Assembly: GCF_015142735.1 (NCBI RefSeq)
Contig: NZ_JACSPN010000013.1
Span: 55,012-119,011 of the forward strand
Direction: 5' to 3'
DNA: 64,000 nucleotides
Source: Oerskovia douganii
GTDB lineage: Bacteria; Actinomycetota; Actinomycetes; Actinomycetales; Cellulomonadaceae
In this document: one piece after another, positions 1 through 64,000 of the stretch
How positions within the stretch are numbered: the first letter of the stretch is position 1
Layout of the letters: each line of letters starts with the position of its first letter
The notes under the pieces: model-generated
What the model saw: only the letters and a program-made list of their open reading frames with translations
Databases searched by the model: none
Told to the model about the DNA's origin: nothing
Program-made: the position numbers and the translations under genes

Positions 1-21
1 GCGACACGCCGGGCGTGTCGC
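1..21. terminator. Hairpin at window edge
   Basis: Perfect 9-bp inverted repeat (1-9 with 13-21) around a 3-nt loop. No T-run follows. It probably ends a gene lying outside the window. Confidence 0.45.
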
Positions 22-79
22 AGCGCAACCCTGCGCGCGGGCTCGGCGGGCGGACGTCCGCGACGGCCCCGCTTCCATT

Positions 80-97
80 TAGTTGAAGCATCAACTA
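80..97. promoter_or_regulatory. MarR-type operator palindrome
   Basis: TAGTTGA-AGCA-TCAACTA, a perfect 7-4-7 inverted repeat, sits 44 bp before the VOC gene start. It is AT-rich against a very GC-rich background and overlaps the likely -10 region, so a bound repressor would block transcription. The spacing and sequence resemble MarR-family sites. No MarR gene lies inside the window; one could lie just upstream. Confidence 0.6.
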
Positions 98-141
98 TTC
101 TGGAGTCAGAGGTCGGCACCCGGCCCTGGACGGAGGACACC

Positions 142-1110
142 ATGACTGACCACACCACGAGCGTTCCCGGCACGGACGCCACCGGCTTCGCGACCAAGGA
201 CCTGCTCTCGGCCGAGACCTCGATGGACGCCGTGACGCTGCACGTCGCCGACCTCGACCTGATGACCCGCTACTACCGTGACGCACTCTCCCTCGCGGTG
301 CTGGCGCCGACGGACGCGCTGCTCGCGGCGATCCCGGGCGCCGGGACCGGCTCGCGCGACGAGACCGTGGTCCTGGGGCGCGGCGCGACGCCGCTCGTGG
401 TGCTGCGCCGCGGCAAGGACCTTCCCCTCGCCCGCCGCGGCGAGGCGGGCCTGTTCCACACGGCCCTGCTGTTCGACGACGCCCCCGCCCTCGCCGCGGC
501 CGTCGCCTCGGTCGCCCGCACCGCGCCCAGCACGTTCGTCGGCAGCGGCGACCACCTGGTCTCCGAGGCGTTCTACTTCACGGACCCCGAGGGCAACGGC
601 GTCGAGCTCTACCACGACCGCCCGCGCGAGACCTGGACCTGGGAGAACGGCCAGGTCGCGATGGACACCCTCTACATCGACCCGAACGCCTTCATGCAGC
701 AGCACCTCACGGACGAGGCGCTCGAGCGGGCGCTGTCGACCGACGTCGTCGGACCCGACGACACCGTGGTGGGGCACGTGCACCTGCAGGTCGGTGACGT
801 CGCCACGGCCCGCGCGTTCTACGTCGACACCCTGGGGTTCGAGGCCACCGCCTCGCTGCCCGGTGCCCTGTTCGTCTCGGCGGGCGGGTACCACCACCAC
901 ATGGCCATGAACACGTGGAACAGCCGGGGTGCGGGGCCGCGCGCCTCGACGCTCGGGCTGGGGCAGGTCGCGATCGCGGTGCCCACCGAGGACGACGTCA
1001 CGGCGCTCGCCGACCGGCTCGCCCGCCGGGGCGTCCAGATGCGTCACGACGGCGCGACGCTGCGGTTCGACGACCCGTGGAAGAACCTCATCGAGGTCTC
1101 GGTGCGCTAG
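142..1110 (+). CDS. VOC family (glyoxalase/extradiol dioxygenase-like) protein, two-domain
   Basis: A 322-aa protein with two tandem vicinal-oxygen-chelate domains. The first begins near residue 30 (VTLHVADLDLMTRYY) and ends at GNGVELYHDRPRE. The second begins near residue 212 (GHVHLQVGDVATARAFY), contains GYHHHMAMNTW and ends LIEVSVR. The His and Glu positions typical of metal ligands are present, and length and layout match CatE-like catechol-2,3-dioxygenase/glyoxalase proteins. The exact substrate cannot be read from sequence. A GGAGG ribosome site at 132-136 lies 5 nt before the ATG. The MarR-like palindrome upstream suggests induction by a phenolic or electrophilic compound, which is inference. 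Confidence 0.85.
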   Translation: MTDHTTSVPGTDATGFATKDLLSAETSMDAVTLHVADLDLMTRYYRDALSLAVLAPTDALLAAIPGAGTGSRDETVVLGRGATPLVVLRRGKDLPLARRGEAGLFHTALLFDDAPALAAAVASVARTAPSTFVGSGDHLVSEAFYFTDPEGNGVELYHDRPRETWTWENGQVAMDTLYIDPNAFMQQHLTDEALERALSTDVVGPDDTVVGHVHLQVGDVATARAFYVDTLGFEATASLPGALFVSAGGYHHHMAMNTWNSRGAGPRASTLGLGQVAIAVPTEDDVTALADRLARRGVQMRHDGATLRFDDPWKNLIEVSVR

Positions 1111-1132
1111 GCCGCCCGGTCTCCACCGCTGG

Positions 1133-1182
1133 GTGCGGAGAAGTCGTCGTCGGGGGCGACCCCGGCAGCATCGGCTCCGCAC
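1133..1182. terminator. Bidirectional hairpin between convergent genes
   Basis: GTGCGGAG (1133-1140) pairs with CTCCGCAC (1175-1182). It lies exactly between the convergent VOC gene and DUF4203-like gene, so it could serve both. Confidence 0.5.
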
Positions 1183-1782
1183 TCAGCGCTTCGAGGGCTC
1201 CTCGTCGCGCTCGATGCCCAGGCGCCTGGCGAACAGCCGACGCTGCACGACCCAGCCGGCGAGGGCCAGCGCGACCCACGCGAGGAACGACACGACCTGC
1301 TCCCACCCCGGCGCCGGGTCGCGCAGGAACCCCAGGGAGTCGGGGGAGACCCGGCCCAGGCCGCCCAGCACGATGCCCGCACCACCGATGGTCGTGAGCC
1401 ACAGCAGGGCCCGGCGCCGGTACCGGTCCGCGAGGAACCCGCACGCCGCCGCGACCGCGACGACGATGATCGCCGCGAGCACCCAGTTGCCCGAGTCTCC
1501 CGAGACCGTGCCGTAGAGCTTGGCGCCGATCACCGCGCCGGTCACGATCCCGATGAAGAACGCGGCGAGCTTGAACACGAACGCCACCGCGATCCAGGCG
1601 ACGAGCCCGCCCAGGACGCCGATCAGCAGCGCGGTCGACTGGCTCGCACCGAACAGGTCGCCGAGCATCCAGCCGAGGCCGAACCCGGACGTGATGACCG
1701 CGAGATGGACCGAGCCGACGCCGAGGAAGCACAGGAGCAGCCCGACGGCGACGATGACGAGACCTGCGACGACCGGGTCCAC
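1183..1782 (-). CDS. DUF4203/TM198-like multi-pass membrane protein
   Basis: A 199-aa protein with about seven hydrophobic helices between residues 5 and 185, including GLVIVAVGLLLCFLGVGSV, GVLGGLVAWIAVAFVF and WVLAAIIVVAVAAACGFLAD. It has a basic and acidic C-terminal tail (RLGIERDEEPSKR). The pattern matches the DUF4203/TMEM198 fold, whose bacterial function is unknown. The start is GTG at 1782, preceded by a strong AGGAGGTC ribosome site. A universal stress protein gene follows upstream on the same strand, 25 bp away, and may be co-transcribed. Confidence 0.7.
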   Translation of the reverse strand: MDPVVAGLVIVAVGLLLCFLGVGSVHLAVITSGFGLGWMLGDLFGASQSTALLIGVLGGLVAWIAVAFVFKLAAFFIGIVTGAVIGAKLYGTVSGDSGNWVLAAIIVVAVAAACGFLADRYRRRALLWLTTIGGAGIVLGGLGRVSPDSLGFLRDPAPGWEQVVSFLAWVALALAGWVVQRRLFARRLGIERDEEPSKR

Positions 1783-1806
1783 GGCGACCTCCTGGCGTGA
1801 GGTGGG

Positions 1807-2202
1807 CTAGTGCTTGGCCTTGATGACCATGACGGGAGCGTGGGCGTCGAGCAGGACGCGTTGCGTGGTGCTGCCGAGGAGGAACTTGCCGACGGGGGAG
1901 CGCTTGCGCGAGCCGATCACGACGAGGCTCGCGGCGAGGCGCTCGGCCTCGTCGAGGATCGCGACGGGCGGGTCGACGCGCGCCTCCCGGTAGGTCACGG
2001 TCGCGGCGGGCGTGCCGACGGGCAGCGCGTCGAGGAGGTGGGCGAGGTCCGGCGGGAGCGGCGGGTCCTCCTGCGGCGGGCCCTCGAGCGGGGTGAGCAC
2101 GAAGACCGCCAGGGGGAGCGCTCGCCGGACCGCCTCGGCGGCGGCGGCCCGCAGAGCGGCCTCGCCCTGTGGCGAGTCGTTGTAGGCCACAAGTACGGTC
2201 AT
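1807..2202 (-). CDS. Universal stress protein (single UspA domain)
   Basis: A 131-aa protein starting MTVLVAYNDSPQGEAALRAA, the usual first strand and helix of UspA. It ends with VVIGSRKRSPVGKFLLGSTTQRVLLDAHAPVMVIK, which carries the G-2x-G-9x-G(S/T) nucleotide-binding signature. The open frame runs 23 codons further upstream, but the ATG at 2202 aligns with the family start and is chosen. Likely an ATP-binding stress protein. The neighbouring DUF4203-like membrane gene on the same strand may share its transcript. Confidence 0.85.
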   Translation of the reverse strand: MTVLVAYNDSPQGEAALRAAAAEAVRRALPLAVFVLTPLEGPPQEDPPLPPDLAHLLDALPVGTPAATVTYREARVDPPVAILDEAERLAASLVVIGSRKRSPVGKFLLGSTTQRVLLDAHAPVMVIKAKH

Positions 2203-2368
2203 CGCCGCGGTGCTCCTCGTCCGTCGTGCCCGGGTCGACGGGCAGATCGCGTGTGATCTGAACTCTCTCATACCGCGCGAGACCGCGCAGCGATCGGCGG
2301 CGCGTCGCGGCTCCCCGCCCGACGGCGCCGCTCGCCGACGGGGCCGTCGGCAGTCCGTCGGTGGCCCG

Positions 2369-3202
2369 TCAGCGCCCCGGTGGGGCGAGGTCGGCCGGCA
2401 GGCTCAGCGACGGCGGGAGCAGGGGGCGGGCGACCTCGTCGACCATCCGGGCGAGCTCGACGTGCCGGGCGTCGTCCATGCGGTCGGCCGGGGCGGTCAC
2501 GGACAGCGCCGCGACGGCCTGGCCCGCGCGCAGCAGGGGCACGGCGAGGCAGCTGATGCCCGGCTCGTTCTCCTCGGTCTCGGTGGCCCAGCCGCGGGCC
2601 CGGGTCGTGCGGAGGATCTCCCACAGCGAGTCCTCGGTGACGGGGCTCTCGTCCCCCGCAGCCGCCGCGTACCAGGACATCGCGGACCGGTCGGTGGGGC
2701 GGAACGCGAGCAGGGCCCGGCCGAGGGCCGTGGTGGCGGCGGGTCGTCGTCGCCCGATCGCGGACCACACGCGCACGGCCCGGGCGGGCTCGACCTTGTC
2801 GAGGTAGACGATCTCCGGCCCGGACAGCACGCCCAGGTGGATGAGCTCGCCCGACGCCTCGCAGACCGCCGTGAGCGCGGGGGTGAGCAGCGCGGGCAGG
2901 TGCTCCTCGCCGAGGAAGACGGTGCCGAGGGCGGTCGCGGCGGGGCCGAGGCGGTAGGCGCCCGTCGTCGGGTCCTGCTCGGCGTACCCGCGGAAGCGCA
3001 GCGCGGCGAGCGTGCGGTGCAGCGAGGTCTTGTTGAGACCGAGGCCGGTCGCGAGGGTCCCGAGCGCCAGTCCGGTCGGACCGGCCGCGGCGAGGTGCTC
3101 GAGGGCCAGCAGGGCCTTGTCGACCGAGCCGAGCGGGCTCGCGGACGGTGCGTCGGCGGGACCGGGGGCGCCCGTCGCGCCGCCGGCGGGACGGGCTACC
3201 AC
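2369..3202 (-). CDS. IclR-family transcriptional regulator, probable KDG/KDPG pathway repressor
   Basis: A 277-aa protein. A winged helix-turn-helix lies near residues 25-85 (LATGLGLNKTSLHRTLAAL). The IclR effector-binding domain follows from about residue 95 to 265, with IHLGVLSGPEIVYLDKVE and PGISCLAVPLLRAGQAVAAL. It starts with GTG at 3202 and is divergent from eda-kdgK, 73 bp away. IclR members of the KdgR group often control sugar-acid catabolism next to which they lie, so a role as regulator of eda-kdgK is likely but inferred. The first 25 residues are low-complexity and the true start could be slightly downstream. Confidence 0.85.
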   Translation of the reverse strand: MVARPAGGATGAPGPADAPSASPLGSVDKALLALEHLAAAGPTGLALGTLATGLGLNKTSLHRTLAALRFRGYAEQDPTTGAYRLGPAATALGTVFLGEEHLPALLTPALTAVCEASGELIHLGVLSGPEIVYLDKVEPARAVRVWSAIGRRRPAATTALGRALLAFRPTDRSAMSWYAAAAGDESPVTEDSLWEILRTTRARGWATETEENEPGISCLAVPLLRAGQAVAALSVTAPADRMDDARHVELARMVDEVARPLLPPSLSLPADLAPPGR

Positions 3203-3227
3203 GTGATCGCACCAGCCGGGTAGGGTG

Positions 3228-3265
3228 GTTTCGTATTCCAGAACATCCGTTCACTATAACGAAAC
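3228..3265. promoter_or_regulatory. Nested inverted repeats between iclR and eda (candidate IclR operator)
   Basis: GTTTCGT (3228-3234) pairs with ACGAAAC (3259-3265). Between them GAAC-ATCC-GTTC (3241-3252) forms a second, centred palindrome. The segment is notably AT-rich and fills the gap between the divergent starts at 3202 and 3276. Both promoters must lie here, so binding would control both directions. Confidence 0.55.
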
Positions 3266-3275
3266 GCGAGGCCTC

Positions 3276-3971
3276 ATGTCACCCGCTGCGCCCCCGACCG
3301 ACCTCCAGGAGCTCTTCGCCAGGGTCCGTGTCGTCCCCGTGGTCGTCGTGGACGACGAGGCCCAGGCGCTCGCGCTCGGCACCGCCCTCCTCGACGGCGG
3401 CCTGCCCATCGCCGAGATCACGTTCCGCACCGCGGGTGCCCGTGCCGCGATCGCCGCGGTCACCCGTGAGCTCCCCGAGCTCGTCACCGGGGCCGGGACC
3501 GTCATCAACGCCGAGCAGGTCGACCAGGCCGTCGACGCCGGCGCCCGCTTCCTCGTCTCGCCCGGCCTGAGCGCCGACGTCGTGCGCCGCGCCCAGCACC
3601 ACGGCCTGCCGATCTTCCCGGGCGTCGCGACGCCGTCGGACATCATGGCGGCCCTCGCCCTGGGGCTCGACGTCGTCAAGTTCTTCCCCGCCGGGATCAA
3701 CGGCGGCGTGCCTGCGATCAAGGCCCTGTCCGCCCCGTTCCCCGGCCTGCGGTTCGTCCCGACCGGCGGCGTGAGCGCCGCGAACGCGACCGAGTACCTG
3801 TCGGTGCCCTCGGTCCTGGCCGTGGGGGGCTCGTGGATGGTCGAGAAGGCGCTCGTCGAGGCCCGCGACTTCGCCGAGGTCACGCGCCGCTCCGCCCAGG
3901 CCGTCGCGCTCGCGGCCTCCCTGACCACCGCGGCGCCCGCCGCCACCGCCCACGCCGTCGCCGGAAAGTGA
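3276..3971 (+). CDS. eda: 2-dehydro-3-deoxy-phosphogluconate (KDPG) aldolase
   Basis: A class I aldolase of 231 aa from the chosen ATG at 3276; the frame is open 17 codons further upstream into the operator region. Family landmarks are VVPVVVVDDEAQA near the N-terminus, IAEITFRT with the catalytic Glu, LVTGAGTV, and DVVKFFPAG with the Schiff-base Lys. FVPTGGV forms the phosphate site. It cleaves KDPG to pyruvate and glyceraldehyde-3-phosphate. The kinase that makes its substrate is encoded 8 bp downstream. The C-terminal Ala-rich tail is longer than usual. Confidence 0.93.
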   Translation: MSPAAPPTDLQELFARVRVVPVVVVDDEAQALALGTALLDGGLPIAEITFRTAGARAAIAAVTRELPELVTGAGTVINAEQVDQAVDAGARFLVSPGLSADVVRRAQHHGLPIFPGVATPSDIMAALALGLDVVKFFPAGINGGVPAIKALSAPFPGLRFVPTGGVSAANATEYLSVPSVLAVGGSWMVEKALVEARDFAEVTRRSAQAVALAASLTTAAPAATAHAVAGK

Positions 3972-3979
3972 GAGCCGAC

Positions 3980-5107
3980 ATGACCCGCACGACCCCCCGC
4001 CCCGCGGGCGCACCGCTGAACCTGCGCCCCGCCGCGGACTGCACCTACGACGTCGTCTCCCTGGGCGAGGTCATGCTCCGCCTCGACCCGGGCGAGCGCC
4101 GCATCAAGACCACGCGCTCGTTCGACGCGTGGGAGGGCGGCGGGGAGTACAACGTCGCGCGCGGCCTGCGCCGCTGCTTCGGCCTGCGCGGAGCGATCGT
4201 CACGGCGCTCGCGGACAACGAGGTCGGCCGCCTGGTCGAGGACCTCATGCTCACGGGAGGCCTGGACACGAGCTGGGTGCAGTGGGTCCCGTACGACGGG
4301 ATCGGCCGCACGGTCCGCAACGGCCTCAACTTCACCGAGCGCGGCTACGGCGTGCGCGGGGCCGTGGGCGTGAGCGACCGCGGCAACACCGCGATCGCCC
4401 AGATGAAGCCCGACGACGTCGACTGGGACGAACTGTTCGGCCGCGGCGTGCGATGGCTGCACACGGGCGGGATCTTCGCGGCCCTGTCCGCGTCGTCCGC
4501 GGACGTCGCCGAGGCCGCGATGAAGGCCGCGCGCCGGCACGGCACGATCGTCTCCTACGACCTCAACTACCGCCCGTCGCTGTGGCAGGGCATCGGCGGC
4601 AAGGCCCGTGCCCAGGAGGTCAACCGCCACCTCGCGCAGTACGTCGACGTCATGATCGGCAACGAGGAGGACTTCACGGCGAGCCTCGGCTTCGAGATCG
4701 AGGGCGTCGACGAGAACCTGACGGACCTGGACACCGCGGCGTTCCGCGCCATGATCGAGACCGCGGCCGCCGAGTACCCGAACTTCCAGGTCATCGGCAC
4801 CACCATGCGTGCCGTGCGCTCCGCGACCCGCAACGACTGGGGGGCCGTCGCGTGGTCGCGCGTCCAGGGCTTCGCCGAGGCCACGCACCGCGCGGACCTC
4901 GAGATCCTCGACCGCGTGGGCGGCGGAGACTCGTTCGCCTCGGGGCTCGCGTACGGGCTCATGGAGCTCGGCTCGATCCAGGAGGCCGTGGAGTACGGCG
5001 CCGCGCACGGCGCGATCGCGATGACCACGCCGGGCGACACGTCGACGGCGTCGCTCGCCGAGGTCCGCAAGCTCGCCTCGGGCGGGAGCGCGCGCGTCCA
5101 GCGCTGA
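3980..5107 (+). CDS. kdgK: 2-keto-3-deoxygluconate kinase (PfkB family)
   Basis: A 375-aa ribokinase/PfkB-fold kinase. It opens with VVSLGEVMLRLDPGERR, has the sugar-binding WEGGGEYNVARGL motif near residue 55 and ends with ILDRVGGGDSFASGLAYGL, the PfkB signature carrying the catalytic Asp. YDLNYRPSLWQ in the middle is typical of KDG kinases. It would phosphorylate KDG to KDPG for the aldolase just upstream. The ATG at 3980 lies 8 bp after the eda stop. A longer open frame upstream is an overlap artefact. Regulation is probably by the divergent IclR protein. Confidence 0.92.
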   Translation: MTRTTPRPAGAPLNLRPAADCTYDVVSLGEVMLRLDPGERRIKTTRSFDAWEGGGEYNVARGLRRCFGLRGAIVTALADNEVGRLVEDLMLTGGLDTSWVQWVPYDGIGRTVRNGLNFTERGYGVRGAVGVSDRGNTAIAQMKPDDVDWDELFGRGVRWLHTGGIFAALSASSADVAEAAMKAARRHGTIVSYDLNYRPSLWQGIGGKARAQEVNRHLAQYVDVMIGNEEDFTASLGFEIEGVDENLTDLDTAAFRAMIETAAAEYPNFQVIGTTMRAVRSATRNDWGAVAWSRVQGFAEATHRADLEILDRVGGGDSFASGLAYGLMELGSIQEAVEYGAAHGAIAMTTPGDTSTASLAEVRKLASGGSARVQR

Positions 5108-5158
5108 CCCGCACCTCCCGGCGGCGCCCAGGACCGGCCGGGCGTCGACCAGAGCGCG

Positions 5159-5191
5159 CACGGGGGTCCCCGACGGTCGAGGACCCCCGTG
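5159..5191 (+). terminator. Terminator hairpin of eda-kdgK
   Basis: An 11-bp perfect stem (5159-5169 with 5181-5191) with an 11-nt loop, 52 bp after the kdgK stop. No clear T-run, as is usual in this GC-rich genome. Confidence 0.7.
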
Positions 5192-5373
5192 CCGCCGCGA
5201 CCCGTCGAGAGGTCCGCCCGCTCGCGGGCCCGCCCCGCCCGGTGGTTCCCGGCGGCACGCCGAACGACATGCCGCGCGGTCCGCGGGGGTCGCGGCTAGG
5301 GTGGACGAGCACGGACAGATCGGACACAGCCCGCCAGCAGCCCACGTGGCTCGGCGAGTGCGAGGAGGCACAC

Positions 5374-5742
5374 GTGGTGCAGCGCGGTGAGGTGCCACTT
5401 GGCCGCCTCCCGCGGCGCACGGTCGACGCGCCCTCCGACATCGCCCGCGCCGTCGAGCACGCACGCATCCTGCGCGGGGCCGGGGACCCGACGGGCGCGG
5501 CCCGCATCCTCGACCGGGCCTTCGACGCCGAGGGCGTCCGGACCCGGACCGTCTCCGAGCGGCTGCGCTTCCGCGCCCTCGTCCTGCGGGCCGACCTCGC
5601 GCTCCAGCTGCACGACGACGCCGCGGCAGCCAGGTTCCTCGCCGGCGCCGAGGCGCTGCCCCTGCTCGCCGACGCGCTCGCCGCGCTCGACGACGACCTG
5701 CACCTGGCCGAGGAGCTGCGCGAACGCCTCGACGCCGACTGA
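5374..5742 (+). CDS. Small hypothetical protein upstream of the kdp operon
   Basis: A 122-aa protein starting with GTG at 5374, with a GAGGAGG ribosome site 5 nt before it. The sequence is helical and Leu/Ala/Asp-rich (SDIARAVEHARILRGAG, RALVLRADLALQLHDD, LAEELRERLDAD) with TPR-like character and no membrane segment. I do not recognise a family. A TAGGGT -10-like box at about 5296 could drive it. It is followed by the 211-bp kdp promoter region. Confidence 0.6.
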   Translation: MVQRGEVPLGRLPRRTVDAPSDIARAVEHARILRGAGDPTGAARILDRAFDAEGVRTRTVSERLRFRALVLRADLALQLHDDAAAARFLAGAEALPLLADALAALDDDLHLAEELRERLDAD

Positions 5743-5770
5743 CCGTCGCTCGTCCCTGCCGTCAGGGTTG

Positions 5771-5842
5771 CGTCAACACCCGCCCGGCCCCCGTCAAGAA
5801 CCCGTCAACGCCCGCTCCGGACGTCCCGGCAGGGCCTAGACC
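5771..5842 (+). promoter_or_regulatory. kdp promoter with phased CGTCAA repeats (candidate KdpE box)
   Basis: CGTCAA occurs at 5771-5776, 5792-5797 and 5803-5808, spaced 21 and 11 nt apart, so all three lie on the same DNA face. A TAGACC -10 element lies at 5837-5842, which places the last repeat near position -41 to -46. OmpR/KdpE-family regulators typically bind direct repeats about 11 bp apart just upstream of -35. A 7-bp hairpin (5849-5855 with 5861-5867) would form at the 5' end of the mRNA. Confidence 0.6.
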
Positions 5843-5953
5843 TGGGGTGTGCGCAGGAGCTGCGCACCGGCACGCGCCCCCACGCCGACCGCGAGCACCC
5901 GCTCACGATCCCGTGGTGCCGCCCGCCGCACGACGTCCGAAGGCAGAACTCCG

Positions 5954-6052
5954 ATGGCCGACCTGGCCTACATCCTGCTGACCGTGGTGTTCTTCGCCAC
6001 CGTCGGCCTCGTGGCGCGACGCCACGGCTCCTCCGGGGGGTCCTCGTCATGA
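5954..6052 (+). CDS. 32-aa membrane peptide, first gene of the kdp operon
   Basis: [20 protein letters not shown] is one hydrophobic segment, followed by a basic, Gly/Ser-rich tail ([12 protein letters not shown]). It is too short for routine gene finders. Similar one-helix peptides precede kdpF in other actinobacterial kdp operons as far as I recall. Its stop overlaps the kdpF start (ATGA at 6049-6052), so translation is coupled. It may be a second KdpF-like subunit stabilising KdpABC, which is inference. Confidence 0.65.
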
Positions 6053-6141
6053 CGGTCCTCGACTGGGTCGGGCTCGGCGCCGTCGTGGTGCTGCTCGGCT
6101 ACCTGTTCGTCGCCCTGCTCCGCAGCGACAAGGTCCGGTGA
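6049..6141 (+). CDS. kdpF: K+-transporting ATPase subunit KdpF
   Basis: A 30-aa single-span peptide ([20 protein letters not shown] followed by [10 protein letters not shown]). The pattern of a helix with GYL(F) then (V)ALLR and a charged end is the KdpF signature. KdpF stabilises the KdpABC complex in the membrane. It overlaps the preceding peptide by 4 nt and kdpA by GTGA (6138-6141). Confidence 0.88.
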
Positions 6142-7883
6142 GCGCGACCGTGCTGACCCAGACCAGCGTGCTGATCCAGACGACGGCGACCCAGGCGGTC
6201 GGCGAGGTCGCGTCGCAGCAGCCCGGCGTGTGGCTCGCCGTCGGGCAGATCGCCCTGCTGCTCCTCGCGCTCGCCGCGGTGCACGCCCCGCTCGGCGCCT
6301 ACATGGCCCGCGTCTTCACCTCCCCGCGCCACCTGCGCGTCGAGAAGGCCGGGTACCGGCTCATGCGCGTCGACCCCGACGCCGAGCAGAGGTGGAGCAC
6401 CTACCTGCTCTCGCTGCTCGGCTTCTCGACGGCCTCGCTCCTGCTCCTCTACGGGCTCGCCCGGCTCCAGCAGCACCTGCCCATGAACCTCGGGTTCTCC
6501 GCGTTCGACCCGGCCGGCGCCTGGAACACCGCCGTCTCGTTCGTGGCCAACACCAACTGGCAGTGGTACTCGGGCGAGGCCGCCGCGGGGCACCTGCTCC
6601 AGATGGCCGGGCTCGCGGTGCAGAACTTCGTGTCAGCGGCCGTCGGCATCTCGGTGGCCGTCGCGCTCGTCCGCGGCTTCATGCGCTCGGGCACCGACGG
6701 GCGCGTCGGCAACTTCTGGTCCGACCTGACCCGTACCTGCGTGCGCATCCTGCTCCCCATGGCGTTCGTCGGCGCGCTCGTCCTGCTCGCCACGGGCGTC
6801 ATCCAGAACTTCGACGCGCACACCGCGATCGACACCGTCGCCGGAGGCACGCAGCACGTGCTCGGCGGCCCTGTCGCCTCGCAGGAGGTCATCAAGGAGC
6901 TCGGCACCAACGGCGGAGGGTTCTTCAACGCCAACTCGGCGCACCCCCTCGAGAACCCCAGCCCGTTCTCCAACCTGTTCGAGATCTTCCTCATCCTCGT
7001 GATCCCCTTCACCCTGCCCCGCACGTTCGGCCTCATGGTCGGCGACAAGCGCCAGGGCTGGGCGATCCTCGGGGCCATGGGCGCGCTGTGGTTCGTCTCG
7101 GTCGCGCTCATCACCTGGGCAGAGATGGCCGGGCCCGGCGCCGCGCCCCTCGCCGCGGGCGGCGCCATGGAGGGCAAGGAGACCCGCTTCGGCCTCGCCG
7201 CGAGCGCCCTGTTCGCCGCGTCCACCACGGGCACCTCCACGGGGGCGGTCAACGCGATGCACGACTCCCTGACCGCGCCGGGTGGCGGCGTCACGATGTT
7301 CACCATGATGCTCGGCGAGATCGCGCCGGGCGGCGTGGGGTCGGGCCTGTACGGGATGCTCATGCTCGCGATCGTCGCGGTGTTCGTCTCGGGGCTCATG
7401 GTCGGGCGCACGCCCGAGTACCTGGGCAAGAAGATCGGCCGACAGGAGATCACGCTCGTGGCGCTGTACATCCTCACGGTCCCGTTCCTCGTGCTCGTCG
7501 GCACGGCGCTCGCCATCGCGCTGCCCGCCGGGCAGGTAGGCATCCAGGAGGCCGGGCCGCACGGCCTGTCCGAGGTCCTGTACGCGTTCACGTCCGCGGC
7601 CAACAACAACGGGTCGGCGTTCGGCGGGCTCACGTCCGGGACGCCCTTCTACAACACGGCCCTGGGCGTCGCGATGCTCGCCGGCCGCTTCATCCCCATC
7701 GCCCTCGTCCTGGCCCTCGCCGGACGCTTCGCCTCCCAGAGGACGGTCCCCGCCACCGCGGGCACCCTCCCGACGCACCAGCCGCTGTTCGTGGGCGTGC
7801 TCGGGACCGTCGCCCTGGTCGTCGTCGGGCTCACCTTCGTCCCCGTGCTGTCGCTCGGTCCCATCGTGGAGTCGCTCTCATGA
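6138..7883 (+). CDS. kdpA: K+-transporting ATPase, potassium-binding channel-like subunit KdpA
   Basis: A 581-aa polytopic protein, the normal KdpA length. The pore loop [14 protein letters not shown] lies near residues 255-268 and [11 protein letters not shown] near residue 425. Another filter-type loop, [12 protein letters not shown], lies near residue 490. It selects K+ and hands it to KdpB. GTG start at 6138 overlaps the kdpF stop, and the stop overlaps the kdpB start (ATGA), so the genes are translationally coupled. Confidence 0.97.
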
Positions 7884-10246
7884 ATCCCTCTTCTTCCGTC
7901 ACTCCCTCTGGGCGCGTCCCCGCGGGGGGCGGGGCGGGTCTTCCCGAGGACCTCGTTCCTCGGTCCTCCGCCAGACCCGCCACGACCCGCCCCGCCCCCC
8001 GCGGTGACACGCTGCTCGATACGTCGGACGCGGTGCTGCTTCCTGTCGCTGGGGGCGCACCAGGTGCTGTCGAGGGAGGAACCGCCGATGCCGTGGGCGG
8101 TTCCGGCTCGGCTGGTCCGACCGGCGGCCGCAAGGCCGGGCCCGGGCGCAGCGCGTCGCTCTCGTGGGCTCAGGTCAAGGCTGCGCTGCCCGGCGCGTTC
8201 CGCAAGCTCGACCCGCGCGAGCTGGTGGCCTCGCCCGTGCTGTTCGTCGTCGAGCTCGGGGCGGCGGCCACCACGCTGCTCGCGGCGTTCGACCCGAGCG
8301 TGTTCGCCTGGTCCATCGTCGTGTGGCTGTGGGCGACCGTGCTGTTCGCGACGCTCGCCGAGTCGGTCGCGGAGAGCCGGGGCAAGGCGCAGGCGTCGAG
8401 CCTGCGCGCGACCCAGCAGCAGACGACCGCGCGGCGCGTCATGGCTCCGTCCGACACGCTCGCGTCGGGGACGGGCCTCGCGGGGCTCCCGACGGCGGAG
8501 GTCCCCTCCTCGACGCTGGCCGTCGGGGACGTGGTGGTCGTCCGGGCGGGCGAGACGATCCCCGGTGACGGTGACGTCGTCGAGGGGGTCGCGTCGGTCG
8601 ACGAGTCCGCGATCACGGGCGAGTCGGCCCCGGTGATCCGCGAGTCGGGCGGCGACCGGTCCGCGGTCACGGGCGGGACCGTCGTCCTGTCGGACACGAT
8701 CGTCGTGCGGATCACGGCCCCCGCGGGCCACACGTTCGTCGACCGGATGATCGCGCTCGTCGAGGGGTCGGAGCGGCAGCGCACGCCCAACGAGATCGCG
8801 CTCAACATCCTGCTGACCTCGCTCACGATCATCTTCCTGCTGGCCGTCGTGACGCTCCAGCCGTTCGCGGTGTACTCCGGCTCCAAGCAGTCGATGATCG
8901 TCCTGATCTCGCTGCTCGTGTGCCTCATCCCGACGACCATCGGGGCGCTGCTGTCCGCGATCGGCATCGCGGGCATGGACCGCCTGGTCCAGCGCAACGT
9001 CCTCGCGATGTCGGGTCGCGCGGTCGAGGCCGCGGGAGACGTCGACGTCCTGCTGCTCGACAAGACCGGCACCATCACGTACGGCAACCGTCAGGCGTCC
9101 GACCTGCTCACGGTCGGTGACGTCACGACCGTGCAGCTCGCCGAGACAGCCCGGCTGTCCTCGCTCGCGGACGAGACGCCCGAGGGCAAGAGCATCGTGG
9201 CCCTCGTGCGCGAGCGGTACGGCCTGGGGGAGGGGCCGGCGGACCGGGCGGACGACGTCGCCGGCGCCGAGATGGTGCCCTTCACGGCGCAGACCCGCAT
9301 GAGCGGGATCGACGTGCCGCTGCCGGGTGGGCGCGTGCGACGCATCCGCAAGGGGGCCGGCAGCGCGGTCCAGCGCTGGGTCCGCTCGACCGGCGCGACC
9401 ACCGAGGGGACGACGGCCGAGCAGCTCGCAGCCCACGTCGACGCCGTGAGCTCCTCGGGCGGCACCCCGCTCGTCGTCGCCGAGCAGGTCGGCGAGGGCC
9501 CGGCACGCGTGCTGGGTGTCGTCCACCTCAAGGACGTCGTCAAGGCGGGCATGCGCGAGCGGTTCGACGAGCTGCGCGCCATGGGCATCCGCACCGTCAT
9601 GGTCACGGGCGACAACGCCGTGACCGCGCGGGCCATCGCCGCGGAGGCGGGCGTCGACGACGTCCTGGCCGAGGCGACGCCCGAGGACAAGCTCGCGCTC
9701 ATCCGGCGCGAGCAGGCCGGCGGGCGGCTCGTCGCCATGGCGGGCGACGGCACCAACGACGCACCCGCCCTGGCCCAGGCCGACGTGGGCGTCGCGATGA
9801 ACACCGGGACCACCGCCGCCAAGGAGGCGGGGAACATGGTGGACCTCGACTCCGACCCGACCAAGCTCATCGAGATCGTCGAGATCGGCAAGCAGCTCCT
9901 CATCACGCGCGGGGCCCTGACGACGTTCTCTATCGCGAACGACATCGCGAAGTACTTCGCGATCCTGCCCGCGATGTTCATGGTCGTGTTCCCGCAGCTC
10001 GCGGTGCTCAACGTCATGCGCCTGTCGAGCCCCGAGTCGGCCATCCTGTCGGCCGTCGTGTTCAACGCGCTCGTCATCCTGGTGCTCATCCCGCTCTCGC
10101 TGCGGGGCGTGCGGTACCGGCCCTCGTCGGCCTCCGCGATGCTGCGCCGCAACCTCCTGGTCTACGGCGTGGGCGGCCTCGTGGCCCCGTTCGTCGGGAT
10201 CAAGCTCATCGACCTCGTGATCTCCCTCATCCCCGGGATTGGCTGA
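7880..10246 (+). CDS. kdpB: K+-transporting P-type ATPase, catalytic subunit KdpB (with N-terminal extension)
   Basis: A 788-aa P-type ATPase. Landmarks are [15 protein letters not shown] near residue 245, the phosphorylation site [11 protein letters not shown] with Asp 394, and [20 protein letters not shown] near 620. KdpB is normally about 680-710 aa; here the conserved body ([20 protein letters not shown]) begins only near residue 110. The extra N-terminus is Gly/Ala/Pro-rich and its DNA holds large inverted repeats. The ATG at 7880 overlaps the kdpA stop and is the natural coupled start. An in-frame GTG at 8093 with an AGGGAGGA site 12 nt before it would give a normal-length protein of 717 aa. 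Which start is used cannot be settled by reading. Confidence 0.95.
7921..8003 (+). repeat. 20-bp perfect inverted repeat inside the 5' part of kdpB
   Basis: 7921-7940 is the exact reverse complement of 7984-8003, with a 43-nt loop that itself contains CCGAGG/CCTCGG. A second 9-bp inverted repeat follows (8078-8086 with 8096-8104). Together they would fold the kdpA-kdpB junction of the mRNA into very stable hairpins. Confidence 0.85.
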
Positions 10247-10247
10247 C

Positions 10248-10940
10248 ATGCCTGGAACCTCCTCCACCCTCGCGCGTCCCTCGGCCTCGGCCGGTGCCGC
10301 CTCGCTGTTCCGCCAGACCCTCGCCGGCCTGCGCGTCCTGCTCGTCCTGACGCTGCTCCTGGGCGTGGCGTACCCGCTCGCGGTGTGGGGCGTCGGGCAG
10401 CTCGCCCTGCCGTGGCAGGCGAACGGGTCGCTCGTGCGCAGCGACGGCACGCACGCCACGTCGATCACCGACACCGGCGCGGACGGGGCGCCCGTCGTGG
10501 GCTCGGCCCTGATCGGTCAGGACTTCGCCGCGGCCGACGACGCCGAGCGCTGGTTCCACGGCCGCCCCTCGGCCGCGGGCGACGGGTACGACACGCTCGC
10601 GTCGGCGGGCACCAACCTCGGGCCGCTCAACCCCGAGCTCGTCGCCGCGATCGACGAGCGCCGGGCGGCGCTCGCGGCCCTGAACGGCGTGGACCCCGCA
10701 GACCTGCCGGCCGACGCCCTCACGGCCTCGGCGTCGGGCCTCGACCCACACGTCAGCCCCGCGTACGCGGCCCTGCAGGTCGCGCGGGTGGCCGAGGCGA
10801 GGGGCCTCGACCAGGCCGTCGTCGCGGACCTCGTGGCGCAGCACACCGCGGGCAGGGACCTCGGTGTGCTGGGCGAACCGCGTGTCGACGTGCTCGAGCT
10901 CAACCTCGCGCTCGAGAACTCGGAGAAGATGAACCCATGA
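10248..10940 (+). CDS. kdpC: K+-transporting ATPase subunit KdpC
   Basis: A 230-aa protein with one N-terminal transmembrane helix (LRVLLVLTLLLGVAYPLAVW, residues 24-43). An extracytoplasmic domain follows with the KdpC signatures GSALIGQDF, WFHGRPSAAG, SAGTNLGPLNPEL and ASGLDPHVSPAYA. The ATG at 10248 follows the kdpB stop by 1 nt. A TTG in frame at 10239 is less likely. KdpC assists ATP binding by KdpB. Confidence 0.95.
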   Translation: MPGTSSTLARPSASAGAASLFRQTLAGLRVLLVLTLLLGVAYPLAVWGVGQLALPWQANGSLVRSDGTHATSITDTGADGAPVVGSALIGQDFAAADDAERWFHGRPSAAGDGYDTLASAGTNLGPLNPELVAAIDERRAALAALNGVDPADLPADALTASASGLDPHVSPAYAALQVARVAEARGLDQAVVADLVAQHTAGRDLGVLGEPRVDVLELNLALENSEKMNP

Positions 10941-10988
10941 CGACGAGCGCGAGGCCCTCCGCCGTGGACCGGACGGCGCGGGTGCCCC

Positions 10989-13778
10989 GTGCCTGAGGGA
11001 CGCGACGGCCAGGAGGCCGCAGGGTCCGGGAGCCCCCAGGAGGGGCGCCCGGACCCGGGCGCGTCCTCGGGTGGTGAGGGTGCGGCGGTCCGCAGGGCGG
11101 GGATGCCCGACGACGCCGCCCGCCGCCCGGGTCTGCTCACCGTGTACCTCGGGGCCGCGCCCGGCGTGGGCAAGACGTTCGCGATGCTCGGCGAGGCCCA
11201 CAGGCGCCGGGCGCGCGGGACCGACGTCGTCGTGGGGCTCGTCGAGACGCACGGGCGAGCCGCCACGATCACGCAGGTCGGGGACCTCGAGGTCGTGCCG
11301 CGCCGCGTCGTGAGCCACCGCGACGTCGAGCTGACCGAGCTCGACGTCGACGCGGTGATCGCCCGCGCCCCCCAGGTGGCCCTGGTCGACGAGCTCGCCC
11401 ACACCAACGCGCCCGGTTCCCGGCACCGCAAGCGCTGGCAGGACGTGCAGGACCTCCTGTCCGCCGGCATCGACGTGGTGACCACGGTCAACGTGCAGCA
11501 CCTCGAGTCCCTCACGGCCGACGTCGAGGCCATCACGGGCGTGCGCCAGCGCGAGACCGTGCCCGACCAGGTCGTGCGCGACGCCGACCAGATCCAGCTC
11601 GTCGACCTCTCGCCCCAGGCGCTGCGCCGCCGCCTCGCGCACGGCAACGTGTACCGGGCCGAGCAGATCGACGCCTCGCTGTCCTCGTACTTCCGCACGG
11701 GCAACCTCACGGCGCTGCGCGAGCTCGCGCTCCTGTGGCTCGCCGACCGCGTCGACGACGCCCTGACCCGCTACTGGGCCGACCACGCGATCGTCGGCAC
11801 GTGGCCCGCGCGCGAACGCATCGTCGTGGCCGTCACGGGCGGCCCCGAGGGCGAGACGCTCCTGCGCCGCGGCGCCCGCATCGCCCAGCGCGCCGCGGGC
11901 TCCGAGCTCGTCGCGGTCCACGTCCTGGCGACCGACGGGCTGCCCAGCGCCCCGCCCGCGGCCATCGCCGCCTCGCGCGAGCTCGTCGAGTCGCTCGGCG
12001 GGACGTTCCACACCGTCGTGGGCGAGGACGTCGCCTCGGCCGTCGTCGACTTCGCGCAAGGGGTCAACGCGACCATGATCGTCGTGGGCGTCTCCCGGCA
12101 CTCGCGCTGGCGCGAGGCGCTGCTCGGGTCGTCGAGCACCGAGATCGCGCGGCTCGCCGGGACGATCGACGTCCACCTCGTCACGCACGAGAAGGCCCGT
12201 GCGGGACGGCTGCTGCGCGGCCGGTGGTCGGCGCTGTCCCGGCGCCGCCGTGTCGCGGGGTGGGCCCTGGCCTTCGTCGTCCCGGCCGCGCTGACCGGGG
12301 TCTTCTGGCTCCTGCGCGAGGACGTGTCGCTCTCGACCGAGCTCATGCTGTTCCTCGCCGGCTCGGTGGGCGTGGCGCTCGTGGGCGGGCTGTGGCCCGC
12401 CGTGGCCGCCGCGGTCGTGTCGTTCCTGTGCCTCAACTGGTTCTTCACGCCCCCGACCGGTTTCCTCACGGTCCAGGACCCCGAGAACCTCCTCGCGCTC
12501 CTCGTGTTCGTCCTGGTCGCCGCCGCCGTCGCCTCCGTCGTGGACCTCGCCGCGCGGCGGACCGTGCAGGCGTACCGGGCGAGGGCCGAGGCCTCGACGC
12601 TCGCGGCCCTCTCGCGGTCGGTGCTCTCGGGGGAGGACACCGCGCAGGCCATCGTCACGCGCCTCGCCGAGACGTTCGGGCTCTCGCGGGTCGAGCTCGA
12701 GACACGGTCGGGGGAGCGGGCCCCGTGGCGCACGGTCGCGAGCACGGGCCGCGCCGAGAGCGCCGGGTCCCCTGCCGACGCCGACCGGACCGCCGCCGAG
12801 GACGGCGCGCCCACCGGGGCGCGCTCCGCCGTCGGGCACCTGGACCGCGCCGAGCGCACCGAGCTGCGCGTCGACGACCACCACCGCCTGTCCCTGTGGG
12901 GCAGGGCCCTGCCCGCGAGCGACCGCCAGGTCCTCGAGGCGTTCGCGGCGCAGGCGGGGCTCGTCCTCGAGTACCGGCGACTGCGTGAGCAGGCGGCCCA
13001 GGCCGCCGTCCTCGAGGAGGCCGACGCGACCCGCACCGCCCTGCTCGCGGCCGTCTCGCACGACCTGCGCACCCCGCTCGCGTCGATCCGGACGGCCGTC
13101 GACGGCCTCGCGTCTCCCGACGTCGACCTCGACGCCGAGGACACCGAGGCACTGACCCGGACCATCCAGGACTCGACCGGACGCCTCGAGAAGCTCATCG
13201 ACAACCTGCTCGACCTGTCCCGGCTGCAGACCGGGAGCGTGCGGCCGGTCCTGCGCGCCGCGTCGGTCGACGAGATCGTGCCGCTCGCGGTCGAACCGTA
13301 CGGGCCGGGCGTCGTGCGCCTCGACGTGCCCGACGACCTTCCGCTCGTGCGCACCGACCCCGGCCTGCTCGAGCGTGCCGTCGCGAACCTCACGTCCAAC
13401 GCCGTGCGGCACAGCCCGCCCGGCGAGCCCGTGCGGATCACGGCCTCGGCGGGGCCGCGCGAGATCGAGCTGCGGATCGTCGACACGGGCCGCGGCCTGT
13501 CCGACGAGTCCAAGATCCGCATGTTCGAACCCTTCCAGCGCCTGGGCGACACGACCGGTGAAGGGCTGGGCCTGGGGCTCGCGGTCGCCGACGGCCTGGC
13601 CCGGGCCGTCGGCGCGAGCATCACGCCCGAGGACACGCCCGGCGGAGGACTGACCATGGTGCTCACGGTCCCGCGCGAGGCACGGGAGGATGACGACGTG
13701 AACACCCACGTCGAACGAGACCGCACGGCCGCACCGGACCTGGACGGCGCGGGCGAGAACGACGAGGTGCGCGGATGA
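10989..13778 (+). CDS. kdpD: Osmosensitive K+ channel sensor histidine kinase KdpD
   Basis: A 929-aa sensor kinase. The N-terminal KdpD domain has Walker A GAAPGVGKTFAML (about 55-67) and LVDELAHTNAPGSRH. A USP-like domain spans about 270-400 and a DUF4118 four-helix membrane region about 415-530. A GAF-like segment is followed by the HisKA box AVSHDLRTPLASIRT with His 691, then the HATPase region (NLTSNAVRHS, DTGRGLS, GLGLGLAVADGL). The GTG at 10989 gives a low-complexity first 38 residues; the ATG at 11103 is an alternative. The stop overlaps kdpE by ATGA. Confidence 0.95.
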   Translation: MPEGRDGQEAAGSGSPQEGRPDPGASSGGEGAAVRRAGMPDDAARRPGLLTVYLGAAPGVGKTFAMLGEAHRRRARGTDVVVGLVETHGRAATITQVGDLEVVPRRVVSHRDVELTELDVDAVIARAPQVALVDELAHTNAPGSRHRKRWQDVQDLLSAGIDVVTTVNVQHLESLTADVEAITGVRQRETVPDQVVRDADQIQLVDLSPQALRRRLAHGNVYRAEQIDASLSSYFRTGNLTALRELALLWLADRVDDALTRYWADHAIVGTWPARERIVVAVTGGPEGETLLRRGARIAQRAAGSELVAVHVLATDGLPSAPPAAIAASRELVESLGGTFHTVVGEDVASAVVDFAQGVNATMIVVGVSRHSRWREALLGSSSTEIARLAGTIDVHLVTHEKARAGRLLRGRWSALSRRRRVAGWALAFVVPAALTGVFWLLREDVSLSTELMLFLAGSVGVALVGGLWPAVAAAVVSFLCLNWFFTPPTGFLTVQDPENLLALLVFVLVAAAVASVVDLAARRTVQAYRARAEASTLAALSRSVLSGEDTAQAIVTRLAETFGLSRVELETRSGERAPWRTVASTGRAESAGSPADADRTAAEDGAPTGARSAVGHLDRAERTELRVDDHHRLSLWGRALPASDRQVLEAFAAQAGLVLEYRRLREQAAQAAVLEEADATRTALLAAVSHDLRTPLASIRTAVDGLASPDVDLDAEDTEALTRTIQDSTGRLEKLIDNLLDLSRLQTGSVRPVLRAASVDEIVPLAVEPYGPGVVRLDVPDDLPLVRTDPGLLERAVANLTSNAVRHSPPGEPVRITASAGPREIELRIVDTGRGLSDESKIRMFEPFQRLGDTTGEGLGLGLAVADGLARAVGASITPEDTPGGGLTMVLTVPREAREDDDVNTHVERDRTAAPDLDGAGENDEVRG

Positions 13779-14464
13779 GCGCCGACGGCAACCGCGTGCT
13801 CGTCGTCGACGACGACCCCGGGCTCGTGCGAGCGCTCGCGATCAACCTGCGCGCCCACGGCTGGGACGTGACTGTGGCCGCGACGGGTGCCGAGGCCCTC
13901 GACGCCGCGGCGAGCGCCCGACCCGACGTGATCCTCCTCGACCTCGGGCTGCCCGACCTGTCGGGCTTCGAGGTCATCGAGGGCATCCGTGGCTGGAGCG
14001 CCGTGCCGATCGTGGTGCTCTCGGCGCGCCAGCTCGGCGACGACAAGGTCGACGCGCTCGACGCGGGCGCCGACGACTACGTGACCAAGCCGTTCGCGAT
14101 GAACGAGCTGCTCGCGCGACTGCGGGCAGCGGTGCGTCGTGCGCAGCCCGCCGAGGTCTCCGAGCCCGTCGTCGAGGCGGGGGACCTGCGGATCGACCTG
14201 GCCCGCCGCCGGGTGCTGCGGGCCGGGCAGGAGGTCCGGCTCAGCCCCACCGAGTGGTCGCTGCTCGAGGTGCTGGTGCGCCACCGCGGGCGCATGGTCG
14301 GGCGGCTGCAGCTCCTGCACGACGTGTGGGGACCCGCGTACTCGGCCGAGACGAACTACCTGCGCGTGTACACCGCGCAGCTGCGTCGCAAGCTCGAGGA
14401 CGACCCCGCGAACCCGCGGCACATCATCACGCAGCCGGGCATGGGATACCTCTTCGAGGTGTGA
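13775..14464 (+). CDS. kdpE: KDP operon response regulator KdpE
   Basis: A 229-aa OmpR-family regulator. The receiver domain has acidic pocket VVDDDPG, phospho-acceptor Asp 56 in ILLDLGLPD, and Lys in DYVTKPF. The C-terminal winged helix runs about 130-229 (LSPTEWSLLEVLVRHRGRMV, TNYLRVYTAQLRRKLE, GMGYLFEV). It starts in the ATGA overlap with kdpD. It is expected to be phosphorylated by KdpD and to activate the kdp promoter, possibly at the phased CGTCAA repeats near 5771-5808. Confidence 0.96.
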   Translation: MSADGNRVLVVDDDPGLVRALAINLRAHGWDVTVAATGAEALDAAASARPDVILLDLGLPDLSGFEVIEGIRGWSAVPIVVLSARQLGDDKVDALDAGADDYVTKPFAMNELLARLRAAVRRAQPAEVSEPVVEAGDLRIDLARRRVLRAGQEVRLSPTEWSLLEVLVRHRGRMVGRLQLLHDVWGPAYSAETNYLRVYTAQLRRKLEDDPANPRHIITQPGMGYLFEV

Positions 14465-14572
14465 CGTGCCCGTCGTAGGCTGTGCCCTGCCCCGCCCGCG
14501 GGCGTCCGGCGAGACGGGAACCACCGCCGCGCGCCGACCGTTGTGCGTTCGACCCGACGAAGGAGACCCGTC

Positions 14573-15025
14573 ATGCTGTGCCCTCTCGACCAGACCGTGC
14601 TCGTGATGTCCGACCGCAAGGGCGTGGAGATCGACTACTGCCCCACGTGCCGCGGTGTGTGGCTCGACCGGGGTGAGCTCGACAAGATCATCGACCGCAG
14701 CCTCGAGGCCGAGATCGCCGCCGAGGCCGGTGGCCCCGCAGCAGCGGCCGCGCCGCACGCCTCGACGCCCGTGCAGTACCCGCCGACGCAGCAGCTCCCC
14801 GTCCCGCCGCCGCCCGCGCCGTACGGGTACGCGGACGACCGCCGTCGTGACGAGTACCGCGGGGACGACCGCCGTCGTGACGAGTACCGCGGGGACGACC
14901 GCCGTCGTGACGAGTACCGCGGCAGCGACCAGTACCGCGGCTCGGACCAGTACCGCAGCGACGACCCGCGCTACCGCAAGCGCAAGAAGAAGGAGTCCTG
15001 GCTCGAGGACCTGTTCGACTTCTGA
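14573..15025 (+). CDS. TFIIB-type zinc-ribbon protein with repetitive basic/acidic tail
   Basis: A 150-aa protein. Residues 1-50 are a zf-TFIIB domain with two zinc knuckles, MLCPLDQTVL and DYCPTCRGVWLDRGELD. The middle is Ala/Pro-rich. The tail holds three copies of DDRRRDEYRG, then SDQYRG repeats and a charged end (KRKKKESWLEDLFDF). An AGGAGA ribosome site lies at 14561-14566. This family is widespread and uncharacterised. A TAGGCT -10-like box at 14476-14481 suggests its own promoter rather than read-through from kdpE. Confidence 0.8.
   Translation: MLCPLDQTVLVMSDRKGVEIDYCPTCRGVWLDRGELDKIIDRSLEAEIAAEAGGPAAAAAPHASTPVQYPPTQQLPVPPPPAPYGYADDRRRDEYRGDDRRRDEYRGDDRRRDEYRGSDQYRGSDQYRSDDPRYRKRKKKESWLEDLFDF
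14834..14923 (+). repeat. 30-bp tandem repeat, three copies, coding
   Basis: Units 14834-14863 and 14864-14893 are identical; 14894-14923 differs at the last base. They encode the decapeptide DDRRRDEYRG three times in frame, so copy number can change without breaking the gene. Confidence 0.95.
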
Positions 15026-15033
15026 GCCGCCGC

Positions 15034-15061
15034 GGCGCCGACCCCTCGCGGGGGCGGCGCC
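15034..15061 (+). terminator. Terminator after the zinc-ribbon gene
   Basis: GGCGCCG (15034-15040) pairs with CGGCGCC (15055-15061), with an inner CCCC/GGGG stem and TCGC loop. It lies 9 bp after the stop codon. Confidence 0.65.
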
Positions 15062-15137
15062 GTCGTCGTACCCCTCGACGTGGGTGCCCGCCCGCTGCTC
15101 GTGCCCGGGCGCCCTCCCTCCTGCCGATCGGAATGCC

Positions 15138-15908
15138 ATGCCCGTCCTCGACACGTTCTCCCTCGCCGGCCGCACGGCCCTGGTCACCGGCGGGAGCCGG
15201 GGCATCGGTCGAGGCCTCGCCCAGGCCCTGGGGGAAGCGGGAGCGCGCGTCGCGCTGACCGCGACGACGCTCGAGGCCGCGCGGGCCGCGGCCGACGAGC
15301 TGCGCGGGCTGGGCCTCGACGCGCACGGCTACGAGCTCGACGTGACGGACCGCGAGCAGGTGGACGACGTCGTCGCGCAGGTCGGGCGCGAGGGCGGCGG
15401 GGTCGACGTGCTCGTCAACAACGCGGGCATCTCGATCGGGGGCGCGGCCCTGGAGATCGAGGACGACGTGTGGCACCGCACGCTCGCGACCAACCTCGAC
15501 GGCGTCTGGTACTGCTCGCGCGCCGTGGCCCGGCAGATGGTCGCCGACGGCCGGGGCGGGACGATCGTCAACGTCGGCTCGATGTCGGCGCAGATCGTGA
15601 ACCGCCCCCGGTGGCAGCCCGCGTACCTGGCGTCGAAGGCGGCGGTGCACCAGCTCACCAAGGGGTTGGCCGCGGAGTGGGCGCCGCACGGGATCCGGGT
15701 CAACGCGATCGCGCCGGGGTACATCGTGACCGAGATGTCCCCCGTGGACCGGCCGGAGTTCTACGACGACTGCGTCGCGCCCGCCGCGATGAAGCGCTGG
15801 GGGACGCCCGCCGAGCTGGGGCCCGTCGTGGTCATGCTCGCGAGCGAGGCGTCGAGCTTCATGACGGGGGCGGTCGTCACGGTCGACGGCGGGTACACGC
15901 TGTTCTGA
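15138..15908 (+). CDS. SDR family oxidoreductase
   Basis: A 256-aa classical short-chain dehydrogenase. It has the cofactor motif TGGSRGIGRGLAQAL near residues 16-30, NNAG at about 95, and the catalytic Ser (VNVGSMSAQ), Tyr and Lys (AYLASKAAVHQ). It ends with the typical GAVVTVDGGYTLF. Substrate and cofactor preference cannot be assigned. The ATG at 15138 is chosen because the SDR fold begins about ten residues later. The next gene, a transporter, has its own leaderless promoter. Confidence 0.9.
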   Translation: MPVLDTFSLAGRTALVTGGSRGIGRGLAQALGEAGARVALTATTLEAARAAADELRGLGLDAHGYELDVTDREQVDDVVAQVGREGGGVDVLVNNAGISIGGAALEIEDDVWHRTLATNLDGVWYCSRAVARQMVADGRGGTIVNVGSMSAQIVNRPRWQPAYLASKAAVHQLTKGLAAEWAPHGIRVNAIAPGYIVTEMSPVDRPEFYDDCVAPAAMKRWGTPAELGPVVVMLASEASSFMTGAVVTVDGGYTLF

Positions 15909-15945
15909 CAGATGGGCCGACCAGGCTGTCGCCCCGGGCGACACC

Positions 15946-15951
15946 TAGACT
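15946..15951 (+). promoter_or_regulatory. -10 element of a leaderless promoter
   Basis: TAGACT ends 8 nt before the GTG start at 15960. No ribosome site fits between, so transcription probably begins at or next to the start codon. Confidence 0.55.
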
Positions 15952-15959
15952 CTGGCCTC

Positions 15960-16928
15960 GTGCGCCAGGTGCTGAAGCAGTGGGTCGACCCGTTCGTCGT
16001 GGCTCTTGTCGCCACCATGGTCCTGGGGCTCGTGGTCCCGGTCCCGGCGGAGGTCCAGCGCGTCGTGGACGCGGTCGCGGACGTCGCGGTCGCCGTCCTG
16101 TTCCTCGTCTACGGCATGCGGCTGTCCACGTCCGAGGTCTGGGCGGGGCTCAAGAACGTCCGACTGCAGGGCGGCATCCTCGCCGCGACGTACGTGGTCT
16201 TCCCGCTCGTGGGCCTCGTGGTGGCCTGGGCCGTGACGCCATGGGTCGGGGAGCCGCTCGCGGCGGGCATCCTCTTCTCGTCGTTGCTGCCGTCGACCGT
16301 GCAGTCGTCGGTCGCGTTCACGTCGGTCGCGCGCGGCAACATCGCGGGCGCGATCTGCGGCGCGACGGTCTCGAACGTGGTCGGCATGGTCGTGACCCCG
16401 CTGCTCGTGCTGTGGTTCATGTCGTCGAGCGGTGCGACGAGCGGGCTGAGCGGCCTGCGGGAGGTGCTGCTGCACCTGCTCGTGCCGTTCGTCGTGGGGC
16501 AGCTCCTGCAGCCGTTCGTGGGGAGCTGGATCCGGGCCCGGCGGTGGCTCACGCTGTCCGTGGACCGCGGCACGATCCTCGTGGTGGTCTTCGGTGCGGT
16601 CGCCGCGGCGACGAGCGCGGGCGTGTGGGCGGGCATCTCGGGATGGACGATCCTGGGCCTCGTCGGCGTCAGCGGTGTGATCCTGGCGATCATGCTGGCC
16701 GTGACGTGGTGGGGCGGTGCGGGCCTGCGCCTCGGTGTCGAGGACCGCATCGCGCTGCTCATGTGCGGGTCCAAGAAGAGCCTCGCCACGGGGCTGCCCA
16801 TGGCCGCGGTGCTCTTCCCGGTCGCTGTCGCGGGAACCGTCGCGGTGCCCGTGATCGTGTTCCACCAGCTCCAGCTCATCGTGTGCGCGGTGCTCGCACG
16901 GAGGCTGGCGCTGCGCGACGCCGCCTGA
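15960..16928 (+). CDS. Bile acid:sodium symporter-like (BASS/SBF-like) transporter
   Basis: A 322-aa protein with about nine or ten membrane helices. Family landmarks are VLFLVYGMRLST near residue 45, FSSLLPSTVQSSVAFTSVARGN near 105, and CGSKKSLATGLPMA near 275. The layout matches the PF13593 (YfeH/SBF_like) branch. The natural substrate is unknown. GTG at 15960 is preferred over the longer frame because of the -10 box at 15946-15951. Confidence 0.82.
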   Translation: MRQVLKQWVDPFVVALVATMVLGLVVPVPAEVQRVVDAVADVAVAVLFLVYGMRLSTSEVWAGLKNVRLQGGILAATYVVFPLVGLVVAWAVTPWVGEPLAAGILFSSLLPSTVQSSVAFTSVARGNIAGAICGATVSNVVGMVVTPLLVLWFMSSSGATSGLSGLREVLLHLLVPFVVGQLLQPFVGSWIRARRWLTLSVDRGTILVVVFGAVAAATSAGVWAGISGWTILGLVGVSGVILAIMLAVTWWGGAGLRLGVEDRIALLMCGSKKSLATGLPMAAVLFPVAVAGTVAVPVIVFHQLQLIVCAVLARRLALRDAA

Positions 16929-16958
16929 GGACGAGGCGCCAGGCGACGACGAGCGCGG

Positions 16959-16998
16959 CGTCCGGGCTGTGCCAGGCTGTCCCGTGACAGCCCGGACG
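16959..16998. terminator. Hairpin between convergent BASS and DoxX genes
   Basis: A 12-bp perfect stem (16959-16970 with 16987-16998) around a 16-nt loop. It can act on both strands. Confidence 0.7.
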
Positions 16999-17033
16999 TC
17001 ACACCCGACGCGCGTCCCAGCGGTCCGACGGCG

Positions 17034-17405
17034 TCACGCACCCCAGCCCGCGAAGCGGCCCACGGCGACGAACACCGCGAGCATCAGCAGGACGGTGTTG
17101 ACCGGGACGGACTGCTTCTCGCCCAGGCGCACGTGCACCGGGATCGCGCCGATCTGCGTGATCGCCAGGCCGACCGCGGCGATCGGGGTCAGGATCGGTG
17201 CGATCCCGGTGACCAGCGGCAGGATCAGGCCGAGCGCACCGAGGACCTCGAGCGCTCCGAGCACCCGCACGGACGTGAGGCGCCCGGGCGTGACCCACCG
17301 CATCTTCTCCATGAGCTTGCCGGCCGGGGTCGTGAGCTTCATGAGGCCCGCGCCGGCAAAGGCGACGGCGAGCAGTCCTGCGGCGATCCAGAGGGCGATG
17401 TTCAT
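17034..17405 (-). CDS. DoxX-like small membrane protein
   Basis: A 123-aa protein with four membrane helices (IALWIAAGLLAVAFAGAGLMK, LGALEVLGALGLILP, LTPIAAVGLAITQIGAI, NTVLLMLAVFVAVGRF). KLTTPAGKLMEKMRW between helices one and two is typical of DoxX-like family proteins. Function is not established; relatives are linked to redox stress. It is divergent from an HxlR regulator that probably controls it. Confidence 0.8.
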   Translation of the reverse strand: MNIALWIAAGLLAVAFAGAGLMKLTTPAGKLMEKMRWVTPGRLTSVRVLGALEVLGALGLILPLVTGIAPILTPIAAVGLAITQIGAIPVHVRLGEKQSVPVNTVLLMLAVFVAVGRFAGWGA

Positions 17406-17451
17406 CAGGTTCCTTCGAGGTCGTGGCGCGTGGGCGCCAGGGGAGCGTGCT

Positions 17452-17477
17452 AGTGACCGTCCGTAGGGTCAGTCACT
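17452..17477. promoter_or_regulatory. Inverted repeats between doxX-like and hxlR-like genes
   Basis: AGTGAC (17452-17457) and GTCACT (17472-17477) form a palindrome 14 nt apart; TGACC-N8-GGTCA nests inside it. HxlR dimers bind such sites, so this is the likely shared operator. Confidence 0.5.
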
Positions 17478-17564
17478 TTTTGTGCCGGAGGACATCATGG
17501 GTAACCTGAAGATGGTCTACAAAAGGCACACCGGTGTTCCGGTGGGCACGGAGAGGGAGAGCGC

Positions 17565-18044
17565 ATGACCACGACCACCGAGGGGGCCGGGAGCTCGCCG
17601 GGTCGCGACGCGCTCCACGTGCCCGTCGCCGGGGCAGAGCCCGTGCCGGTGCCCATGCCTGCGCCCGGCGGCGGTGGCTGCGGCGCCGATCACGCGACGA
17701 GCGAGATCCGACGCGTCCTGGACCGCGTGGGTGACAAGTGGAGCGTCCTCATCCTCGGCACGCTCTCCGGCGGGCCGCTGCGGTTCACCGAGCTCCTGCA
17801 CGGCATCAGCGGGATCTCCCAACGGATGCTCACGCTCAACCTGCGCCAGCTCGAGCGTGACGGGCTGGTGAGCCGCACGGTCCATGCCGTGGTCCCTCCG
17901 CGCGTGGACTACGAGCTCACCGACCTGGGCCGCACGCTCCTGCCGCCCGTCCTGGCCCTGGTGCAGTGGGCCATGGGGAACACCGAGAAGATCCAGGGTC
18001 ACCGCGAACGCTTCGACGCGAGGAACGAGGAGGCGCGCGGCTGA
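17565..18044 (+). CDS. HxlR-family winged-helix regulator
   Basis: A 159-aa protein. After a 40-residue Pro/Gly-rich leader comes the HxlR domain: IRRVLDRVGDKWSVLILGTL, LRFTELLHGISGISQRMLT and LRQLERDGLVSRTVHAVVPP, then VDYELTDLGRTL. A single Cys in GGGGCGADH lies just before the domain, where redox-sensing Cys occurs in some relatives. The ATG at 17565 follows a GGGAGAG ribosome site. It probably represses the divergent DoxX-like gene. Confidence 0.87.
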   Translation: MTTTTEGAGSSPGRDALHVPVAGAEPVPVPMPAPGGGGCGADHATSEIRRVLDRVGDKWSVLILGTLSGGPLRFTELLHGISGISQRMLTLNLRQLERDGLVSRTVHAVVPPRVDYELTDLGRTLLPPVLALVQWAMGNTEKIQGHRERFDARNEEARG

Positions 18045-18071
18045 CCTGAGGGCCCCACGCGCGACCGACGC

Positions 18072-18601
18072 TCAGGCGGTCGGGCGCACCGGGCGAGCCA
18101 TCTCCACCTCGGGACCGACCGGCCCGGTGAACGTGCGACCCGTCGGGACGAACCCGCAGCGGCGGTAGGCGCCCTGGGCCCGCGGGTTGTCGCGGTGCAC
18201 GTCGAGCGTCAGCCGGACGAGACCACGCCCGCGAGCCCAGTCGGCGGCGGCGTCGAGGAGCTCGTCGATCACGCCGGCGGACCGGGACCCGGGGCGGACG
18301 TAGACCGCGACGACGGCCCGTGCGCCTCGGAGACCGGACGACCGAGGACGTCCGTGGCACTGGGGCCCTGCACCACGACCGTGACCGTCCCGACCCACTC
18401 GTCGCCCGCCGTCGCGACGAGCTGGGCCGCCTGGTCGCCCCGGGCCGCCAGTGCCGTGCGCTCCTGCCAGACGGAGTCGGGCTGGGCGGACGCCTGGGCG
18501 TACGACGTGAGGAACGCACGGACCGCCTCAGGGTCCTGCAGCGCCTCGAGCCGCAGGTCGCGCGCGCGAGCCCACTCGTCGGCGGCGACGCGTCGCACCA
18601 C
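18072..18601 (-). pseudogene. GNAT acetyltransferase with a frameshift
   Basis: The N-terminal half reads from GTG at 18601 or 18598 (VRRVAADEWARARDLRLEAL ... GDEWVGTVTVVVQGP ... VSEAHG). The C-terminal half with the acetyl-CoA motif lies in another frame (VVAVYVRPGSRSAGVIDELL ... NPRAQGAYRRCGFVPTG ... EMARPV). One missing G in the CCC run at 18317-18319 (+ strand) would join them as HG-AVVAVYVRP. It is either a recent mutation or a sequencing error in a homopolymer. It lies downstream of sufE on the same strand. Confidence 0.75.
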
Positions 18602-18684
18602 GACCCCCGTCGACCTGCCACCGCCGCCGAGGGGACGGCCGGGAACGTCCTGCCGGGGCACGGGCCCGGTGCCGGCGGGCCGGG

Positions 18685-19134
18685 TCACCCGGCCGCGACC
18701 TGCTCGCGGATCTGGCGCTTGGCACGCAGCAGGATCCCCGTCATGCCGTTGAGGCGCAGGGGGCTCACGGCGTTGGTCAGCCCGATCGTGAACGGGTAGT
18801 CGTCGGGGACGGCCAACGCCTGCTCGGGCGTCAGGCCGTCGAGGCCCTGGGCGAGGATCGACGCGAAGCCGCGCGTGGTCGGGGCCTCCGGGGGAGCGGT
18901 GGCGTACAGGTGGACGGCACCGCTCTCGACCTCGGCGAACGCCCGGACGGGGGACTGGCACTCCTCGACGCGCTCGAGCAGACCGGGGGAGTTCTGGTAG
19001 CGCGCGGGCAGGTCCGGGAGCTCGCGCGAGAACTCCAGGAGGAGCTGGAGGCGGTCGCGCTCCCCGAGGGCGAGGAAGTCGTCGCGGATCTCGGCGAGGA
19101 CCGGGGGCAGCTCGGTCGCGGCGTCGTCAGTCAT
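18685..19134 (-). CDS. sufE: Cysteine desulfuration protein SufE
   Basis: A 149-aa SufE/CsdE-type sulfur acceptor. It opens with LPPVLAEIRDDFLALGERDRL and has the sulfur-accepting Cys in RVEECQSPVR. It continues with GFASILAQGLDGLTPEQ and ends in the basic helix RLNGMTGILLRAKRQI. The ATG at 19134 starts the conserved region. In many actinobacteria it forms a pair with a thiosulfate sulfurtransferase; here that gene lies 1.7 kb away with an unrelated gene between. Confidence 0.9.
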   Translation of the reverse strand: MTDDAATELPPVLAEIRDDFLALGERDRLQLLLEFSRELPDLPARYQNSPGLLERVEECQSPVRAFAEVESGAVHLYATAPPEAPTTRGFASILAQGLDGLTPEQALAVPDDYPFTIGLTNAVSPLRLNGMTGILLRAKRQIREQVAAG

Positions 19135-19247
19135 CCGTCGATCCTCCCACCCGGGCCGTGCGCCGGCAGCGCCGGACCGCCCAGCGGACGGCTCCGCCGT
19201 CGGGCTCCTCGCACTGCGGACGAGGACCCGACCCGGAACCCGCGACA

Positions 19248-19298
19248 CCCGCCCGGCAGCCACGCCCGCCCGGCAGCCACGCCCGCCCGGCAGCCACG
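19248..19298 (+). repeat. 17-bp tandem repeat, three perfect copies
   Basis: CCCGCCCGGCAGCCACG is repeated at 19248-19264, 19265-19281 and 19282-19298 in the 249-bp space between sufE and the DUF1254 gene. The rest of that space holds only the divergent promoters. Confidence 0.95.
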
Positions 19299-19383
19299 CC
19301 CGCCCTCGACGAGCGCCGCCCGCGCGCCCTGGATACGTTGGCCCACGAGTGCGCCGACGCACGGCGCCGAGGGACGGAGCGTC

Positions 19384-20712
19384 ATGGGAACCCTGTCGAA
19401 CGACCTGCGCACGCTGAGCCAGGAGGCGTACGTCTACCTCTACCCGCTCGTGACGATGGACCTGTCCAGGCGTCAGGCGACGAACGTGGAGGCGGGGAAG
19501 CGGCCCGGGTTCGGTCCGCCCAACGCGTTCCACCACCTGCGGGAGTTCCCGCCCGCGGACTTCCGTGCCGTCGTGCGGCCCAACTTCGACACGCTGTACT
19601 CGAACCTGTGGCTCGACCTGACGCACGGGCCGGTGCTCCTCCACGTGCCCGACACCGACGACCGCTACTACATGCTGCCCCTGCTGGACATGTGGACCGA
19701 GGTCTTCGCGACGATCGGGAAGCGGACCACCGGGACGGGAGCGGGGGACTACCTGGTGGTCGGCCCGGACTACGAGGGCGACCTCATGGAGTTCTACGAC
19801 GACCTGCCGGAGGACGTCGCGCTGATCGTCGCCCCGACCCCGCACGTGTGGGCCATCGGGCGCATCCAGACGAACGGCGTCGCGGACTACCCGGCGGTCC
19901 ACGCGGTGCAGGACGGGTTCTCGGTGCGGGCCCTGGGGGACCGCCCACCGTTCGAGATCGACCCGGCTGCCGACACGCGCACCGAGCCGTTGCGCCTGGC
20001 CGACGCGCTCAGCGCGGTCGACCTCTTCTCCTACGCCACGCGGTTGCTCGACGTGAACCCGCCGCACCTGACGGACTTCTCGGTGCTCGCGCGCATCGGC
20101 TCGCTCGGCATCGTGCCGGGCGAGGACTTCGACCCGGGCCAGTTCGACGAGGCCGAGCTCGCGGAGATCGAGGCGGGCGCGACGAGGGGGCGCGAGCTGC
20201 TGAGCACCGCGCAGGCCACGCTCGGGACCGTGGCCGACGGGTGGATGCTCTACCGCGACACCATGGGCGTCTACGGGAACTTCTACCTCAAGCGGGCCGT
20301 CGTCACGCTCGTGGGGCTCGGCGCCAACCCCGTCGAGGACGCGATCTACCCGCTGCTCCTGACGGACGCCGACGGGCAGGCCGTGACCGGCGACCACGAC
20401 TACGTCCTGCACTTCGACGCCGACGACCTGCCGCCCGCGGCCGCGTTCTGGTCCGTCACGATGTACGACGCCGAGGGCTTCCAGGCCGCGAACGCGCTGG
20501 ACCGCTTCGCGCTCGGCGACCGGGACGACCTGCGGTACGGCGCGGACGGCTCGCTCGACCTCTATCTCCAGCACGAGAGCCCCGGTCCCGAGCGGGAGCC
20601 GAACTGGCTCCCCGCGCCGAGGGGGCCGCTGGGCGTGACGATGCGGCTCTACGCGCCGCTGCCCGAGGCGCTCGACGGCCGCTGGGTCCCGCCGGCCCTG
20701 CGTCGCGTCTGA
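19384..20712 (+). CDS. DUF1254/DUF1214 domain protein
   Basis: A 442-aa soluble protein without a signal peptide. The DUF1254 part (about 10-150) has EAYVYLYPLVTMDLSRRQ, VVRPNFDTLYSNLWLDL and DRYYMLPLLDMWTEVF. The DUF1214 part (about 320-430) has DGWMLYRDTMGVYGNFYLKR, FWSVTMYDAEGF and NWLPAPRGPLGVTMRLYAP. The architecture is common in actinobacteria and proteobacteria but has no agreed function. It sits in reverse orientation between the sufE and sulfurtransferase genes. Confidence 0.88.
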   Translation: MGTLSNDLRTLSQEAYVYLYPLVTMDLSRRQATNVEAGKRPGFGPPNAFHHLREFPPADFRAVVRPNFDTLYSNLWLDLTHGPVLLHVPDTDDRYYMLPLLDMWTEVFATIGKRTTGTGAGDYLVVGPDYEGDLMEFYDDLPEDVALIVAPTPHVWAIGRIQTNGVADYPAVHAVQDGFSVRALGDRPPFEIDPAADTRTEPLRLADALSAVDLFSYATRLLDVNPPHLTDFSVLARIGSLGIVPGEDFDPGQFDEAELAEIEAGATRGRELLSTAQATLGTVADGWMLYRDTMGVYGNFYLKRAVVTLVGLGANPVEDAIYPLLLTDADGQAVTGDHDYVLHFDADDLPPAAAFWSVTMYDAEGFQAANALDRFALGDRDDLRYGADGSLDLYLQHESPGPEREPNWLPAPRGPLGVTMRLYAPLPEALDGRWVPPALRRV

Positions 20713-20749
20713 GCCGCGCCCTCCGGGGCGCGCCCGGCGCGCGCGACGA

Positions 20750-20801
20750 GTGCCCGACGGCGTGGGCCGGGTGCGCGACCCGGCTCACCGCCGTCGGGCA
20801 C
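20750..20801. terminator. Two-tier bidirectional terminator
   Basis: A 13-bp outer stem (20750-20762 with 20789-20801) encloses a 7-bp inner stem (20766-20772 with 20778-20784). It lies between the convergent DUF1254 and sulfurtransferase genes. Confidence 0.8.
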
Positions 20802-20826
20802 GGGTGCCCCTGCGGGAGCTGCCTGC

Positions 20827-21735
<909 letters not shown>

Positions 21736-21946
21736 GGGGTCCTCCTGAGGGCTCACGGGCTGGCAGGGCGCGCGGTGGTGCGGGCCGGACGGCGCGGGGA
21801 AGCGGTGAGTGCCGCGCGGTCGGTACCGCTCGGGCACATTCGCCACTCTAGGAACGCCGTCCACGGACCGGAACCCCCGTCGCACATGGTGAGACGGTGT
21901 TACCGGCCGCGAGGCGGTAGCGGCCCTCGGTCCGACGGGACGGACG

Positions 21947-22447
21947 TCAGTCCCGTGCGATCGGTGCGGTCACCGCGCCCGTGAGGGAGACCAGGTCCGC
22001 CGGCGCCAGGCCCACGTCGAGCCCGCGACGCCCGCCCGAGACGTACATCGCGTCGAACGCGAGCGCCGACTCGTCGATCACGGTGCGCAGCCGCTGGCGC
22101 TGGCCCAGCGGCGAGATGCCGCCCACGACGTACCCGGTCGCGCGCTCGGCCGCGGCCTGCTCGGCCATGGCCGCCTTCTTGCCACCCACCGCCTGGGCGA
22201 GGGCCTTGAGGTCGAGCTTGCGGTCCACGGGCACGACGCCCACGACGAGCGCCCCGTCGACCGAGGCCACCAGGGTCTTGAACACCTGCTCGGCGGGGAT
22301 GCCGATGGCCGCGGCGGCCTCCAGCCCGTAGCTCAGGCCGGAGGTCGGGTCGTGCTCGTAGGGGTGCACCGTGTGCGGGACGCCGGCCTTCTCGAGCGCG
22401 ACGAGCGCGGGGGTGCCGGCGTGGGGCGACTTCTGCTTCTTGGCCAC
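21947..22447 (-). CDS. ybaK: Cys-tRNA(Pro)/Ala-tRNA deacylase, YbaK/EbsC family
   Basis: A 166-aa editing-domain protein. It opens [20 protein letters not shown], has [13 protein letters not shown] with the conserved Lys-Thr, [20 protein letters not shown], and [14 protein letters not shown], the family signature. It would hydrolyse mischarged Cys-tRNA(Pro). GTG at 22447 matches the family start. The VIT1-like gene ends 20 bp upstream on the same strand. Confidence 0.9.
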
Positions 22448-22467
22448 AGGACGATTCTGCCCTCTCG

Positions 22468-23196
22468 TCAGACGTTCACGTCGACGAGAGAACCGATCCC
22501 GTACGTGACGGCCATGGCGATCGCGCCGCCCAGGACGGTGCGGATCGTGGCGCGCCGGGTCGGCGCCTGACCGAGCCGCGCGCTGCCCCACCCGGTCAGG
22601 ACGAGCGCGAGGACCACCGCGACGAACGTGACGGGGATCCGGGCCGCCGTCGGGGCGAGCAGGATCGCCGCCATGGGCAGCAGCCCGCCCACCGTGAACG
22701 ACACGATCGAGGCGACCGCGGCCTCCCACGGGGACGTCAGGTCGTCGGGGTCGATCCGGAGCTCGGCGTCGGCGTGGGCCGCGAGCGGGTCGTGCGCCGT
22801 GAGCTGGGCGGCGACCTCGTGCGCGAGCTCGGGGGTCAGGCCCTTGGCCTCGTAGATCCCGGCGAGCTCGACCAGCTCCTCGTCGGGGAGCGTCGCGAGC
22901 TCGTGGCGCTCCTTGGCGAGCATGGCCTCCTCGGTGTCGCGCTGCGTGCTCACCGAGACGTACTCGCCCGCGGCCATCGACAGCGCGCCTGCGAGCAGCG
23001 CCGCGGCCCCTGCGGTCGCGATCACGGGGATCGAGGTGCTGGTGGCGGCGACGCCCACGACGACCCCCGCGGTCGACACGATCCCGTCGTTCGCGCCCAG
23101 CACCCCGGCACGCAACCGGTTGAGCCGGGCCCCGGTGCCCTCGCTGCGGTGCTGCTCGCCCTCGTGCGGAGTCGTCTGCGGTCCCGGTGTGCTCAT
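22468..23196 (-). CDS. VIT1/CCC1-family transporter
   Basis: A 242-aa membrane protein with five likely helices. LRAGVLGANDGIVSTAGVVVG near residue 28 and GALSMAAGEYVSVSTQRDTE near 75 are the CCC1/VIT1 signatures. A soluble acidic loop (KERHELATLPDEELVELAGIYE ...) follows, as in metal-binding cytoplasmic loops, then two or three more helices. It likely moves Fe2+ or Mn2+ out of the cytosol. The chosen start is ATG at 23196; a longer frame upstream lacks family similarity. Confidence 0.88.
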   Translation of the reverse strand: MSTPGPQTTPHEGEQHRSEGTGARLNRLRAGVLGANDGIVSTAGVVVGVAATSTSIPVIATAGAAALLAGALSMAAGEYVSVSTQRDTEEAMLAKERHELATLPDEELVELAGIYEAKGLTPELAHEVAAQLTAHDPLAAHADAELRIDPDDLTSPWEAAVASIVSFTVGGLLPMAAILLAPTAARIPVTFVAVVLALVLTGWGSARLGQAPTRRATIRTVLGGAIAMAVTYGIGSLVDVNV

Positions 23197-23305
23197 GAGG
23201 CCACCGTAGGACGGGTGAGCGTGCCTGTCGTGGCGGGTCGAGATGTGCCACGGCGGATCTCGCTCTCCGAGCACCCAGGCCTGTGACCTGCACCTCAGCC
23301 TCGCC

Positions 23306-23321
23306 GGGACCTTTGGCACTG
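23306..23321 (+). promoter_or_regulatory. Possible DosR/DevR-like box
   Basis: GGGACCTTTGGCACTG lies about 95 bp before an Acg-type nitroreductase gene and resembles a degenerate DosR box (GGGAC-N-GTCCC type). The right half matches poorly, so this is tentative. Confidence 0.3.
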
Positions 23322-23414
23322 GCAGGCACCCGGCCACCTTGAGACGCTCGGGGTGGTAGAGGTGACCACCGCAGGGGATGCGTCAGGGGCGCATCAGGAG
23401 CAGGGAGAACGCAC

Positions 23415-24365
23415 ATGAGCATCGACGACCCCCGGATCGAACGGATCCTCACGGCTGCGTCCAGGGCCCCCAGCGTGCACAACACCCAGCCCTGGTCGGT
23501 GCGCGTGCACGGCACCACGCTCGACGTGCGCGCCGACGACTCCCGCAGGCTGACCCACGCCGACCCCGCGGGGCGCGAGATGCTCATCAGCTGCGGGGCG
23601 TTCCTCGCGAACCTCCGCGTCGCGGCGCGCAGGGAGTCGTTCCGTCCGGTGCTGACGCTGCTGCCGGACGCCGGCGACCCCGCGCTGGTCGCGCGCGTCG
23701 ACCTGGTGCCCGGCGTCCTGCCCGACGCCGACGAGCTGGATCTCGCGGTCGCGATCGAGCGGCGCTCGACGTCCCGCGTGCCGTTCGAGGACCAGCCGCT
23801 CGACGTCGACGTCGTCGAGGCGCTCGACGCGGCCGCAGCCTCGGAGGGGGCGCGCCTGGTGAGCCTCGCACCGCAGGCCCCGGTGCGCGGTGAGCTGCTG
23901 GACCTCGTCCAGCGGGCCGAGGCCGAGGCAGGGAAGGACCACACGGGCCGGGTCGAGCAGGCGCGCTGGGTCACCAACGACCCGGACCGTCCCGACGGGA
24001 TCCCCGTCGCCGCGCTGGGACCCGCGAGCGACGACGCGCTGGCCCCCGTGCGTCACTTCGGTGGGGACACGACGAGCAACCGGGCCGCGTTCGAGCACCG
24101 GTCGACGCTCGCGGTCCTCACGACCCCGGGCGACACCGTGCGTGACTGGCTCGTGGCCGGGCAGGCCCTCGAACGGGTCCTGCTGACCGCGACGACGTAC
24201 TTCGTGCACGCGTCGTTCGCGACGACGGTCCTGGAGAACCCGGCGACGCGGGCGGAGCTCGCCGCAGCGCTCGACGCGGGCGCCCCGCAGATGGTGATGC
24301 GCCTGGGCTACAGCACGACGTCCCCTCGCACGCCGCGTCGTCCGGCGAGCGACGTTGCCCGGTAG
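23415..24365 (+). CDS. Acg-family FMN-binding oxidoreductase (nitroreductase-like)
   Basis: A 316-aa two-lobe nitroreductase-like protein. LTAASRAPSVHNTQPWSVRV is the hallmark start of the Acg family. IERRSTSRVPFEDQPLD opens the second lobe and VAGQALERVLLTATTYFVHASF corresponds to the terminal FMN-domain helix. Mycobacterial Acg proteins belong to the dormancy regulon and may sequester FMN rather than reduce substrates. An AGGGAGA ribosome site precedes the ATG. The last 15 residues are basic. Confidence 0.85.
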   Translation: MSIDDPRIERILTAASRAPSVHNTQPWSVRVHGTTLDVRADDSRRLTHADPAGREMLISCGAFLANLRVAARRESFRPVLTLLPDAGDPALVARVDLVPGVLPDADELDLAVAIERRSTSRVPFEDQPLDVDVVEALDAAAASEGARLVSLAPQAPVRGELLDLVQRAEAEAGKDHTGRVEQARWVTNDPDRPDGIPVAALGPASDDALAPVRHFGGDTTSNRAAFEHRSTLAVLTTPGDTVRDWLVAGQALERVLLTATTYFVHASFATTVLENPATRAELAAALDAGAPQMVMRLGYSTTSPRTPRRPASDVAR

Positions 24366-24393
24366 ACCGCACGCGGCGCCGTCCGGCAGACCC

Positions 24394-24470
24394 GAGACGG
24401 GTGCTCGCGCGCGAGACGGGCTGCCGGGTCGCCGGCCCAGGGGCCCGTCTCGCGCCGGAGCACCCGTCTC
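24394..24470. terminator. Long nested hairpin between convergent genes
   Basis: 28-nt arms (24394-24421 with 24443-24470) pair with two or three mismatches, and the 21-nt loop holds a further GCCGG/CCGGC stem. Each arm contains two GAGACGGG cores. It separates the Acg-type gene and the helicase gene and shares sequence with the repeats at 31117-31220. Confidence 0.8.
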
Positions 24471-24473
24471 GCG

Positions 24474-27137
24474 CTAGATCGTCCCGACCGCCACGACGCG
24501 CAGCACCACGGCCCCGGCCTCGTCGCTCGCCGCGAGGTCGACGACGGCGCTGATCGCCCAGTCGTGGTCGCCGGCCGGGTCGTCGAGCACCTGGCGGACG
24601 AACCACGTGCCGGGCTCGACGCGCTCGCCGTCGGGACGCACGCCGTTCTCGACGATCTGCACCAGCGCTGACGAGCGGGCCGCGGCGTCCACGCCGATCG
24701 CGTCGTTGCCGTGCAGCTCGAACATCGGGTCGAGGGCGTCGGCCCACGCGTCGCCGTCCCAGCCGCTCGCCTTGTCGAGGGCTTCGAGCGCGTCGTAGTT
24801 CTCGCGCGACGCGAGCTCGACCCGGCGGAACAGGGCGTTGCGGACCAGGACGCGGAACGAGCGCGGGTTGCCCGTCACGGGCCGGGCCGGGGCCTCGGCC
24901 CCCGTGCCGGACAGCGGGCCGTCCCCGACCTCGTCGTCCGCGTCGTCGTCGACCGGGTTGGCCAGGCGCTCCCACTCGTCGAGCAGCGACGAGTCGGTGC
25001 CGCGCACCAGCTCGCCGAGCCACTCGGTGATGTCCTGGACCTCCTCGGTACGGTGCTCCTCGGAGACGGTCTGGCGCATCGAGCGGTACGCGTCCGCGAG
25101 GTAGCGCAGCACGACGCCCTCGGTGCGGTCCAGGCCGTACACCGACACGAACTCGGCGAACGTCATGGCCCGCTCGATCATGTCCCGCACGACCGACTTG
25201 GGCGAGAGCTCGGCGTCCGAGACCCACGGGTTCGAGTGCTTGTACGTCACGAACGCGGGCTCGAGGAGGTCCGCGAGGGGCTTGGGCCACGTGATGGTCT
25301 CGAGCAGCGCCATGCGCTCCTCGTACTCGTACCCCTCGGCCTTCATGGCTGCGACGGCCTCGCCCCGTGCGCGGTGCTGCTGCGCGACGAGCACCTGGCG
25401 CGGGTCGGACAGCGTGGCCTCCAGGACCGAGACGACGTCGAGCGCGTGCGTGGGGGACTCGACGTCGAGCAGGTCGAGGGCCGCGAGGGCGAACGGCGAC
25501 AACGGCTGGTTGAGCGCGAACTCGCGCGGCAGGTCCACCGTGAGGCGCACCGTGGGGCGCTGCCCGCTCGGGTACGTCGGGTCGGGGACGCGTACGCGCT
25601 CGACGATGCCCGCGACGCGCAGCGAGCGGTAGATGCGGAAGACCTGGCGGACGTGACGCTCGCGCTGGGCCTCGGTGTCGTGGTTGGCCGTGAGCAGGTG
25701 CTTCATCGCCTGGACTGGATCGACCCCGCGGTCGCCGCGCGCGAGCACGTTGAGCACCATGGCGTGGTTGACCGTGAAGTGGCTGGTCAGAGGCTCGGGG
25801 TCGGCGTCGCGCAGGCGCTCGAACGTCGCGTCGGTCCAGTTGACCGCCCCCGCCGGGGCCTTCTTGCGGACGATCTTCTTGAGCTTCTTGGGGTCGTCGC
25901 CCGCCTTGGCGAGCAGCTTGCGGTTCTCGATCACGTGCTCGGGGGCCATGACGAGGACCTCGCCGAGCGTGTCGTAGCCCGCGCGACCCGCACGGCCCGC
26001 GATCTGGTGGAACTCACGCGCCGTGAGGTGACGCATGCGCTCGCCGTCGAACTTCACGAGGCTCGTCATGAGGACCGTGCGGATGGGCACGTTGATGCCC
26101 ACGCCCAGGGTGTCGGTGCCGCACACGACCTTGAGCAGCCCGGCCTGGGTCAGGCGTTCGACCACGCGCCGGTACTTGGGCAGCATGCCCGCGTGGTGCA
26201 CGCCCACGCCGTGGCGCAGGAACTTGCTGAGCGTCCTGCCGAACCCCGACGTGAAGCGGAAGTCGCCCAGCTCGGCCGCGATCGCGTCCTTCTCGGAACG
26301 GCTCGCGACGTTGATGCTCAGCAGCGCCTGGGCGCGGTCGACCGCGTCCTTCTGCGTGAAGTGCACGACGTACACCGGCGCCCGGTGCGTCGTCACGAGC
26401 TCCTCGATGACCTCGCCCAGCGGCTCGACGACGTAGCTGAACGTCAGGGGCACGGGGCGCTCGGCGCTCGTGACCTCCGCGACGGGGCGGCTCGTGCGGG
26501 TCTCGAGGTCCTCGGTGAACGTCGAGGTGTCGCCCAGCGTCGCGGACATGAGGACGAACTGCGCCTGGGGCAGCTCGAGGAGCGGGACCTGCCAGGCCCA
26601 GCCGCGCTGCGGGTCCGCGTAGTAGTGGAACTCGTCCATGACGACCTGCGCGACGTCCGCGTCGGCGCCGTCGCGCAGCGCGATGTTCGCGAGGATCTCG
26701 GCGGTGCAGCAGATGATCGGCGCGGTCGGGTTGACCGACGAGTCGCCGGTCATCATGCCCACGTTCGCGGACCCGAACACCGCGACGAGCGCGAAGAACT
26801 TCTCGCTCACGAGCGCCTTGAGCGGGGCCGTGTAGTAGCTGCGGCCGGGCACTCCCGCCCGGTGCGCGGCGAGGGCCGCGTAGTGCGCGCCGACCGCCAC
26901 GAGCGACTTGCCCGAGCCCGTGGGCGTCGCCAGGATGACGTGCGCGCCCGAGAAGATCTCGATGACCGCCTCGTCCTGGTGGGCGTAGAGGTCGATCCCC
27001 GTCTCGGTGGCCCACTCGGTGAACCCTTCGTAGAGGGCGTCGGGGTCCGGGGTGCCCGAGCCGTCCGGTGCCGGCAGGTGACGAACCAGGCCGGGCTCGG
27101 GACGGGTCGTGGGGGTCGTGGTGCTCATCGTGGCCAT
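24474..27137 (-). CDS. DEAD/DEAH-box helicase with DUF3516 C-terminal region
   Basis: An 887-aa Ski2-like superfamily 2 helicase. Motif I is ATPTGSGKS (about 70-78), motif II DEFHYY (169-174), motif III LMSATLGD, and motif [29 protein letters not shown] is typical of Ski2-type enzymes. The C-terminal half (about 460-887) matches DUF3516 found in actinobacterial homologues. A nucleic-acid unwinding role is secure, the biological substrate is not. The start is ATG 27137 or ATG 27128 three codons on; neither has a clear ribosome site. Confidence 0.9.
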   Translation of the reverse strand: MATMSTTTPTTRPEPGLVRHLPAPDGSGTPDPDALYEGFTEWATETGIDLYAHQDEAVIEIFSGAHVILATPTGSGKSLVAVGAHYAALAAHRAGVPGRSYYTAPLKALVSEKFFALVAVFGSANVGMMTGDSSVNPTAPIICCTAEILANIALRDGADADVAQVVMDEFHYYADPQRGWAWQVPLLELPQAQFVLMSATLGDTSTFTEDLETRTSRPVAEVTSAERPVPLTFSYVVEPLGEVIEELVTTHRAPVYVVHFTQKDAVDRAQALLSINVASRSEKDAIAAELGDFRFTSGFGRTLSKFLRHGVGVHHAGMLPKYRRVVERLTQAGLLKVVCGTDTLGVGINVPIRTVLMTSLVKFDGERMRHLTAREFHQIAGRAGRAGYDTLGEVLVMAPEHVIENRKLLAKAGDDPKKLKKIVRKKAPAGAVNWTDATFERLRDADPEPLTSHFTVNHAMVLNVLARGDRGVDPVQAMKHLLTANHDTEAQRERHVRQVFRIYRSLRVAGIVERVRVPDPTYPSGQRPTVRLTVDLPREFALNQPLSPFALAALDLLDVESPTHALDVVSVLEATLSDPRQVLVAQQHRARGEAVAAMKAEGYEYEERMALLETITWPKPLADLLEPAFVTYKHSNPWVSDAELSPKSVVRDMIERAMTFAEFVSVYGLDRTEGVVLRYLADAYRSMRQTVSEEHRTEEVQDITEWLGELVRGTDSSLLDEWERLANPVDDDADDEVGDGPLSGTGAEAPARPVTGNPRSFRVLVRNALFRRVELASRENYDALEALDKASGWDGDAWADALDPMFELHGNDAIGVDAAARSSALVQIVENGVRPDGERVEPGTWFVRQVLDDPAGDHDWAISAVVDLAASDEAGAVVLRVVAVGTI

Positions 27138-27219
27138 TGTCGCAGAGGCGTCGTCCGCCGAGGTCGCCCGCCGGCCCCGCCGCCGCGCGCCCGCGCCGCG
27201 CACCTGGGAACCTGGGCGC

Positions 27220-27816
27220 ATGGCGACCGACCGGCGCGAGGACGCTCCCCGCTTCCATCCCGAGACCGTGGCCGGGTGGCGTGCGTGGCTCGCCGAGCAC
27301 CACGACGACGAGGTACCCGGGGTCTGGGTCGTGCAGTGGCGCCGGGCCAGCGGCCGGGCGCCCATCGACTACGACGCCCTCATCGAGGAGGCGTTGAGCT
27401 TCGGCTGGATCGACGGGACGGTCCGGACGATCGACGACGACCGCTCGATGATGTGGCTGACCCGGCGTCGGCCCGGCAGCCGGTGGACGCGGCTGAGCAA
27501 GGAGCGGGTCGCCCGCGCGGAGGCCGACGGCAGGATGACCGACGCGGGGCGGGCGGTCGTCGAGGCCGCGAAGGTCGACGGGTCCTGGACGAGGTACGAC
27601 GACGCCGAGGCGCTCGTCGTCCCCGACGACCTGGCCGCGGCGCTCGCGGCGGCACCACCCGCCCGGGAGCACTGGGACGGTTTTCCGCCAGGGGTTCGTC
27701 GGCTGATCCTGGGATGGGTCGCGGACGCCAGGCGCCCGCAGACCCGGGCTGCGCGGATCGCCGAGACGGCCGACAAGGCCCGGCGAGGCGAACGAGCCCA
27801 CGAGCAGCCGCGCTGA
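27220..27816 (+). CDS. YdeI/OmpD-associated family protein
   Basis: A 198-aa protein with the YdeI layout. It opens with RFHPETVAGWRAWLAEHHDD and continues GVWVVQWRRASGRAPIDYDALIEEALSFGWID. Then come RSMMWLTRRRPGSRWTRLSKERV and a C-terminal segment HWDGFPPGVRRLILGWVADARRPQTRAARI. Relatives are sometimes called bacteriocin-protection proteins, but function is not established. It is divergent from the helicase. Confidence 0.85.
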   Translation: MATDRREDAPRFHPETVAGWRAWLAEHHDDEVPGVWVVQWRRASGRAPIDYDALIEEALSFGWIDGTVRTIDDDRSMMWLTRRRPGSRWTRLSKERVARAEADGRMTDAGRAVVEAAKVDGSWTRYDDAEALVVPDDLAAALAAAPPAREHWDGFPPGVRRLILGWVADARRPQTRAARIAETADKARRGERAHEQPR

Positions 27817-27898
27817 GCGCCCGTCGCGACACGACCACCGCCAGCGGCTAGCGTCCGTCGGGACGGCAGCACCGCCGTCGGGCTGAAGGAGTGAACGC

Positions 27899-29350
27899 AT
27901 GGAGGTCCTGCAGGAGGCCCTGATCGACCCGTTGAGCAACGCCCTGTACTCGTACGTCCTGGTCTACGTGCTGATCGGCGCGGGCATCTACTTCACGGTC
28001 CGCACGCGCGCGGTCCAGGTGCGGCTGTTCGGGCTCATGTTCCGGCTCGTGGGCGGGTCGACGGGCGCGGCCGAGGGCGGCATCTCGTCGTTCCAGGCGT
28101 TCTGCGTGGGCCTCGCGTCGCGCGTGGGCACGGGGAACATCGCGGGCGTCGCGATCGCGCTGACGCTCGGCGGGCCGGGCGCGATCTTCTGGATGTGGTG
28201 CGTCGCGCTCATCGGCATGGCCACGGCGTTCGTCGAGGCGACCCTGGGGCAGGTCTTCAAGGTCCGGGCCGACGACGGCTCCTACCGCGGCGGCCCCGCG
28301 TACTACATCCAGCGCGGCCTGGGCTCTCGTCGGTGGGGGATCGTGTTCGCGATCCTGCTGATCTTCGCGTTCGGCTTCGCGTTCAACATGGTCCAGGCGA
28401 ACACGATCAGCGAGGCCCTCGACAAGGGGCACGCGGTCTCGCCCGGCTGGACGGCGGTCTTCCTCATGGTCCTGGCCGCGCCCGTGCTGTTCGGCGGGGT
28501 CAAGCGCGTCGCGAAGGTCGCGGGGATCGTGCTGCCGGTCATGGCGGGGGTCTACGTGCTGCTCGCGGCGACGATCATCCTCCTGAACCTGGGCGCGCTC
28601 CCGGGCGTGATCGGGCAGATCGTCGAGGGGGCGTTCGGGCTCGACCAGGCCGTCGCGGGCACGGCGGGCGGGATCCTCGCCGCGCTGCTCAACGGGGTCA
28701 AGCGCGGCCTGTTCTCGAACGAGGCGGGCATGGGCAGCGCCCCGAACGCGGCCGCGACGGCGACTGTCTCGCACCCCGCCAAGCAGGGCCTGATCCAGTC
28801 GCTCGGGGTGTTCGTCGACACGATCGTGGTGTGCTCGGCGACGGCCTTCATCATCCTCATGGCGGGCCCGGAGGTCTTCGACCCGGGGACGACGACCGAC
28901 GCGGCCGGGGCCTCGCTCACGCAGGAGGCCGTCGCGGCCCAGCTCGGGTCGTGGACCGTGTGGCCCATGACGATCCTGGTGTTCGTCTTCGCGTTCTCCT
29001 CGGTGCTGGGCAACTACTCGTACGCCGAGGTCAACCTGACGTTCCTGGGGATCCGCGCCAAGGCGCTCACCGCGCTGCGGACCCTCGTGCTGGCCGCGAT
29101 CGGCATCGGGTCCCTCATCGAGCTCGAGGCCGTGTGGGCCGTCGCGGACGTCGCGATGGCGCTCATGGCGCTCGTCAACCTGGTGGCGATCACGCTGCTC
29201 GGCCGGTGGGCGTTCGGTGCGCTCAAGGACTTCGAGCGCCTGCGCAAGGACGGGAGCGACGCCCGGTTCGTCGGGATCGGGAACCCGGACCTGCCCGGGG
29301 ACGTGCCGGGCGACGTGTGGGCGCCGGTTCAGCAGGGCTCGAAGACGTAG
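27899..29350 (+). CDS. Na+:alanine/glycine symporter (AGCS family)
   Basis: A 483-aa transporter with about eleven helices. Family signatures are GGISSFQAFCVGLASRVGTGNIAGVA near residues 59-84, RGGPAYYIQRGLG near 130 and KRGLFSNEAGMGSAPNAAA near 265. It imports alanine or glycine with Na+. An AAGGAG ribosome site lies 7 nt before the ATG and a TAGCGT -10-like box lies at 27849-27854. Its 3' end overlaps the convergent lipoprotein gene by 22 bp. Confidence 0.95.
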   Translation: MEVLQEALIDPLSNALYSYVLVYVLIGAGIYFTVRTRAVQVRLFGLMFRLVGGSTGAAEGGISSFQAFCVGLASRVGTGNIAGVAIALTLGGPGAIFWMWCVALIGMATAFVEATLGQVFKVRADDGSYRGGPAYYIQRGLGSRRWGIVFAILLIFAFGFAFNMVQANTISEALDKGHAVSPGWTAVFLMVLAAPVLFGGVKRVAKVAGIVLPVMAGVYVLLAATIILLNLGALPGVIGQIVEGAFGLDQAVAGTAGGILAALLNGVKRGLFSNEAGMGSAPNAAATATVSHPAKQGLIQSLGVFVDTIVVCSATAFIILMAGPEVFDPGTTTDAAGASLTQEAVAAQLGSWTVWPMTILVFVFAFSSVLGNYSYAEVNLTFLGIRAKALTALRTLVLAAIGIGSLIELEAVWAVADVAMALMALVNLVAITLLGRWAFGALKDFERLRKDGSDARFVGIGNPDLPGDVPGDVWAPVQQGSKT

Positions 29351-30219
29351 CCCTGGTCGCGCGGCGTGGTGAGGTCTCGGTCGCGGCCCACGACCGACGC
29401 CCCGCGGGCGCACGCCGCGGCGAGGCGGTCCGCGAGGGCGGGCTCGTCGTCGTACTCGATCTCCAGGACGCGCGTGCCGTACGCCGCGGCGTAGTCGCCG
29501 CACTCGACGTGGACCGCGCAGTCCTCGGTGACGACGAAGTCGAACCCGAGCGCCGGCCCGCGCTCGCCGAGCTCGACCGTGTTCTTCTGACCGATCGCGA
29601 GGCCCCGCGCGTGGGCCTGCTCGATCAGGAGCGTGGCGAGCGCGAGGTTGTCGCCCTGCGTGAGCGCTCCGTCGGAGCGGGTGAACGAGTCCAGGTTGTC
29701 GGCCTCGACCGCGTCGAAGCCCGCATCCGCGCACGCGTCCACCTGGGCTCCGACGATCTGCGCGATCGCGTGGCGAGAGGCGTCGGTCGAGGTGTCGAGG
29801 AGCAGCTCGTCGGGCCAGCCGGGGTCGGCGACGGGAGCGCCGGCGTCGTCCCGCAGGACGAGGTCCGGGTGGTCGCGCAGCCAGGTCTCGCGCTCGCCGG
29901 GCTGGGTCTGGAAGCCGTTGACGTAGCAGACGTCGTAGCCTGCGCCCGCGGGGGAGTCGGTGACGTCGCGCACGACGACCGTGACGCCGTCGGGCGGCGG
30001 GTACGCCCCGCCGAGCTGGTAGTCGAGCCCGGCCCCGGCGGGCGGGGGAGCGGGCGTCGTGCCGCCCTGCCCGACGGCGTCGCTCACCGACGTCGTCGGC
30101 TCACGGTCGCTCGGGGCAGCAGGGGCCGGGCCGGCGGCGCACCCGGCGGCGAGGACGAGGACCAGGGCCGGCCCGACGAGCGACGCGGGAACGGACGAGC
30201 GGAGGGGGAGCGGGGGCAC
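29329..30219 (-). CDS. Endo-alpha-1,4-polygalactosaminidase-like (GH114) lipoprotein
   Basis: A 296-aa secreted lipoprotein. The signal peptide ends in the lipobox VLAAGC near residue 28. A Pro/Gly linker leads to a TIM-barrel domain with YDVCYVNGFQTQPGERETW, DELLLDTST, ACADAGFDAVEADNLDSFTR and LAIGQKNTVELGE. The pair of acidic residues in VEADNLD is the expected catalytic region of GH114. It would cleave galactosaminogalactan-type polymer, which is family-level inference. GTG at 30219 gives a proper signal peptide. The 3' end overlaps the AGCS gene by 22 bp. Confidence 0.82.
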   Translation of the reverse strand: MPPLPLRSSVPASLVGPALVLVLAAGCAAGPAPAAPSDREPTTSVSDAVGQGGTTPAPPPAGAGLDYQLGGAYPPPDGVTVVVRDVTDSPAGAGYDVCYVNGFQTQPGERETWLRDHPDLVLRDDAGAPVADPGWPDELLLDTSTDASRHAIAQIVGAQVDACADAGFDAVEADNLDSFTRSDGALTQGDNLALATLLIEQAHARGLAIGQKNTVELGERGPALGFDFVVTEDCAVHVECGDYAAAYGTRVLEIEYDDEPALADRLAAACARGASVVGRDRDLTTPRDQGYVFEPC

Positions 30220-30271
30220 GGTTCCATGCTCGCACCCGTGCCGGGCCGCGAGGGTCGACCGGCCGGAGGGG

Positions 30272-31081
30272 TCAGCCCAGGTCCCACAGCAGCCGGTAGT
30301 ACGCGATCCGCTCGGGGTCCGGCTCGACCCCGTAGGCCTCGTAGACGATCCCGTCGTAGCCGGGCCCGTAGTTCCACCCGGTGCTCCAGGCGGCGACGGC
30401 GAGGTCGGCCCAGCGGTCGGCGACCCCGAGCGACCCGAGGTCGACGTGCGCGGCGAACGAGCCGTCGGCGTGCAGGAGCGTGTTGGGTGCGCACGCGTCG
30501 CCGTGGCACACGACGAGCCGGTCCACGGGCGGCGCGACGTCGAGCCGCGCGCGGGCCTCGGTGACCGTGAGCGCGGCGTGCTCGGGGAACCACTCGGTGG
30601 GCCCCTCGCCGTCGGCGATGCGCTCGTCGGCGCGGGCGGTGCGCTCCTCGATGCCCCACGTGAACGGGCAGTCCTCGACGGGCAGGGCATCGTGCAGGAC
30701 GCGCAGCCCGTGGCCGATCGAGGCGGCGGCCGTGGCGGGTTCCGCGACCCAGCGCGGGTCGACGGCCGAGGCGGCGTCGATCGCCTCGGTCACGAGCCAG
30801 GCACCGGCCTCGTCCCGCCCGGCGTCGAGCACGCGGGGCACGGCCGTGAACCGCGATGCCCACGCCAGGCGCTCGGCCTCGGCGAGCAGGTCGATCTCCG
30901 GGGTCCCGGCCGCGACCCACTTGACGTACCGGTCCGTGCCCCAGCGGAACGTGAGGCCGCCGAGGTCGTTCCGCCAGACCGGGACCAGGTCGCCGCCTCC
31001 CGAGGCGTCGACGAGCGACCGGACGGCGGGCGGCACGGGCACGGGGCGGGTGGGGATCATGGCGAGGGGCGGTCGCGACAT
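30272..31081 (-). CDS. Aminoglycoside phosphotransferase (APH) family kinase
   Basis: A 269-aa protein-kinase-like enzyme. The catalytic loop is VVCHGDACAPNTLLHADGSF (His-Gly-Asp ... Asn) and the metal-binding Asp is in HVDLGSLGVADRWADLAVA. The N-lobe Lys is in RYVKWVA. The layout is that of APH(3')-like proteins. Chromosomal homologues in actinobacteria are often of unknown substrate, so resistance should not be assumed. The ATG at 31081 begins after an intergenic repeat cluster. Confidence 0.85.
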   Translation of the reverse strand: MSRPPLAMIPTRPVPVPPAVRSLVDASGGGDLVPVWRNDLGGLTFRWGTDRYVKWVAAGTPEIDLLAEAERLAWASRFTAVPRVLDAGRDEAGAWLVTEAIDAASAVDPRWVAEPATAAASIGHGLRVLHDALPVEDCPFTWGIEERTARADERIADGEGPTEWFPEHAALTVTEARARLDVAPPVDRLVVCHGDACAPNTLLHADGSFAAHVDLGSLGVADRWADLAVAAWSTGWNYGPGYDGIVYEAYGVEPDPERIAYYRLLWDLG

Positions 31082-31116
31082 GCCCCGATCCTGCCAGGTG
31101 CGAGCGACGGACCGAG

Positions 31117-31220
31117 GGCGCGAGACAGGTGGGTGCGTCCGAGACGGGTGGTCCGGGCGGCGTCCTGAGCACCCGTCTCGCGCCGGGCCACCCGTCTCGC
31201 GCCGGGCCACCCGGTCTCGG
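31117..31220. repeat. Intergenic GAGACGGG/CCCGTCTC repeat cluster
   Basis: The 19-bp unit CACCCGTCTCGCGCCGGGC is repeated perfectly at 31170-31188 and 31189-31207, with a third diverged copy starting at 31208. Inverted copies of the core lie at 31119-31132 and 31140-31150. The same core builds the hairpin at 24394-24470. It lies between two minus-strand genes and can fold into alternative hairpins, so it may act as the terminator of the gene upstream on that strand. Confidence 0.85.
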
Positions 31221-32177
31221 TCAGCCCAGCAGGCGCTCGCAGACCTCGAGCATCCGGGCTCGCAGCGAGGCCGAGCGCTCGGCGAACCCGCGCTGCAGCC
31301 GCACGTACTCGGCCTTGCCCTCGGGCGTCTCGATCGCGACGGGGGCGACGCCGTACGCCGACACGTCGTAGGGGCTGGCCCGCATGTCGACCCAGCGGAT
31401 GTCGCGTGCGAGCTCGAACGCGTCGAGCACCATGTCGCCCGGCGCCGCGGGCGACAGCTTGGTCGCCCACTTGTAGAGGTCCATGTTGGCGTGCAGGCAA
31501 CCCGGCTGCTCGAGCGCGGGCTGGGTCTCCCGGGTGGGCTGCAACCGGTTGAGGCTCACGGCCTCGGGGGTGAAGAAGCGGAACGCGTCGAAGTGCGAGC
31601 ACCGCACGGGGTGCGACGCCACGACCTCGTCGGTGCCCTGGGCGCCGAGCCGCAGGGGCAGGGGGTGGCGGTGGTCGCGTCCCTGGGCGTGGTCGCGGTA
31701 GACCATGGCCCACTCGTGCAGCCCGAAGCACCCGAGCGTCGCCGGTCGGGACGCGGTGGCCGCGAGGAGGTCGCGGGCGTAGCGCACGGTCTCACCCCGG
31801 TCGGCGAGGAACGCGTCGACGTCGAGGCTCACGCCTCCGGTCGTGCTCGTCCTGTGCCACCGCCAGATGGCGCGCTCGGCGAGGAGGGGCGCGACGTCGT
31901 CGGGCGGGAGGCCACCGGACGTGAGCGTCACGCTCGCGCCGGGGTGCCAGCGGCGGAGCTGGGCGGGGCGCGTGGGGTAGTAGGTGAAGAGGAAGTCCTC
32001 GACCGCGTGCTTCTCGCCGCGCTCCTTGCGCTCGCGCCGGCCTGCGGTCAGGGCGTCGGCCCGGGAGGCGTGGGCCTGGGCGAGCGGGAGCCACGTGGCG
32101 GCGTCGAGCACCTCCTGCCCGACGGCGTCGCGCGCCTCGGGCGCACTCGTCGGGTGGGGAGCGGGGAGGGTGGGCAT
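31221..32177 (-). CDS. Conserved actinobacterial protein of the family usually named 3-methyladenine DNA glycosylase
   Basis: A 318-aa soluble protein. Distinctive segments are KHAVEDFLFTYYPTRPAQLRRWHPG, LGCFGLHEWAMVYR, SHFDAFRFFTPEAVSLNRLQ and HANMDLYKWATKLSPAAPGD. These match a family that databases often label 3-methyladenine DNA glycosylase. I see no helix-hairpin-helix glycosylase motif, so I regard that name as unproven. The many His, Asp and Tyr in conserved blocks suggest a metal-dependent enzyme, which is inference. The start is ATG at 32177. Confidence 0.7.
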   Translation of the reverse strand: MPTLPAPHPTSAPEARDAVGQEVLDAATWLPLAQAHASRADALTAGRRERKERGEKHAVEDFLFTYYPTRPAQLRRWHPGASVTLTSGGLPPDDVAPLLAERAIWRWHRTSTTGGVSLDVDAFLADRGETVRYARDLLAATASRPATLGCFGLHEWAMVYRDHAQGRDHRHPLPLRLGAQGTDEVVASHPVRCSHFDAFRFFTPEAVSLNRLQPTRETQPALEQPGCLHANMDLYKWATKLSPAAPGDMVLDAFELARDIRWVDMRASPYDVSAYGVAPVAIETPEGKAEYVRLQRGFAERSASLRARMLEVCERLLG

Positions 32178-32381
32178 GGTTCCAGGGTAGGTGCCGCCGG
32201 GGGAGGGCTGGCCCGGCCCGGTCCGGGGGCCGGTGCGCATTCACCCGTTCCACCCCCTCTACGTCATCTACACATATGGAACACTTGTGCCGGACTGTGC
32301 GCAGGGCATGCCCGCGCCACGTCCTCCCCCGCACACCACGGCGTCGCCGTGCCGTGCACGACCATGAGGCAGAGCTGACGA

Positions 32382-33299
32382 ATGACCTTCCCCCCTCCCG
32401 GACCCGCCGAGCAGACCCCCCAGGCGTACAGCCACCCCGGGGTGCCGCAGCAGGCGCCCCACCCGCAGCCCGGGCAGCCCGGCGCATGGGGACCGGAGCA
32501 GGGCGGCTACCTGCCGCCGAACGGGCCCGTCCCGCCCAAGAAGACCAACGTGCTCGCGATCACGGGCTTCGTCCTCGCGATCGTCGGCCTCCTGCTGTGC
32601 CTGATCCCCTTCATCAACCTCTTCGCAGCCGTGCTGGCGCTGGCGGGGCTCGTGCTCGGCATCGTCGGCCTGGTCAAGGCCCGGACGCTCGGGAACGGCA
32701 AGGGCCTGTCGATCGCCGCGATCATCGTCGCGGTCGTCGCGGGCCTCGGCGTGATCATCTCCCAGGTCGTGTTCGTCGCGGCCCTCGACGGGCTCTCGAA
32801 GGAGCTCGACTCGATCGCGGTCGAGAGCGGGGTCTCCGAGGACCTGGTCCCGGAGGACCCGGCCGACGGCACCTCGGCCGTGGAGGACCCGGCCGCGGAC
32901 GCCTCGTCCCCGGCCCTGGTCTTCGGTGACATCGCGGAGTTCGAGGACGGCCTCGAGGTCGGCGCGGGCGCCCCGGCAGCCTTCACGCCGAGCGACACCG
33001 CCGCGGGCGTCGAGGGGTTCACGCAGTTCGTGCGCATCGACGTCACCCTCACGAACGGTACCGAGGAGGCGTTCGACCCGGCCCTGACCTACGTCACGCT
33101 CTCGTCCGCCGGCACGGAGGGCTCCCGGGTCTTCGACTCCGGCAACGGGATCGACGGCGGACCCAGCACGTCGCTCCTCCCCGGCCAGGCCGTGACCTTC
33201 CCCGTGGTCTTCGGCGTCACGGACCCCGCGGACCTGACGCTCGAGGTCAGCCCCGGGGCGTGGGAGTACTCGTCGGTCATCTTCTCGACCGTCGGCTGA
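32382..33299 (+). CDS. DUF4190 / DUF4352-like membrane-anchored protein
   Basis: A 305-aa protein. A Pro/Gln/Gly-rich cytoplasmic N-terminus (1-55) leads to two helices, NVLAITGFVLAIVGLLLCLI and a second ending GLVKARTLGNGKGLS, the DUF4190 pattern. A third helix (AAIIVAVVAGLGVIISQVVF) anchors an acidic linker and a C-terminal beta-rich domain (about 185-305) with QFVRIDVTLTNGTEEAFDP and LLPGQAVTFPVVFGV, a DUF4352 / telomeric-repeat-like fold. Probably exposed outside the cell. The 204-bp region upstream carries only promoter-like AT-rich sequence around 32266-32285. Confidence 0.8.
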   Translation: MTFPPPGPAEQTPQAYSHPGVPQQAPHPQPGQPGAWGPEQGGYLPPNGPVPPKKTNVLAITGFVLAIVGLLLCLIPFINLFAAVLALAGLVLGIVGLVKARTLGNGKGLSIAAIIVAVVAGLGVIISQVVFVAALDGLSKELDSIAVESGVSEDLVPEDPADGTSAVEDPAADASSPALVFGDIAEFEDGLEVGAGAPAAFTPSDTAAGVEGFTQFVRIDVTLTNGTEEAFDPALTYVTLSSAGTEGSRVFDSGNGIDGGPSTSLLPGQAVTFPVVFGVTDPADLTLEVSPGAWEYSSVIFSTVG

Positions 33300-33306
33300 C
33301 GCCGCT

Positions 33307-33352
33307 CCCGGCGAGCCGGGGGCCGGCGACCCCGCGATCCGCGACGGCGGGG
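33307..33352. terminator. Weak paired hairpins between convergent genes
   Basis: CCCGGC/GCCGGG (33307-33312 with 33315-33320) and CCCCGC/GCGGGG (33330-33335 with 33347-33352) fill the gap between the DUF4190 and DUF1622 genes. Confidence 0.4.
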
Positions 33353-33353
33353 C

Positions 33354-33728
33354 CTACGTGCGCGTGGGCTCCGCCTCGGGTCCCGGGGACGACTCGGTGG
33401 GCACCTGCTGCCACGGCCAGCGGCCCGTGATCTCCAGCTCGAGCGAGAAGCTCAGGAACGTCCGGATCAGGACGATCGCGGCGAGCACCCCGACGCTCTC
33501 GAGCGTCGGGGTGACGGCCACGGTACGGATGATGTCCGCCGCGACCAGGAGCTCGAGCCCGAGCAGGATCGACCGGCCGAGCCGACGCCGGAACAGGCGG
33601 TACACGTTGCCCTCGCGGCGCCGGCTCATCGACAGGAACGTCGCGTACAGGGCCCCGACGACGATCGCGGCGACCCCCGCGGCGTCGACCACCTTGCCGA
33701 CGACCTCGACCACCTCGGCGAACGTCAT
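33354..33728 (-). CDS. DUF1622 membrane protein
   Basis: A 124-aa protein with three helices (VVDAAGVAAIVVGALYATFL, LGLELLVAADIIRTVAV, VGVLAAIVLIRTFLSFSLELEI). YRLFRRRLGRSILLGLELLVAADIIRT is the DUF1622 signature. Function unknown. It is followed downstream by a convergent gene and lies 51 bp from the YjbR-like gene on the same strand. Confidence 0.88.
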   Translation of the reverse strand: MTFAEVVEVVGKVVDAAGVAAIVVGALYATFLSMSRRREGNVYRLFRRRLGRSILLGLELLVAADIIRTVAVTPTLESVGVLAAIVLIRTFLSFSLELEITGRWPWQQVPTESSPGPEAEPTRT

Positions 33729-33779
33729 GAGCCGAGCGTAGGACGGAACGCCCGTCCCGGCCGGTCGGGGCGGGCGGCC

Positions 33780-34160
33780 CTACTCCGTCGCGTCCAGGAA
33801 CTCCTTCGCGAGACGTTGGGGGGCACGCGCGAGCCACGCGTCCTCCAGCAGCTCCTCGAGCTCGGGGACCGCGACGCGGTCCAGCCGGGCGAGGACGATC
33901 GGGTAGCCCGCGAAGTGGGCCGTCGTGAAGAACGTGCCGGGCTCGTCGCCCACGAGCGCGAGCTTCTCGCCCTCGTCCGCGACGTAGAGTCCCAGGGGAG
34001 CGCTGTCGGGTGCTGCCGCGCCCAGCTCGTCCAGGTCCCGACGGCGCAGCGGCCGCTCCCACGCGAAGTTCCGTCCGTGCACCGACCACTCGCGCGGGCG
34101 GCGCTCCTCGGTGTCCGGGAGGACCGACGCGATCCGTCCGACGTCGTCCCAGGTTGCCAT
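33780..34160 (-). CDS. MmcQ/YjbR-like DNA-binding fold protein
   Basis: A 126-aa protein of the YjbR/CyaY-like fold. It has WDDVGRIASVLPDTEER, a FAWERPLR strand, LGLYVADEGEKLALVGDEPG, FFTTAHFAGYPIVLARLDRV and a C-terminal helix ELEELLEDAWLARAPQRLAKE. This is the usual length and order. The fold resembles MotA-type DNA-binding domains, but role is unknown. Confidence 0.85.
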   Translation of the reverse strand: MATWDDVGRIASVLPDTEERRPREWSVHGRNFAWERPLRRRDLDELGAAAPDSAPLGLYVADEGEKLALVGDEPGTFFTTAHFAGYPIVLARLDRVAVPELEELLEDAWLARAPQRLAKEFLDATE

Positions 34161-34216
34161 GTCCTGACGCTACGCCCGACCGTGCGACCTGTCAGGGCGA
34201 GGCCCGCCCGGTCGGG

Positions 34217-35560
34217 TCAGAGCGGCGCCCTCTGCGCGGCGTCGTCCTTGCCCGTCGCACCCGGCGCGAAGATCTCGATGAGCACCACGAGCGTCTGGTC
34301 GATCCGCTCGACCTGACGCAGGACCACGTCCTCGGCGCGCGCGGGCGGTCCGGTCGGGTCGTACTCGCTGTCGAAGTCGAGGTCCTCCTCGACCGTGCGA
34401 GGGAGCCGACCGGCCAGCGCGTCGTGCAGCGCCGAGATGTTCTCGCTCGTCGTGCGACGCAGGCGTGCCCAGTCCTCCGACGACAGGTCCGTGCCTGCCT
34501 CGAGCATGCGCGTGGCAGCACGGGCCAGGTGGCGCGTGTAGTAGGTCAACGACCAGACCGCGGTGAGCTGGCCCTCGATGCCCCCCACCTCCAGGGCGCC
34601 CGGCGTGCGGCGCAGGGGGGCGGCGGTCGCGTTGACCTGCCGCACGTCCTTGTTGATCACCAGCAGGCGCTTCTCGAGGGCCTTCTTCGAGATCTTGGTC
34701 CCGCCCTCGAGCTCGCGCAGACTGGCGACGACCACGATCTCGATGTCCTGCAGGAGCTTCATGATGTCCTTGTCGAGCTTGGTCCGCGTGTGCGTGGGGA
34801 GCACGAGCCAGGCGACGAGCAGGGCGACGGCGGCTCCGAACAAGGTCTCGAGCACCCTGATCTCGAGAGCGAGCGTGGTCAGGCGACCGAGGAACTCGTA
34901 GAGCAGCGCGAAGAGCATGGTCGTCCAGAAGTTCGACACCGCGGGCGACACCGGCCGGTAGTACGTGGAGGCGAACACGGCGACGGCGAGCAGCGGCACG
35001 ATCACGGCCGGGTCTGCGCCCGTCCAGATCGCGACCGCGAACCCGACCGCCGCGCCCACCACCGTTCCCGCGACGCGCTGGGCGCCCTTGACGAAGGTCT
35101 CCCCGTCGCTGCCGCCCAGGACCTGGTACGCGGCGAGCGTGGCCCAGTACTGGTGGGTCGTGGACACGGCCTCCCCGAGACCGAGCGCGGCCCCGGTCGC
35201 GACGCCGGCCTGGATCGCCCGCCTGGTCACGGGTGACATCGGCTTCCTGCCGCCCGACGCCTTCTCGGGCGCGGGGAGCAGCTCGTCCAGCCCGGCGTCG
35301 TCCGTCTCGGCGTCGTCGGGGTCGACCAGGGCGAGCGGGGGCGCGTCCGGGTCGAGGCTCGCGACCTCGGCCGTGCGCAGGACGTCCGCCGCGCGGTACA
35401 GCTCGTTGGCCGACTGGTAGAGCAGCCGGGCGGCCTGCGGCCAGTCGGCGGGGGCGCGGTCGTCCTGCCACGGGGCGAGGTGCGGGGGCGGTGCGCTCGG
35501 GGTCGAGCCGTCGAGGGGGCGGGTGTTCCTGGTCGTCGCGACCTTCGTCCCGGCGCTCAA
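34217..35560 (-). CDS. FUSC-family membrane protein
   Basis: A 447-aa protein. An acidic cytoplasmic N-terminus (about 1-105) precedes a run of hydrophobic helices (about 110-260: GVATGAALGLGEAVS, YWATLAAYQVLGG, VVGAAVGFAVAIW, VIVPLLAVAVFASTYYRPVS, ALLVAWLVLP). This is the FUSC/aromatic acid exporter-like half. A long helical C-terminal domain follows (260-447). The transported substrate is unknown. The frame starts with TTG at 35560 with a poor ribosome site, so the start is uncertain. Confidence 0.78.
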   Translation of the reverse strand: MSAGTKVATTRNTRPLDGSTPSAPPPHLAPWQDDRAPADWPQAARLLYQSANELYRAADVLRTAEVASLDPDAPPLALVDPDDAETDDAGLDELLPAPEKASGGRKPMSPVTRRAIQAGVATGAALGLGEAVSTTHQYWATLAAYQVLGGSDGETFVKGAQRVAGTVVGAAVGFAVAIWTGADPAVIVPLLAVAVFASTYYRPVSPAVSNFWTTMLFALLYEFLGRLTTLALEIRVLETLFGAAVALLVAWLVLPTHTRTKLDKDIMKLLQDIEIVVVASLRELEGGTKISKKALEKRLLVINKDVRQVNATAAPLRRTPGALEVGGIEGQLTAVWSLTYYTRHLARAATRMLEAGTDLSSEDWARLRRTTSENISALHDALAGRLPRTVEEDLDFDSEYDPTGPPARAEDVVLRQVERIDQTLVVLIEIFAPGATGKDDAAQRAPL

Positions 35561-35598
35561 GCGACCCTGAGCGTCGTCCCTGGCAGGACCCGGACGGG

Positions 35599-35639
35599 CC
35601 GACGGCGGCGCTCCCCGAGGAGGGGAGCGCCGCCGTCGG
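35599..35639 (-). terminator. Very strong terminator hairpin
   Basis: An 18-bp perfect stem (35599-35616 with 35622-35639) with a 5-nt GAGGA loop. It contains the recurring CGCCGTCGG core. It lies downstream of crcB on the minus strand and just upstream of the FUSC gene. Confidence 0.85.
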
Positions 35640-35664
35640 GCGCGGTCCGTGAGGGCCCGACGGC

Positions 35665-35692
35665 GGAGCCCGACCTCGGGAGGCCGGGCTCC
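35665..35692 (-). terminator. Proximal terminator of the crcB operon
   Basis: GGAGCCCG (35665-35672) pairs with CGGGCTCC (35685-35692), 14 bp after the crcB stop. Confidence 0.65.
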
Positions 35693-35705
35693 CCGCGGGG
35701 CGGGC

Positions 35706-36083
35706 TCAGAGCGAGGCGCCCCAGCGGTAGCCCACGTAGGCCAGCGCGACGCACACCACGAGGATCCCGATCGAGTAGGCGAACGCCGTCCCGTAGCGCT
35801 TCTGCTTGATGAGCTGGACGGTCTCGTAGCTCGCCGTGCTGAACGTCGTGTAGCCGCCCAGGAACCCCGTGCCGATGATCGCGCTGACGTCGCTCGAGGC
35901 GATCTTGCTCACGACCAGGCCGGTGAGGAAGCCCAGCACGAGCGAGCCCGACATGTTGATGATCGCGGTGGGCCAGGGGAAGGCCGTCCTGACCTTGGAG
36001 CGGATGAGACCGTCGACCACGAACCGCACGCCGGCACCCAGGCCGCCCGCGACGGCCAGCAGGACGAAGACCCCCGGCGTCAT
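35706..36083 (-). CDS. crcB: Fluoride efflux channel CrcB/Fluc, subunit 2
   Basis: A 125-aa four-helix protein. Signatures are GGLGAGVRFVVDGLIR at the start, INMSGSLVLGFLTGL with the pore Asn, and GTGFLGGYTTFSTASYE with the Na+/F- site Gly and Thr-Thr-Phe-Ser. The ATG at 36083 overlaps the stop of the other crcB by 4 nt. Two adjacent homologues usually make a heterodimeric fluoride channel. Confidence 0.94.
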   Translation of the reverse strand: MTPGVFVLLAVAGGLGAGVRFVVDGLIRSKVRTAFPWPTAIINMSGSLVLGFLTGLVVSKIASSDVSAIIGTGFLGGYTTFSTASYETVQLIKQKRYGTAFAYSIGILVVCVALAYVGYRWGASL

Positions 36084-36532
36084 CGGACGGTCCTGCGGTC
36101 CACGCGCCGCGAGCGCGCGTCGTACCGGGCCGCCACGACGATGCCCGCGAGGGTCGCGCCCGCGCCGACGAGCACCGTCGTGAGCGCGTACGCGACGCCC
36201 AGCCCCGCGCGGGACGAGTCGAGCAGCAGGGCGACGTCGGTCGCGAGCGTGCTGTACGTCGTGAAGCCGCCGCAGAAGCCCGTCCCGAGCAGGAGGCGCA
36301 GCCGCGGACCGCGCGGGTCGTCGGGCAGGCGGCGCAGGACCACCTCCGTCAGGCACCCCAGCACGAAGGCCCCCACGACGTTGACCACCAGGATCGCGAC
36401 GGGCACCTCATGAAGGTCGGGGATCGCGAGGACGACCCCCTCGCGCGCTGCCGCACCGAACGCCCCTCCGAGCACGACGAGCCCGATCGACGACCAGCGC
36501 AGATAGCCGGGCCGGGCGCCCCGGCCGGTCAC
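36080..36532 (-). CDS. crcB: Fluoride efflux channel CrcB/Fluc, subunit 1
   Basis: A 150-aa four-helix protein with LVVLGGAFGAAAREGVVLAI, VNVVGAFVLGCLTEVVLRR and GTGFCGGFTTYSTLATDVALL, the same landmarks as its neighbour but diverged. It ends with a basic tail. GTG at 36532 overlaps the USP stop (GTGA) and its stop overlaps the second crcB (ATGA), so all three genes are translationally coupled. Confidence 0.93.
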   Translation of the reverse strand: MTGRGARPGYLRWSSIGLVVLGGAFGAAAREGVVLAIPDLHEVPVAILVVNVVGAFVLGCLTEVVLRRLPDDPRGPRLRLLLGTGFCGGFTTYSTLATDVALLLDSSRAGLGVAYALTTVLVGAGATLAGIVVAARYDARSRRVDRRTVR

Positions 36533-37098
36533 CCGACCCCCTGCCCGTGCCTGTCCGTCGCCCGCACGGGCACGACGACCACGGGCCGCACCTGGCGGTG
36601 GGCCAGGTGCACGGCGACCGAACGGTTGAACAGCTCCTGCACGCCCCGGGCGAGCCCGTGGCGGTGCGCGCCGACCACGACCATCGCCGCGTCGAGCGTG
36701 TCCGCGAGACGTCCCAGCGCGTCGGCCGTGTCGCCGACCAGGAGCCGGGTGCTCCACCGGACGCCGGTCGGGCCGAGGACCGCGGCGAGGTGCTCCACGA
36801 GCGCAGGCTCCAGGTCCTGCTCGCGCTCGTCGTCGTAGTCCGGGTCGATCGAGGCCGAGACCACGCTCCCGTCCGGGCGCTCCGAGACGGCGAAACGGCC
36901 GGCGACCACGTGGGCGCAGACCAGCTCGCCGCCGAACCGACCGGCGAAGCGTGCGGCCTCGACCAGGACGACGTCCGGCTGGCCGGGACTCACCCCGACG
37001 ACGACAGGGGGCCCGGCAGGCGGCACGGCCGTCAGCGGGACCGGCCGGTCGGCCGGTCGGGTCTCCGGCCGGTCCTCGTCCCGCGTGTCCGCTGCCAT
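36529..37098 (-). CDS. Universal stress protein, first gene of the crcB operon
   Basis: A 189-aa UspA-fold protein. A 30-residue Pro/Asp-rich leader is followed by PVVVGVSPGQPDVVLVEAAR and a loop rich in Asp and Glu near residues 75-95. AMVVVGAHRHGLARGVQELFNRSVAVHLAHRQVRPVVVV carries the nucleotide-binding signature (G-2x-G-9x-S). Coupling to two crcB genes by start/stop overlap suggests a role linked to fluoride or acid stress, which is inference. Confidence 0.88.
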   Translation of the reverse strand: MAADTRDEDRPETRPADRPVPLTAVPPAGPPVVVGVSPGQPDVVLVEAARFAGRFGGELVCAHVVAGRFAVSERPDGSVVSASIDPDYDDEREQDLEPALVEHLAAVLGPTGVRWSTRLLVGDTADALGRLADTLDAAMVVVGAHRHGLARGVQELFNRSVAVHLAHRQVRPVVVVPVRATDRHGQGVG

Positions 37099-37123
37099 CC
37101 TCCGAGCCTAGGGCAGGGGGCGC

Positions 37124-38131
37124 TCAGAACGGCGCGACCTTGCGAGCAGGCGGGAAGATCGCGTCCAGGGCGGAGAGGTCGTCGGCGCTCGGCACCCAGG
37201 CCCCGGCCGCGGCGTTCTGCCGGACCTGCTCGGGGCGCGTGGCGCCCGCGATGACGCTCGACACCTGCGGCTGGGCCAGCAGCCACCCGAACGCGACCTC
37301 GACCTCGGTCACGCCGCGCTCGCGCGCGAAAGTGTGGAGCGCCGTGAGCGCCTGCCAGGGCGCGGAGTCGAGCAGGTGCGGCTTGGAGTGGACCAGGCGG
37401 CCGTCGCCCGGCCCCGTGCCGTCGGCGTACTTGCCCGTGAGCAGGCCGTTCGCGAGCGGGAAGAACGGCAGCACGCCCAGCCCGTAGGCCTTCGCCGCGG
37501 GCAGGACCTCGAGCTCGGCCTCGCGGTCGATGAGGTTGTACTGGTTCTGCGCCGACACGAAGCGGACCGTGCCGGTCAGGCGGGCCTGGTACTCGGCGTC
37601 GGCGATCTGCCAGCCCGCCCGGTTCGAGTGGCCGACGTAGCGGACCTTGCCCGCACGGACCAGGTCGTCGAGCGCGGAGAGCGTCTCCTCGACGGGCGTG
37701 CGCCTGTCCGGGGTGTGGAACTGGTACAGGTCGATCCAGTCGGTGCCGAGACGCCGCAGCGACGCCTCGACCGCCTTGACGACGTACCGACGCGAACCCC
37801 GCGCCCGGAAGTCCTTGCCGTTGGCCCCGTGCATGGGCATGCCGAACTTCGTGGCGACCACGACGTCGTCGCGCCGGCCGCCCAGCGCCTTGCCGAGCAG
37901 CTCCTCGCTCAGGCCCGGCCGGGCGCCGTACACGTCCGCGACGTCGAAGAACGTGATGCCCGCGTCCAGCGCGGCGTCGATCAGCGCGCGCGACCCGTCG
38001 AGGGACTCGGTCGCGGTGCGCGGGCGTCCCAGGTTGTTGCAGCCCAGACCGATCGCGGACACCGCGAGGCCGGACGAGCCCAGGCGTCGGACCTCGGGGC
38101 GGGCAGGGACGTCGGGTGAAGAAGTCGTCAT
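37124..38131 (-). CDS. Aldo/keto reductase
   Basis: A 335-aa AKR barrel. The catalytic tetrad is visible as Asp and Tyr in FFDVADVYGA, Lys in VVVATKFGMP and His in DLYQFHTPD. VIAGATRPEQVRQNAAAGAW near the end is the NADPH-binding segment. GLGCNNLGRPRT near the start is typical of the YajO-like/general stress AKR group. Substrate unknown. The ATG at 38131 overlaps the stop of the DUF418-type gene (ATGA), so the two are coupled. Confidence 0.92.
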   Translation of the reverse strand: MTTSSPDVPARPEVRRLGSSGLAVSAIGLGCNNLGRPRTATESLDGSRALIDAALDAGITFFDVADVYGARPGLSEELLGKALGGRRDDVVVATKFGMPMHGANGKDFRARGSRRYVVKAVEASLRRLGTDWIDLYQFHTPDRRTPVEETLSALDDLVRAGKVRYVGHSNRAGWQIADAEYQARLTGTVRFVSAQNQYNLIDREAELEVLPAAKAYGLGVLPFFPLANGLLTGKYADGTGPGDGRLVHSKPHLLDSAPWQALTALHTFARERGVTEVEVAFGWLLAQPQVSSVIAGATRPEQVRQNAAAGAWVPSADDLSALDAIFPPARKVAPF

Positions 38132-39441
38132 GCGCCCGACTGTACGTCGCCCCCCGGGGTGGGTGGCGCCGTCGGGCCGACGTCTCGCCTGGTGGGACCC
38201 GGTGCGGGGGCCGAGGGGATCGACGCCGCGCGCCCCGCGACCCCGCCCACGAACCGCTCGAGCGGGCCCCGACCGAGCGACCACCGCCACGCCGTCGCGA
38301 GCACCAGGCTCGCGACCACGAGGAGCAGCAGCTCGCCGTTCCCCGCGTCCGCCATGAGCTGGTCCTGCCACGCCCAGATCGCGACGACCTGCAGGCAGTA
38401 GACCGTGAGCGCCATCGAACCCACGGCTGCGAGCGGGGCCAGGACCCGCAGGAGCGGACGACGGTCGCCCACCAGCAGGCACAGCCCCAGGACCGCGAGC
38501 GCGAAGGCTCCCGACCCCACGACCTCGAGCGTCGTGTCGGTGTGCGGGCCCGCGAGCCACAGGTACTCCGACGTCGGCAGGGGCGTCGTCCACGGCAGCG
38601 GCTCGGGCTGGAACACGCCCGACGCGTCGAGCGCCCGCTGCTCGATCTCGGCCGCGCGCCCCGACCCCGCGAGGACCTGGGTCAGCGTCGTTCCCGTGAA
38701 GAGAGCCGAGAGCAGGTACGCCCCGAGCGCCGTGGCCGCCCCACCCCCGAGCAGCCGCTCCTGCAGGCGCCGGGAGCCCAGGTCGAGCCGCCCCACGCCC
38801 AGCCCCACGAGGACGTAGGCCATCCAGACGAGCGCGGGGTAGTGGCCCGTGAGGAGGAAGTCCGTGAGGGCCCCCGAGCCGTCCACGGGCAGCGTGAGGT
38901 CCGCCCGCAGCAGGATCTCCGGCAGCCGGTACACCAGGACGGGTCCCACGACCGCGATCACGAGCGCGAGCCCGAACAGCCGCCGCGGCTCCCACCGCAG
39001 GAACGGCAGCGCGAGCACGAAGTACGCCGCGTAGAAGCCCAGGATGAGCGCGACCGGCGTCCCGAGCAGGTCCAGCAGGCCCGCGATCGCGAGGAGCAGC
39101 ACGGCCCGCACCAGGATGCGCGTGCGCGCCTGGAGCGCCGGGACCCCCGACAGCGGGCTGCGTCGTCCCGAGACCAGCGCGAGGGAGACCCCCGCGACCA
39201 CCGCGAACAGGACGGACGAGCGCCCGTGCACCAGCGAGAGCCACCCGTCGCCGGTCGAGAAGTCGTCCGACGTCACGCCCACGTGCGCCGCGAACATCCC
39301 CAGGACCGCGAGGCCGCGCGCCAGGTCGACGCCCGGCACCCGGTCCCCGGCGGGCAGCAGCAGGGCCGCGTGACGTCGCCAGAACCCGCCCGACGACGTC
39401 ACGCGGGCAGGGCGGGCAGGGTCGGCCTGGGCGGTGGTCAC
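38128..39441 (-). CDS. DUF418 / heparan-alpha-glucosaminide acetyltransferase-like membrane protein
   Basis: A 437-aa polytopic protein. RVPGVDLARGLAVLGMFAAHVG near residue 32 and DGWLSLVHGRSSVLFAVVAGVSLAL near 65 are the acyltransferase-3-like (DUF1624/HGSNAT) opening, with the conserved Asp and His. GSMALTVYCLQVVAIWAWQD near 360 is the DUF418 C-terminal motif. About ten helices. Likely transfers an acyl group across the membrane, substrate unknown. GTG at 39441 is chosen; the ribosome site is weak. Confidence 0.83.
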   Translation of the reverse strand: MTTAQADPARPARVTSSGGFWRRHAALLLPAGDRVPGVDLARGLAVLGMFAAHVGVTSDDFSTGDGWLSLVHGRSSVLFAVVAGVSLALVSGRRSPLSGVPALQARTRILVRAVLLLAIAGLLDLLGTPVALILGFYAAYFVLALPFLRWEPRRLFGLALVIAVVGPVLVYRLPEILLRADLTLPVDGSGALTDFLLTGHYPALVWMAYVLVGLGVGRLDLGSRRLQERLLGGGAATALGAYLLSALFTGTTLTQVLAGSGRAAEIEQRALDASGVFQPEPLPWTTPLPTSEYLWLAGPHTDTTLEVVGSGAFALAVLGLCLLVGDRRPLLRVLAPLAAVGSMALTVYCLQVVAIWAWQDQLMADAGNGELLLLVVASLVLATAWRWSLGRGPLERFVGGVAGRAASIPSAPAPGPTRRDVGPTAPPTPGGDVQSGA

Positions 39442-39564
39442 GCAGCGATTGTCCCGGGTGGCACGGCCCCCGCACGGCGCGGCGCGCGAGCGACCGCGAA
39501 CCGCACCCCGACCGTTCGCCGCCCATGATGTGAGAACGGGGCTGTGGTCAGGGTGGAAGCGTTC

Positions 39565-39570
39565 TACCGT
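39565..39570 (+). promoter_or_regulatory. -10 element of a leaderless promoter
   Basis: TACCGT ends 6 nt before the ATG at 39577, with no ribosome site between. Confidence 0.45.
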
Positions 39571-39576
39571 GCAAGC

Positions 39577-40488
39577 ATGACCCACACCCCCACGCCGGAC
39601 CAGGACGTCACCGCCGACGCCTCGCCCGACGCCCATGCACCCGACGCCCCCACCGGGGCACTGGGAAGCACCCCGAGCATGGAGTCCGAGTCGTACACCC
39701 ACGGGCACCACGAGTCGGTGCTGCGTTCGCACCGGTGGCGCACCGCGGAGAACTCCGCCGGCTTCCTCCTGCCCCACCTGCGCGCCGACCACCAGGTCCT
39801 CGACGTCGGCTGCGGACCCGCGACCCTCACCGTCGACCTCGCCCGCCACGTGCCCGACGGCACCGTGATCGGGGTCGACGCCTCGGCCGCCGTGCTCGAC
39901 AGCGCGCGCGAGCTCGCAGCAGGCTCCGGGCTCGGCAACGTCTCGTTCCAGCAGGCCAACGCCTACGAGCTGCCCTTCCCCGACGACACGTTCGACGTCG
40001 TCTTCGCCCACCAGCTCCTCCAGCACCTGTCCGACCCGCTGGCCGCCCTGCGCGAGATGAAGCGCGTCGCCAAGCCCGGCGGCATCGTCGCGGTGCGCGA
40101 CGCCGACTACGCCGCCATGACCTGGTACCCCGAGTACCCCGGGCTCACCGAGTGGAACGAGCTCTACCACGAGGTCACGCACGCCTACGGCTACCAGGCC
40201 GACGCGGGACGCCGCCTGCTCGCCTGGGTCCAGGAGGCCGGGTTCGACCCCGCCCAGATCGTGCCGTCCGCCGGGGTCTGGTGCTACTCGACCCCCGCCG
40301 ACCGCGCCTGGTGGGGCGGCCTGTGGGCCGAGCGCTGCATCGCGTCCAACTTCGCCGTCCAGGCCAAGGAGTCGGCGCTCGCGGACGACGTCGCCCTCGA
40401 ACAGCTCGCGCAGGAGTGGCTGCGCTGGGCCGAGGAGCCCGCGGGCTGGTTCGCCGTCCTCAACGGCGAGGTGCTCGCGCGGGCCTAG
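39577..40488 (+). CDS. Class I SAM-dependent methyltransferase
   Basis: A 303-aa protein. After an Asp/Pro/Ala-rich leader, residues 45-60 (SYTHGHHESVLRSHRWRTAE) lead to motif I VLDVGCGPATLTVDLARH, acidic GVDASAAVLDSAREL, FDVVFAHQLLQHLSDP and VAKPGGIVAVRDADYAAM. This matches UbiE/Methyltransf_11 types; similar actinobacterial proteins are annotated simply as methyltransferases. The substrate is not evident. The chosen ATG at 39577 follows a -10-like TACCGT by 6 nt. Confidence 0.88.
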   Translation: MTHTPTPDQDVTADASPDAHAPDAPTGALGSTPSMESESYTHGHHESVLRSHRWRTAENSAGFLLPHLRADHQVLDVGCGPATLTVDLARHVPDGTVIGVDASAAVLDSARELAAGSGLGNVSFQQANAYELPFPDDTFDVVFAHQLLQHLSDPLAALREMKRVAKPGGIVAVRDADYAAMTWYPEYPGLTEWNELYHEVTHAYGYQADAGRRLLAWVQEAGFDPAQIVPSAGVWCYSTPADRAWWGGLWAERCIASNFAVQAKESALADDVALEQLAQEWLRWAEEPAGWFAVLNGEVLARA

Positions 40489-40541
40489 CGCCGTCGTCGG
40501 GCCGCCGCGCGCGGCGCCCGGCCGCCCGACCCACGGCACCA

Positions 40542-40588
40542 CGACGAGCAGGCCGCGGCCCCCACCCGGGGTCGCGGCCTGCTCGTCG
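40542..40588 (+). terminator. Strong terminator of the methyltransferase gene
   Basis: A 16-bp perfect stem (40542-40557 with 40573-40588). It ends 1 nt before the TAGGCT -10 box of the next gene, so the stem covers the -35 region of that promoter. Confidence 0.85.
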
Positions 40589-40589
40589 G

Positions 40590-40595
40590 TAGGCT
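40590..40595 (+). promoter_or_regulatory. -10 element of the FAH leaderless promoter
   Basis: TAGGCT ends 6 nt before GTG 40602. The same box at the same distance precedes gltX and lpdA. Confidence 0.6.
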
Positions 40596-40601
40596 GGGCT
40601 C

Positions 40602-41384
40602 GTGCGCATCGCCAGATTCACCACCGGAGAAGACCCCCGCTACGCCCTCGTGCAGGAGGAGGCGGGCAAGACCTATCTCGCCGTCCTCAACGGCGACCCC
40701 CTCTACATGCCCGTCCTGCCGACCGGCGAGCGGATCGAGCTCGGGGACGGCGTCCGCCTCCTCGCGCCCGTGATCCCGCGCTCCAAGGTGGTCGCGGTCG
40801 GCCGCAACTACGCGGCCCACGCGGCCGAGATGGGCAACGACGTCCCGACGTCGCCGCTCATCTTCTTCAAGCCCAACACCTCGGTCGTGGGCCCGGACGA
40901 CCCCATCGTGCTGCCCGACTTCTCGGACGAGGTCAGCTACGAGGCCGAGCTCGCGGTCGTGATCGGCCGCATCGCCAAGGACGTGCGCCCCGAGGACGCC
41001 GCCTCCTACATCCTGGGGTACACCGTCGCCAACGACGTGACCGCGCGCGACGCCCAGCGGACCGACGGCCAGTGGGCCCGGGCCAAGGGCTTCGACTCGG
41101 CGTGCCCCATCGGGCCGTGGATCGACACCGACCTCGACGTCGAGGACCTCGCGGTGACGTCGCGCGTCAACGGCGAGACCCGCCAGGACGGTCGCACGCG
41201 CGACATGATCTTCGACGTCCCCTACCTCGTGTCGTACATCTCCGAGGCCTTCACGCTGCTGCCCGGCGACGTCATCCTCACGGGCACGCCCGCGGGCGTG
41301 GGACGCATCGACGCGGGCGACCGCGTCGAGTGCGAGGTCGAGGGCCTGGGCGTGCTCGCGAACCCGGTCGTCCGCCGCGGCTGA
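40602..41384 (+). CDS. Fumarylacetoacetate hydrolase family protein
   Basis: A 260-aa FAH-fold enzyme. SKVVAVGRNYAAHAAEMG opens the catalytic domain; FFKPNTSVVGP, VSYEAELAVVIGR (metal Glu pair), GYTVANDVTARDAQR and ILTGTPAGVGR follow. Bacterial members of this size are often oxaloacetate decarboxylases or hydroxyhepta-dienedioate isomerases; which applies here is unclear. In many actinobacteria it lies directly before gltX; here three genes intervene. GTG 40602 is preceded by TAGGCT, suggesting a leaderless mRNA. Confidence 0.9.
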   Translation: MRIARFTTGEDPRYALVQEEAGKTYLAVLNGDPLYMPVLPTGERIELGDGVRLLAPVIPRSKVVAVGRNYAAHAAEMGNDVPTSPLIFFKPNTSVVGPDDPIVLPDFSDEVSYEAELAVVIGRIAKDVRPEDAASYILGYTVANDVTARDAQRTDGQWARAKGFDSACPIGPWIDTDLDVEDLAVTSRVNGETRQDGRTRDMIFDVPYLVSYISEAFTLLPGDVILTGTPAGVGRIDAGDRVECEVEGLGVLANPVVRRG

Positions 41385-41496
41385 GGTCCTCGCAAGGCCC
41401 GCTGGGCCCGCTGGACCAGGTGGCCGCCGTCCCTTGGGGGACTGCGGCCGCCCCCCGCGACGTGGTCCTGCGTGGGGGCCCGGTCACGCAGCCCGG

Positions 41497-42975
41497 TCAC
41501 GCGGCCCGGGCCGCGTCGAGGAGCCGGTCCTCGCACCAGCGCTGCGCGGCCTCGAACGACGTGAACTCCTGGTCCACGCCCGCGAGCAGCCGTCGCTCGA
41601 ACGGGTCGACCACCACGACGTGCACGCCCTGCCCCTGGAGCCGGACCACGAGCCCGCGCAGGAGCTGGGCCCCCAGCGTGACCACGCGCGCCGTGCGCCG
41701 CAGGTCGAGGATCAGCCACCGCTCGCCGCTCGGCAGCGGGGAGGGCAGCTCGTCGACCGAGCGCAGGATCGTCTCCGCGGCCGCGAACTCGACCGTGCCC
41801 TGGACGGCTCGCACCGAGATCGCGGAGCCCAGGTCCCGCAGCCGGCGCAGCTGGGCGGGCGTGCGGTGCGCGAGCTGGCGCAGCCGGTCGGCGCGCGTGC
41901 TCTGGTAGAGCGTGGGGACGTCACGGTCGGGGCGGTGCATGAGGTGCAGGTGGAACTGCCGCGAGATCTCGTGGGCCGCCGCGACCGAGCGCACGCTGTT
42001 GCCGCGCGCGTCGAGGGGCGGGCTGAACAGCCCCAGGCCGAACTGACCCACGCCGACCGACACCAGACCGCCCGAGACGCCGCTCTTCGCGGGCATGCCC
42101 GCCCGCAGCAGCCACTCGCCCGCGTAGTCGTACATGCCGCTCGTCGCCATCACGGCGAGCACCCACTCGGTCACGACCTCGTCGACGACCTGCTCGCCCG
42201 TGACGGGGTTCACGCCCCCGTTGGCGAGCGTCGCGGACATGACCGCGAGGTCGCGGGTCGTGACGAGGACCGAGCACTGGCGGAAGTAGGTGTCGAGCGT
42301 GGCCTCGACGTCCGTGGTCAGCGCGCCCGTGCTGTGCATGAGGTAGGCGATGGCCCGGTTGCGGTCTCCCGTCTCGGACTCGCTGACGTACACGCGGCCG
42401 TCGACGTCGAGCGGGCGGCCGGCGAACGCCTCCAGCACGGCGAGGATGCGCGCGAACCGTTCCTCCTCGGAGGCCCCGCGGACCAGCGACGTCGTGACGA
42501 TGGCCCCCGCGTTGACCATGGGGTTCGGCGGGCGGCCCGTGACCGGGTCCAGGCGGATCGAGCTGAACCCCTCGCCGCTGGGCTCGGCCCCCACGTGCTC
42601 GAGCACCTCGGCCAGCCCCCGGTCCATGAGCGCCAGGGCGAACACGAACGGCTTCGACAGCGACTGGATGGTGAACGGGACGTCGGCGTCCCCCGCGGTG
42701 TAGACGCTGCCCGTGACCCCGGCCAGGGCCACACCGAACAGCGACCGGTCGGCGGTCGCGAGCTCGGGGATGTACGTCGCCACGTCGCCCTCGTCGAGGT
42801 CGCGGAACCTCTCGTGGACCGCGGCGAGGGCGTCGGCGATGAGCTCGCTCGCGCCGGTGCGGCCCGTGCCGACCACCGGACCGGTGGTGCCGACCGCGCC
42901 GTCGCGCGCCTCGGCGCCGTCGGCCCTGCCGGGCTCGTCGGGCAGGGCGGGTGAGGAGTGCGTGGGACCGGGCAT
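41497..42975 (-). CDS. glsA: Glutaminase A fused to a STAS domain
   Basis: A 492-aa protein. Residues 45-335 are a serine-dependent beta-lactamase-like glutaminase: DVATYIPELATADRSLFGVAL, the SxxK motif in FTIQSLSKPFVFAL, GFSSIRLDPVTGRPPNPMVNAGAI, and GMYDYAGEWLLRAGMPAKSGVSGG. Residues about 375-490 are a STAS domain (VQGTVEFAAAETILRSVDEL, WLILDLRRTARV, VVVVDPFERRLL). It converts glutamine to glutamate and ammonia. The STAS tail may regulate or target it. ATG at 42975 is preferred over a longer frame. Confidence 0.93.
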   Translation of the reverse strand: MPGPTHSSPALPDEPGRADGAEARDGAVGTTGPVVGTGRTGASELIADALAAVHERFRDLDEGDVATYIPELATADRSLFGVALAGVTGSVYTAGDADVPFTIQSLSKPFVFALALMDRGLAEVLEHVGAEPSGEGFSSIRLDPVTGRPPNPMVNAGAIVTTSLVRGASEEERFARILAVLEAFAGRPLDVDGRVYVSESETGDRNRAIAYLMHSTGALTTDVEATLDTYFRQCSVLVTTRDLAVMSATLANGGVNPVTGEQVVDEVVTEWVLAVMATSGMYDYAGEWLLRAGMPAKSGVSGGLVSVGVGQFGLGLFSPPLDARGNSVRSVAAAHEISRQFHLHLMHRPDRDVPTLYQSTRADRLRQLAHRTPAQLRRLRDLGSAISVRAVQGTVEFAAAETILRSVDELPSPLPSGERWLILDLRRTARVVTLGAQLLRGLVVRLQGQGVHVVVVDPFERRLLAGVDQEFTSFEAAQRWCEDRLLDAARAA

Positions 42976-43048
42976 GTACGCGATTGTGCCTCCGGTGCAC
43001 GCTCGGTGCCCGGCAGGTCGGTCCCGCCGGGCACCGAGCACCCGCAGG

Positions 43049-43522
43049 TCAGTCAAGCGGCCACGGGTGAGCAGCCACCCCGACGACGTTCCACGCGTTG
43101 ATCGCGGCGACGACCCACAAGAGCTCGGCGAGCTCGGTCGGGGCGAGATGAGCGGCGGCCTCCTCGACGACCGCCTCGGGCACCGGCCCGTCCGAGCGAC
43201 GGGTGACGGCCTCGGCCAGCGCGAGCGCCGCGCGCTCGCGGGCCGTGAAGAACGGGGTCTCGCGCCACACGGACAGGCTCAGGACCCGTCGGGTCTCCAC
43301 GCCGGCGGCGAGCGCGTCCGCGCTGTGGGTGTCGACGCAGTACGCGCAGCCGTTGATCTGCGACGTGCGGGCGCTGACCAGGTCGAGCAGGGAGGCCTCG
43401 ATCGAGGACGTGCGGGTCGCCGCGGCGAACGAGGCCATCGCGCGGCTCATCGCCGGGGCGAGGTCGTCGACCGCGAGCCGGACGGGGACAGGAACGGTCT
43501 GGGAGCTGGTTGCTGTGGTCAT
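43049..43522 (-). CDS. Carboxymuconolactone decarboxylase/AhpD-like peroxidase-type protein
   Basis: A 157-aa all-helical protein with the AhpD motif SQINGCAYCVDTHSADALAAG (two Cys and the His three residues on), near residues 54-74. WRETPFFTARERAALALAEAV and the C-terminal WVVAAINAWNVVGVAAHPWP are family typical. Likely a thiol peroxidase or reductase. It is divergent from a PdxR-like regulator with 47 bp between starts, and each gene has a -10-like box 7-8 nt before its start. Confidence 0.9.
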   Translation of the reverse strand: MTTATSSQTVPVPVRLAVDDLAPAMSRAMASFAAATRTSSIEASLLDLVSARTSQINGCAYCVDTHSADALAAGVETRRVLSLSVWRETPFFTARERAALALAEAVTRRSDGPVPEAVVEEAAAHLAPTELAELLWVVAAINAWNVVGVAAHPWPLD

Positions 43523-43529
43523 GTGATCG

Positions 43530-43561
43530 ACGCTACGTACCGAACGGCCCAGCGGTAAGGT
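43530..43561. promoter_or_regulatory. Overlapping divergent leaderless promoters (ahpD-like / pdxR-like)
   Basis: On the minus strand TAGCGT (43535-43530) ends 7 nt before ATG 43522. On the plus strand TAAGGT (43556-43561) ends 8 nt before ATG 43570. The 47-bp gap holds both promoters, so a bound regulator would affect both. Confidence 0.5.
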
Positions 43562-43569
43562 CCAGTTCC

Positions 43570-45000
43570 ATGACCGAAGAGTGGTCCACCTCGGGGTGGG
43601 ACCTGCACCTCGAGCCGGGCTCCGGGGCCGGTGCCGGCCGCCGAGCCGGTCTCGAGGCCGCGCTCCGGGCCGCGATCCGCGGGGGACGACTCGCCGCAGG
43701 TTCCCGAGTGCCGTCGACCCGCGCCCTGGCGCGCGACCTGGGGCTCGCGCGAGGCACGGTCAGCGCGGCCTACGACCAGCTCGTCGCCGAGGGATTCCTC
43801 CAGGCCAGGGCAGGGGCAGGGACCCGGGTCGCCCCGCTGCCCGCCGTGACCACCGCTGCGGCGCAGGCGTCGCGCCCTCGTCCGGTGCCGGCTCTCCGCC
43901 TCGTCCCCGGCAGCCCCGACGTCACGACCTTTCCCGTCGCGGCATGGTCCCGGGCCACCCGCCTGGCGCTCGCGGCGGCGCCGACCTCGACGTTCGGCTA
44001 CGGCGACCCGCGAGGGCTCCAGGAGCTGCGTACGGTGCTCGCGGACTACCTGGCCCGCACCCGGGGTGTGGTGGCGGACCCGGAGCGCATCGTGGTGACG
44101 AGCGGGTACGCCCAGGGGCTCGCTCTCCTCGCGCAGGTCCTGCACGGTGCAGGTGCGCACCAGGTCGCGATGGAGGACCCCGGCCTCGGCTTTCATCGCA
44201 CGATCGTCGGCCGGGCCGGGCTCGAGGTGCTTCCGCTGCCGGTCGACCGCGCCGGGGCGTGCACCGACCTGCTGGGGGGTGCGCGGCTCGCAGACGTGCG
44301 CGCCGCCGTCGTGACCCCGGCGCACCAGTACCCCACCGGGGCGACTCTCGCTCCGGACCGACGGCGAGCGCTCCTCGACTGGGCCCGGACGACGGGTGGG
44401 CTCGTGATCGAGGACGACTACGACGGCGAGTTCCGCTACGACCGCCACCCGGTCGGTGCCGTGCAGGGCATGGGGCCGGACGAGGTCGCGTACGTGGGCA
44501 GCGTGTCCAAGACGATCGGCCCGGGCGTGCGCCTGGGCTGGATGGTCGTGCCCGAGCGCTGGCTGGAGCCCGTGGTGTCGGCCAAGACGTATGCGGACCA
44601 CCGGACGGGGACCGTCGACCAGCTCACCCTGGCGCACCTGATCGCGTCCCACGGCTACGACCGTCACGTCCGGGTGGTGCGGGCCAGGTACCGCCGCCGT
44701 CGGGACCTGCTGGTCGCGCGGCTCGCAGGTCTTGTGGAGAGCGGCGCGGTCGAGGTCTCCGGCATCTCCGCAGGGCTCCACGCGGTGGTGAGCCTGCGCG
44801 CTCCAGGGGCGCGCGAGGCAGACGTGACCCGCCGCGCGGCGGAGCTCGGCCTGGAGATCACGGGACTCGGGGAGCACCGGCACGTGCCGGGGGAGGGGGA
44901 GCCCGGGATCGTCGTCGGGTTCGGCACTCCCAGCGAGCCCGGATACCCGCGCGCGCTCGACGTGCTGGTCCGCGCGTTGGGCGATCAGGGCGGGCGCTGA
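43570..45000 (+). CDS. MocR/PdxR-family regulator (GntR HTH plus aminotransferase domain)
   Basis: A 476-aa protein. The N-terminal GntR winged helix (about 20-90) has [20 protein letters not shown] and [23 protein letters not shown]. The fold-type I aminotransferase domain (about 120-470) has the PLP Lys in [29 protein letters not shown] and [14 protein letters not shown]. PdxR members regulate vitamin B6 synthesis, but no pdxS/pdxT lies here; the divergent AhpD-like gene is the likeliest target. Confidence 0.92.
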
Positions 45001-45076
45001 CCTCCCGACGTGCCGGTCGTGCCGGTCGTGCCGGACGTCCCGGGGGCCGCGGACGCCCCGAGCGGCGGCGCGACCC

Positions 45077-45103
45077 GTCGCTCGGTCGGCCCGACCGAGC
45101 GAC
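45077..45103 (+). terminator. Hairpin between pdxR-like gene and gltX
   Basis: An 11-bp perfect stem (45077-45087 with 45093-45103), 5-nt loop, ending 2 nt before the gltX -10 box. It may terminate the upstream gene or act as an operator on gltX. Three near copies of CGTGCCGGT lie at 45009-45035. Confidence 0.6.
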
Positions 45104-45105
45104 GA

Positions 45106-45111
45106 TAGGCT
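45106..45111 (+). promoter_or_regulatory. -10 element of the gltX leaderless promoter
   Basis: TAGGCT ends 7 nt before GTG 45119; the intervening nucleotides hold no usable distance for a ribosome site. Confidence 0.6.
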
Positions 45112-45118
45112 GGGGGGC

Positions 45119-46618
45119 GTGATCCCTGCACCTGGTTCCTCGCCCGTCCGCGTCCGTTTCTGCCCCTCACCCACGGGGACGCCGCACGTCGGCCTCATCC
45201 GCACGGCACTGTTCAACTGGGCGTACGCCCGGCACGTGGGCGGGACGTTCGTCTTCCGCATCGAGGACACGGACGCCGCGCGCGACTCCGAGGAGAGCTA
45301 CCAGCAGCTCCTCGAGGCGCTGCGCTGGCTCGGCATGGACTGGGACGAGGGCGTCGAGGTCGGCGGCCCGCACGAGCCCTACCGCCAGTCGCAGCGCGGT
45401 GACATCTACCAGGACGTCATCCGCCGTCTCGTCGAGGGCGGGTACGCCTACGAGTCCTTCTCGACGCCCGAGGAGATCGAGGCGCGCAACGTCGCGGCCG
45501 GTCGGCCCAAGGCCATGGGCTACGACGGGTTCGACCGCACGCTGACCGACGAGCAGAAGGCCGCGTTCCGCGCCGAGGGCCGTGAGCCCGTCCTGCGCAT
45601 GCGCATGCCGGACACCGACGTGGCCTTCACGGACCTGGTGCGCGGCGAGATCTCGTTCGGTGCGGGCTCGGTCCCGGACTACGTGATCGTCCGCGGCAAC
45701 GGCCAGCCCCTGTACACGCTGGTCAACCCGGTCGACGACGCCCTGATGGGGATCACGCACGTGCTGCGCGGCGAGGACCTGCTGTCCTCGACGCCGCGTC
45801 AGGTCGTGCTGTACCGCGCGCTCCTCGAGCTGGGCGTCGCGAAGGTCATGCCCGAGTTCGGGCACCTGCCGTACGTCATGGGCGAGGGCAACAAGAAGCT
45901 GTCCAAGCGCGACCCCGAGTCCAACCTGTTCCTGCACAAGGAGCGCGGCTTCACGCCCGAGGGCCTGCTGAACTACCTCGCGCTGCTGGGCTGGAGCATC
46001 TCGGCGGACAACGACATCTTCTCGGTCGAGGAGATGGTCGCGGCGTTCGACATCACCGACGTCAACCCGAACCCGGCCCGCTTCGACCTCAAGAAGGCCG
46101 AGGCGATCAACGCGACGCACCTGCGCATGCTGGCCCCCGAGGACTTCCGCGACCGTCTGGTGCCGTACCTGCACCAGGGCGGGTTCGTCCCCGCCGACTC
46201 GTTCGCGGACCTCTCGGCCGAGCACCAGGCGCTCGTCACGGCGGGCGCACCGCTCGTGCAGGAGCGCATGGTCCTCCTGGGCGAGGCCAAGGGCATGCTC
46301 GGCTTCCTGTTCGTGGCCGACGACGCCGTGCCCGTCGAGGACGAGGCGCGCGCCGCGCTGCGCGAGGAGGCCCCGGCCGTGCTCGACGCCGCGATCCGTG
46401 TGCTCGACGCGCTCGACGACTTCTCGACCGACGCCCTCCAGGAGACGCTCAAGGCGGTCCTGGTCGAGGAGATGGGCATCAAGCCGCGCTTCGCGTTCAC
46501 GCCCCTGCGCGTGGCCGTGACGGGTCGGCGCGTGTCGCCGCCGCTGTTCGAGTCGATGGAGATCCTCGGCAAGGAGTCGACCCTGGCGCGCCTGCGTGCG
46601 CTGCGCGCGTCGCTGTGA
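45119..46618 (+). CDS. gltX: Glutamyl-tRNA synthetase
   Basis: A 499-aa class Ic synthetase. It has the HIGH-type motif [58 protein letters not shown] and the KMSKS-type loop [20 protein letters not shown]. The anticodon-binding C-terminal domain follows from about residue 320. It charges tRNA-Glu; two tRNA-Glu genes lie 5-7 kb downstream. In many actinobacteria the same enzyme also glutamylates tRNA-Gln for GatCAB. The stop overlaps the HAD gene by GTGA. Confidence 0.97.
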
Positions 46619-47430
46619 GCACCCCTGACCTCGTGCTGCCCGACGGCGTCGCGCCCCTCGCGGGGGACGTCGCGACCGGCGGTGGCCTCGACGGTGTCGA
46701 CGGTGTGCTGTTCGACGTCGACGACACGCTCGTCGACACCCGTGGTGCGTTCGCGCTCGCGATCGACGCGGTGTGCGCGGTGCACCTGCCGCACCTGCCC
46801 GTCGAGCGGTACGGCGAGGTCCTTGCGCTGTGGCGCAGCGACCCGCACGGCTGGTACCGGGCGTACACGCGCGGCGAGCTGACGTTCGACGGCCAGCGGA
46901 TGCTGCGTGCGAACGAGCTGCAGGAGACGTTCGGCGGCGCGGTCCTCGACGAGGACGGGTACGCGGCGTGGAAGACGGTCTTCTGGGGCACGTTCGAGGA
47001 GAGCTGGCGCGCGCACGACGACGCCGCTCCCGTCCTCGGGCGGCTCGCCGCCGCGGGGGTCAAGGTGGGTGCGCTGTCCAACGCGTCGGTCGCGCTCCAG
47101 ACGGACAAGCTGACCCGGTCGGGGCTGTCGGAGGTGCCCATGCTCGTGGGCGTCGACACCCTGGGCTTCGGCAAGCCGGACCCGCGGGTCTTCGTCGAGG
47201 CGTGCGCGCGCCTGGGCACGGACCCGGCCCGCACGGTCTACGTGGGCGACGAGCTCGACGTCGACGCGCGGGCCGCGGCCGCGGCAGGTCTGACGGGCGT
47301 GTGGATCGACCGTCCCGGTACCCGTCGCGGCGGACCGGCCGAGGAGGACCCCGAGGCCGCACGCGCGGCCGGGGTTCACGTCGTGGCGAGCCTCGACGAG
47401 GTCGGCGACCTGGTGCTCGCGGGTCGCTGA
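46615..47430 (+). CDS. HAD-superfamily hydrolase
   Basis: A 271-aa HAD phosphatase. Motif I is [13 protein letters not shown], motif [13 protein letters not shown], and motif [18 protein letters not shown] ... [19 protein letters not shown]. The cap is helical (type C1). The substrate is unknown. GTG 46615 overlaps the gltX stop, so the two are translationally coupled, a common arrangement in actinobacteria. Confidence 0.9.
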
Positions 47431-47455
47431 CGGGCCCGGAGCGCGCGTCGACGTG

Positions 47456-47509
47456 GAGGGTTCCGGTCGAGGGAGCAGGCTGCGGCACGCCACCTCGACC
47501 GGAGCCCTC
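47456..47509. terminator. Bidirectional terminator (HAD / LysR)
   Basis: A 17-bp stem (47456-47472 with 47493-47509) with a single G-U pair. It lies between the convergent HAD and LysR genes. Confidence 0.75.
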
Positions 47510-48561
47510 TATCTCGCGGGTGCGGCCTGCGGGCGCCTGCGCTCCCGCGACGGCGGTGCCGGCGGCGGGGGCGCTCCCGTGGCGACGGCCGCGATCTGTC
47601 GTGCGGGGGCCGACAGCTCGGTGCCGTCCTTCCAGACCATCCGCAACCGCCGCGAGAGGTCCAGGCCGGGCACCTGGATCTCGACGAGCGTGCCGCGGGC
47701 CAGGTCGTCCGCGACCGTCAGCCGCGACAGCACCGCCACCGCCCCGCCGTACTGCACCGCGGTCTTGAGCGACGCGGTCGATCCCAGGTAGGGCAGGTGG
47801 TCGGGGAGGCGGGCGCCGGCCGCGACGAGGGACTTCTCGAGCGTCTCGCGCGTGCCCGAGCCGCGCTCGCGGACCACGAGCCCACCGCTCACCAGCTCGT
47901 CGACGGTCGCGGTTCGCCGCCGCCGGGCCGCCCAGGGGTGCGTCGGGGCGACGACCACGAGCAGCTCGTCCCGGGCCAGGGTGCGGCTGCGCAGCCCCCT
48001 GCGCATGGTCGAGCTCTCGATGAAGCCGAGGTCGGCCTCGTCCGCGAGCACGAGCTCCATGACGGTGCGCGAGTTGCGCACGAGCAGCTCGACGTCGGGG
48101 GACGCCGCCGGCGCCCCGGGGGCGCCGGGTGTGCCGGCCGTCGCGGCAGTGGTGGCTGTCGCCGCCAGCGTCGCGAGCCAGCGGGGCGCGAGGTACTCGG
48201 CGATCGTCAGGCTCGCCGCGAGCCTGATACGGGCCGACGGGGCCTCGCGCAGGGCCGCGGCCGAGGTCTCGAACCGGTCGGAGGCCTCCACGACCTCGCG
48301 GGCCCAGGTGGCGGTCGCCCGTCCGGTCTCGGTGAGCCGGGCCCCGCGCGTCGAGCGGGTCACGAGCTCCAGACCCAGGTGCCTCTCGAGGCGCCGCATC
48401 CCCGCCGAGGCGCTCGGCTGCGAGACCCCCAGCGCCCGTGCCGCCGCGCTGATCGAGCCGTGGCGGTCCGTCGCGACGAGCAGCTCGAGCAGGGCGAGCG
48501 ACGCGCGCTCGCGGCGCGGGGGAGAGGTGCTCGCGGGAGCCTGGGGGACGTGCTCGGTCAT
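47509..48561 (-). CDS. LysR-family transcriptional regulator
   Basis: A 350-aa protein. The HTH (about 20-80) has LLVATDRHGSISAAARALGVSQPSASAGMRRLERHLGLELV. The LysR substrate domain runs about 105-320 with IRLAASLTIAEYLAPRWL and VVREREGSGTRETLE-like segment VVRERGSGTRETLEK, typical of CysB/YeiE-like regulators. A Pro/Arg-rich tail ends it. It is divergent from a YeiH-type transporter, the classical arrangement of YeiE and YeiH. The start codon lies inside a 21-bp palindrome. Confidence 0.92.
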   Translation of the reverse strand: MTEHVPQAPASTSPPRRERASLALLELLVATDRHGSISAAARALGVSQPSASAGMRRLERHLGLELVTRSTRGARLTETGRATATWAREVVEASDRFETSAAALREAPSARIRLAASLTIAEYLAPRWLATLAATATTAATAGTPGAPGAPAASPDVELLVRNSRTVMELVLADEADLGFIESSTMRRGLRSRTLARDELLVVVAPTHPWAARRRRTATVDELVSGGLVVRERGSGTRETLEKSLVAAGARLPDHLPYLGSTASLKTAVQYGGAVAVLSRLTVADDLARGTLVEIQVPGLDLSRRLRMVWKDGTELSAPARQIAAVATGAPPPPAPPSRERRRPQAAPAR

Positions 48562-48577
48562 AGCCTCATCCTATGAC
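48557..48577. promoter_or_regulatory. 21-bp palindrome over the LysR start codon
   Basis: GTCATAG-N7-CTATGAC is a perfect 7-7-7 inverted repeat that includes the ATG (48561-48559) of the LysR gene. The minus-strand -10 TAGGAT sits within it, 6 nt before the ATG, implying a leaderless mRNA and autorepression. It also lies 54 bp upstream of the YeiH-type start. Confidence 0.7.
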
Positions 48578-48630
48578 TAGGTCGCCAGATGGGCCTTCTG
48601 ACAGGCATCCCGGCGCGGCATGGTGGAAGC

Positions 48631-49842
48631 ATGACCCCCACGAACGACCTCGCGACCCCCACCCCGGGCGCGACCGCCACCCCCGACCAGCCCGCCCCGA
48701 GCGGCGGACCGGCCCCCGCCAGGAGCTCCGCACCGTGGATCCGGCGCGCCGCACCGGGGCTCGCGCTCTGCGCCGTCGCGACCGCCGTCGCCTACCTGCT
48801 CGCCCAGGTGATCCCGCTCTCGCCCCTCGTGCTCTCGCTGCTCGTCGGCGCGGTCGTCGGCTCGCTGCTCGGGAGCCTGCGCAGGGCCGGCGGGGCGAGC
48901 GGCGCCGTCGGGCAGGGGACGGCGCGGGCGCGGTGGGCCGGCTCCCTCACCTCCCGGACCCAGGAAGGGACGAGCTGGACCGCGAAGCGCGTCCTGCGCG
49001 CCGGGGTCGTGCTGCTCGGGCTCCAGCTCTCGCTGCCCGAGGTCCTCGCGCTCGGTTGGCGCGGGCTCGCGGTCGTCGGGATCACGGTCGCCGTGACCTT
49101 CAGCGCGACGCTCGCGCTGGGTCGGGCGCTGCGGGTCCCGCGCGTGACGTCGCTGCTCGTCGCGACGGGCTTCTCGATCTGCGGCGCGGCCGCGATCTCG
49201 GCCATGCAGGGCGTGGTCGGAGGAGGCGACGACGAGCGGACGCGCCGCGAGAACGACGACGCGGTCGCGACGGCCCTCGCGCTCGTGACGATCTTCGGGT
49301 CGCTCGCGATCTTCGTCCTGCCGTGGCTCGCGGGCCTGCTGGGTCTCGACGACGACCGCGCCGGGCTGTGGATCGGGGCGAGCGTCCAGGAGGTCGCGCA
49401 GGTCGTGACCGCGGGCGGCGCGATCTCGGCCGCGGCCCTCGCGACCGCGACCGTGAGCAAGCTGGCCCGCGTCGTCCTGCTGGCACCGATCGTGGCCGGC
49501 GCGGGGGTGGTCAAGGCGCGCCGGGAACGCGTCGCACGCCCCGCCGACGTCGGGGTGGCCGCCGGCGCCCCGGCAGCCCGCCGGACGCCGCCCGTGCCCC
49601 TGTTCGTCGTCGGCTTCCTCGTGGCCGTGCTCGTGCGCAGCACGGGCCTGCTGCCCGCCTCGGTCGTCGAGGTGACGACCACGGTGACCACGCTGCTGTT
49701 CACCGCGGCGATGTTCGCGATGGGCCTCGGGGTCGACGCCGCCCACCTGGTCCGCACCGGACGCCGGGCGCTCGTGCTCGGGACCGCGTCGGCCGCGGTC
49801 GTGACCGGGGTCTCGCTGGTCGCGGTGCTGCTCCTGGCCTGA
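48631..49842 (+). CDS. yeiH: YeiH-family putative sulfate exporter
   Basis: A 403-aa membrane protein of the PSE family with about ten helices. Signatures are AKRVLRAGVVLLGLQLSLPEV near residue 125, VATGFSICGAAAISAMQG near 190, and GLWIGASVQEVAQVVTAGG near 265, with the conserved CGAAA and EVAQV motifs. The exported substrate of this family is not firmly established. The ATG at 48631 begins after a short leader; control by the divergent LysR protein is likely. Confidence 0.92.
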   Translation: MTPTNDLATPTPGATATPDQPAPSGGPAPARSSAPWIRRAAPGLALCAVATAVAYLLAQVIPLSPLVLSLLVGAVVGSLLGSLRRAGGASGAVGQGTARARWAGSLTSRTQEGTSWTAKRVLRAGVVLLGLQLSLPEVLALGWRGLAVVGITVAVTFSATLALGRALRVPRVTSLLVATGFSICGAAAISAMQGVVGGGDDERTRRENDDAVATALALVTIFGSLAIFVLPWLAGLLGLDDDRAGLWIGASVQEVAQVVTAGGAISAAALATATVSKLARVVLLAPIVAGAGVVKARRERVARPADVGVAAGAPAARRTPPVPLFVVGFLVAVLVRSTGLLPASVVEVTTTVTTLLFTAAMFAMGLGVDAAHLVRTGRRALVLGTASAAVVTGVSLVAVLLLA

Positions 49843-49850
49843 CCGTGCTC

Positions 49851-49876
49851 GCGGGCCCGCTTCCGGGCGGGCCCGC
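49851..49876. terminator. Bidirectional terminator after yeiH
   Basis: GCGGGCCCG (49851-49859) pairs with CGGGCCCGC (49868-49876), between convergent genes. Confidence 0.65.
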
Positions 49877-49887
49877 GGCGCACGCGG

Positions 49888-50544
49888 CTACCGGACGCTC
49901 GCGTCCCAGCGCCACCTCGTCCGACGGGGCAGACCGGGCAGGTCGCTGCGCCCGGTCGCCCACACGAGGGCGTCGCCCGGGGGCAGCCCCTGCGCGGCCG
50001 CCGGCAGGTCCGGGAAGAGCCGGCCGAGCACCTTGGCGCTCAGCCCCTCGGGGAGCCCGGGGGCGACGCCCGTGAGCCCGTCGGCGATGTCCCGACCGTG
50101 CACGAGGATCTCGGCGATCCCCATGGCGGCGAAGCCCTCCGGGTCCGAGAGACCGTACGGGTGGTAGGCGCGCCCGTCGGGGGACTGGACCGCGACCTGC
50201 GCGGCGAGCAGCTCGCCGCTCGCGAGGATGACCTCGGCGAGCCCCGCCGGACCGGCCTCGCGCTTGACGTGCGCGATCTCGTCCTCGCCCCGGGGGCCGG
50301 CCAGCGGCAGGTAGTCGAGCAGGGGGAGGCCCGCGACCTGGAGCGCGTAGGCCAGCAGGTCGTCGACGACGTGCTCGGCCGTGGCCCAGCACGACCACCG
50401 CACAGGACCCGCCTGGGCGTCGAACGCCGCGTCCGGGTGCTGCGCGACGCCGTCGGCGAGCCACCGGGACGCGGCACGGACGTCGTCGGGCGTGACGGGG
50501 CCCGGGCTCGCGGAGGTCACGACGTCCTCCGGCTGGGCGCTCAC
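49888..50544 (-). CDS. Mycothiol-dependent maleylpyruvate isomerase-like (DinB-fold) protein
   Basis: A 218-aa protein. VRWSCWATAEHVVDDLLAYALQ near residues 45-65 matches the N-terminal four-helix domain (MDMPI_N/TIGR03083 type), and GIAEILVHGRDIADGLTG near 150 is the conserved metal-site region. Many such proteins use mycothiol as cofactor; the substrate is unknown. GTG 50544 overlaps the methyltransferase stop (GTGA), so it is translated from the same message. Confidence 0.78.
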   Translation of the reverse strand: MSAQPEDVVTSASPGPVTPDDVRAASRWLADGVAQHPDAAFDAQAGPVRWSCWATAEHVVDDLLAYALQVAGLPLLDYLPLAGPRGEDEIAHVKREAGPAGLAEVILASGELLAAQVAVQSPDGRAYHPYGLSDPEGFAAMGIAEILVHGRDIADGLTGVAPGLPEGLSAKVLGRLFPDLPAAAQGLPPGDALVWATGRSDLPGLPRRTRWRWDASVR

Positions 50545-51422
50545 GCGTCGACCGCGCCGTCGACCGCGCCGTCGACCGCGCCGTCGACCGCGCCGTCGAC
50601 CGCGCCGTCGACCGTGGTGGCTGCGTCGGTGCCGAGGACGCGGTCCGCGCGCCAGCACTCGGCCCGGTAGGGCAGGTCGATCTCCGGGCGCCCGGCGAGG
50701 GCTGGGTGGGTGGCCACGAGCCGGTCGACGGCGTCGAGCAGCTCGTCACGCTCGGCCGGCGGCAGCGTCAGGAGGTGACTCCGGGTCGCGGCGAGCGTAC
50801 GGAGGGACGAGGCGGGCAGGTGGTCCTGCCACGGGAAGGTCGCGTGCTCGAGCGGGGTGAAGGCGCCGCCGGCCGCGTCGATCTCCGGGGTCCGGTGGAC
50901 CGGCTCGAGCGAGTCTCCGCGATGGATGATCTCCGTGAACCGCTCGACCCAGTCGACCGCGTGGTCGCGGACGTTCCACACGACGCCGAGCCGACCGCCG
51001 GGACGCAGCACCCGGGCGATCTCCGGGACGGCGACCGCGACGTCGAACCAGTGCCAGGCCTGGCCGACGAGGACCGCGTCGACGCTCCCGTCCTCGAGCG
51101 GGATGCGCTCGGCGGTCCCGGACAGGACGTGGGCACCCGGGACGGCGTCCCGGAGCTGGTCGCGCATGCCGTCGGAGGGCTCGACCGCGGTCACGTGGAG
51201 CCCGCGCGCCACGAGCCGCTCCGTGAGCTTGCCGGTCCCGGCGGCCAGGTCGAGCACGTGCCGGGCGCCTGCGGGGAGCAGCCAGTCGACCGCGGCGTCC
51301 GGGTAGGACGGGCGGACGGCGCGGTACTCGTCGGCGCCCGCGCCGAACGACGCCGCGCGCTGCGCGTGGGAGGCCCGCGCGGGGCCCGGGCCGGACGGGT
51401 CGGAAGAGGGGGCGGTCGTCAT
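50541..51422 (-). CDS. Class I SAM-dependent methyltransferase with repetitive C-terminus
   Basis: A 293-aa protein. Motif I is HVLDLAAGTGKLTERLVARG, followed by TAVEPSDGMRDQLRDAVPG, VDAVLVGQAWHWFD and VLRPGGRLGVVWNVRD, the pattern of Methyltransf_11 proteins. The C-terminus after VLGTDAATT is a run of VDGA tetrapeptides encoded by a 12-bp tandem repeat. The ATG at 51422 begins the conserved region. It is coupled to the downstream DinB-fold gene by GTGA overlap. Confidence 0.87.
   Translation of the reverse strand: MTTAPSSDPSGPGPARASHAQRAASFGAGADEYRAVRPSYPDAAVDWLLPAGARHVLDLAAGTGKLTERLVARGLHVTAVEPSDGMRDQLRDAVPGAHVLSGTAERIPLEDGSVDAVLVGQAWHWFDVAVAVPEIARVLRPGGRLGVVWNVRDHAVDWVERFTEIIHRGDSLEPVHRTPEIDAAGGAFTPLEHATFPWQDHLPASSLRTLAATRSHLLTLPPAERDELLDAVDRLVATHPALAGRPEIDLPYRAECWRADRVLGTDAATTVDGAVDGAVDGAVDGAVDGAVDA
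50547..50614 (-). repeat. 12-bp tandem repeat in the methyltransferase C-terminus
   Basis: GTCGACCGCGCC is repeated five times perfectly (50547-50606) with a sixth partial copy to 50614. Being a multiple of 3 it keeps frame and encodes VDGA repeats. It ends 3 bp before the start codon of the downstream gene on this strand. Confidence 0.95.
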
Positions 51423-51532
51423 CCTCCGACGGTGCCACGTCGAGGGGGTGAGGTCCACAGGTGCTCGCGACGTGTCGCGGGGACGGACGGCAGGGCGTGC
51501 GAGGGCCGGGGCCGGTGGGGCGGGAGGGCGAT

Positions 51533-51561
51533 TTGGCCCGGCCGGAAGTGTCCGGTAATGT
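51533..51561 (+). promoter_or_regulatory. tRNA promoter
   Basis: TTGGCC (51533-51538), a 17-bp spacer and TAATGT (51556-51561) make a good sigma-70-type promoter 66 bp before the tRNA-Gln gene. The rest of the 205-bp space after the methyltransferase start shows nothing else. Confidence 0.6.
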
Positions 51562-51627
51562 TTTCTCTCGGTGAGGCGCTCACCCGCGGCCCGGGAACGG
51601 GACGAGGGCGCGGCGCTGATACCTCCT

Positions 51628-51699
51628 TGGGGTATGGTGTAATTGGCAACACAACGGTTTCTGGTACCGTCATTCTAGGTTCGAGTCCTGGTACCCCAG
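51628..51699 (+). tRNA. tRNA-Gln (anticodon CTG)
   Basis: The acceptor TGGGGTA (51628-51634) pairs with TACCCCA (51692-51698) and the discriminator is G. The anticodon stem ACGGT/ACCGT encloses loop TTCTGGT with anticodon CTG at 51661-51663. The T arm contains GGTTCGAGTCC. CCA is not encoded. A short palindrome GTCGGTC-A-GACCGAC follows at 51722-51736. Confidence 0.93.
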
Positions 51700-51793
51700 C
51701 GCAGAGCAAGCAGCGCATCGAGTCGGTCAGACCGACACGAAACGTGCAGTAAAGTTCTCATCGGCACGGAGCCCCTCGGGGTGACGAGCTTAG

Positions 51794-51866
51794 GCCCCCA
51801 TCGTCTAGCGGCCTAGGACGCCGCCCTCTCACGGCGGTAACACGGGTTCAAATCCCGTTGGGGGTA
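51794..51866 (+). tRNA. tRNA-Glu (anticodon CTC), copy 1
   Basis: The acceptor GCCCCCA (51794-51800) pairs with TGGGGGT (51859-51865). The anticodon stem CCGCC/GGCGG encloses CTCTCAC with anticodon CTC at 51828-51830, and the T arm has GGTTCAAATCC. CCA is not encoded. A TAAAGT box at 51750-51755 might serve as its own -10. Confidence 0.95.
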
Positions 51867-51871
51867 CGTAC

Positions 51872-51932
51872 GAGGCCTGGCCATCGTCAGATGACCGGGC
51901 CTCGATGACGCTCACTCGCCCTTCGGGGCGAG
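51872..51932 (+). terminator. Hairpins between the two tRNA-Glu genes
   Basis: A 9-bp stem with one G-U pair (51872-51880 with 51895-51903) is followed by CTCGCCC-TTCG-GGGCGAG (51915-51932), a 7-bp stem with the very stable UUCG tetraloop. Either could be a terminator or a processing site. Confidence 0.55.
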
Positions 51933-51944
51933 GGAGCGGTCCTG

Positions 51945-52020
51945 GCCCCCATCGTCTAGCGGCCTAGGACGCCGCCCTCTCACGGCGGTAACACGGGTTC
52001 AAATCCCGTTGGGGGTACCA
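51945..52020 (+). tRNA. tRNA-Glu (anticodon CTC), copy 2
   Basis: The 73-nt body is identical to copy 1, offset by 151 bp, with anticodon CTC at 51979-51981. Unlike copy 1 it is followed by an encoded CCA (52018-52020). Confidence 0.95.
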
Positions 52021-52025
52021 CGCGC

Positions 52026-52057
52026 AAAGCCCGATCATCGACAGATGGTCGGGCTTT
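52026..52057 (+). terminator. Terminator of the tRNA cluster
   Basis: AAAGCCCGA (52026-52034) pairs with TCGGGCTTT (52049-52057), followed by CGTCGTT. It is one of the few hairpins here with a T-rich end. Confidence 0.8.
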
Positions 52058-52103
52058 CGTCGTTCCCGGGGTGCGTTCCTCAGCACCCAGGGCGTCGCGG
52101 CCC

Positions 52104-52144
52104 GGCCAGGTGCGCCGCGCTCGTCGCGCACCGCGCACCTGGCC
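52104..52144. terminator. 12-bp-stem hairpin beside the 10-bp repeats
   Basis: GGCCAGGTGCGC (52104-52115) pairs with GCGCACCTGGCC (52133-52144). It lies downstream of the nitronate monooxygenase gene on the minus strand and probably ends its transcript. Confidence 0.65.
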
Positions 52145-52160
52145 CGGCCGGCCGGGTGGC

Positions 52161-52240
52161 GTCAGGTCCTGTCAGGTCCTGTCAGGTCCTGTCAGGTCCT
52201 GTCAGGTCCTGTCAGGTCCTGTCAGGCCCTGTCAGGGCCC
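52161..52240. repeat. 10-bp tandem repeat, six perfect and two diverged copies
   Basis: GTCAGGTCCT repeats perfectly from 52161 to 52220, then twice with changes to 52240. It overlaps the 3' end and stop codon (52214-52212) of the nitronate monooxygenase gene. A copy change would shift the frame at the protein's last residues, since 10 is not a multiple of 3, but every unit carries a potential TGA on that strand. Confidence 0.95.
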
Positions 52241-53747
52241 GTCGGTGCCAGGGCTCAGGGGCGCCCGGGGAGGCAGCCACGGGTCGCGCCTCGAGCAGCC
52301 AGTCGAGCACGTCCCGCGCCGACCAGACGCCCTCGTGCCGCTGCGCGAGCCGCGTCGCCCCCGCGACGTCCGCGCCGAGGGTGACGAGCGGCAGCTCGAC
52401 GTACCCGTCGGCGCGCGTCTGCCCCAGGCCCACGTCGGCCGCGAGCGAGTTGCACAGGCACGACCGCCCCGCGCTCTCGCCCGGCTGGCCCCCCTTGCAC
52501 TCGAACATGTGGGAGGGCTCCGCAGGGCAGCGGTAGGTGACCTTGCCGGCGACCTTCTCGACCGGCGTGCGCAGATAGCCCAGGTCGCACAGTCGAGGCC
52601 GGGCAGCCGCGAGCGGGGCCTCCGCCAGGGTGCCGGGGAGCTGCGCGACCTTGAAGGGGAAGCCGGTCGGCGAGGTGAGGGGCTCGGTCCGCACGTCGAG
52701 CGTCCCGGAGCGCAGGCGGGCGAGCACGTCGTCCCGGAGATCGGGCTCGAGGCCCGACTCCTCGGACAGCGCGAACAGCGTGCCGACCTGGATGCCCGTG
52801 GCCCCCGCGTCGACCGCGGCGACCAGTGCCTCGGGCGTCCCCTGCGCCCCCGCCAACCAGAACGGCAGGCCGAGCGCGGCGACCTTCGAGACGTCGGCCT
52901 GGTCCCGGGGACCGAAGACGGGCTGACCGGCCTCGTCGAGCGTGAGCCGACCGCGCGGTGGCGCGTTGTGCCCACCGGCGGGCGGGCCCTCGACCACGAA
53001 CCCGTCCGGACGGGTGCGGTCCTCACGGACCAGGTGCTCGGCCAGGGCGTGCGCCGAGACGACGGCGAGGAACGTCGGGCGTGCCACGGGAGGCAGGCGG
53101 TCGCCGAGCAGGGCCCCGGGATCGAGGTCGACCGTGTGGCCGCTCCCGCCGGCGACCGTCACGGGGAACCGCACGGCCTCGTGCCCCACGAGCTGGTCGA
53201 GCAGGTGGGGGATGTCCCGGGGGATGCCCGCTCCCGTGACGACGTAGTCGGCCCCGGCGAGCATGGACCCGTAGGCGGCCGCAGGGGCAGCCATCTGGAT
53301 CTTCTCGAGGAAGTTGATGCCCACGCGGCCCCCGTGGCCTTCCTTGGCCAGCCACACCTCGACGAAGCTGCCGAGCACCATGAGCTCCTGCGCCAGGCGC
53401 GTCTGCCGTAGCGCGAGCCGCGGCACGGGGGCATAGGGCTGGCCCGCGTCGCGCCCCTCGGGGCGGAAGTAGCGCGCGAGCACCCGCTGGGCGAACCGGG
53501 GGACGGGGAATGCCGCGAGCGCCCGTCGCACGGCGCCGTCCCGGTCGCCGTTCTGCAGACGGCGCGCCAGGACGAGGTCGAGCGCGGTGCCGGACACCAG
53601 GCCCAGCTGGCCGGCACGCGCGACGGCGGACGCAAGGCGCCAGGAGGAGACCGCCATGCCCATCCCACCCTGGATGACGCGAGGCAGCGTCGGCAGCGGG
53701 GGCAGCGGCGGGAACGGCGAGTGGACGGGCAGGGGCAGTGCGGTCAC
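52212..53747 (-). CDS. Nitronate monooxygenase family FMN protein (long form)
   Basis: A 511-aa TIM-barrel flavoprotein, longer than the usual 320-370 aa. RVIQGGMGMAVSSWRLASAVARAGQLGLVS is the classic start; ADYVVTGAGIPRDIPHLLDQL, FVVEGPPAGGHNAPP, PFWLAGAQGTPEALVAAVDAGATGIQVGTLFALSEES follow. The extra C-terminal part has four Cys (RLCDLGY, YRCPAEPSHMFECKGG, SCLCNSLAAD), suggesting a metal site. It may oxidise a nitronate or another substrate. GTG at 53747 starts the conserved part; the stop lies inside a 10-bp tandem repeat. Confidence 0.88.
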   Translation of the reverse strand: MTALPLPVHSPFPPLPPLPTLPRVIQGGMGMAVSSWRLASAVARAGQLGLVSGTALDLVLARRLQNGDRDGAVRRALAAFPVPRFAQRVLARYFRPEGRDAGQPYAPVPRLALRQTRLAQELMVLGSFVEVWLAKEGHGGRVGINFLEKIQMAAPAAAYGSMLAGADYVVTGAGIPRDIPHLLDQLVGHEAVRFPVTVAGGSGHTVDLDPGALLGDRLPPVARPTFLAVVSAHALAEHLVREDRTRPDGFVVEGPPAGGHNAPPRGRLTLDEAGQPVFGPRDQADVSKVAALGLPFWLAGAQGTPEALVAAVDAGATGIQVGTLFALSEESGLEPDLRDDVLARLRSGTLDVRTEPLTSPTGFPFKVAQLPGTLAEAPLAAARPRLCDLGYLRTPVEKVAGKVTYRCPAEPSHMFECKGGQPGESAGRSCLCNSLAADVGLGQTRADGYVELPLVTLGADVAGATRLAQRHEGVWSARDVLDWLLEARPVAASPGAPEPWHRRALTGPDRT

Positions 53748-53914
53748 GGATGGACCCTTCTCAGACCTTGGCGGGTGGTTACTGCACCGTAGGTTGAGGG
53801 GCGCGCGAGGAACAGGGTCGAACGGCCCGAACATGACGGCCGGCCCGTGGGACAGGCCGGGGCCGGCGCCCGTGAGGTGGTCGCGCGGACGTCGCGCCGA
53901 CGTGAGGGGCGGTC

Positions 53915-55027
53915 TCAGCCGGGCGGTGGCGGTACCGGCGGAGCGGTCGTCGGTGCCGGGCCCGTGGCCCCCTCGGGCCGCTCCCAGGGGTCCGAGGCCG
54001 TCCACCCGGCCTGCGCGTCCCACGGGGTGACGGGGACGAACGTGCCACGGTGGTCGTCGGAGACCTCCCACGCCGGACCGTCGGCCTCGCCGCCGGAGTC
54101 GTCGGCCTCCCACGCCGGACCGTCGACCTCGTCCGCAGGCCCCGCCCCCGCGCCGGCGTCGGGCCCCACCGCCGCGACGGCGGGAGGTGGCGGGGGCACC
54201 ACGGCATGCCGGTCCGCGCCCACCCGCCACGGCCCGCTGCCGCGAGGGGCCACGAAGAGATGTCCCTGACGGTCCTGCTGGACCGAGCGGACGGCGAGGG
54301 GCTGCGTCGCGGCCGCGGACCGGTCGCTCTCGGGGCCGTCACCCGTCGCCGTCCACGACGTGCCGCCCAGCGCAGGCTGTCCGGGCTGCCCGGCCGCCGA
54401 GGGCTGCGGGGGCCGGCCGTGGGGCCCAGGCGGGGGCACCGCGCCGCCCTGGGGTGCGCCGGGCTGCGGCTGCCCCCACGGCCCGCCGCGGCCTCCGGGG
54501 ATGAAGATCGTGTCGCACAGCGTGCGGTACGTCGCGTCGGGCCGGGCGACCCAGTTGATGCGGCTCATGGCCTGGTCCTGACCGGCCGACTCGAGGATGA
54601 ACTGGCCGTAGCCCAGCACGCGGCCCACGACCGATCGGCTGTAGCTCATGTCCGTGACCTTGCCGAGCGGCATCATCGCGACCTTGTGGGTCACGAGCCC
54701 GAACATCAGGAGCATGCGCTTGTCGGTCGCGACGAACCACTCGTTGCGCCAGTCCAGGACCTTCCACAGCAGGCGCAGCGCGACGAGCACCCACGCCCAC
54801 CAGAGCAGCAGCGCGCCCTCGCCCACGGTCGGGCCGATCGTGCTGACCAGCCAGGCCACGAGCAGGAAGGCGGCGAAGGTCGTGGCGACCGGCTCGGCGA
54901 GCTTGCCCCAGTGGGCGCGCGTGGCCAGGACGACGCGCTCGCCCGGGAGGATGTAGCGCCGCAGGTGACGCGCGCTCAGGCGTGGCGTCCGCGTGGGGGA
55001 CTCCACGAAGGGCAGGTCCTGCGCCAT
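53915..55027 (-). CDS. PH (bPH2) domain membrane protein with long Pro-rich tail
   Basis: A 370-aa protein. HLRRYILPGERVVLATRAHWG opens it and two helices follow (about 45-90). The bPH2 domain (NEWFVATDKRMLLMFGLVTHKVAMMPLGKVTDMSYSRS) ends near 180 with DATYRTLCDTIF. The second half is disordered Pro/Gly/Gln-rich sequence with two similar acidic segments (DGPAWEADDSG and DGPAWEVSDDH). Function unknown. It lies 7 bp after a 55-aa membrane protein gene. Confidence 0.85.
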   Translation of the reverse strand: MAQDLPFVESPTRTPRLSARHLRRYILPGERVVLATRAHWGKLAEPVATTFAAFLLVAWLVSTIGPTVGEGALLLWWAWVLVALRLLWKVLDWRNEWFVATDKRMLLMFGLVTHKVAMMPLGKVTDMSYSRSVVGRVLGYGQFILESAGQDQAMSRINWVARPDATYRTLCDTIFIPGGRGGPWGQPQPGAPQGGAVPPPGPHGRPPQPSAAGQPGQPALGGTSWTATGDGPESDRSAAATQPLAVRSVQQDRQGHLFVAPRGSGPWRVGADRHAVVPPPPPAVAAVGPDAGAGAGPADEVDGPAWEADDSGGEADGPAWEVSDDHRGTFVPVTPWDAQAGWTASDPWERPEGATGPAPTTAPPVPPPPG

Positions 55028-55034
55028 GGTGCGC

Positions 55035-55202
55035 CTACTTCATGAGCGACTGGACGAACTGCCCGAAGCTCTGGAAGGCGCCCAGGATGACGTCCCAGAT
55101 GGCCTGGACGATGTCCGCCGCGCGGTCGGGGCTCTGGACGACGGCGTACAGCAGGAAGACGACGACGACCCACATCAGGATGGTCTTGGCCTTGCCGGGC
55201 AT
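55035..55202 (-). CDS. 55-aa single-span membrane protein
   Basis: It reads MPGKAKTILMWVVVVFLLYA as one membrane helix, then an amphipathic region with VVQSPDRAADIVQAIWDVIL and GAFQSFGQFVQSLMK. GTGAGGA before the ATG at 55202 is the ribosome site. It ends 7 bp before the PH-domain gene on the same strand, so the two form an operon and may act together. I do not recognise a named family. Confidence 0.75.
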   Translation of the reverse strand: MPGKAKTILMWVVVVFLLYAVVQSPDRAADIVQAIWDVILGAFQSFGQFVQSLMK

Positions 55203-55353
55203 CGTGTGGTCCTCACGTCGTCGATCGGGGCGGGTGCGACTCTGCTCGCCATGGTGACCAGAGCGGACGGAACGCCGTCGGAGGCGCGCCGACGACGAGT
55301 CTAGCGTTTCGCCCGAATCCGTCGTAGGGGGTGTGTCACGACAAGGGTGGACA

Positions 55354-55391
55354 GCAGGAGGGCGGGCGCCGCACGGCGCCCGCCCTCCTGC
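55354..55391 (-). terminator. Terminator of ndgR
   Basis: A 17-bp perfect stem (55354-55370 with 55375-55391) with loop GCAC, 18 bp after the ndgR stop. Confidence 0.85.
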
Positions 55392-55409
55392 CCACAGGTC
55401 GACGGACGG

Positions 55410-56129
55410 TCACTCGCCGGAGCGGCGCAGGACCTCGGTCAGGCGGTTGGCGGCGGCGACGACCGACCCCGAGTGCAGCCGGCCGGGCTGGCGCGTGAGG
55501 CGCTCGACCGGGCCGGAGATCGAGACCGCGGCGACGATCCGCCCCGACGGGCCGCGGACGGGCGCCGACACCGACGCGACCCCGAGCTCGCGCTCCGAGA
55601 CGGACTGTGCCCAGCCGCGCCGTCGGACCCCCGAGAGGATCGTGGCCGTGAAGACGGCCTCGCGCAGGCCGCGGTGCAGGCGGTCCGGCTCCTCCCAGGC
55701 GAGGAGCACCTGGGCCGCGGAGCCCGCGCCCATGGTGAGCGTCGCGCCCACGGGGATCGAGTCGCGCAGACCGACGGGCCGCTCGGCCGCGGCGACGCAG
55801 ATGCGATGGTCCCCCTGGCGGCGGTAGAGCTGCGCGCTCTCGCCGGTGTGGTCGCGCAGCGCCGTGAGAACGGGGTTCGCGGCGGCGAGCAGGCGGTCCT
55901 CGCCGGCTGCCGTCGCGAGCTCGTTCAGGCGCGGCCCGAGGACGAAACGGCCCTGCATGTCGCGGGCGACCATACGGTGGTGCTCGAGCGCTACTGCGAG
56001 GCGATGGGCCGTCGGACGGGCGAGTCCGGTGGCGGTGACGAGCTGGGCCAAAGTGGCTGGTCCGGACTCCAGAGCGCCCAGAACGGACGCCGCCTTGTCC
56101 AGCACGCCGACTCCGCTAGAATTGTCCAT
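55410..56129 (-). CDS. ndgR: IclR-family regulator NdgR (leucine/amino-acid metabolism)
   Basis: A 239-aa protein beginning MDNSSGVGVLDKAASVLGAL, the near-invariant start of actinobacterial NdgR/AreB/LtbR proteins. The HTH is LAQLVTATGLARPTAHRLAVALEHHRMV, followed by ARDMQGRFVLGPRLNELA and the IclR effector domain with GVASVSAPVRGPSGRIVAAVSI. These regulators sit divergent from leuCD and control leucine synthesis, exactly as here. The start is ATG 56129, with CAATAT as -10 only 6 nt before it, so the mRNA is probably leaderless. Confidence 0.95.
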   Translation of the reverse strand: MDNSSGVGVLDKAASVLGALESGPATLAQLVTATGLARPTAHRLAVALEHHRMVARDMQGRFVLGPRLNELATAAGEDRLLAAANPVLTALRDHTGESAQLYRRQGDHRICVAAAERPVGLRDSIPVGATLTMGAGSAAQVLLAWEEPDRLHRGLREAVFTATILSGVRRRGWAQSVSERELGVASVSAPVRGPSGRIVAAVSISGPVERLTRQPGRLHSGSVVAAANRLTEVLRRSGE

Positions 56130-56164
56130 AGGTCGATATTGACGTCTCGCACAGTGAGATGCAA
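56095..56164. promoter_or_regulatory. Overlapping divergent promoters of ndgR and leuC
   Basis: Minus strand: TTGCAT (56164-56159), 17-bp spacer, CAATAT (56141-56136), then ATG 56129. Plus strand: TTGTCC (56095-56100), 16-bp spacer, TAGAAT (56117-56122), giving a leuC mRNA start near 56129. TCTC-N7-GAGA at 56145-56159 is a candidate NdgR site between and over these promoters. Confidence 0.5.
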
Positions 56165-56281
56165 GTCAGCGGGTGTCGTGTCGACCGAGGACCGGGGGAT
56201 TCACCCCGGTCCACGACCGAGACGTACCCCCCGATCGTCGCCACGGCCCCCGCGTGCGCGACCACCGCAGGACACAGGTAG
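56159..56281 (+). CDS. Possible 40-aa leader ORF of leuCD
   Basis: ATG 56159 opens a 40-codon frame (MQVSGCRVDRGPGDSPRSTT ...) that ends in TAG at 56279-56281. That stop overlaps the AGGAGAG ribosome site of leuC. It contains no Leu codon, so it is not a classic leucine attenuator. A 9-bp hairpin (56189-56197 with 56204-56212) lies within it. It may be chance. Confidence 0.3.
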   Translation: MQVSGCRVDRGPGDSPRSTTETYPPIVATAPACATTAGHR

Positions 56282-56293
56282 GAGAGAACCAAC

Positions 56294-57775
56294 ATGGCCG
56301 GCACGCTGGCGGAGAAGGTCTGGGACGCGCACCTGGTGCGACGAGGCACCGACGGGTCGCCCGACCTCCTCTACATCGATCTGCACCTCATCCACGAGGT
56401 CACCAGTCCGCAGGCCTTCGAGGGCCTGCGCCTTGCCGGCCGACAGGTGCGCCGCCCCGACCTGACGATCGCGACCGAGGACCACAACACTCCCACGCTC
56501 GACATCGATCTCCCTATCGCGGACCTCACGAGCCGCACCCAGATCGACACGCTGCGCAACAACGCCAAGGAGTTCGGCGTGCGCATCCACTCGCTCGGTG
56601 ACGCGGACCAGGGGATCGTGCACCAGGTCGGCCCGCAGCTCGGGCTGACCATGCCGGGCCTGACGGTCGTGTGCGGCGACTCGCACACCTCGACCCACGG
56701 TGCGTTCGGGGCTCTCGCGTTCGGCATCGGGACGTCCGAGGTCGAGCACGTGCTCGCGACCCAGACCCTGCCGCTCGCGCCCTTCAAGACCATGGCGATC
56801 ACGGTCAACGGCGAGCTGCCCCCGGGCGCGACGTCCAAGGACATCATCCTCGCGATCATCGCGAAGATCGGCACGGGCGGCGGCCAGGGCTACGTCCTGG
56901 AGTACCGCGGCGAGGCCATCCGCAAGCTGACCATGGAAGCCCGCATGACGGTCTGCAACATGTCGATCGAGGCGGGCGCGCGCGCCGGCATGATCGCTCC
57001 TGACGAGACCACGTTCGAGTACCTCAAGGGCCGTCCGCACGCCCCCGAGGGTGCTGACTGGGACGCCGCGGTCGAGTACTGGAAGACGCTCAAGACCGAC
57101 GACGACGCCACGTTCGACGAGGAGGTCGTCCTCGAGGCGGCCGACCTCGAGCCCTTCATCACCTGGGGCACCAACCCCGGCCAGGGCCTGCCCCTGTCCG
57201 CGAACGTCCCGGTCCCGGCGGAGATCGCCGACGAGAACGAGCGCGTCGCCGCCGAGCGTGCGATCGAGTACATGGGCCTGACCCCGGGGGCTCCGCTGCG
57301 CCACATCGCGATCGACACGGTCTTCATCGGCTCGTGCACCAACGGCCGCATCGAGGACCTGCGCTCGGTCGCCAAGGTCGTCCAGGGCAAGAAGAAGGCC
57401 GACTCGCTGCGCGTGCTCGTCGTGCCCGCGTCGGCGCGCGTCCGCCTCCAGGCCGAGGCCGAGGGGCTCGACCAGATCTTCCTCGACTTCGGTGCCGAGT
57501 GGCGCAACGCCGGCTGTTCCATGTGCCTGGGCATGAACCCGGACCAGCTCGCCCCGGGGGAGCGCTCGGCCTCCACGTCCAACCGCAACTTCGAGGGTCG
57601 CCAGGGCAAGGGTGGACGCACCCACCTGGTCTCGCCGCTCGTCGCGGCCGCGACGGCCATCCGCGGGACGTTGTCCTCGCTGGCCGACCTGGACCTGCCG
57701 GCCGACGTCGACATCACGTCGTTCGACGGCACGCCGCTCGCGCCGCTCGACCCGCGCGTCCCGCTGCAGGTCTGA
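56294..57775 (+). CDS. leuC: 3-isopropylmalate dehydratase large subunit
   Basis: A 493-aa aconitase-family enzyme. The iron-sulfur Cys residues are in [11 protein letters not shown] and [45 protein letters not shown] and [20 protein letters not shown] are family blocks. It isomerises 2-isopropylmalate to 3-isopropylmalate with LeuD. The ATG at 56294 follows AGGAGAG. leuD begins 41 bp downstream. Control by NdgR encoded divergently is well supported by family knowledge. Confidence 0.98.
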
Positions 57776-57816
57776 CCCGGCCCCCTGACGACACTCATCG
57801 AGGAAGCAGAAGCATC

Positions 57817-58455
57817 ATGGAGAAGTTCACCACCCACACCGGTGTCGGTGTCCCGCTGCGCCGCAGCAACGTCGACACGGACCAGATCATCCCCGCCGTC
57901 TACCTCAAGCGCGTGACGCGCACGGGGTTCGAGGACGCGCTGTTCGCGGCGTGGCGCGGGGACCCCGCGTTCGTCCTGAACCAGCCCGCGTACACGTCCG
58001 GCTCCGTGCTGGTCGCGGGCCCCGACTTCGGCACCGGGTCGTCGCGCGAGCACGCCGTGTGGGCCCTCAAGGACTACGGCTTCAAGGTCGTCCTGGCCTC
58101 GCGCTTCGCGGACATCTTCCGCGGCAACTCGGGCAAGCAGGGCCTGGTCGCGGGCATCGTCGCGCAGGAGGACATCGAGCTGCTGTGGAAGGTCCTCGAG
58201 ACCAAGCCCGGCACCGAGGTCACGGTCGACCTGGTCGAGCGCACCGCCACCGCCGACGACGTCGTGGTCCGTTTCCAGATCGACGACTACACGCGCTGGC
58301 GCCTCATGGAGGGCCTCGACGACATCGGTCTGACCCTCCAGCACGAGGAGGACATCACGGCGTTCGAGCAGACGCGTGCGTCGTGGCGCCCCAGGACGCT
58401 GCCGGCGAAGCACCTGCCGACGGTCGAGATCGAGGCGGCTCGCCCGTCCGCGTGA
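57817..58455 (+). CDS. leuD: 3-isopropylmalate dehydratase small subunit
   Basis: A 212-aa swivelling-domain subunit. Signatures are [25 protein letters not shown] at the start, [26 protein letters not shown] and [17 protein letters not shown]. The C-terminal part [28 protein letters not shown] is typical of actinobacterial LeuD. An AGGAAG ribosome site precedes the ATG. Confidence 0.97.
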
Positions 58456-58472
58456 CGCGCGTGCGAACCGGC

Positions 58473-58533
58473 CCGACGGCGCCGCACCCCCGGGGGGGGA
58501 GCACCTGCGCGCGGTGGGGAGCGGCGCCGTCGG
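58473..58533. terminator. Bidirectional terminator (leuD / LLM oxidoreductase)
   Basis: A 13-bp perfect stem (58473-58485 with 58521-58533) containing the CGCCGTCGG core, with a long G-rich loop including nine consecutive G at 58492-58499 region. It lies between convergent genes. Confidence 0.7.
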
Positions 58534-58583
58534 CGTCTCGGGGCATGGGCGACGCGCCGCGTCGAGGCCTCGGGTGCGGCGCG

Positions 58584-59423
58584 TCAGGGGCGCGGCGGCC
58601 CCTGGCGGATGCGCGCGAGCTGGGACTCCGCGGTGACCTTGGTGGGGTCCCACCCGGCCTCGAGCCACCACGTCGCGCCCGCCGCCTCGAGCGCGCGCGC
58701 GTCCTGCGCCGCGGCGTCGAGGTCGGTCGGGAAGTCCCGCTGGACCACGAGCTCGAACGGACCGGCCGCCGGGTCGCGGTGCTCGGCGACCCAGGTCGCG
58801 ACCTCGCGCACGTCCTCCGGTGAGAGCGGGTCCAGGCCCCGGTCGCCCCGGAGCTGGACGGTCACGCCGTCCCAGCGGACCGCGCGGCTCATCGACCTCT
58901 CGCTCGGGAAGACCCCCACGGGCCACACGGGGATGCGTCCGTGGACGGGCCGGGGCGAGATCGTCATCTCGCCGGTCGAGATGTGCGTCCCGTCGAACGA
59001 GAAGGCCTCGCCGGACCAGGAGCGCTCGAGGAACGCGAGCACGTCGTCGAGCAGCTCGGCGCGTTCGCGCAGCGACGTGAGCTGGCCGGGGTCCGCGCTG
59101 AAGCCCGCGTCGTCGAGCACCCCCACGCCCACGGGCAGGACCAGCCGCCCGCCCGACAGGTGGTCGACCGTGAGCGCCTGGCGCGCGAGCTCCCAGGGAC
59201 GGCGGCGCGGCAGCGCGAACACGAGCGCCCCCAGGGTCACGCGCTCCGTCTGGACGGCTGCCGCGGACAGGATGCCCCACGGGTCGTAGCTGTCCATGCC
59301 GGGCAGGCTGATGCCGTCCCACGTGAAGTAGCCGTCCCAGCCGTGCTCCTCGGCCTCTCGGGCCATCGTGACCAGCTCTGACGCGGAACCGAAGCTCCCG
59401 ACGAACCCGAACTTCAAGCCCAT
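58584..59423 (-). CDS. LLM-class (luciferase-like) flavin-dependent oxidoreductase
   Basis: A 279-aa bacterial-luciferase-like barrel. MGLKFGFVGSFGSASELVTM opens it; EHGWDGYFTWDGISLPG, TERVTLGALVFALPRRRPWELARQ, LDHLSGGRLVLPVGVG-type segment VDHLSGGRLVLPVGVGVLDD and HGRIPVWPVGVFPSERSM are family blocks. In actinobacteria such enzymes use F420 or FMN; which one cannot be read here. The ATG at 59423 is chosen over a longer frame because of the conserved start. Confidence 0.88.
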   Translation of the reverse strand: MGLKFGFVGSFGSASELVTMAREAEEHGWDGYFTWDGISLPGMDSYDPWGILSAAAVQTERVTLGALVFALPRRRPWELARQALTVDHLSGGRLVLPVGVGVLDDAGFSADPGQLTSLRERAELLDDVLAFLERSWSGEAFSFDGTHISTGEMTISPRPVHGRIPVWPVGVFPSERSMSRAVRWDGVTVQLRGDRGLDPLSPEDVREVATWVAEHRDPAAGPFELVVQRDFPTDLDAAAQDARALEAAGATWWLEAGWDPTKVTAESQLARIRQGPPRP

Positions 59424-59499
59424 GACGTCCTCCTGCGACTCGTTGGCGGTCCTCCCACGGTAGGACCGGCCACCCACACGCGCCGCGAGCCGGACGACG

Positions 59500-59540
59500 A
59501 AGGCCCGCTCGCCCCGCGAGTTCGCGGGCGAGCGGGCCTT
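59500..59540 (-). terminator. Terminator of the DUF808 gene
   Basis: A 15-bp perfect stem (59500-59514 with 59526-59540) with an 11-nt loop, 17 bp after the DUF808 stop. Confidence 0.85.
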
Positions 59541-59557
59541 CGGGCGTCGTCAGGGGA

Positions 59558-60493
59558 TCAGTGGTGCTTGTTCTTGCGCGGGATGAAGTGCACGACCGTG
59601 ACGACGACCGCGCCCACCACGACGCCCACGATCGCGGATCCCAGGGTGTCGACGAGCCACACCAGGAACCCGCCGACGGCCGTGACGCCGTGCACGGCCT
59701 CCTCGAGGACGTGCAGCAGGTCGTACGGAGCGTGCCAGCCCAGGTCGTACGTGCCCTGCAGCAGGATGTGGCCACCGACCCACAGCATCGCGACGGTGCC
59801 GACGATCGAGATGACCCCCATGACGCGCGGCATCGCCTTGACCAGGCCGTGGCCGAAGGACTTGACCCACCCGGTGTTGCGCCCCGCGAGGTGCAGGCCG
59901 ATGTCGTCCATCTTCACGATGAGGCCGACGATCCCGTAGACGACCGCCGTGATGAGCAGCGCCACGATCACCAGGATGATCGCGCGCGCCCAGAAGCCTT
60001 CCTCCGCGACCTCGTTGAGCGCGATCACCATGATCTCGGCGCTCAGGATGAAGTCGGTACGCACCGCGCTCGACACGACGCTGTCCTCGTCGACGGCCTT
60101 CTTCGCGGCAGCGTCGTCGACGGCCTTGCCGTGCTTGCCCGAGACCATCTCCCACAGCTTCTCGGCGCCCTCGAACGCGAGGTACGTCCCGCCGACCATG
60201 AGCAGCGGCGTGAGCAGCACGGGCAGGTACTCGCTCAGCAGCAGCGCCGCCGGGAGGATGAACAGGAGCTTGTTGCGCAGCGAGCCCATCGCGATGCGCT
60301 TGATCACGGGCAGCTCACGCTTCGCGGCCAGCCCGGCGACGTACTGGGGGGTCACGGCCGTGTCGTCGATCACGACACCGGTCGCCTTGACGCTCGCCCG
60401 CCCCGCGGCAGCACCGATGTCGTCGACGGACGCAGCCGCCAGCTTGGCGAACGCTGCGATGTCGTCCAGGAGGGCTACGAGTCCTACGGCCAT
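59558..60493 (-). CDS. DUF808 (YedI-like) membrane protein
   Basis: A 311-aa protein. MAVGLVALLDDIAAFAKLAA and SVDDIGAAAGRASVKATGVVIDDTAVTPQYV are the invariant DUF808 opening. KRELPVIKRIAMGSLRNKLLFILPAALLLS begins the membrane part, with FEGAEKLWE, and about six helices end at VVTVVHFIPRKNKHH. Function unknown. The ATG at 60493 is the family start. Confidence 0.93.
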   Translation of the reverse strand: MAVGLVALLDDIAAFAKLAAASVDDIGAAAGRASVKATGVVIDDTAVTPQYVAGLAAKRELPVIKRIAMGSLRNKLLFILPAALLLSEYLPVLLTPLLMVGGTYLAFEGAEKLWEMVSGKHGKAVDDAAAKKAVDEDSVVSSAVRTDFILSAEIMVIALNEVAEEGFWARAIILVIVALLITAVVYGIVGLIVKMDDIGLHLAGRNTGWVKSFGHGLVKAMPRVMGVISIVGTVAMLWVGGHILLQGTYDLGWHAPYDLLHVLEEAVHGVTAVGGFLVWLVDTLGSAIVGVVVGAVVVTVVHFIPRKNKHH

Positions 60494-60629
60494 GAGGTCT
60501 CCACGAGGCCCGTGTCGCCGCCCACGAGCCCGAGGTCGGGAATCGACGCGGCTGTCACGCATCGTAACGACTCGCGCGGGCGGTCGCCGCGGGGCGTCCG
60601 TGCGGGCACACCTGCCGAGAGGCATGCCG

Positions 60630-60722
60630 CTGCCCGACGGCGTCGCTGCGGCCGTTCTGGACGTCACCCTCGGCGCTCCTCCGGTGGCGTGTGACGCGAT
60701 CGGTCGCACCGCCGTCGGGCAG
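60630..60722. repeat. 13-bp inverted repeat flanking the lpdA upstream region
   Basis: CTGCCCGACGGCG (60630-60642) is the exact reverse complement of 60710-60722, 67 bp apart. The right arm ends 6 nt before the lpdA -10 box. Related sequences occur at 20750-20801, 35599-35639 and 58473-58533. Confidence 0.8.
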
Positions 60723-60728
60723 ACGATC

Positions 60729-60734
60729 TAGGCT
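60729..60734 (+). promoter_or_regulatory. -10 element of the lpdA leaderless promoter
   Basis: TAGGCT ends 7 nt before ATG 60742. Confidence 0.6.
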
Positions 60735-60741
60735 GGTCCAC

Positions 60742-62151
<1,410 letters not shown>

Positions 62152-62153
62152 CT

Positions 62154-62229
62154 TGGCTGGATGCCAGCCAGCGTGGGCGTTCTGTGACAGAGGCCCGGAC
62201 CTGCGAGTTCTCGTGGGTGCGGGCCTCTG
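62154..62229 (+). terminator. Tandem hairpins after lpdA
   Basis: TGGCTGG-ATG-CCAGCCA (62154-62170) and a 10-bp perfect stem (62188-62197 with 62220-62229) follow the lpdA stop and separate it from the next operon. Confidence 0.65.
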
Positions 62230-62247
62230 GCGTCTCCGAACGCTTCC

Positions 62248-62256
62248 GTATACGAT
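62248..62256 (+). promoter_or_regulatory. AT-rich promoter/operator of the RHH-toxin pair
   Basis: The 9-bp AT-rich core contains the palindrome GTATAC (62248-62253) and TACGAT (62251-62256) as a -10 box, 7 nt before ATG 62264. Autoregulation by the ribbon-helix-helix product is expected. Confidence 0.4.
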
Positions 62257-62263
62257 ATTCAGC

Positions 62264-62527
62264 ATGAGTCAGAAGAAGGTGCGGGGAGAGGCCGTCGACG
62301 ACGACCAGATCCAGGCGTGGGCCGACGAGGCCGAGGCTGGCTACGACGTCGGCGCGCTGAGACGCCGCGGGCGCCCCACTGCGGGTGACGGCCCGGGCAT
62401 CGTGGTGCCGGTGCGGCTGGACGCCCGCACTCTGGAGGCGCTCACCGAACGAGCCCAGGCCGAGGGGTTGGCGAACCGCTCCGAGGCGATCCGTGCCGCG
62501 GTGCGCGCATGGACGCACGTGGCGTGA
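62264..62527 (+). CDS. Ribbon-helix-helix protein, probable antitoxin
   Basis: An 87-aa protein. The C-terminal half carries a CopG/RHH motif: GIVVPVRLDARTLEALTERA, then EGLANRSEAIRAAVRAW. The N-terminal half is acidic (DDDQIQAWADEAEAGYDVGA) with GRPTAGD before the strand. It overlaps the next gene by 19 bp (or by GTGA if the later start is used), as toxin-antitoxin pairs do. DNA binding as a dimer and neutralising of the partner are family-level inferences. Confidence 0.78.
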   Translation: MSQKKVRGEAVDDDQIQAWADEAEAGYDVGALRRRGRPTAGDGPGIVVPVRLDARTLEALTERAQAEGLANRSEAIRAAVRAWTHVA

Positions 62528-62850
62528 AGCCGCACGCCTCGGCTCGAAAGTACTTTCGACGCGACCGCCTGACCGAGAGCGGAATCGTGTGCGCGGCCCA
62601 GGATCCGGTGTTCCGCGCCCCGCTCGACGACGAGGATGACCCGCGGCGCTGGCTCCTTCTCGGGTTCGACGACGCCGGCAGGGTGTTGGAACTCGTGATC
62701 CTGGCGTTCGACTCCGGTGAGGAACTGGTCATCCACGCTATGAAAGCGCGTGCGCAGTACCTCGACCTGTTGTCCCAGGGCCACGTCTCAGGCGAGCAGC
62801 TCGGACGGGCTGAGCACCGTGATGCCCTCGATGCCGCCCCCGGCACGTGA
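62509..62850 (+). CDS. Putative toxin partner of the RHH protein (BrnT-like appearance)
   Basis: A 113-aa protein (108 aa from GTG 62524, which overlaps the antitoxin stop as GTGA and is a likely alternative start). The core KYFRRDRLTESGIVCAAQDP ... RRWLLLGFDDAGRVLELVIL ... GEELVIHAMKARAQYLDLL has the strand order and basic C-terminal helix of small RelE/BrnT-like RNases. Identity to BrnT is weak and a family cannot be fixed. It overlaps the convergent ATPase gene by 63 bp. Confidence 0.6.
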   Translation: MDARGVKPHASARKYFRRDRLTESGIVCAAQDPVFRAPLDDEDDPRRWLLLGFDDAGRVLELVILAFDSGEELVIHAMKARAQYLDLLSQGHVSGEQLGRAEHRDALDAAPGT

Positions 62851-64000
62851 GACAGCGATCAGCGGCGTGGTCCGTTCAGCGCCGGGGACGTTGTCACGGT
62901 GGTTGACCAGCTCGGCGGCGTCGCGAAGATCGAAGGGGGCGGTCTCGCGCCACTTGATCGAGCCGACGAAGGTCACAGTCCTCGCTGGGCGTCTGTCTGC
63001 GCCGACCAAGTCGACCTCTATGTCACCTTTGCGGTTCCACCAGCCGCCGACCACGGTGGACGCGGGCACGAGAGCGTCGTCGAGCGCTCTCTCCCACAGC
63101 AGCCGACGGACGACCGGCTCGACGGCGCGCCCCCGCCAGGTCGACCACCCGCGCTCGATGCGCTGGGTCACGATGTCGCCGCGGCCTGCGTCGATAAGGT
63201 CTGCGGCGTCGTGGAGGAAGGCGAGCCAGAAGCGCATGTACGGGTCTTCGATCCGGTACTGCTTGTGGTGCGCGGGTTTGGTCGAGAGCGGCTCGTCGAC
63301 GGCGACAACGCGGCGTTCGACGAGCACGTCCAGCGAGCGCGAGAGTGATGCGCGCTGGTCCACCTGGGCGGCTTGGCCGATGGTCGTGAAGGTGCGGGCA
63401 TCGGCGCCGATTGCGCGCAGCACGTCCTTCGCCTGGGTCTCGGCGGGGAACTCGGAGGACAGGACACGTTCCCCGGAGACGACGAGCGTGCTGACTGAGG
63501 TGGACAGGCCGTCGGCCAGATAGTCGGCGACCGACTGGCCCGGCTTCCAGGCGGTGACCAACGGGGGCAAGCCGCCTGTGACCAGATAGGCGTCGATTGC
63601 CTGCGCCGGATCGAGGCCCGTCATGCTCGCGACGTCCTGCGGGGTCAGCGGGTGGATCTCCTTGTCGACGCTGCGACCGTAAAACGGGCGCCCGTGACTG
63701 GTGAGCCGTTCCATCTCTGATCTGTTCGATCCGACGAGGAGCAGCAGTACCGGTAGCGCGGACAGACGGGTGTCCCACACGCCTTGCAGCGCACCCTCGA
63801 AGCCAGGATCGCCCGTCAGGTAGGAGACCTCGTCGAGGACGACGATCGACACCTGGTCGCGCGGAAGCGCGAGCGCGAGAACGGTCAGGGCGTCATGCCA
63901 GGAACCGGCGACGGCGTATCCGGCGGCGTCCGCACCGGGCAGGCCAGAGGCGGCGACGGTCTCAAGAAGGCGACGCTGCTCGATCTCGGGGCGCGAGCCG
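62788..64000 (-). CDS. AAA ATPase, archaeal-ATPase/DUF234-like, partial at window end
   Basis: The frame is open from 62788 through the window end; 404 codons are visible. The Walker B strand is VSIVVLDEVSYL, preceded in frame by about 49 residues (SRPEIEQRRLLETVAASG ... ALALPRDQ), so the GTG at 63852 is not the real start and the P-loop lies beyond the window. LLLVGSNRSEMERL, FYGRSVDKEIHPLTPQDV and AYLVTGGLPPLVTAW are typical of these ATPases. The C-terminal DUF234-like half has YRIEDPYMRFWLAFL and GDIEVDLVGADR, a nuclease-like pattern. Role unknown; often mobile. Confidence 0.83.
   Translation of the reverse strand, partial: GSRPEIEQRRLLETVAASGLPGADAAGYAVAGSWHDALTVLALALPRDQVSIVVLDEVSYLTGDPGFEGALQGVWDTRLSALPVLLLLVGSNRSEMERLTSHGRPFYGRSVDKEIHPLTPQDVASMTGLDPAQAIDAYLVTGGLPPLVTAWKPGQSVADYLADGLSTSVSTLVVSGERVLSSEFPAETQAKDVLRAIGADARTFTTIGQAAQVDQRASLSRSLDVLVERRVVAVDEPLSTKPAHHKQYRIEDPYMRFWLAFLHDAADLIDAGRGDIVTQRIERGWSTWRGRAVEPVVRRLLWERALDDALVPASTVVGGWWNRKGDIEVDLVGADRRPARTVTFVGSIKWRETAPFDLRDAAELVNHRDNVPGAERTTPLIAVSRAGGGIEGITVLSPSELLA

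Follow-up and report, generated by a model that had tools for sequence, protein, structure and literature searches.

Two intergenic palindromes in Oerskovia douganii raise the question of what kind of repeat they represent and what could have spread it. Both lie in the window, the whole stretch of 64,000 nucleotides analysed, and both have the same design, in which two tandem 19-bp units are followed by a short loop and the same units inverted, over about 79 bp. Copy 1 (79-nt core at 24393–24471, unstranded) sits in the 108-bp gap between two convergent stop codons (24366–24473) and consists of an outer left unit (24393–24411, - strand, 19 bp, CGAGACGGGTGCTCGCGCG), an inner left unit (24412–24430, - strand, 19 bp, CGAGACGGGCTGCCGGGTC), an inner right unit (24434–24452, + strand, 3' end CCCGTCTCG) and an outer right unit (24453–24471, + strand, 3' end CACCCGTCTCG). 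Its covariance-model match spans 24385–24479 (G000:C4:79396-79490, G000 being this genome; E = 4.5e-12 on the + strand and 4.0e-10 on the - strand). Copy 2 (79-nt core at 31121–31199, unstranded) is matched at 31113–31207 (G000:C4:86124-86218; E = 5.1e-12 on + and 1.1e-9 on -) and contains a perfect 19-bp tandem duplication on the + strand (31170–31207, CACCCGTCTCGCGCCGGGC twice), followed by a degenerate third right-hand unit (31208–31219, + strand, CACCCGGTCTCG); extra 19-bp units likewise occur at G006:C1:4030199 in a congener. The 7-mer cores start at 24393, 24412, 24446 and 24465 in copy 1 and at 31121, 31140, 31174 and 31193 in copy 2, with an identical spacing of 19/34/19. The original prediction was accurate in placing the core in both orientations at both loci, in its coordinates, and in the exact duplication of 31170–31188 at 31189–31207. 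Predicted folding energies were -75 to -76 kcal/mol for the copy 1 stretch (z -7.1 to -7.9) and -73 to -76 kcal/mol for the copy 2 stretch (z -4.8 to -5.2).

The core alone, allowing at most two mismatches, was not enriched within the window (10 matches versus 6.48 +/- 2.29 in shuffles, 9 of 100 of which reached 10), and the signal there is carried by the arrangement of cores and not by the core word alone. Genome-wide, the 10-mer ACCCGTCTCG gave 41 matches versus 5 in a reversed control, 29 of the 41 falling inside the 16 elements that a covariance-model search found in this genome, so that the predicted dispersed, REP/MITE-like intergenic family exists, in more than two copies and above chance frequency; genome-wide counts, reversed controls and the family-wide pattern rule out a chance repeat. 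Six congeners hold 14, 14, 7, 3, 1 and 1 copies, all copy numbers being lower bounds, as the best 150 candidates were scored per genome (the best 28 in the wider family search). The element model matched 7/7 genus genomes and 0/22 others in a first sample, which upholds the predicted lineage specificity in the main, although the element is not strictly private, given weak matches in eight other family genomes. The core is exactly 79 nt in 46 of the 56 Oerskovia copies, and all 56 are intergenic by our own codon-score ORF caller, which was trained on the window and is not a standard annotator. Fourteen of these copies lie between convergent genes, 29 between co-directional genes and 13 between divergent genes, similar to the background (50 of 196 gaps over 60 bp are divergent), and confinement to 3' intergenic positions is rejected for Oerskovia.

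Grouping by orthologous neighbour genes placed 48 of the 56 copies in 13 site groups, all spanning at least two genomes; one of them, with seven members, pools both sides of the AbiEi-like gene described below, and copy 2 is grouped with a G006 copy adjoining orthologous genes. At the copy 1 site, 6 bp separate the stop codons in 6/6 congeners, an empty site, versus 108 bp here. A one-gene tree, which puts G000 outside the other Oerskovia genomes, gives this difference no polarity. Outgroup genomes give none either: twelve family genomes have the helicase, and no Oerskovia-like convergent neighbour was recognised by eye in 11 of them; in G011, the sequence examined lay inside the gene. By eye, neither copy 1 nor any of 25 gene–palindrome units showed a plain target-site duplication.

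The same design recurs with other words beyond Oerskovia. A motif-light architecture pattern was found in 66/221 family genomes (reversed control 1/221) and in 16/394 genomes of the class, 11 of them in a single family, f13 (control 1/394). The eight weak matches of the Oerskovia element model in other family genomes are elements of this design with other words; one of the eight (G090, L146) lies inside a called gene. The two-unit word of the Oerskovia element was also found in one Arsenicicoccus and one Rhodopirellula record, with 19-bp tandem CGAGACGGGTG arrays in Arsenicicoccus (L116) and Rhodopirellula (L114, L115), and phmmer found no AbiEi-like gene in those stretches. Of 42 copies in other genomes, three lie inside a called gene and one at a contig edge; 15 of the 38 classifiable copies outside Oerskovia are between convergent genes and 4 between divergent genes.

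Two genes were rejected as partners of the repeat, a 336-aa gene adjoining the single copies of G001 and G005 and a HAD hydrolase gene between two G002 copies, neither product having a DNA-acting Pfam domain. The candidate partner gene codes for a protein with an AbiEi-like domain at the N-terminus and, at the C-terminus, a PD-(D/E)XK-like nuclease (DUF559/MTES_1575-like). This gene occurs in Oerskovia, in its family and in one or more further families of the order, often beside or between palindromes, and homologues were present in 58 of 60 genomes tried, which were hand-picked, about two thirds of them for having elements. A detector based on the GAGA form of the palindrome scored G004 and G006 as having no flanks although the element model places copies there; a motif-free detector was therefore used, which misses these flanks too. 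It was applied to 130 gene loci drawn from at least 187 matches, a number that may be capped at 6 per genome (the best 30 plus 100 from further down the ranking; L208 and L237 carry an identical gene sequence at opposite ends of a contig, and both count). It found 86 palindromes in the 154 kb lying no more than 600 bp from the gene versus 5 in the remaining 342 kb, with palindromes on both sides at 26 loci, on one side at 32 and on neither at 72. The last class includes two Oerskovia units, in G004 and G006, with flanking copies that have decayed below the detector threshold. After removal of six profile-seeding loci the classes were 24, 31 and 69, with 81 palindromes near and 5 far, and palindromes persisted at 10/34 loci from genomes chosen because they lack the GAGA form. 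A helicase control gave 0 near and 1 far in 22 loci (2/24 left out), of which only 16 are a fair control, because the windows of the other six (L125–L130) lie inside a longer gene; the accompanying shuffle control permuted 2-base blocks. The palindromes beside the genes are mostly 55–80 bp long, with two tandem 19–20-bp units then inverted, and the internal tandem offset in 81 of them was 19 (58) or 20 (16), two values that together make up about 15% in shuffles.

One gene–palindrome unit is common to several Oerskovia species at the same site, where the gene is only slightly more divergent than its neighbours (89–92% versus 90–99% in G002, G004 and G006). Resident copies are not always accompanied by a working gene, since the gene is frameshifted in G000 and two element-bearing genomes, G167 and G055, have no homologue at E <= 1e-15. 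A tblastn search of plasmid and phage homes with one protein gave no match at 1e-5.

The N-terminus matched PADLOC AbiEi models in 4/4 proteins (best E 2.7e-11 to 7.3e-15), the Pfam AbiEi_4 match being below its cut-off and NCBIfam giving no AbiEi match. For the C-terminal part, a PD-(D/E)XK-like nuclease is predicted from a conserved motif and from sub-threshold Pfam matches (DUF559, 0.0055; MTES_1575, 0.0081; 3/10 proteins); the lone PDB match had E = 0.37. Catalytic-type residues are conserved (E 127/129, D 127/128, E-x-D-G 128/128, K 119/128 and R 128/128), in the order E210, D241, E252-x-D254-G, K258, E274-K275 and R277, each in 109 to 128 of 128–129 sequences.

The word differs from gene to gene, and many genes share theirs with solo copies scattered over intergenic DNA. 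After palindromes shorter than 50 bp had been dropped from the word and protein-similarity comparisons, which reduced the loci flanked on both sides from 26 to 25, the upstream palindrome word best matched the downstream word of the same gene in 24/25 cases, and palindrome similarity tracked protein similarity (55 genes; Mantel 0/999). The solo-copy comparison took 20 of the 56 Oerskovia copies and the 24 first-listed copies from other genomes, two of which were excluded for want of a flanked gene. With Oerskovia pooled, 33/42 solo copies best matched a gene-flanking palindrome of their own genome (20/20 in Oerskovia and 13/22 elsewhere), and a foreign genome gave the best match for the other 9/42.

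We consider it rather probable that the two loci in the window are solo copies of a palindromic repeat belonging to a gene–repeat partnership, in which a putative nuclease spreads solo palindromes; it has the look of selfish repeats paired with a dedicated enzyme, a pairing not recognised before. From the architecture and dispersal of the repeat, its linkage to the gene, the matching of words within units and genomes, and the conserved catalytic-type residues, we infer binding, cutting and a causal role of the protein in repeat spread. The DNA-binding domain would recognise its word, which occurs at a fixed spacing about four times in each palindrome, the nuclease would cut at or beside palindromes, and the ensuing repair or transfer would copy solo palindromes into new intergenic sites. 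The solo repeats would then be passengers of the protein, much as RAYTs are thought to spread REPs. For the fuller proposal, a class of selfish repeats independent of known transposase chemistry, in which an AbiEi-like and PD-(D/E)XK-like protein reads a private 19-bp word four times and spreads its palindrome by cutting and repair, and in which paralogues have diverged to their own words, we put the case for and against at about equal weight.

Another reading is that the palindromes are operators, with the AbiEi-like domain repressing its own gene via flanking inverted repeats, the scattered copies forming a regulon and the nuclease being incidental or defensive. AbiEi antitoxins bind inverted repeats and autoregulate, and in accordance with this reading the N-terminus matches the PADLOC AbiEi models and an upstream palindrome is present in many gene units. 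However, palindromes also lie downstream, on both sides at the 26/130 loci, no neighbour promoter is expected at the 14/56 Oerskovia copies between convergent genes, and a scan of ten genes adjoining copies showed no common theme; we regard operators as unlikely. Alternatively, solo copies may be scars, if palindrome–gene–palindrome units insert and then lose the gene by recombination between the like palindromes, a single palindrome being left in the way that solo LTRs form. Upstream and downstream palindromes of the same unit are indeed close copies, the GAGA detector found at most two flanked genes in any genome versus up to 29 GAGA-form copies, and the unit common to several Oerskovia species at one site also fits. 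Against scars, a phmmer search with one protein of 51 Oerskovia loci (ORFs of at least 80 aa, so that shorter remnants are missed) detected the gene at the C37-type site and not beside other copies, and close relatives never showed a whole unit at two sites. This explanation, too, is an unlikely one.

That the hairpins are bidirectional intrinsic terminators lacking a U-tract, alike by coincidence, appears quite improbable. They are very stable, and the excess of convergent over divergent positions outside Oerskovia (15 and 4 of 38) would suit terminators, but 13/56 Oerskovia copies lie between divergent genes, no T run follows the stems in the alignments by eye, and neither a species-wide word nor a 19-bp spacing is needed for termination. 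Moreover, 46 Oerskovia copies gave no signal of compensating changes (81.5% paired versus a mean of 80.4% and a maximum of 82.3% in column shuffles). A conserved RNA was rejected as well, with no Rfam family at either locus and an RNAalifold covariation term of +0.67 for 13 own copies giving no support; the Rfam matches in the window are three tRNAs, which lie elsewhere. Finally, a classical REP/BIME family moved by an undetected HUH (Y1) transposase is already disfavoured and very improbable, for although dispersed intergenic palindromes flank a gene here as REPs are described as flanking rayt genes, the RAYT family PF01797, the single family tried, was found in 0/7 genus genomes with a control positive in 5/14 well-known genomes, the units, by eye, do not have the form of a small hairpin on a GTAG or CGTC foot and their words vary by genome, and the flanked gene matches AbiEi models and not an HUH family. 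As a whole, the original prediction, which had suggested looking for a transposase such as a RAYT, is partly supported.

REP-type repeats with dedicated enzymes are known with HUH transposases. If the partnership with a putative nuclease is real, a second, unrelated enzyme does the same job, and such partnerships arose more than once; one genome could then hold several independent gene–repeat pairs. It would also account for the anonymous palindromes of many actinobacterial genomes and hint at what a large group of AbiEi/DUF559-like proteins does, and dozens of natural protein–word pairs would become available for decoding DNA recognition by the AbiEi-like domain.

Among known systems, DUF559/MTES_1575 restriction-endonuclease-like proteins resemble the C-terminal part in the conserved D...E-x-D-G..K...R and in the sub-threshold Pfam matches of 3/10 proteins; in the openly accessible literature we found neither a repeat association of these proteins nor an AbiEi–DUF559 link. 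Type IV toxin-antitoxin AbiEi proteins are similar in the N-terminal region, whereas here this region is fused to a nuclease-like domain and accompanied by palindromes on one or both sides and genome-wide. In some MITEs, such as those with TniA- or TnsB-type ends, each end carries several repeated sites. The present element is likewise non-coding and palindromic, with repeated binding-site-like units in each arm and ends common with the gene-bearing element of the same genome (33/42 solo words, Oerskovia pooled), but no target duplication was seen, there is almost no interior between its arms, and the flanked gene, judged by its matches, does not encode a DDE transposase. A further close parallel is with REP/REPIN sequences and RAYT (TnpA-REP). 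Traits described for RAYTs include a gene flanked by two repeat copies and joint change of gene and repeat (PMC2817692), and those described for REPs include short intergenic palindromes with species-specific words (PMC3733652). These traits recur in our system, the two-copy flanking for part of the homologues (26/130 on both sides). In contrast to REP/RAYT, the partner is AbiEi-like and PD-(D/E)XK-like and not an HUH tyrosine transposase, the repeat has four units at 19–20-bp spacing over mostly 55–80 bp where a REP is a 20–40-bp hairpin with a GTAG/CGTC foot, and the Oerskovia repeat occurs between divergent genes at about the background frequency. The gene–palindrome pairing works like REP/RAYT and is built from unrelated parts.

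The two intergenic loci that the original prediction attributed to one repeat are indeed copies of a single element, a palindrome of about 79 bp consisting of two tandem 19-bp units, a short loop and the same units inverted. Both cores, copy 1 at 24393-24471 and copy 2 at 31121-31199, carry two 19-bp units on each strand with a gap between the pairs, share identical 19/34/19 spacing and have a very stable predicted folding; copy 2 is accompanied by a degenerate extra unit at 31208-31219. The core word alone is not unusual in frequency within the window, and the distinctive trait there is the arrangement of the units rather than the word. Copy 1 occupies the gap between the convergent nitroreductase and DUF3516 helicase genes, and copy 2 separates the stop codon of a gene that matches no Pfam family from the start of a gene of the APH family. 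The stop codons enclosing copy 1 are 108 bp apart in O. douganii versus 6 bp in all six congeners analyzed, which thus have an empty site; as O. douganii is placed outside these congeners in a one-gene tree and the readable outgroup loci have no Oerskovia-like neighbour for this site, gain and loss of copy 1 are not separable. Beside copy 1 (24359-24392), a 10-bp word (CCGGTAGACC / CCGGCAGACC) occurs twice, about 24 bp apart and both on one side of the element, and is present once in the congeners; this doubling is no plain target duplication. Elsewhere in the window, three consecutive tRNA genes, two with equal score, lie at 51628-52017.

A covariance model built from 13 copies of the O. douganii genome revealed at least 16 copies in that genome, at least 14, 14, 7, 3, 1 and 1 in the six congeners, and none at E 0.01 in the 22 non-genus genomes of a first sample. 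The predicted lineage specificity agrees with this sample, but the two-unit word was also found in one Arsenicicoccus and one Rhodopirellula record in a scan of the genomes of 84,980 species, and the design recurs in other genera. At the Arsenicicoccus bolidensis locus (NZ_AUFG01000061.1; L116:320-500), 19-bp units sharing the CACCCGTCTCGCG core are repeated in tandem, and a second word, CACCCGTCTCACCCTGCAGCACGAGAC, is used twice; in the planctomycete Rhodopirellula MAG MED661 (L114, L115), arrays of CGAGACGGGTGGCAGAGTT in tandem 19-bp units stand at two contig ends, which match the element in word start and period and in which no inversion was seen. All 56 Oerskovia copies are intergenic by our own gene caller, with one overlapping a called start. 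Confinement to 3' ends, proposed as a check in the original prediction, was not observed: 14 copies lie between convergent, 29 between co-directional and 13 between divergent genes, resembling the background gaps of more than 60 bp in the same loci (35, 111 and 50, respectively), and the family is therefore untied to 3' ends. Thirteen site groups, each spanning at least two species' genomes, take in 48 of the 56 copies. The flanks drift and the unit cores remain similar; one copy in the congener G003 is shorter by exactly 19 bp than its counterpart in G006, and a copy in G006 carries additional units. Pairing within the copies (81.5%) stays inside the range of column shuffles (mean 80.4%, maximum 82.3%), indicating conservation of the word and not continued folding. 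The only copy found in G001 and in G005 adjoins a gene of 330-336 aa without a Pfam family (L113:4115-5107, L112:2970-3980, L100:4118-5128), which shows 81-82% identity versus 90-99% for most neighbours.

The same design is used with other words. A model search of 150 family genomes found one place each in eight genomes of two other genera, with the 19-bp two-plus-two inverted design in different words and variably decayed. The pattern of GAGA/TCTC fixed at the element spacing, which undercounts (27 of 56 Oerskovia copies recovered), was present in 66 of 221 family genomes (reversed control, 1 of 221), with up to 29 copies per genome, and in 16 of 394 genomes of the class (reversed control, 1 of 394), 11 of them from another family, f13. 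Among the matches listed, one or more words are particular to each genome and recur in both the outer and the inner units. Element lengths cluster at 65-67 bp (34/42) and 75-77 bp (6/42), two classes differing by about 10-11 bp, close to one helical turn.

In O. douganii and two congeners (G002, G006), a single gene lies between two copies spaced about 1.2 kb apart, and a phmmer search with its protein revealed relatives that adjoin elements in three further lineages. All four proteins compared with PADLOC AbiEi models match them in the N-terminal half, and the Pfam AbiEi_4 match is below cut-off; in the C-terminal half a PD-(D/E)XK-like residue set is conserved across 129 sequences, and 3 of 10 proteins show sub-threshold matches to DUF559 and MTES_1575. 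The O. douganii gene, lying between two copies (G000:C37:4086-5390, L063), is split by a frameshift at a site where the gene is open in G002, G004 and G006. A six-protein profile detected homologues in 58 of the 60 genomes chosen, which included some with and some without GAGA elements; a search of plasmids and phages, for which one protein served as query, found none.

The linkage between gene and palindrome is strong. At 130 gene loci, drawn from at least 187 homologue matches, the GAGA detector found elements on both sides of 16 genes, on one side of 13 and on neither side of 101, with one element in the remaining DNA of all loci. Detection of palindromes regardless of word gave 26, 32 and 72, respectively (24, 31 and 69 without the six seed loci), with 86 palindromes within 600 bp of the gene (154 kb) versus 5 elsewhere (342 kb). 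Helicase control loci (22, of which 16 were fair) had none near and one far, shuffled flanks had none, and 396 kb of Oerskovia sequence away from elements had 15. The internal offset was 19 in 58 and 20 in 16 of 81 palindromes, versus about 8% and 7% in shuffles. Many gene-flanking palindromes have words without GAGA, and palindromes were found at 10 of 34 loci from genomes chosen as GAGA-free versus 48 of 96 in the others. Flanked genes are scattered over the protein tree (75 of 129 rows) with many state changes, and the flanked state is more clustered than with shuffled labels. In one genome (G464), a flanked nuclease gene has three consecutive copies about 130 bp apart on one of its sides (L311; C1:2481079), and another such run occurs at C1:862814-863204.

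The palindromes up- and downstream of the same gene were best mutual matches in 24 of 25 cases, and palindrome likeness tracks protein likeness across 55 genes (Spearman 0.27; Mantel 0/999), also among pairs below 60% identity (Spearman 0.21). For copies away from the gene, in genomes with a flanked gene, the best match was a gene-flanking palindrome of the same genome in 33 of 42 cases (20/20 in Oerskovia, pooled as one genus, and 13/22 in others); the nine misses were in G071, G187, G195, G334, G414, and G104, G200, G206 and G215, the last four compared with not all paralogues included. The joint change of word and protein, together with the fixed spacing at which the word recurs, makes it likely that the partner protein reads its word. 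Oerskovia genomes with a close homologue have at least 16 (gene broken), 14, 14 and 3 copies, and those with none listed have 7, 1 and 1, a suggestive association across seven genomes only; two further genomes, G167 and G055, have 10 and 11 pattern copies and no homologues at threshold.

The pairing of a palindromic repeat with an AbiEi-like nuclease gene was not found in searches of the open-access literature, and its novelty is provisional because subscription papers and preprints were outside that scope. A RAYT, which the original prediction suggested looking for, was not found: no HUH gene of PF01797 was detected in the genomes of the genus, and by this test, together with the different build of the repeat, the system is not a REP/RAYT. 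PMC2817692 describes RAYTs as flanked by their own REPs, coevolving with them and tracking REP number; by analogy, the best inference is that the partner protein may spread the solo copies.
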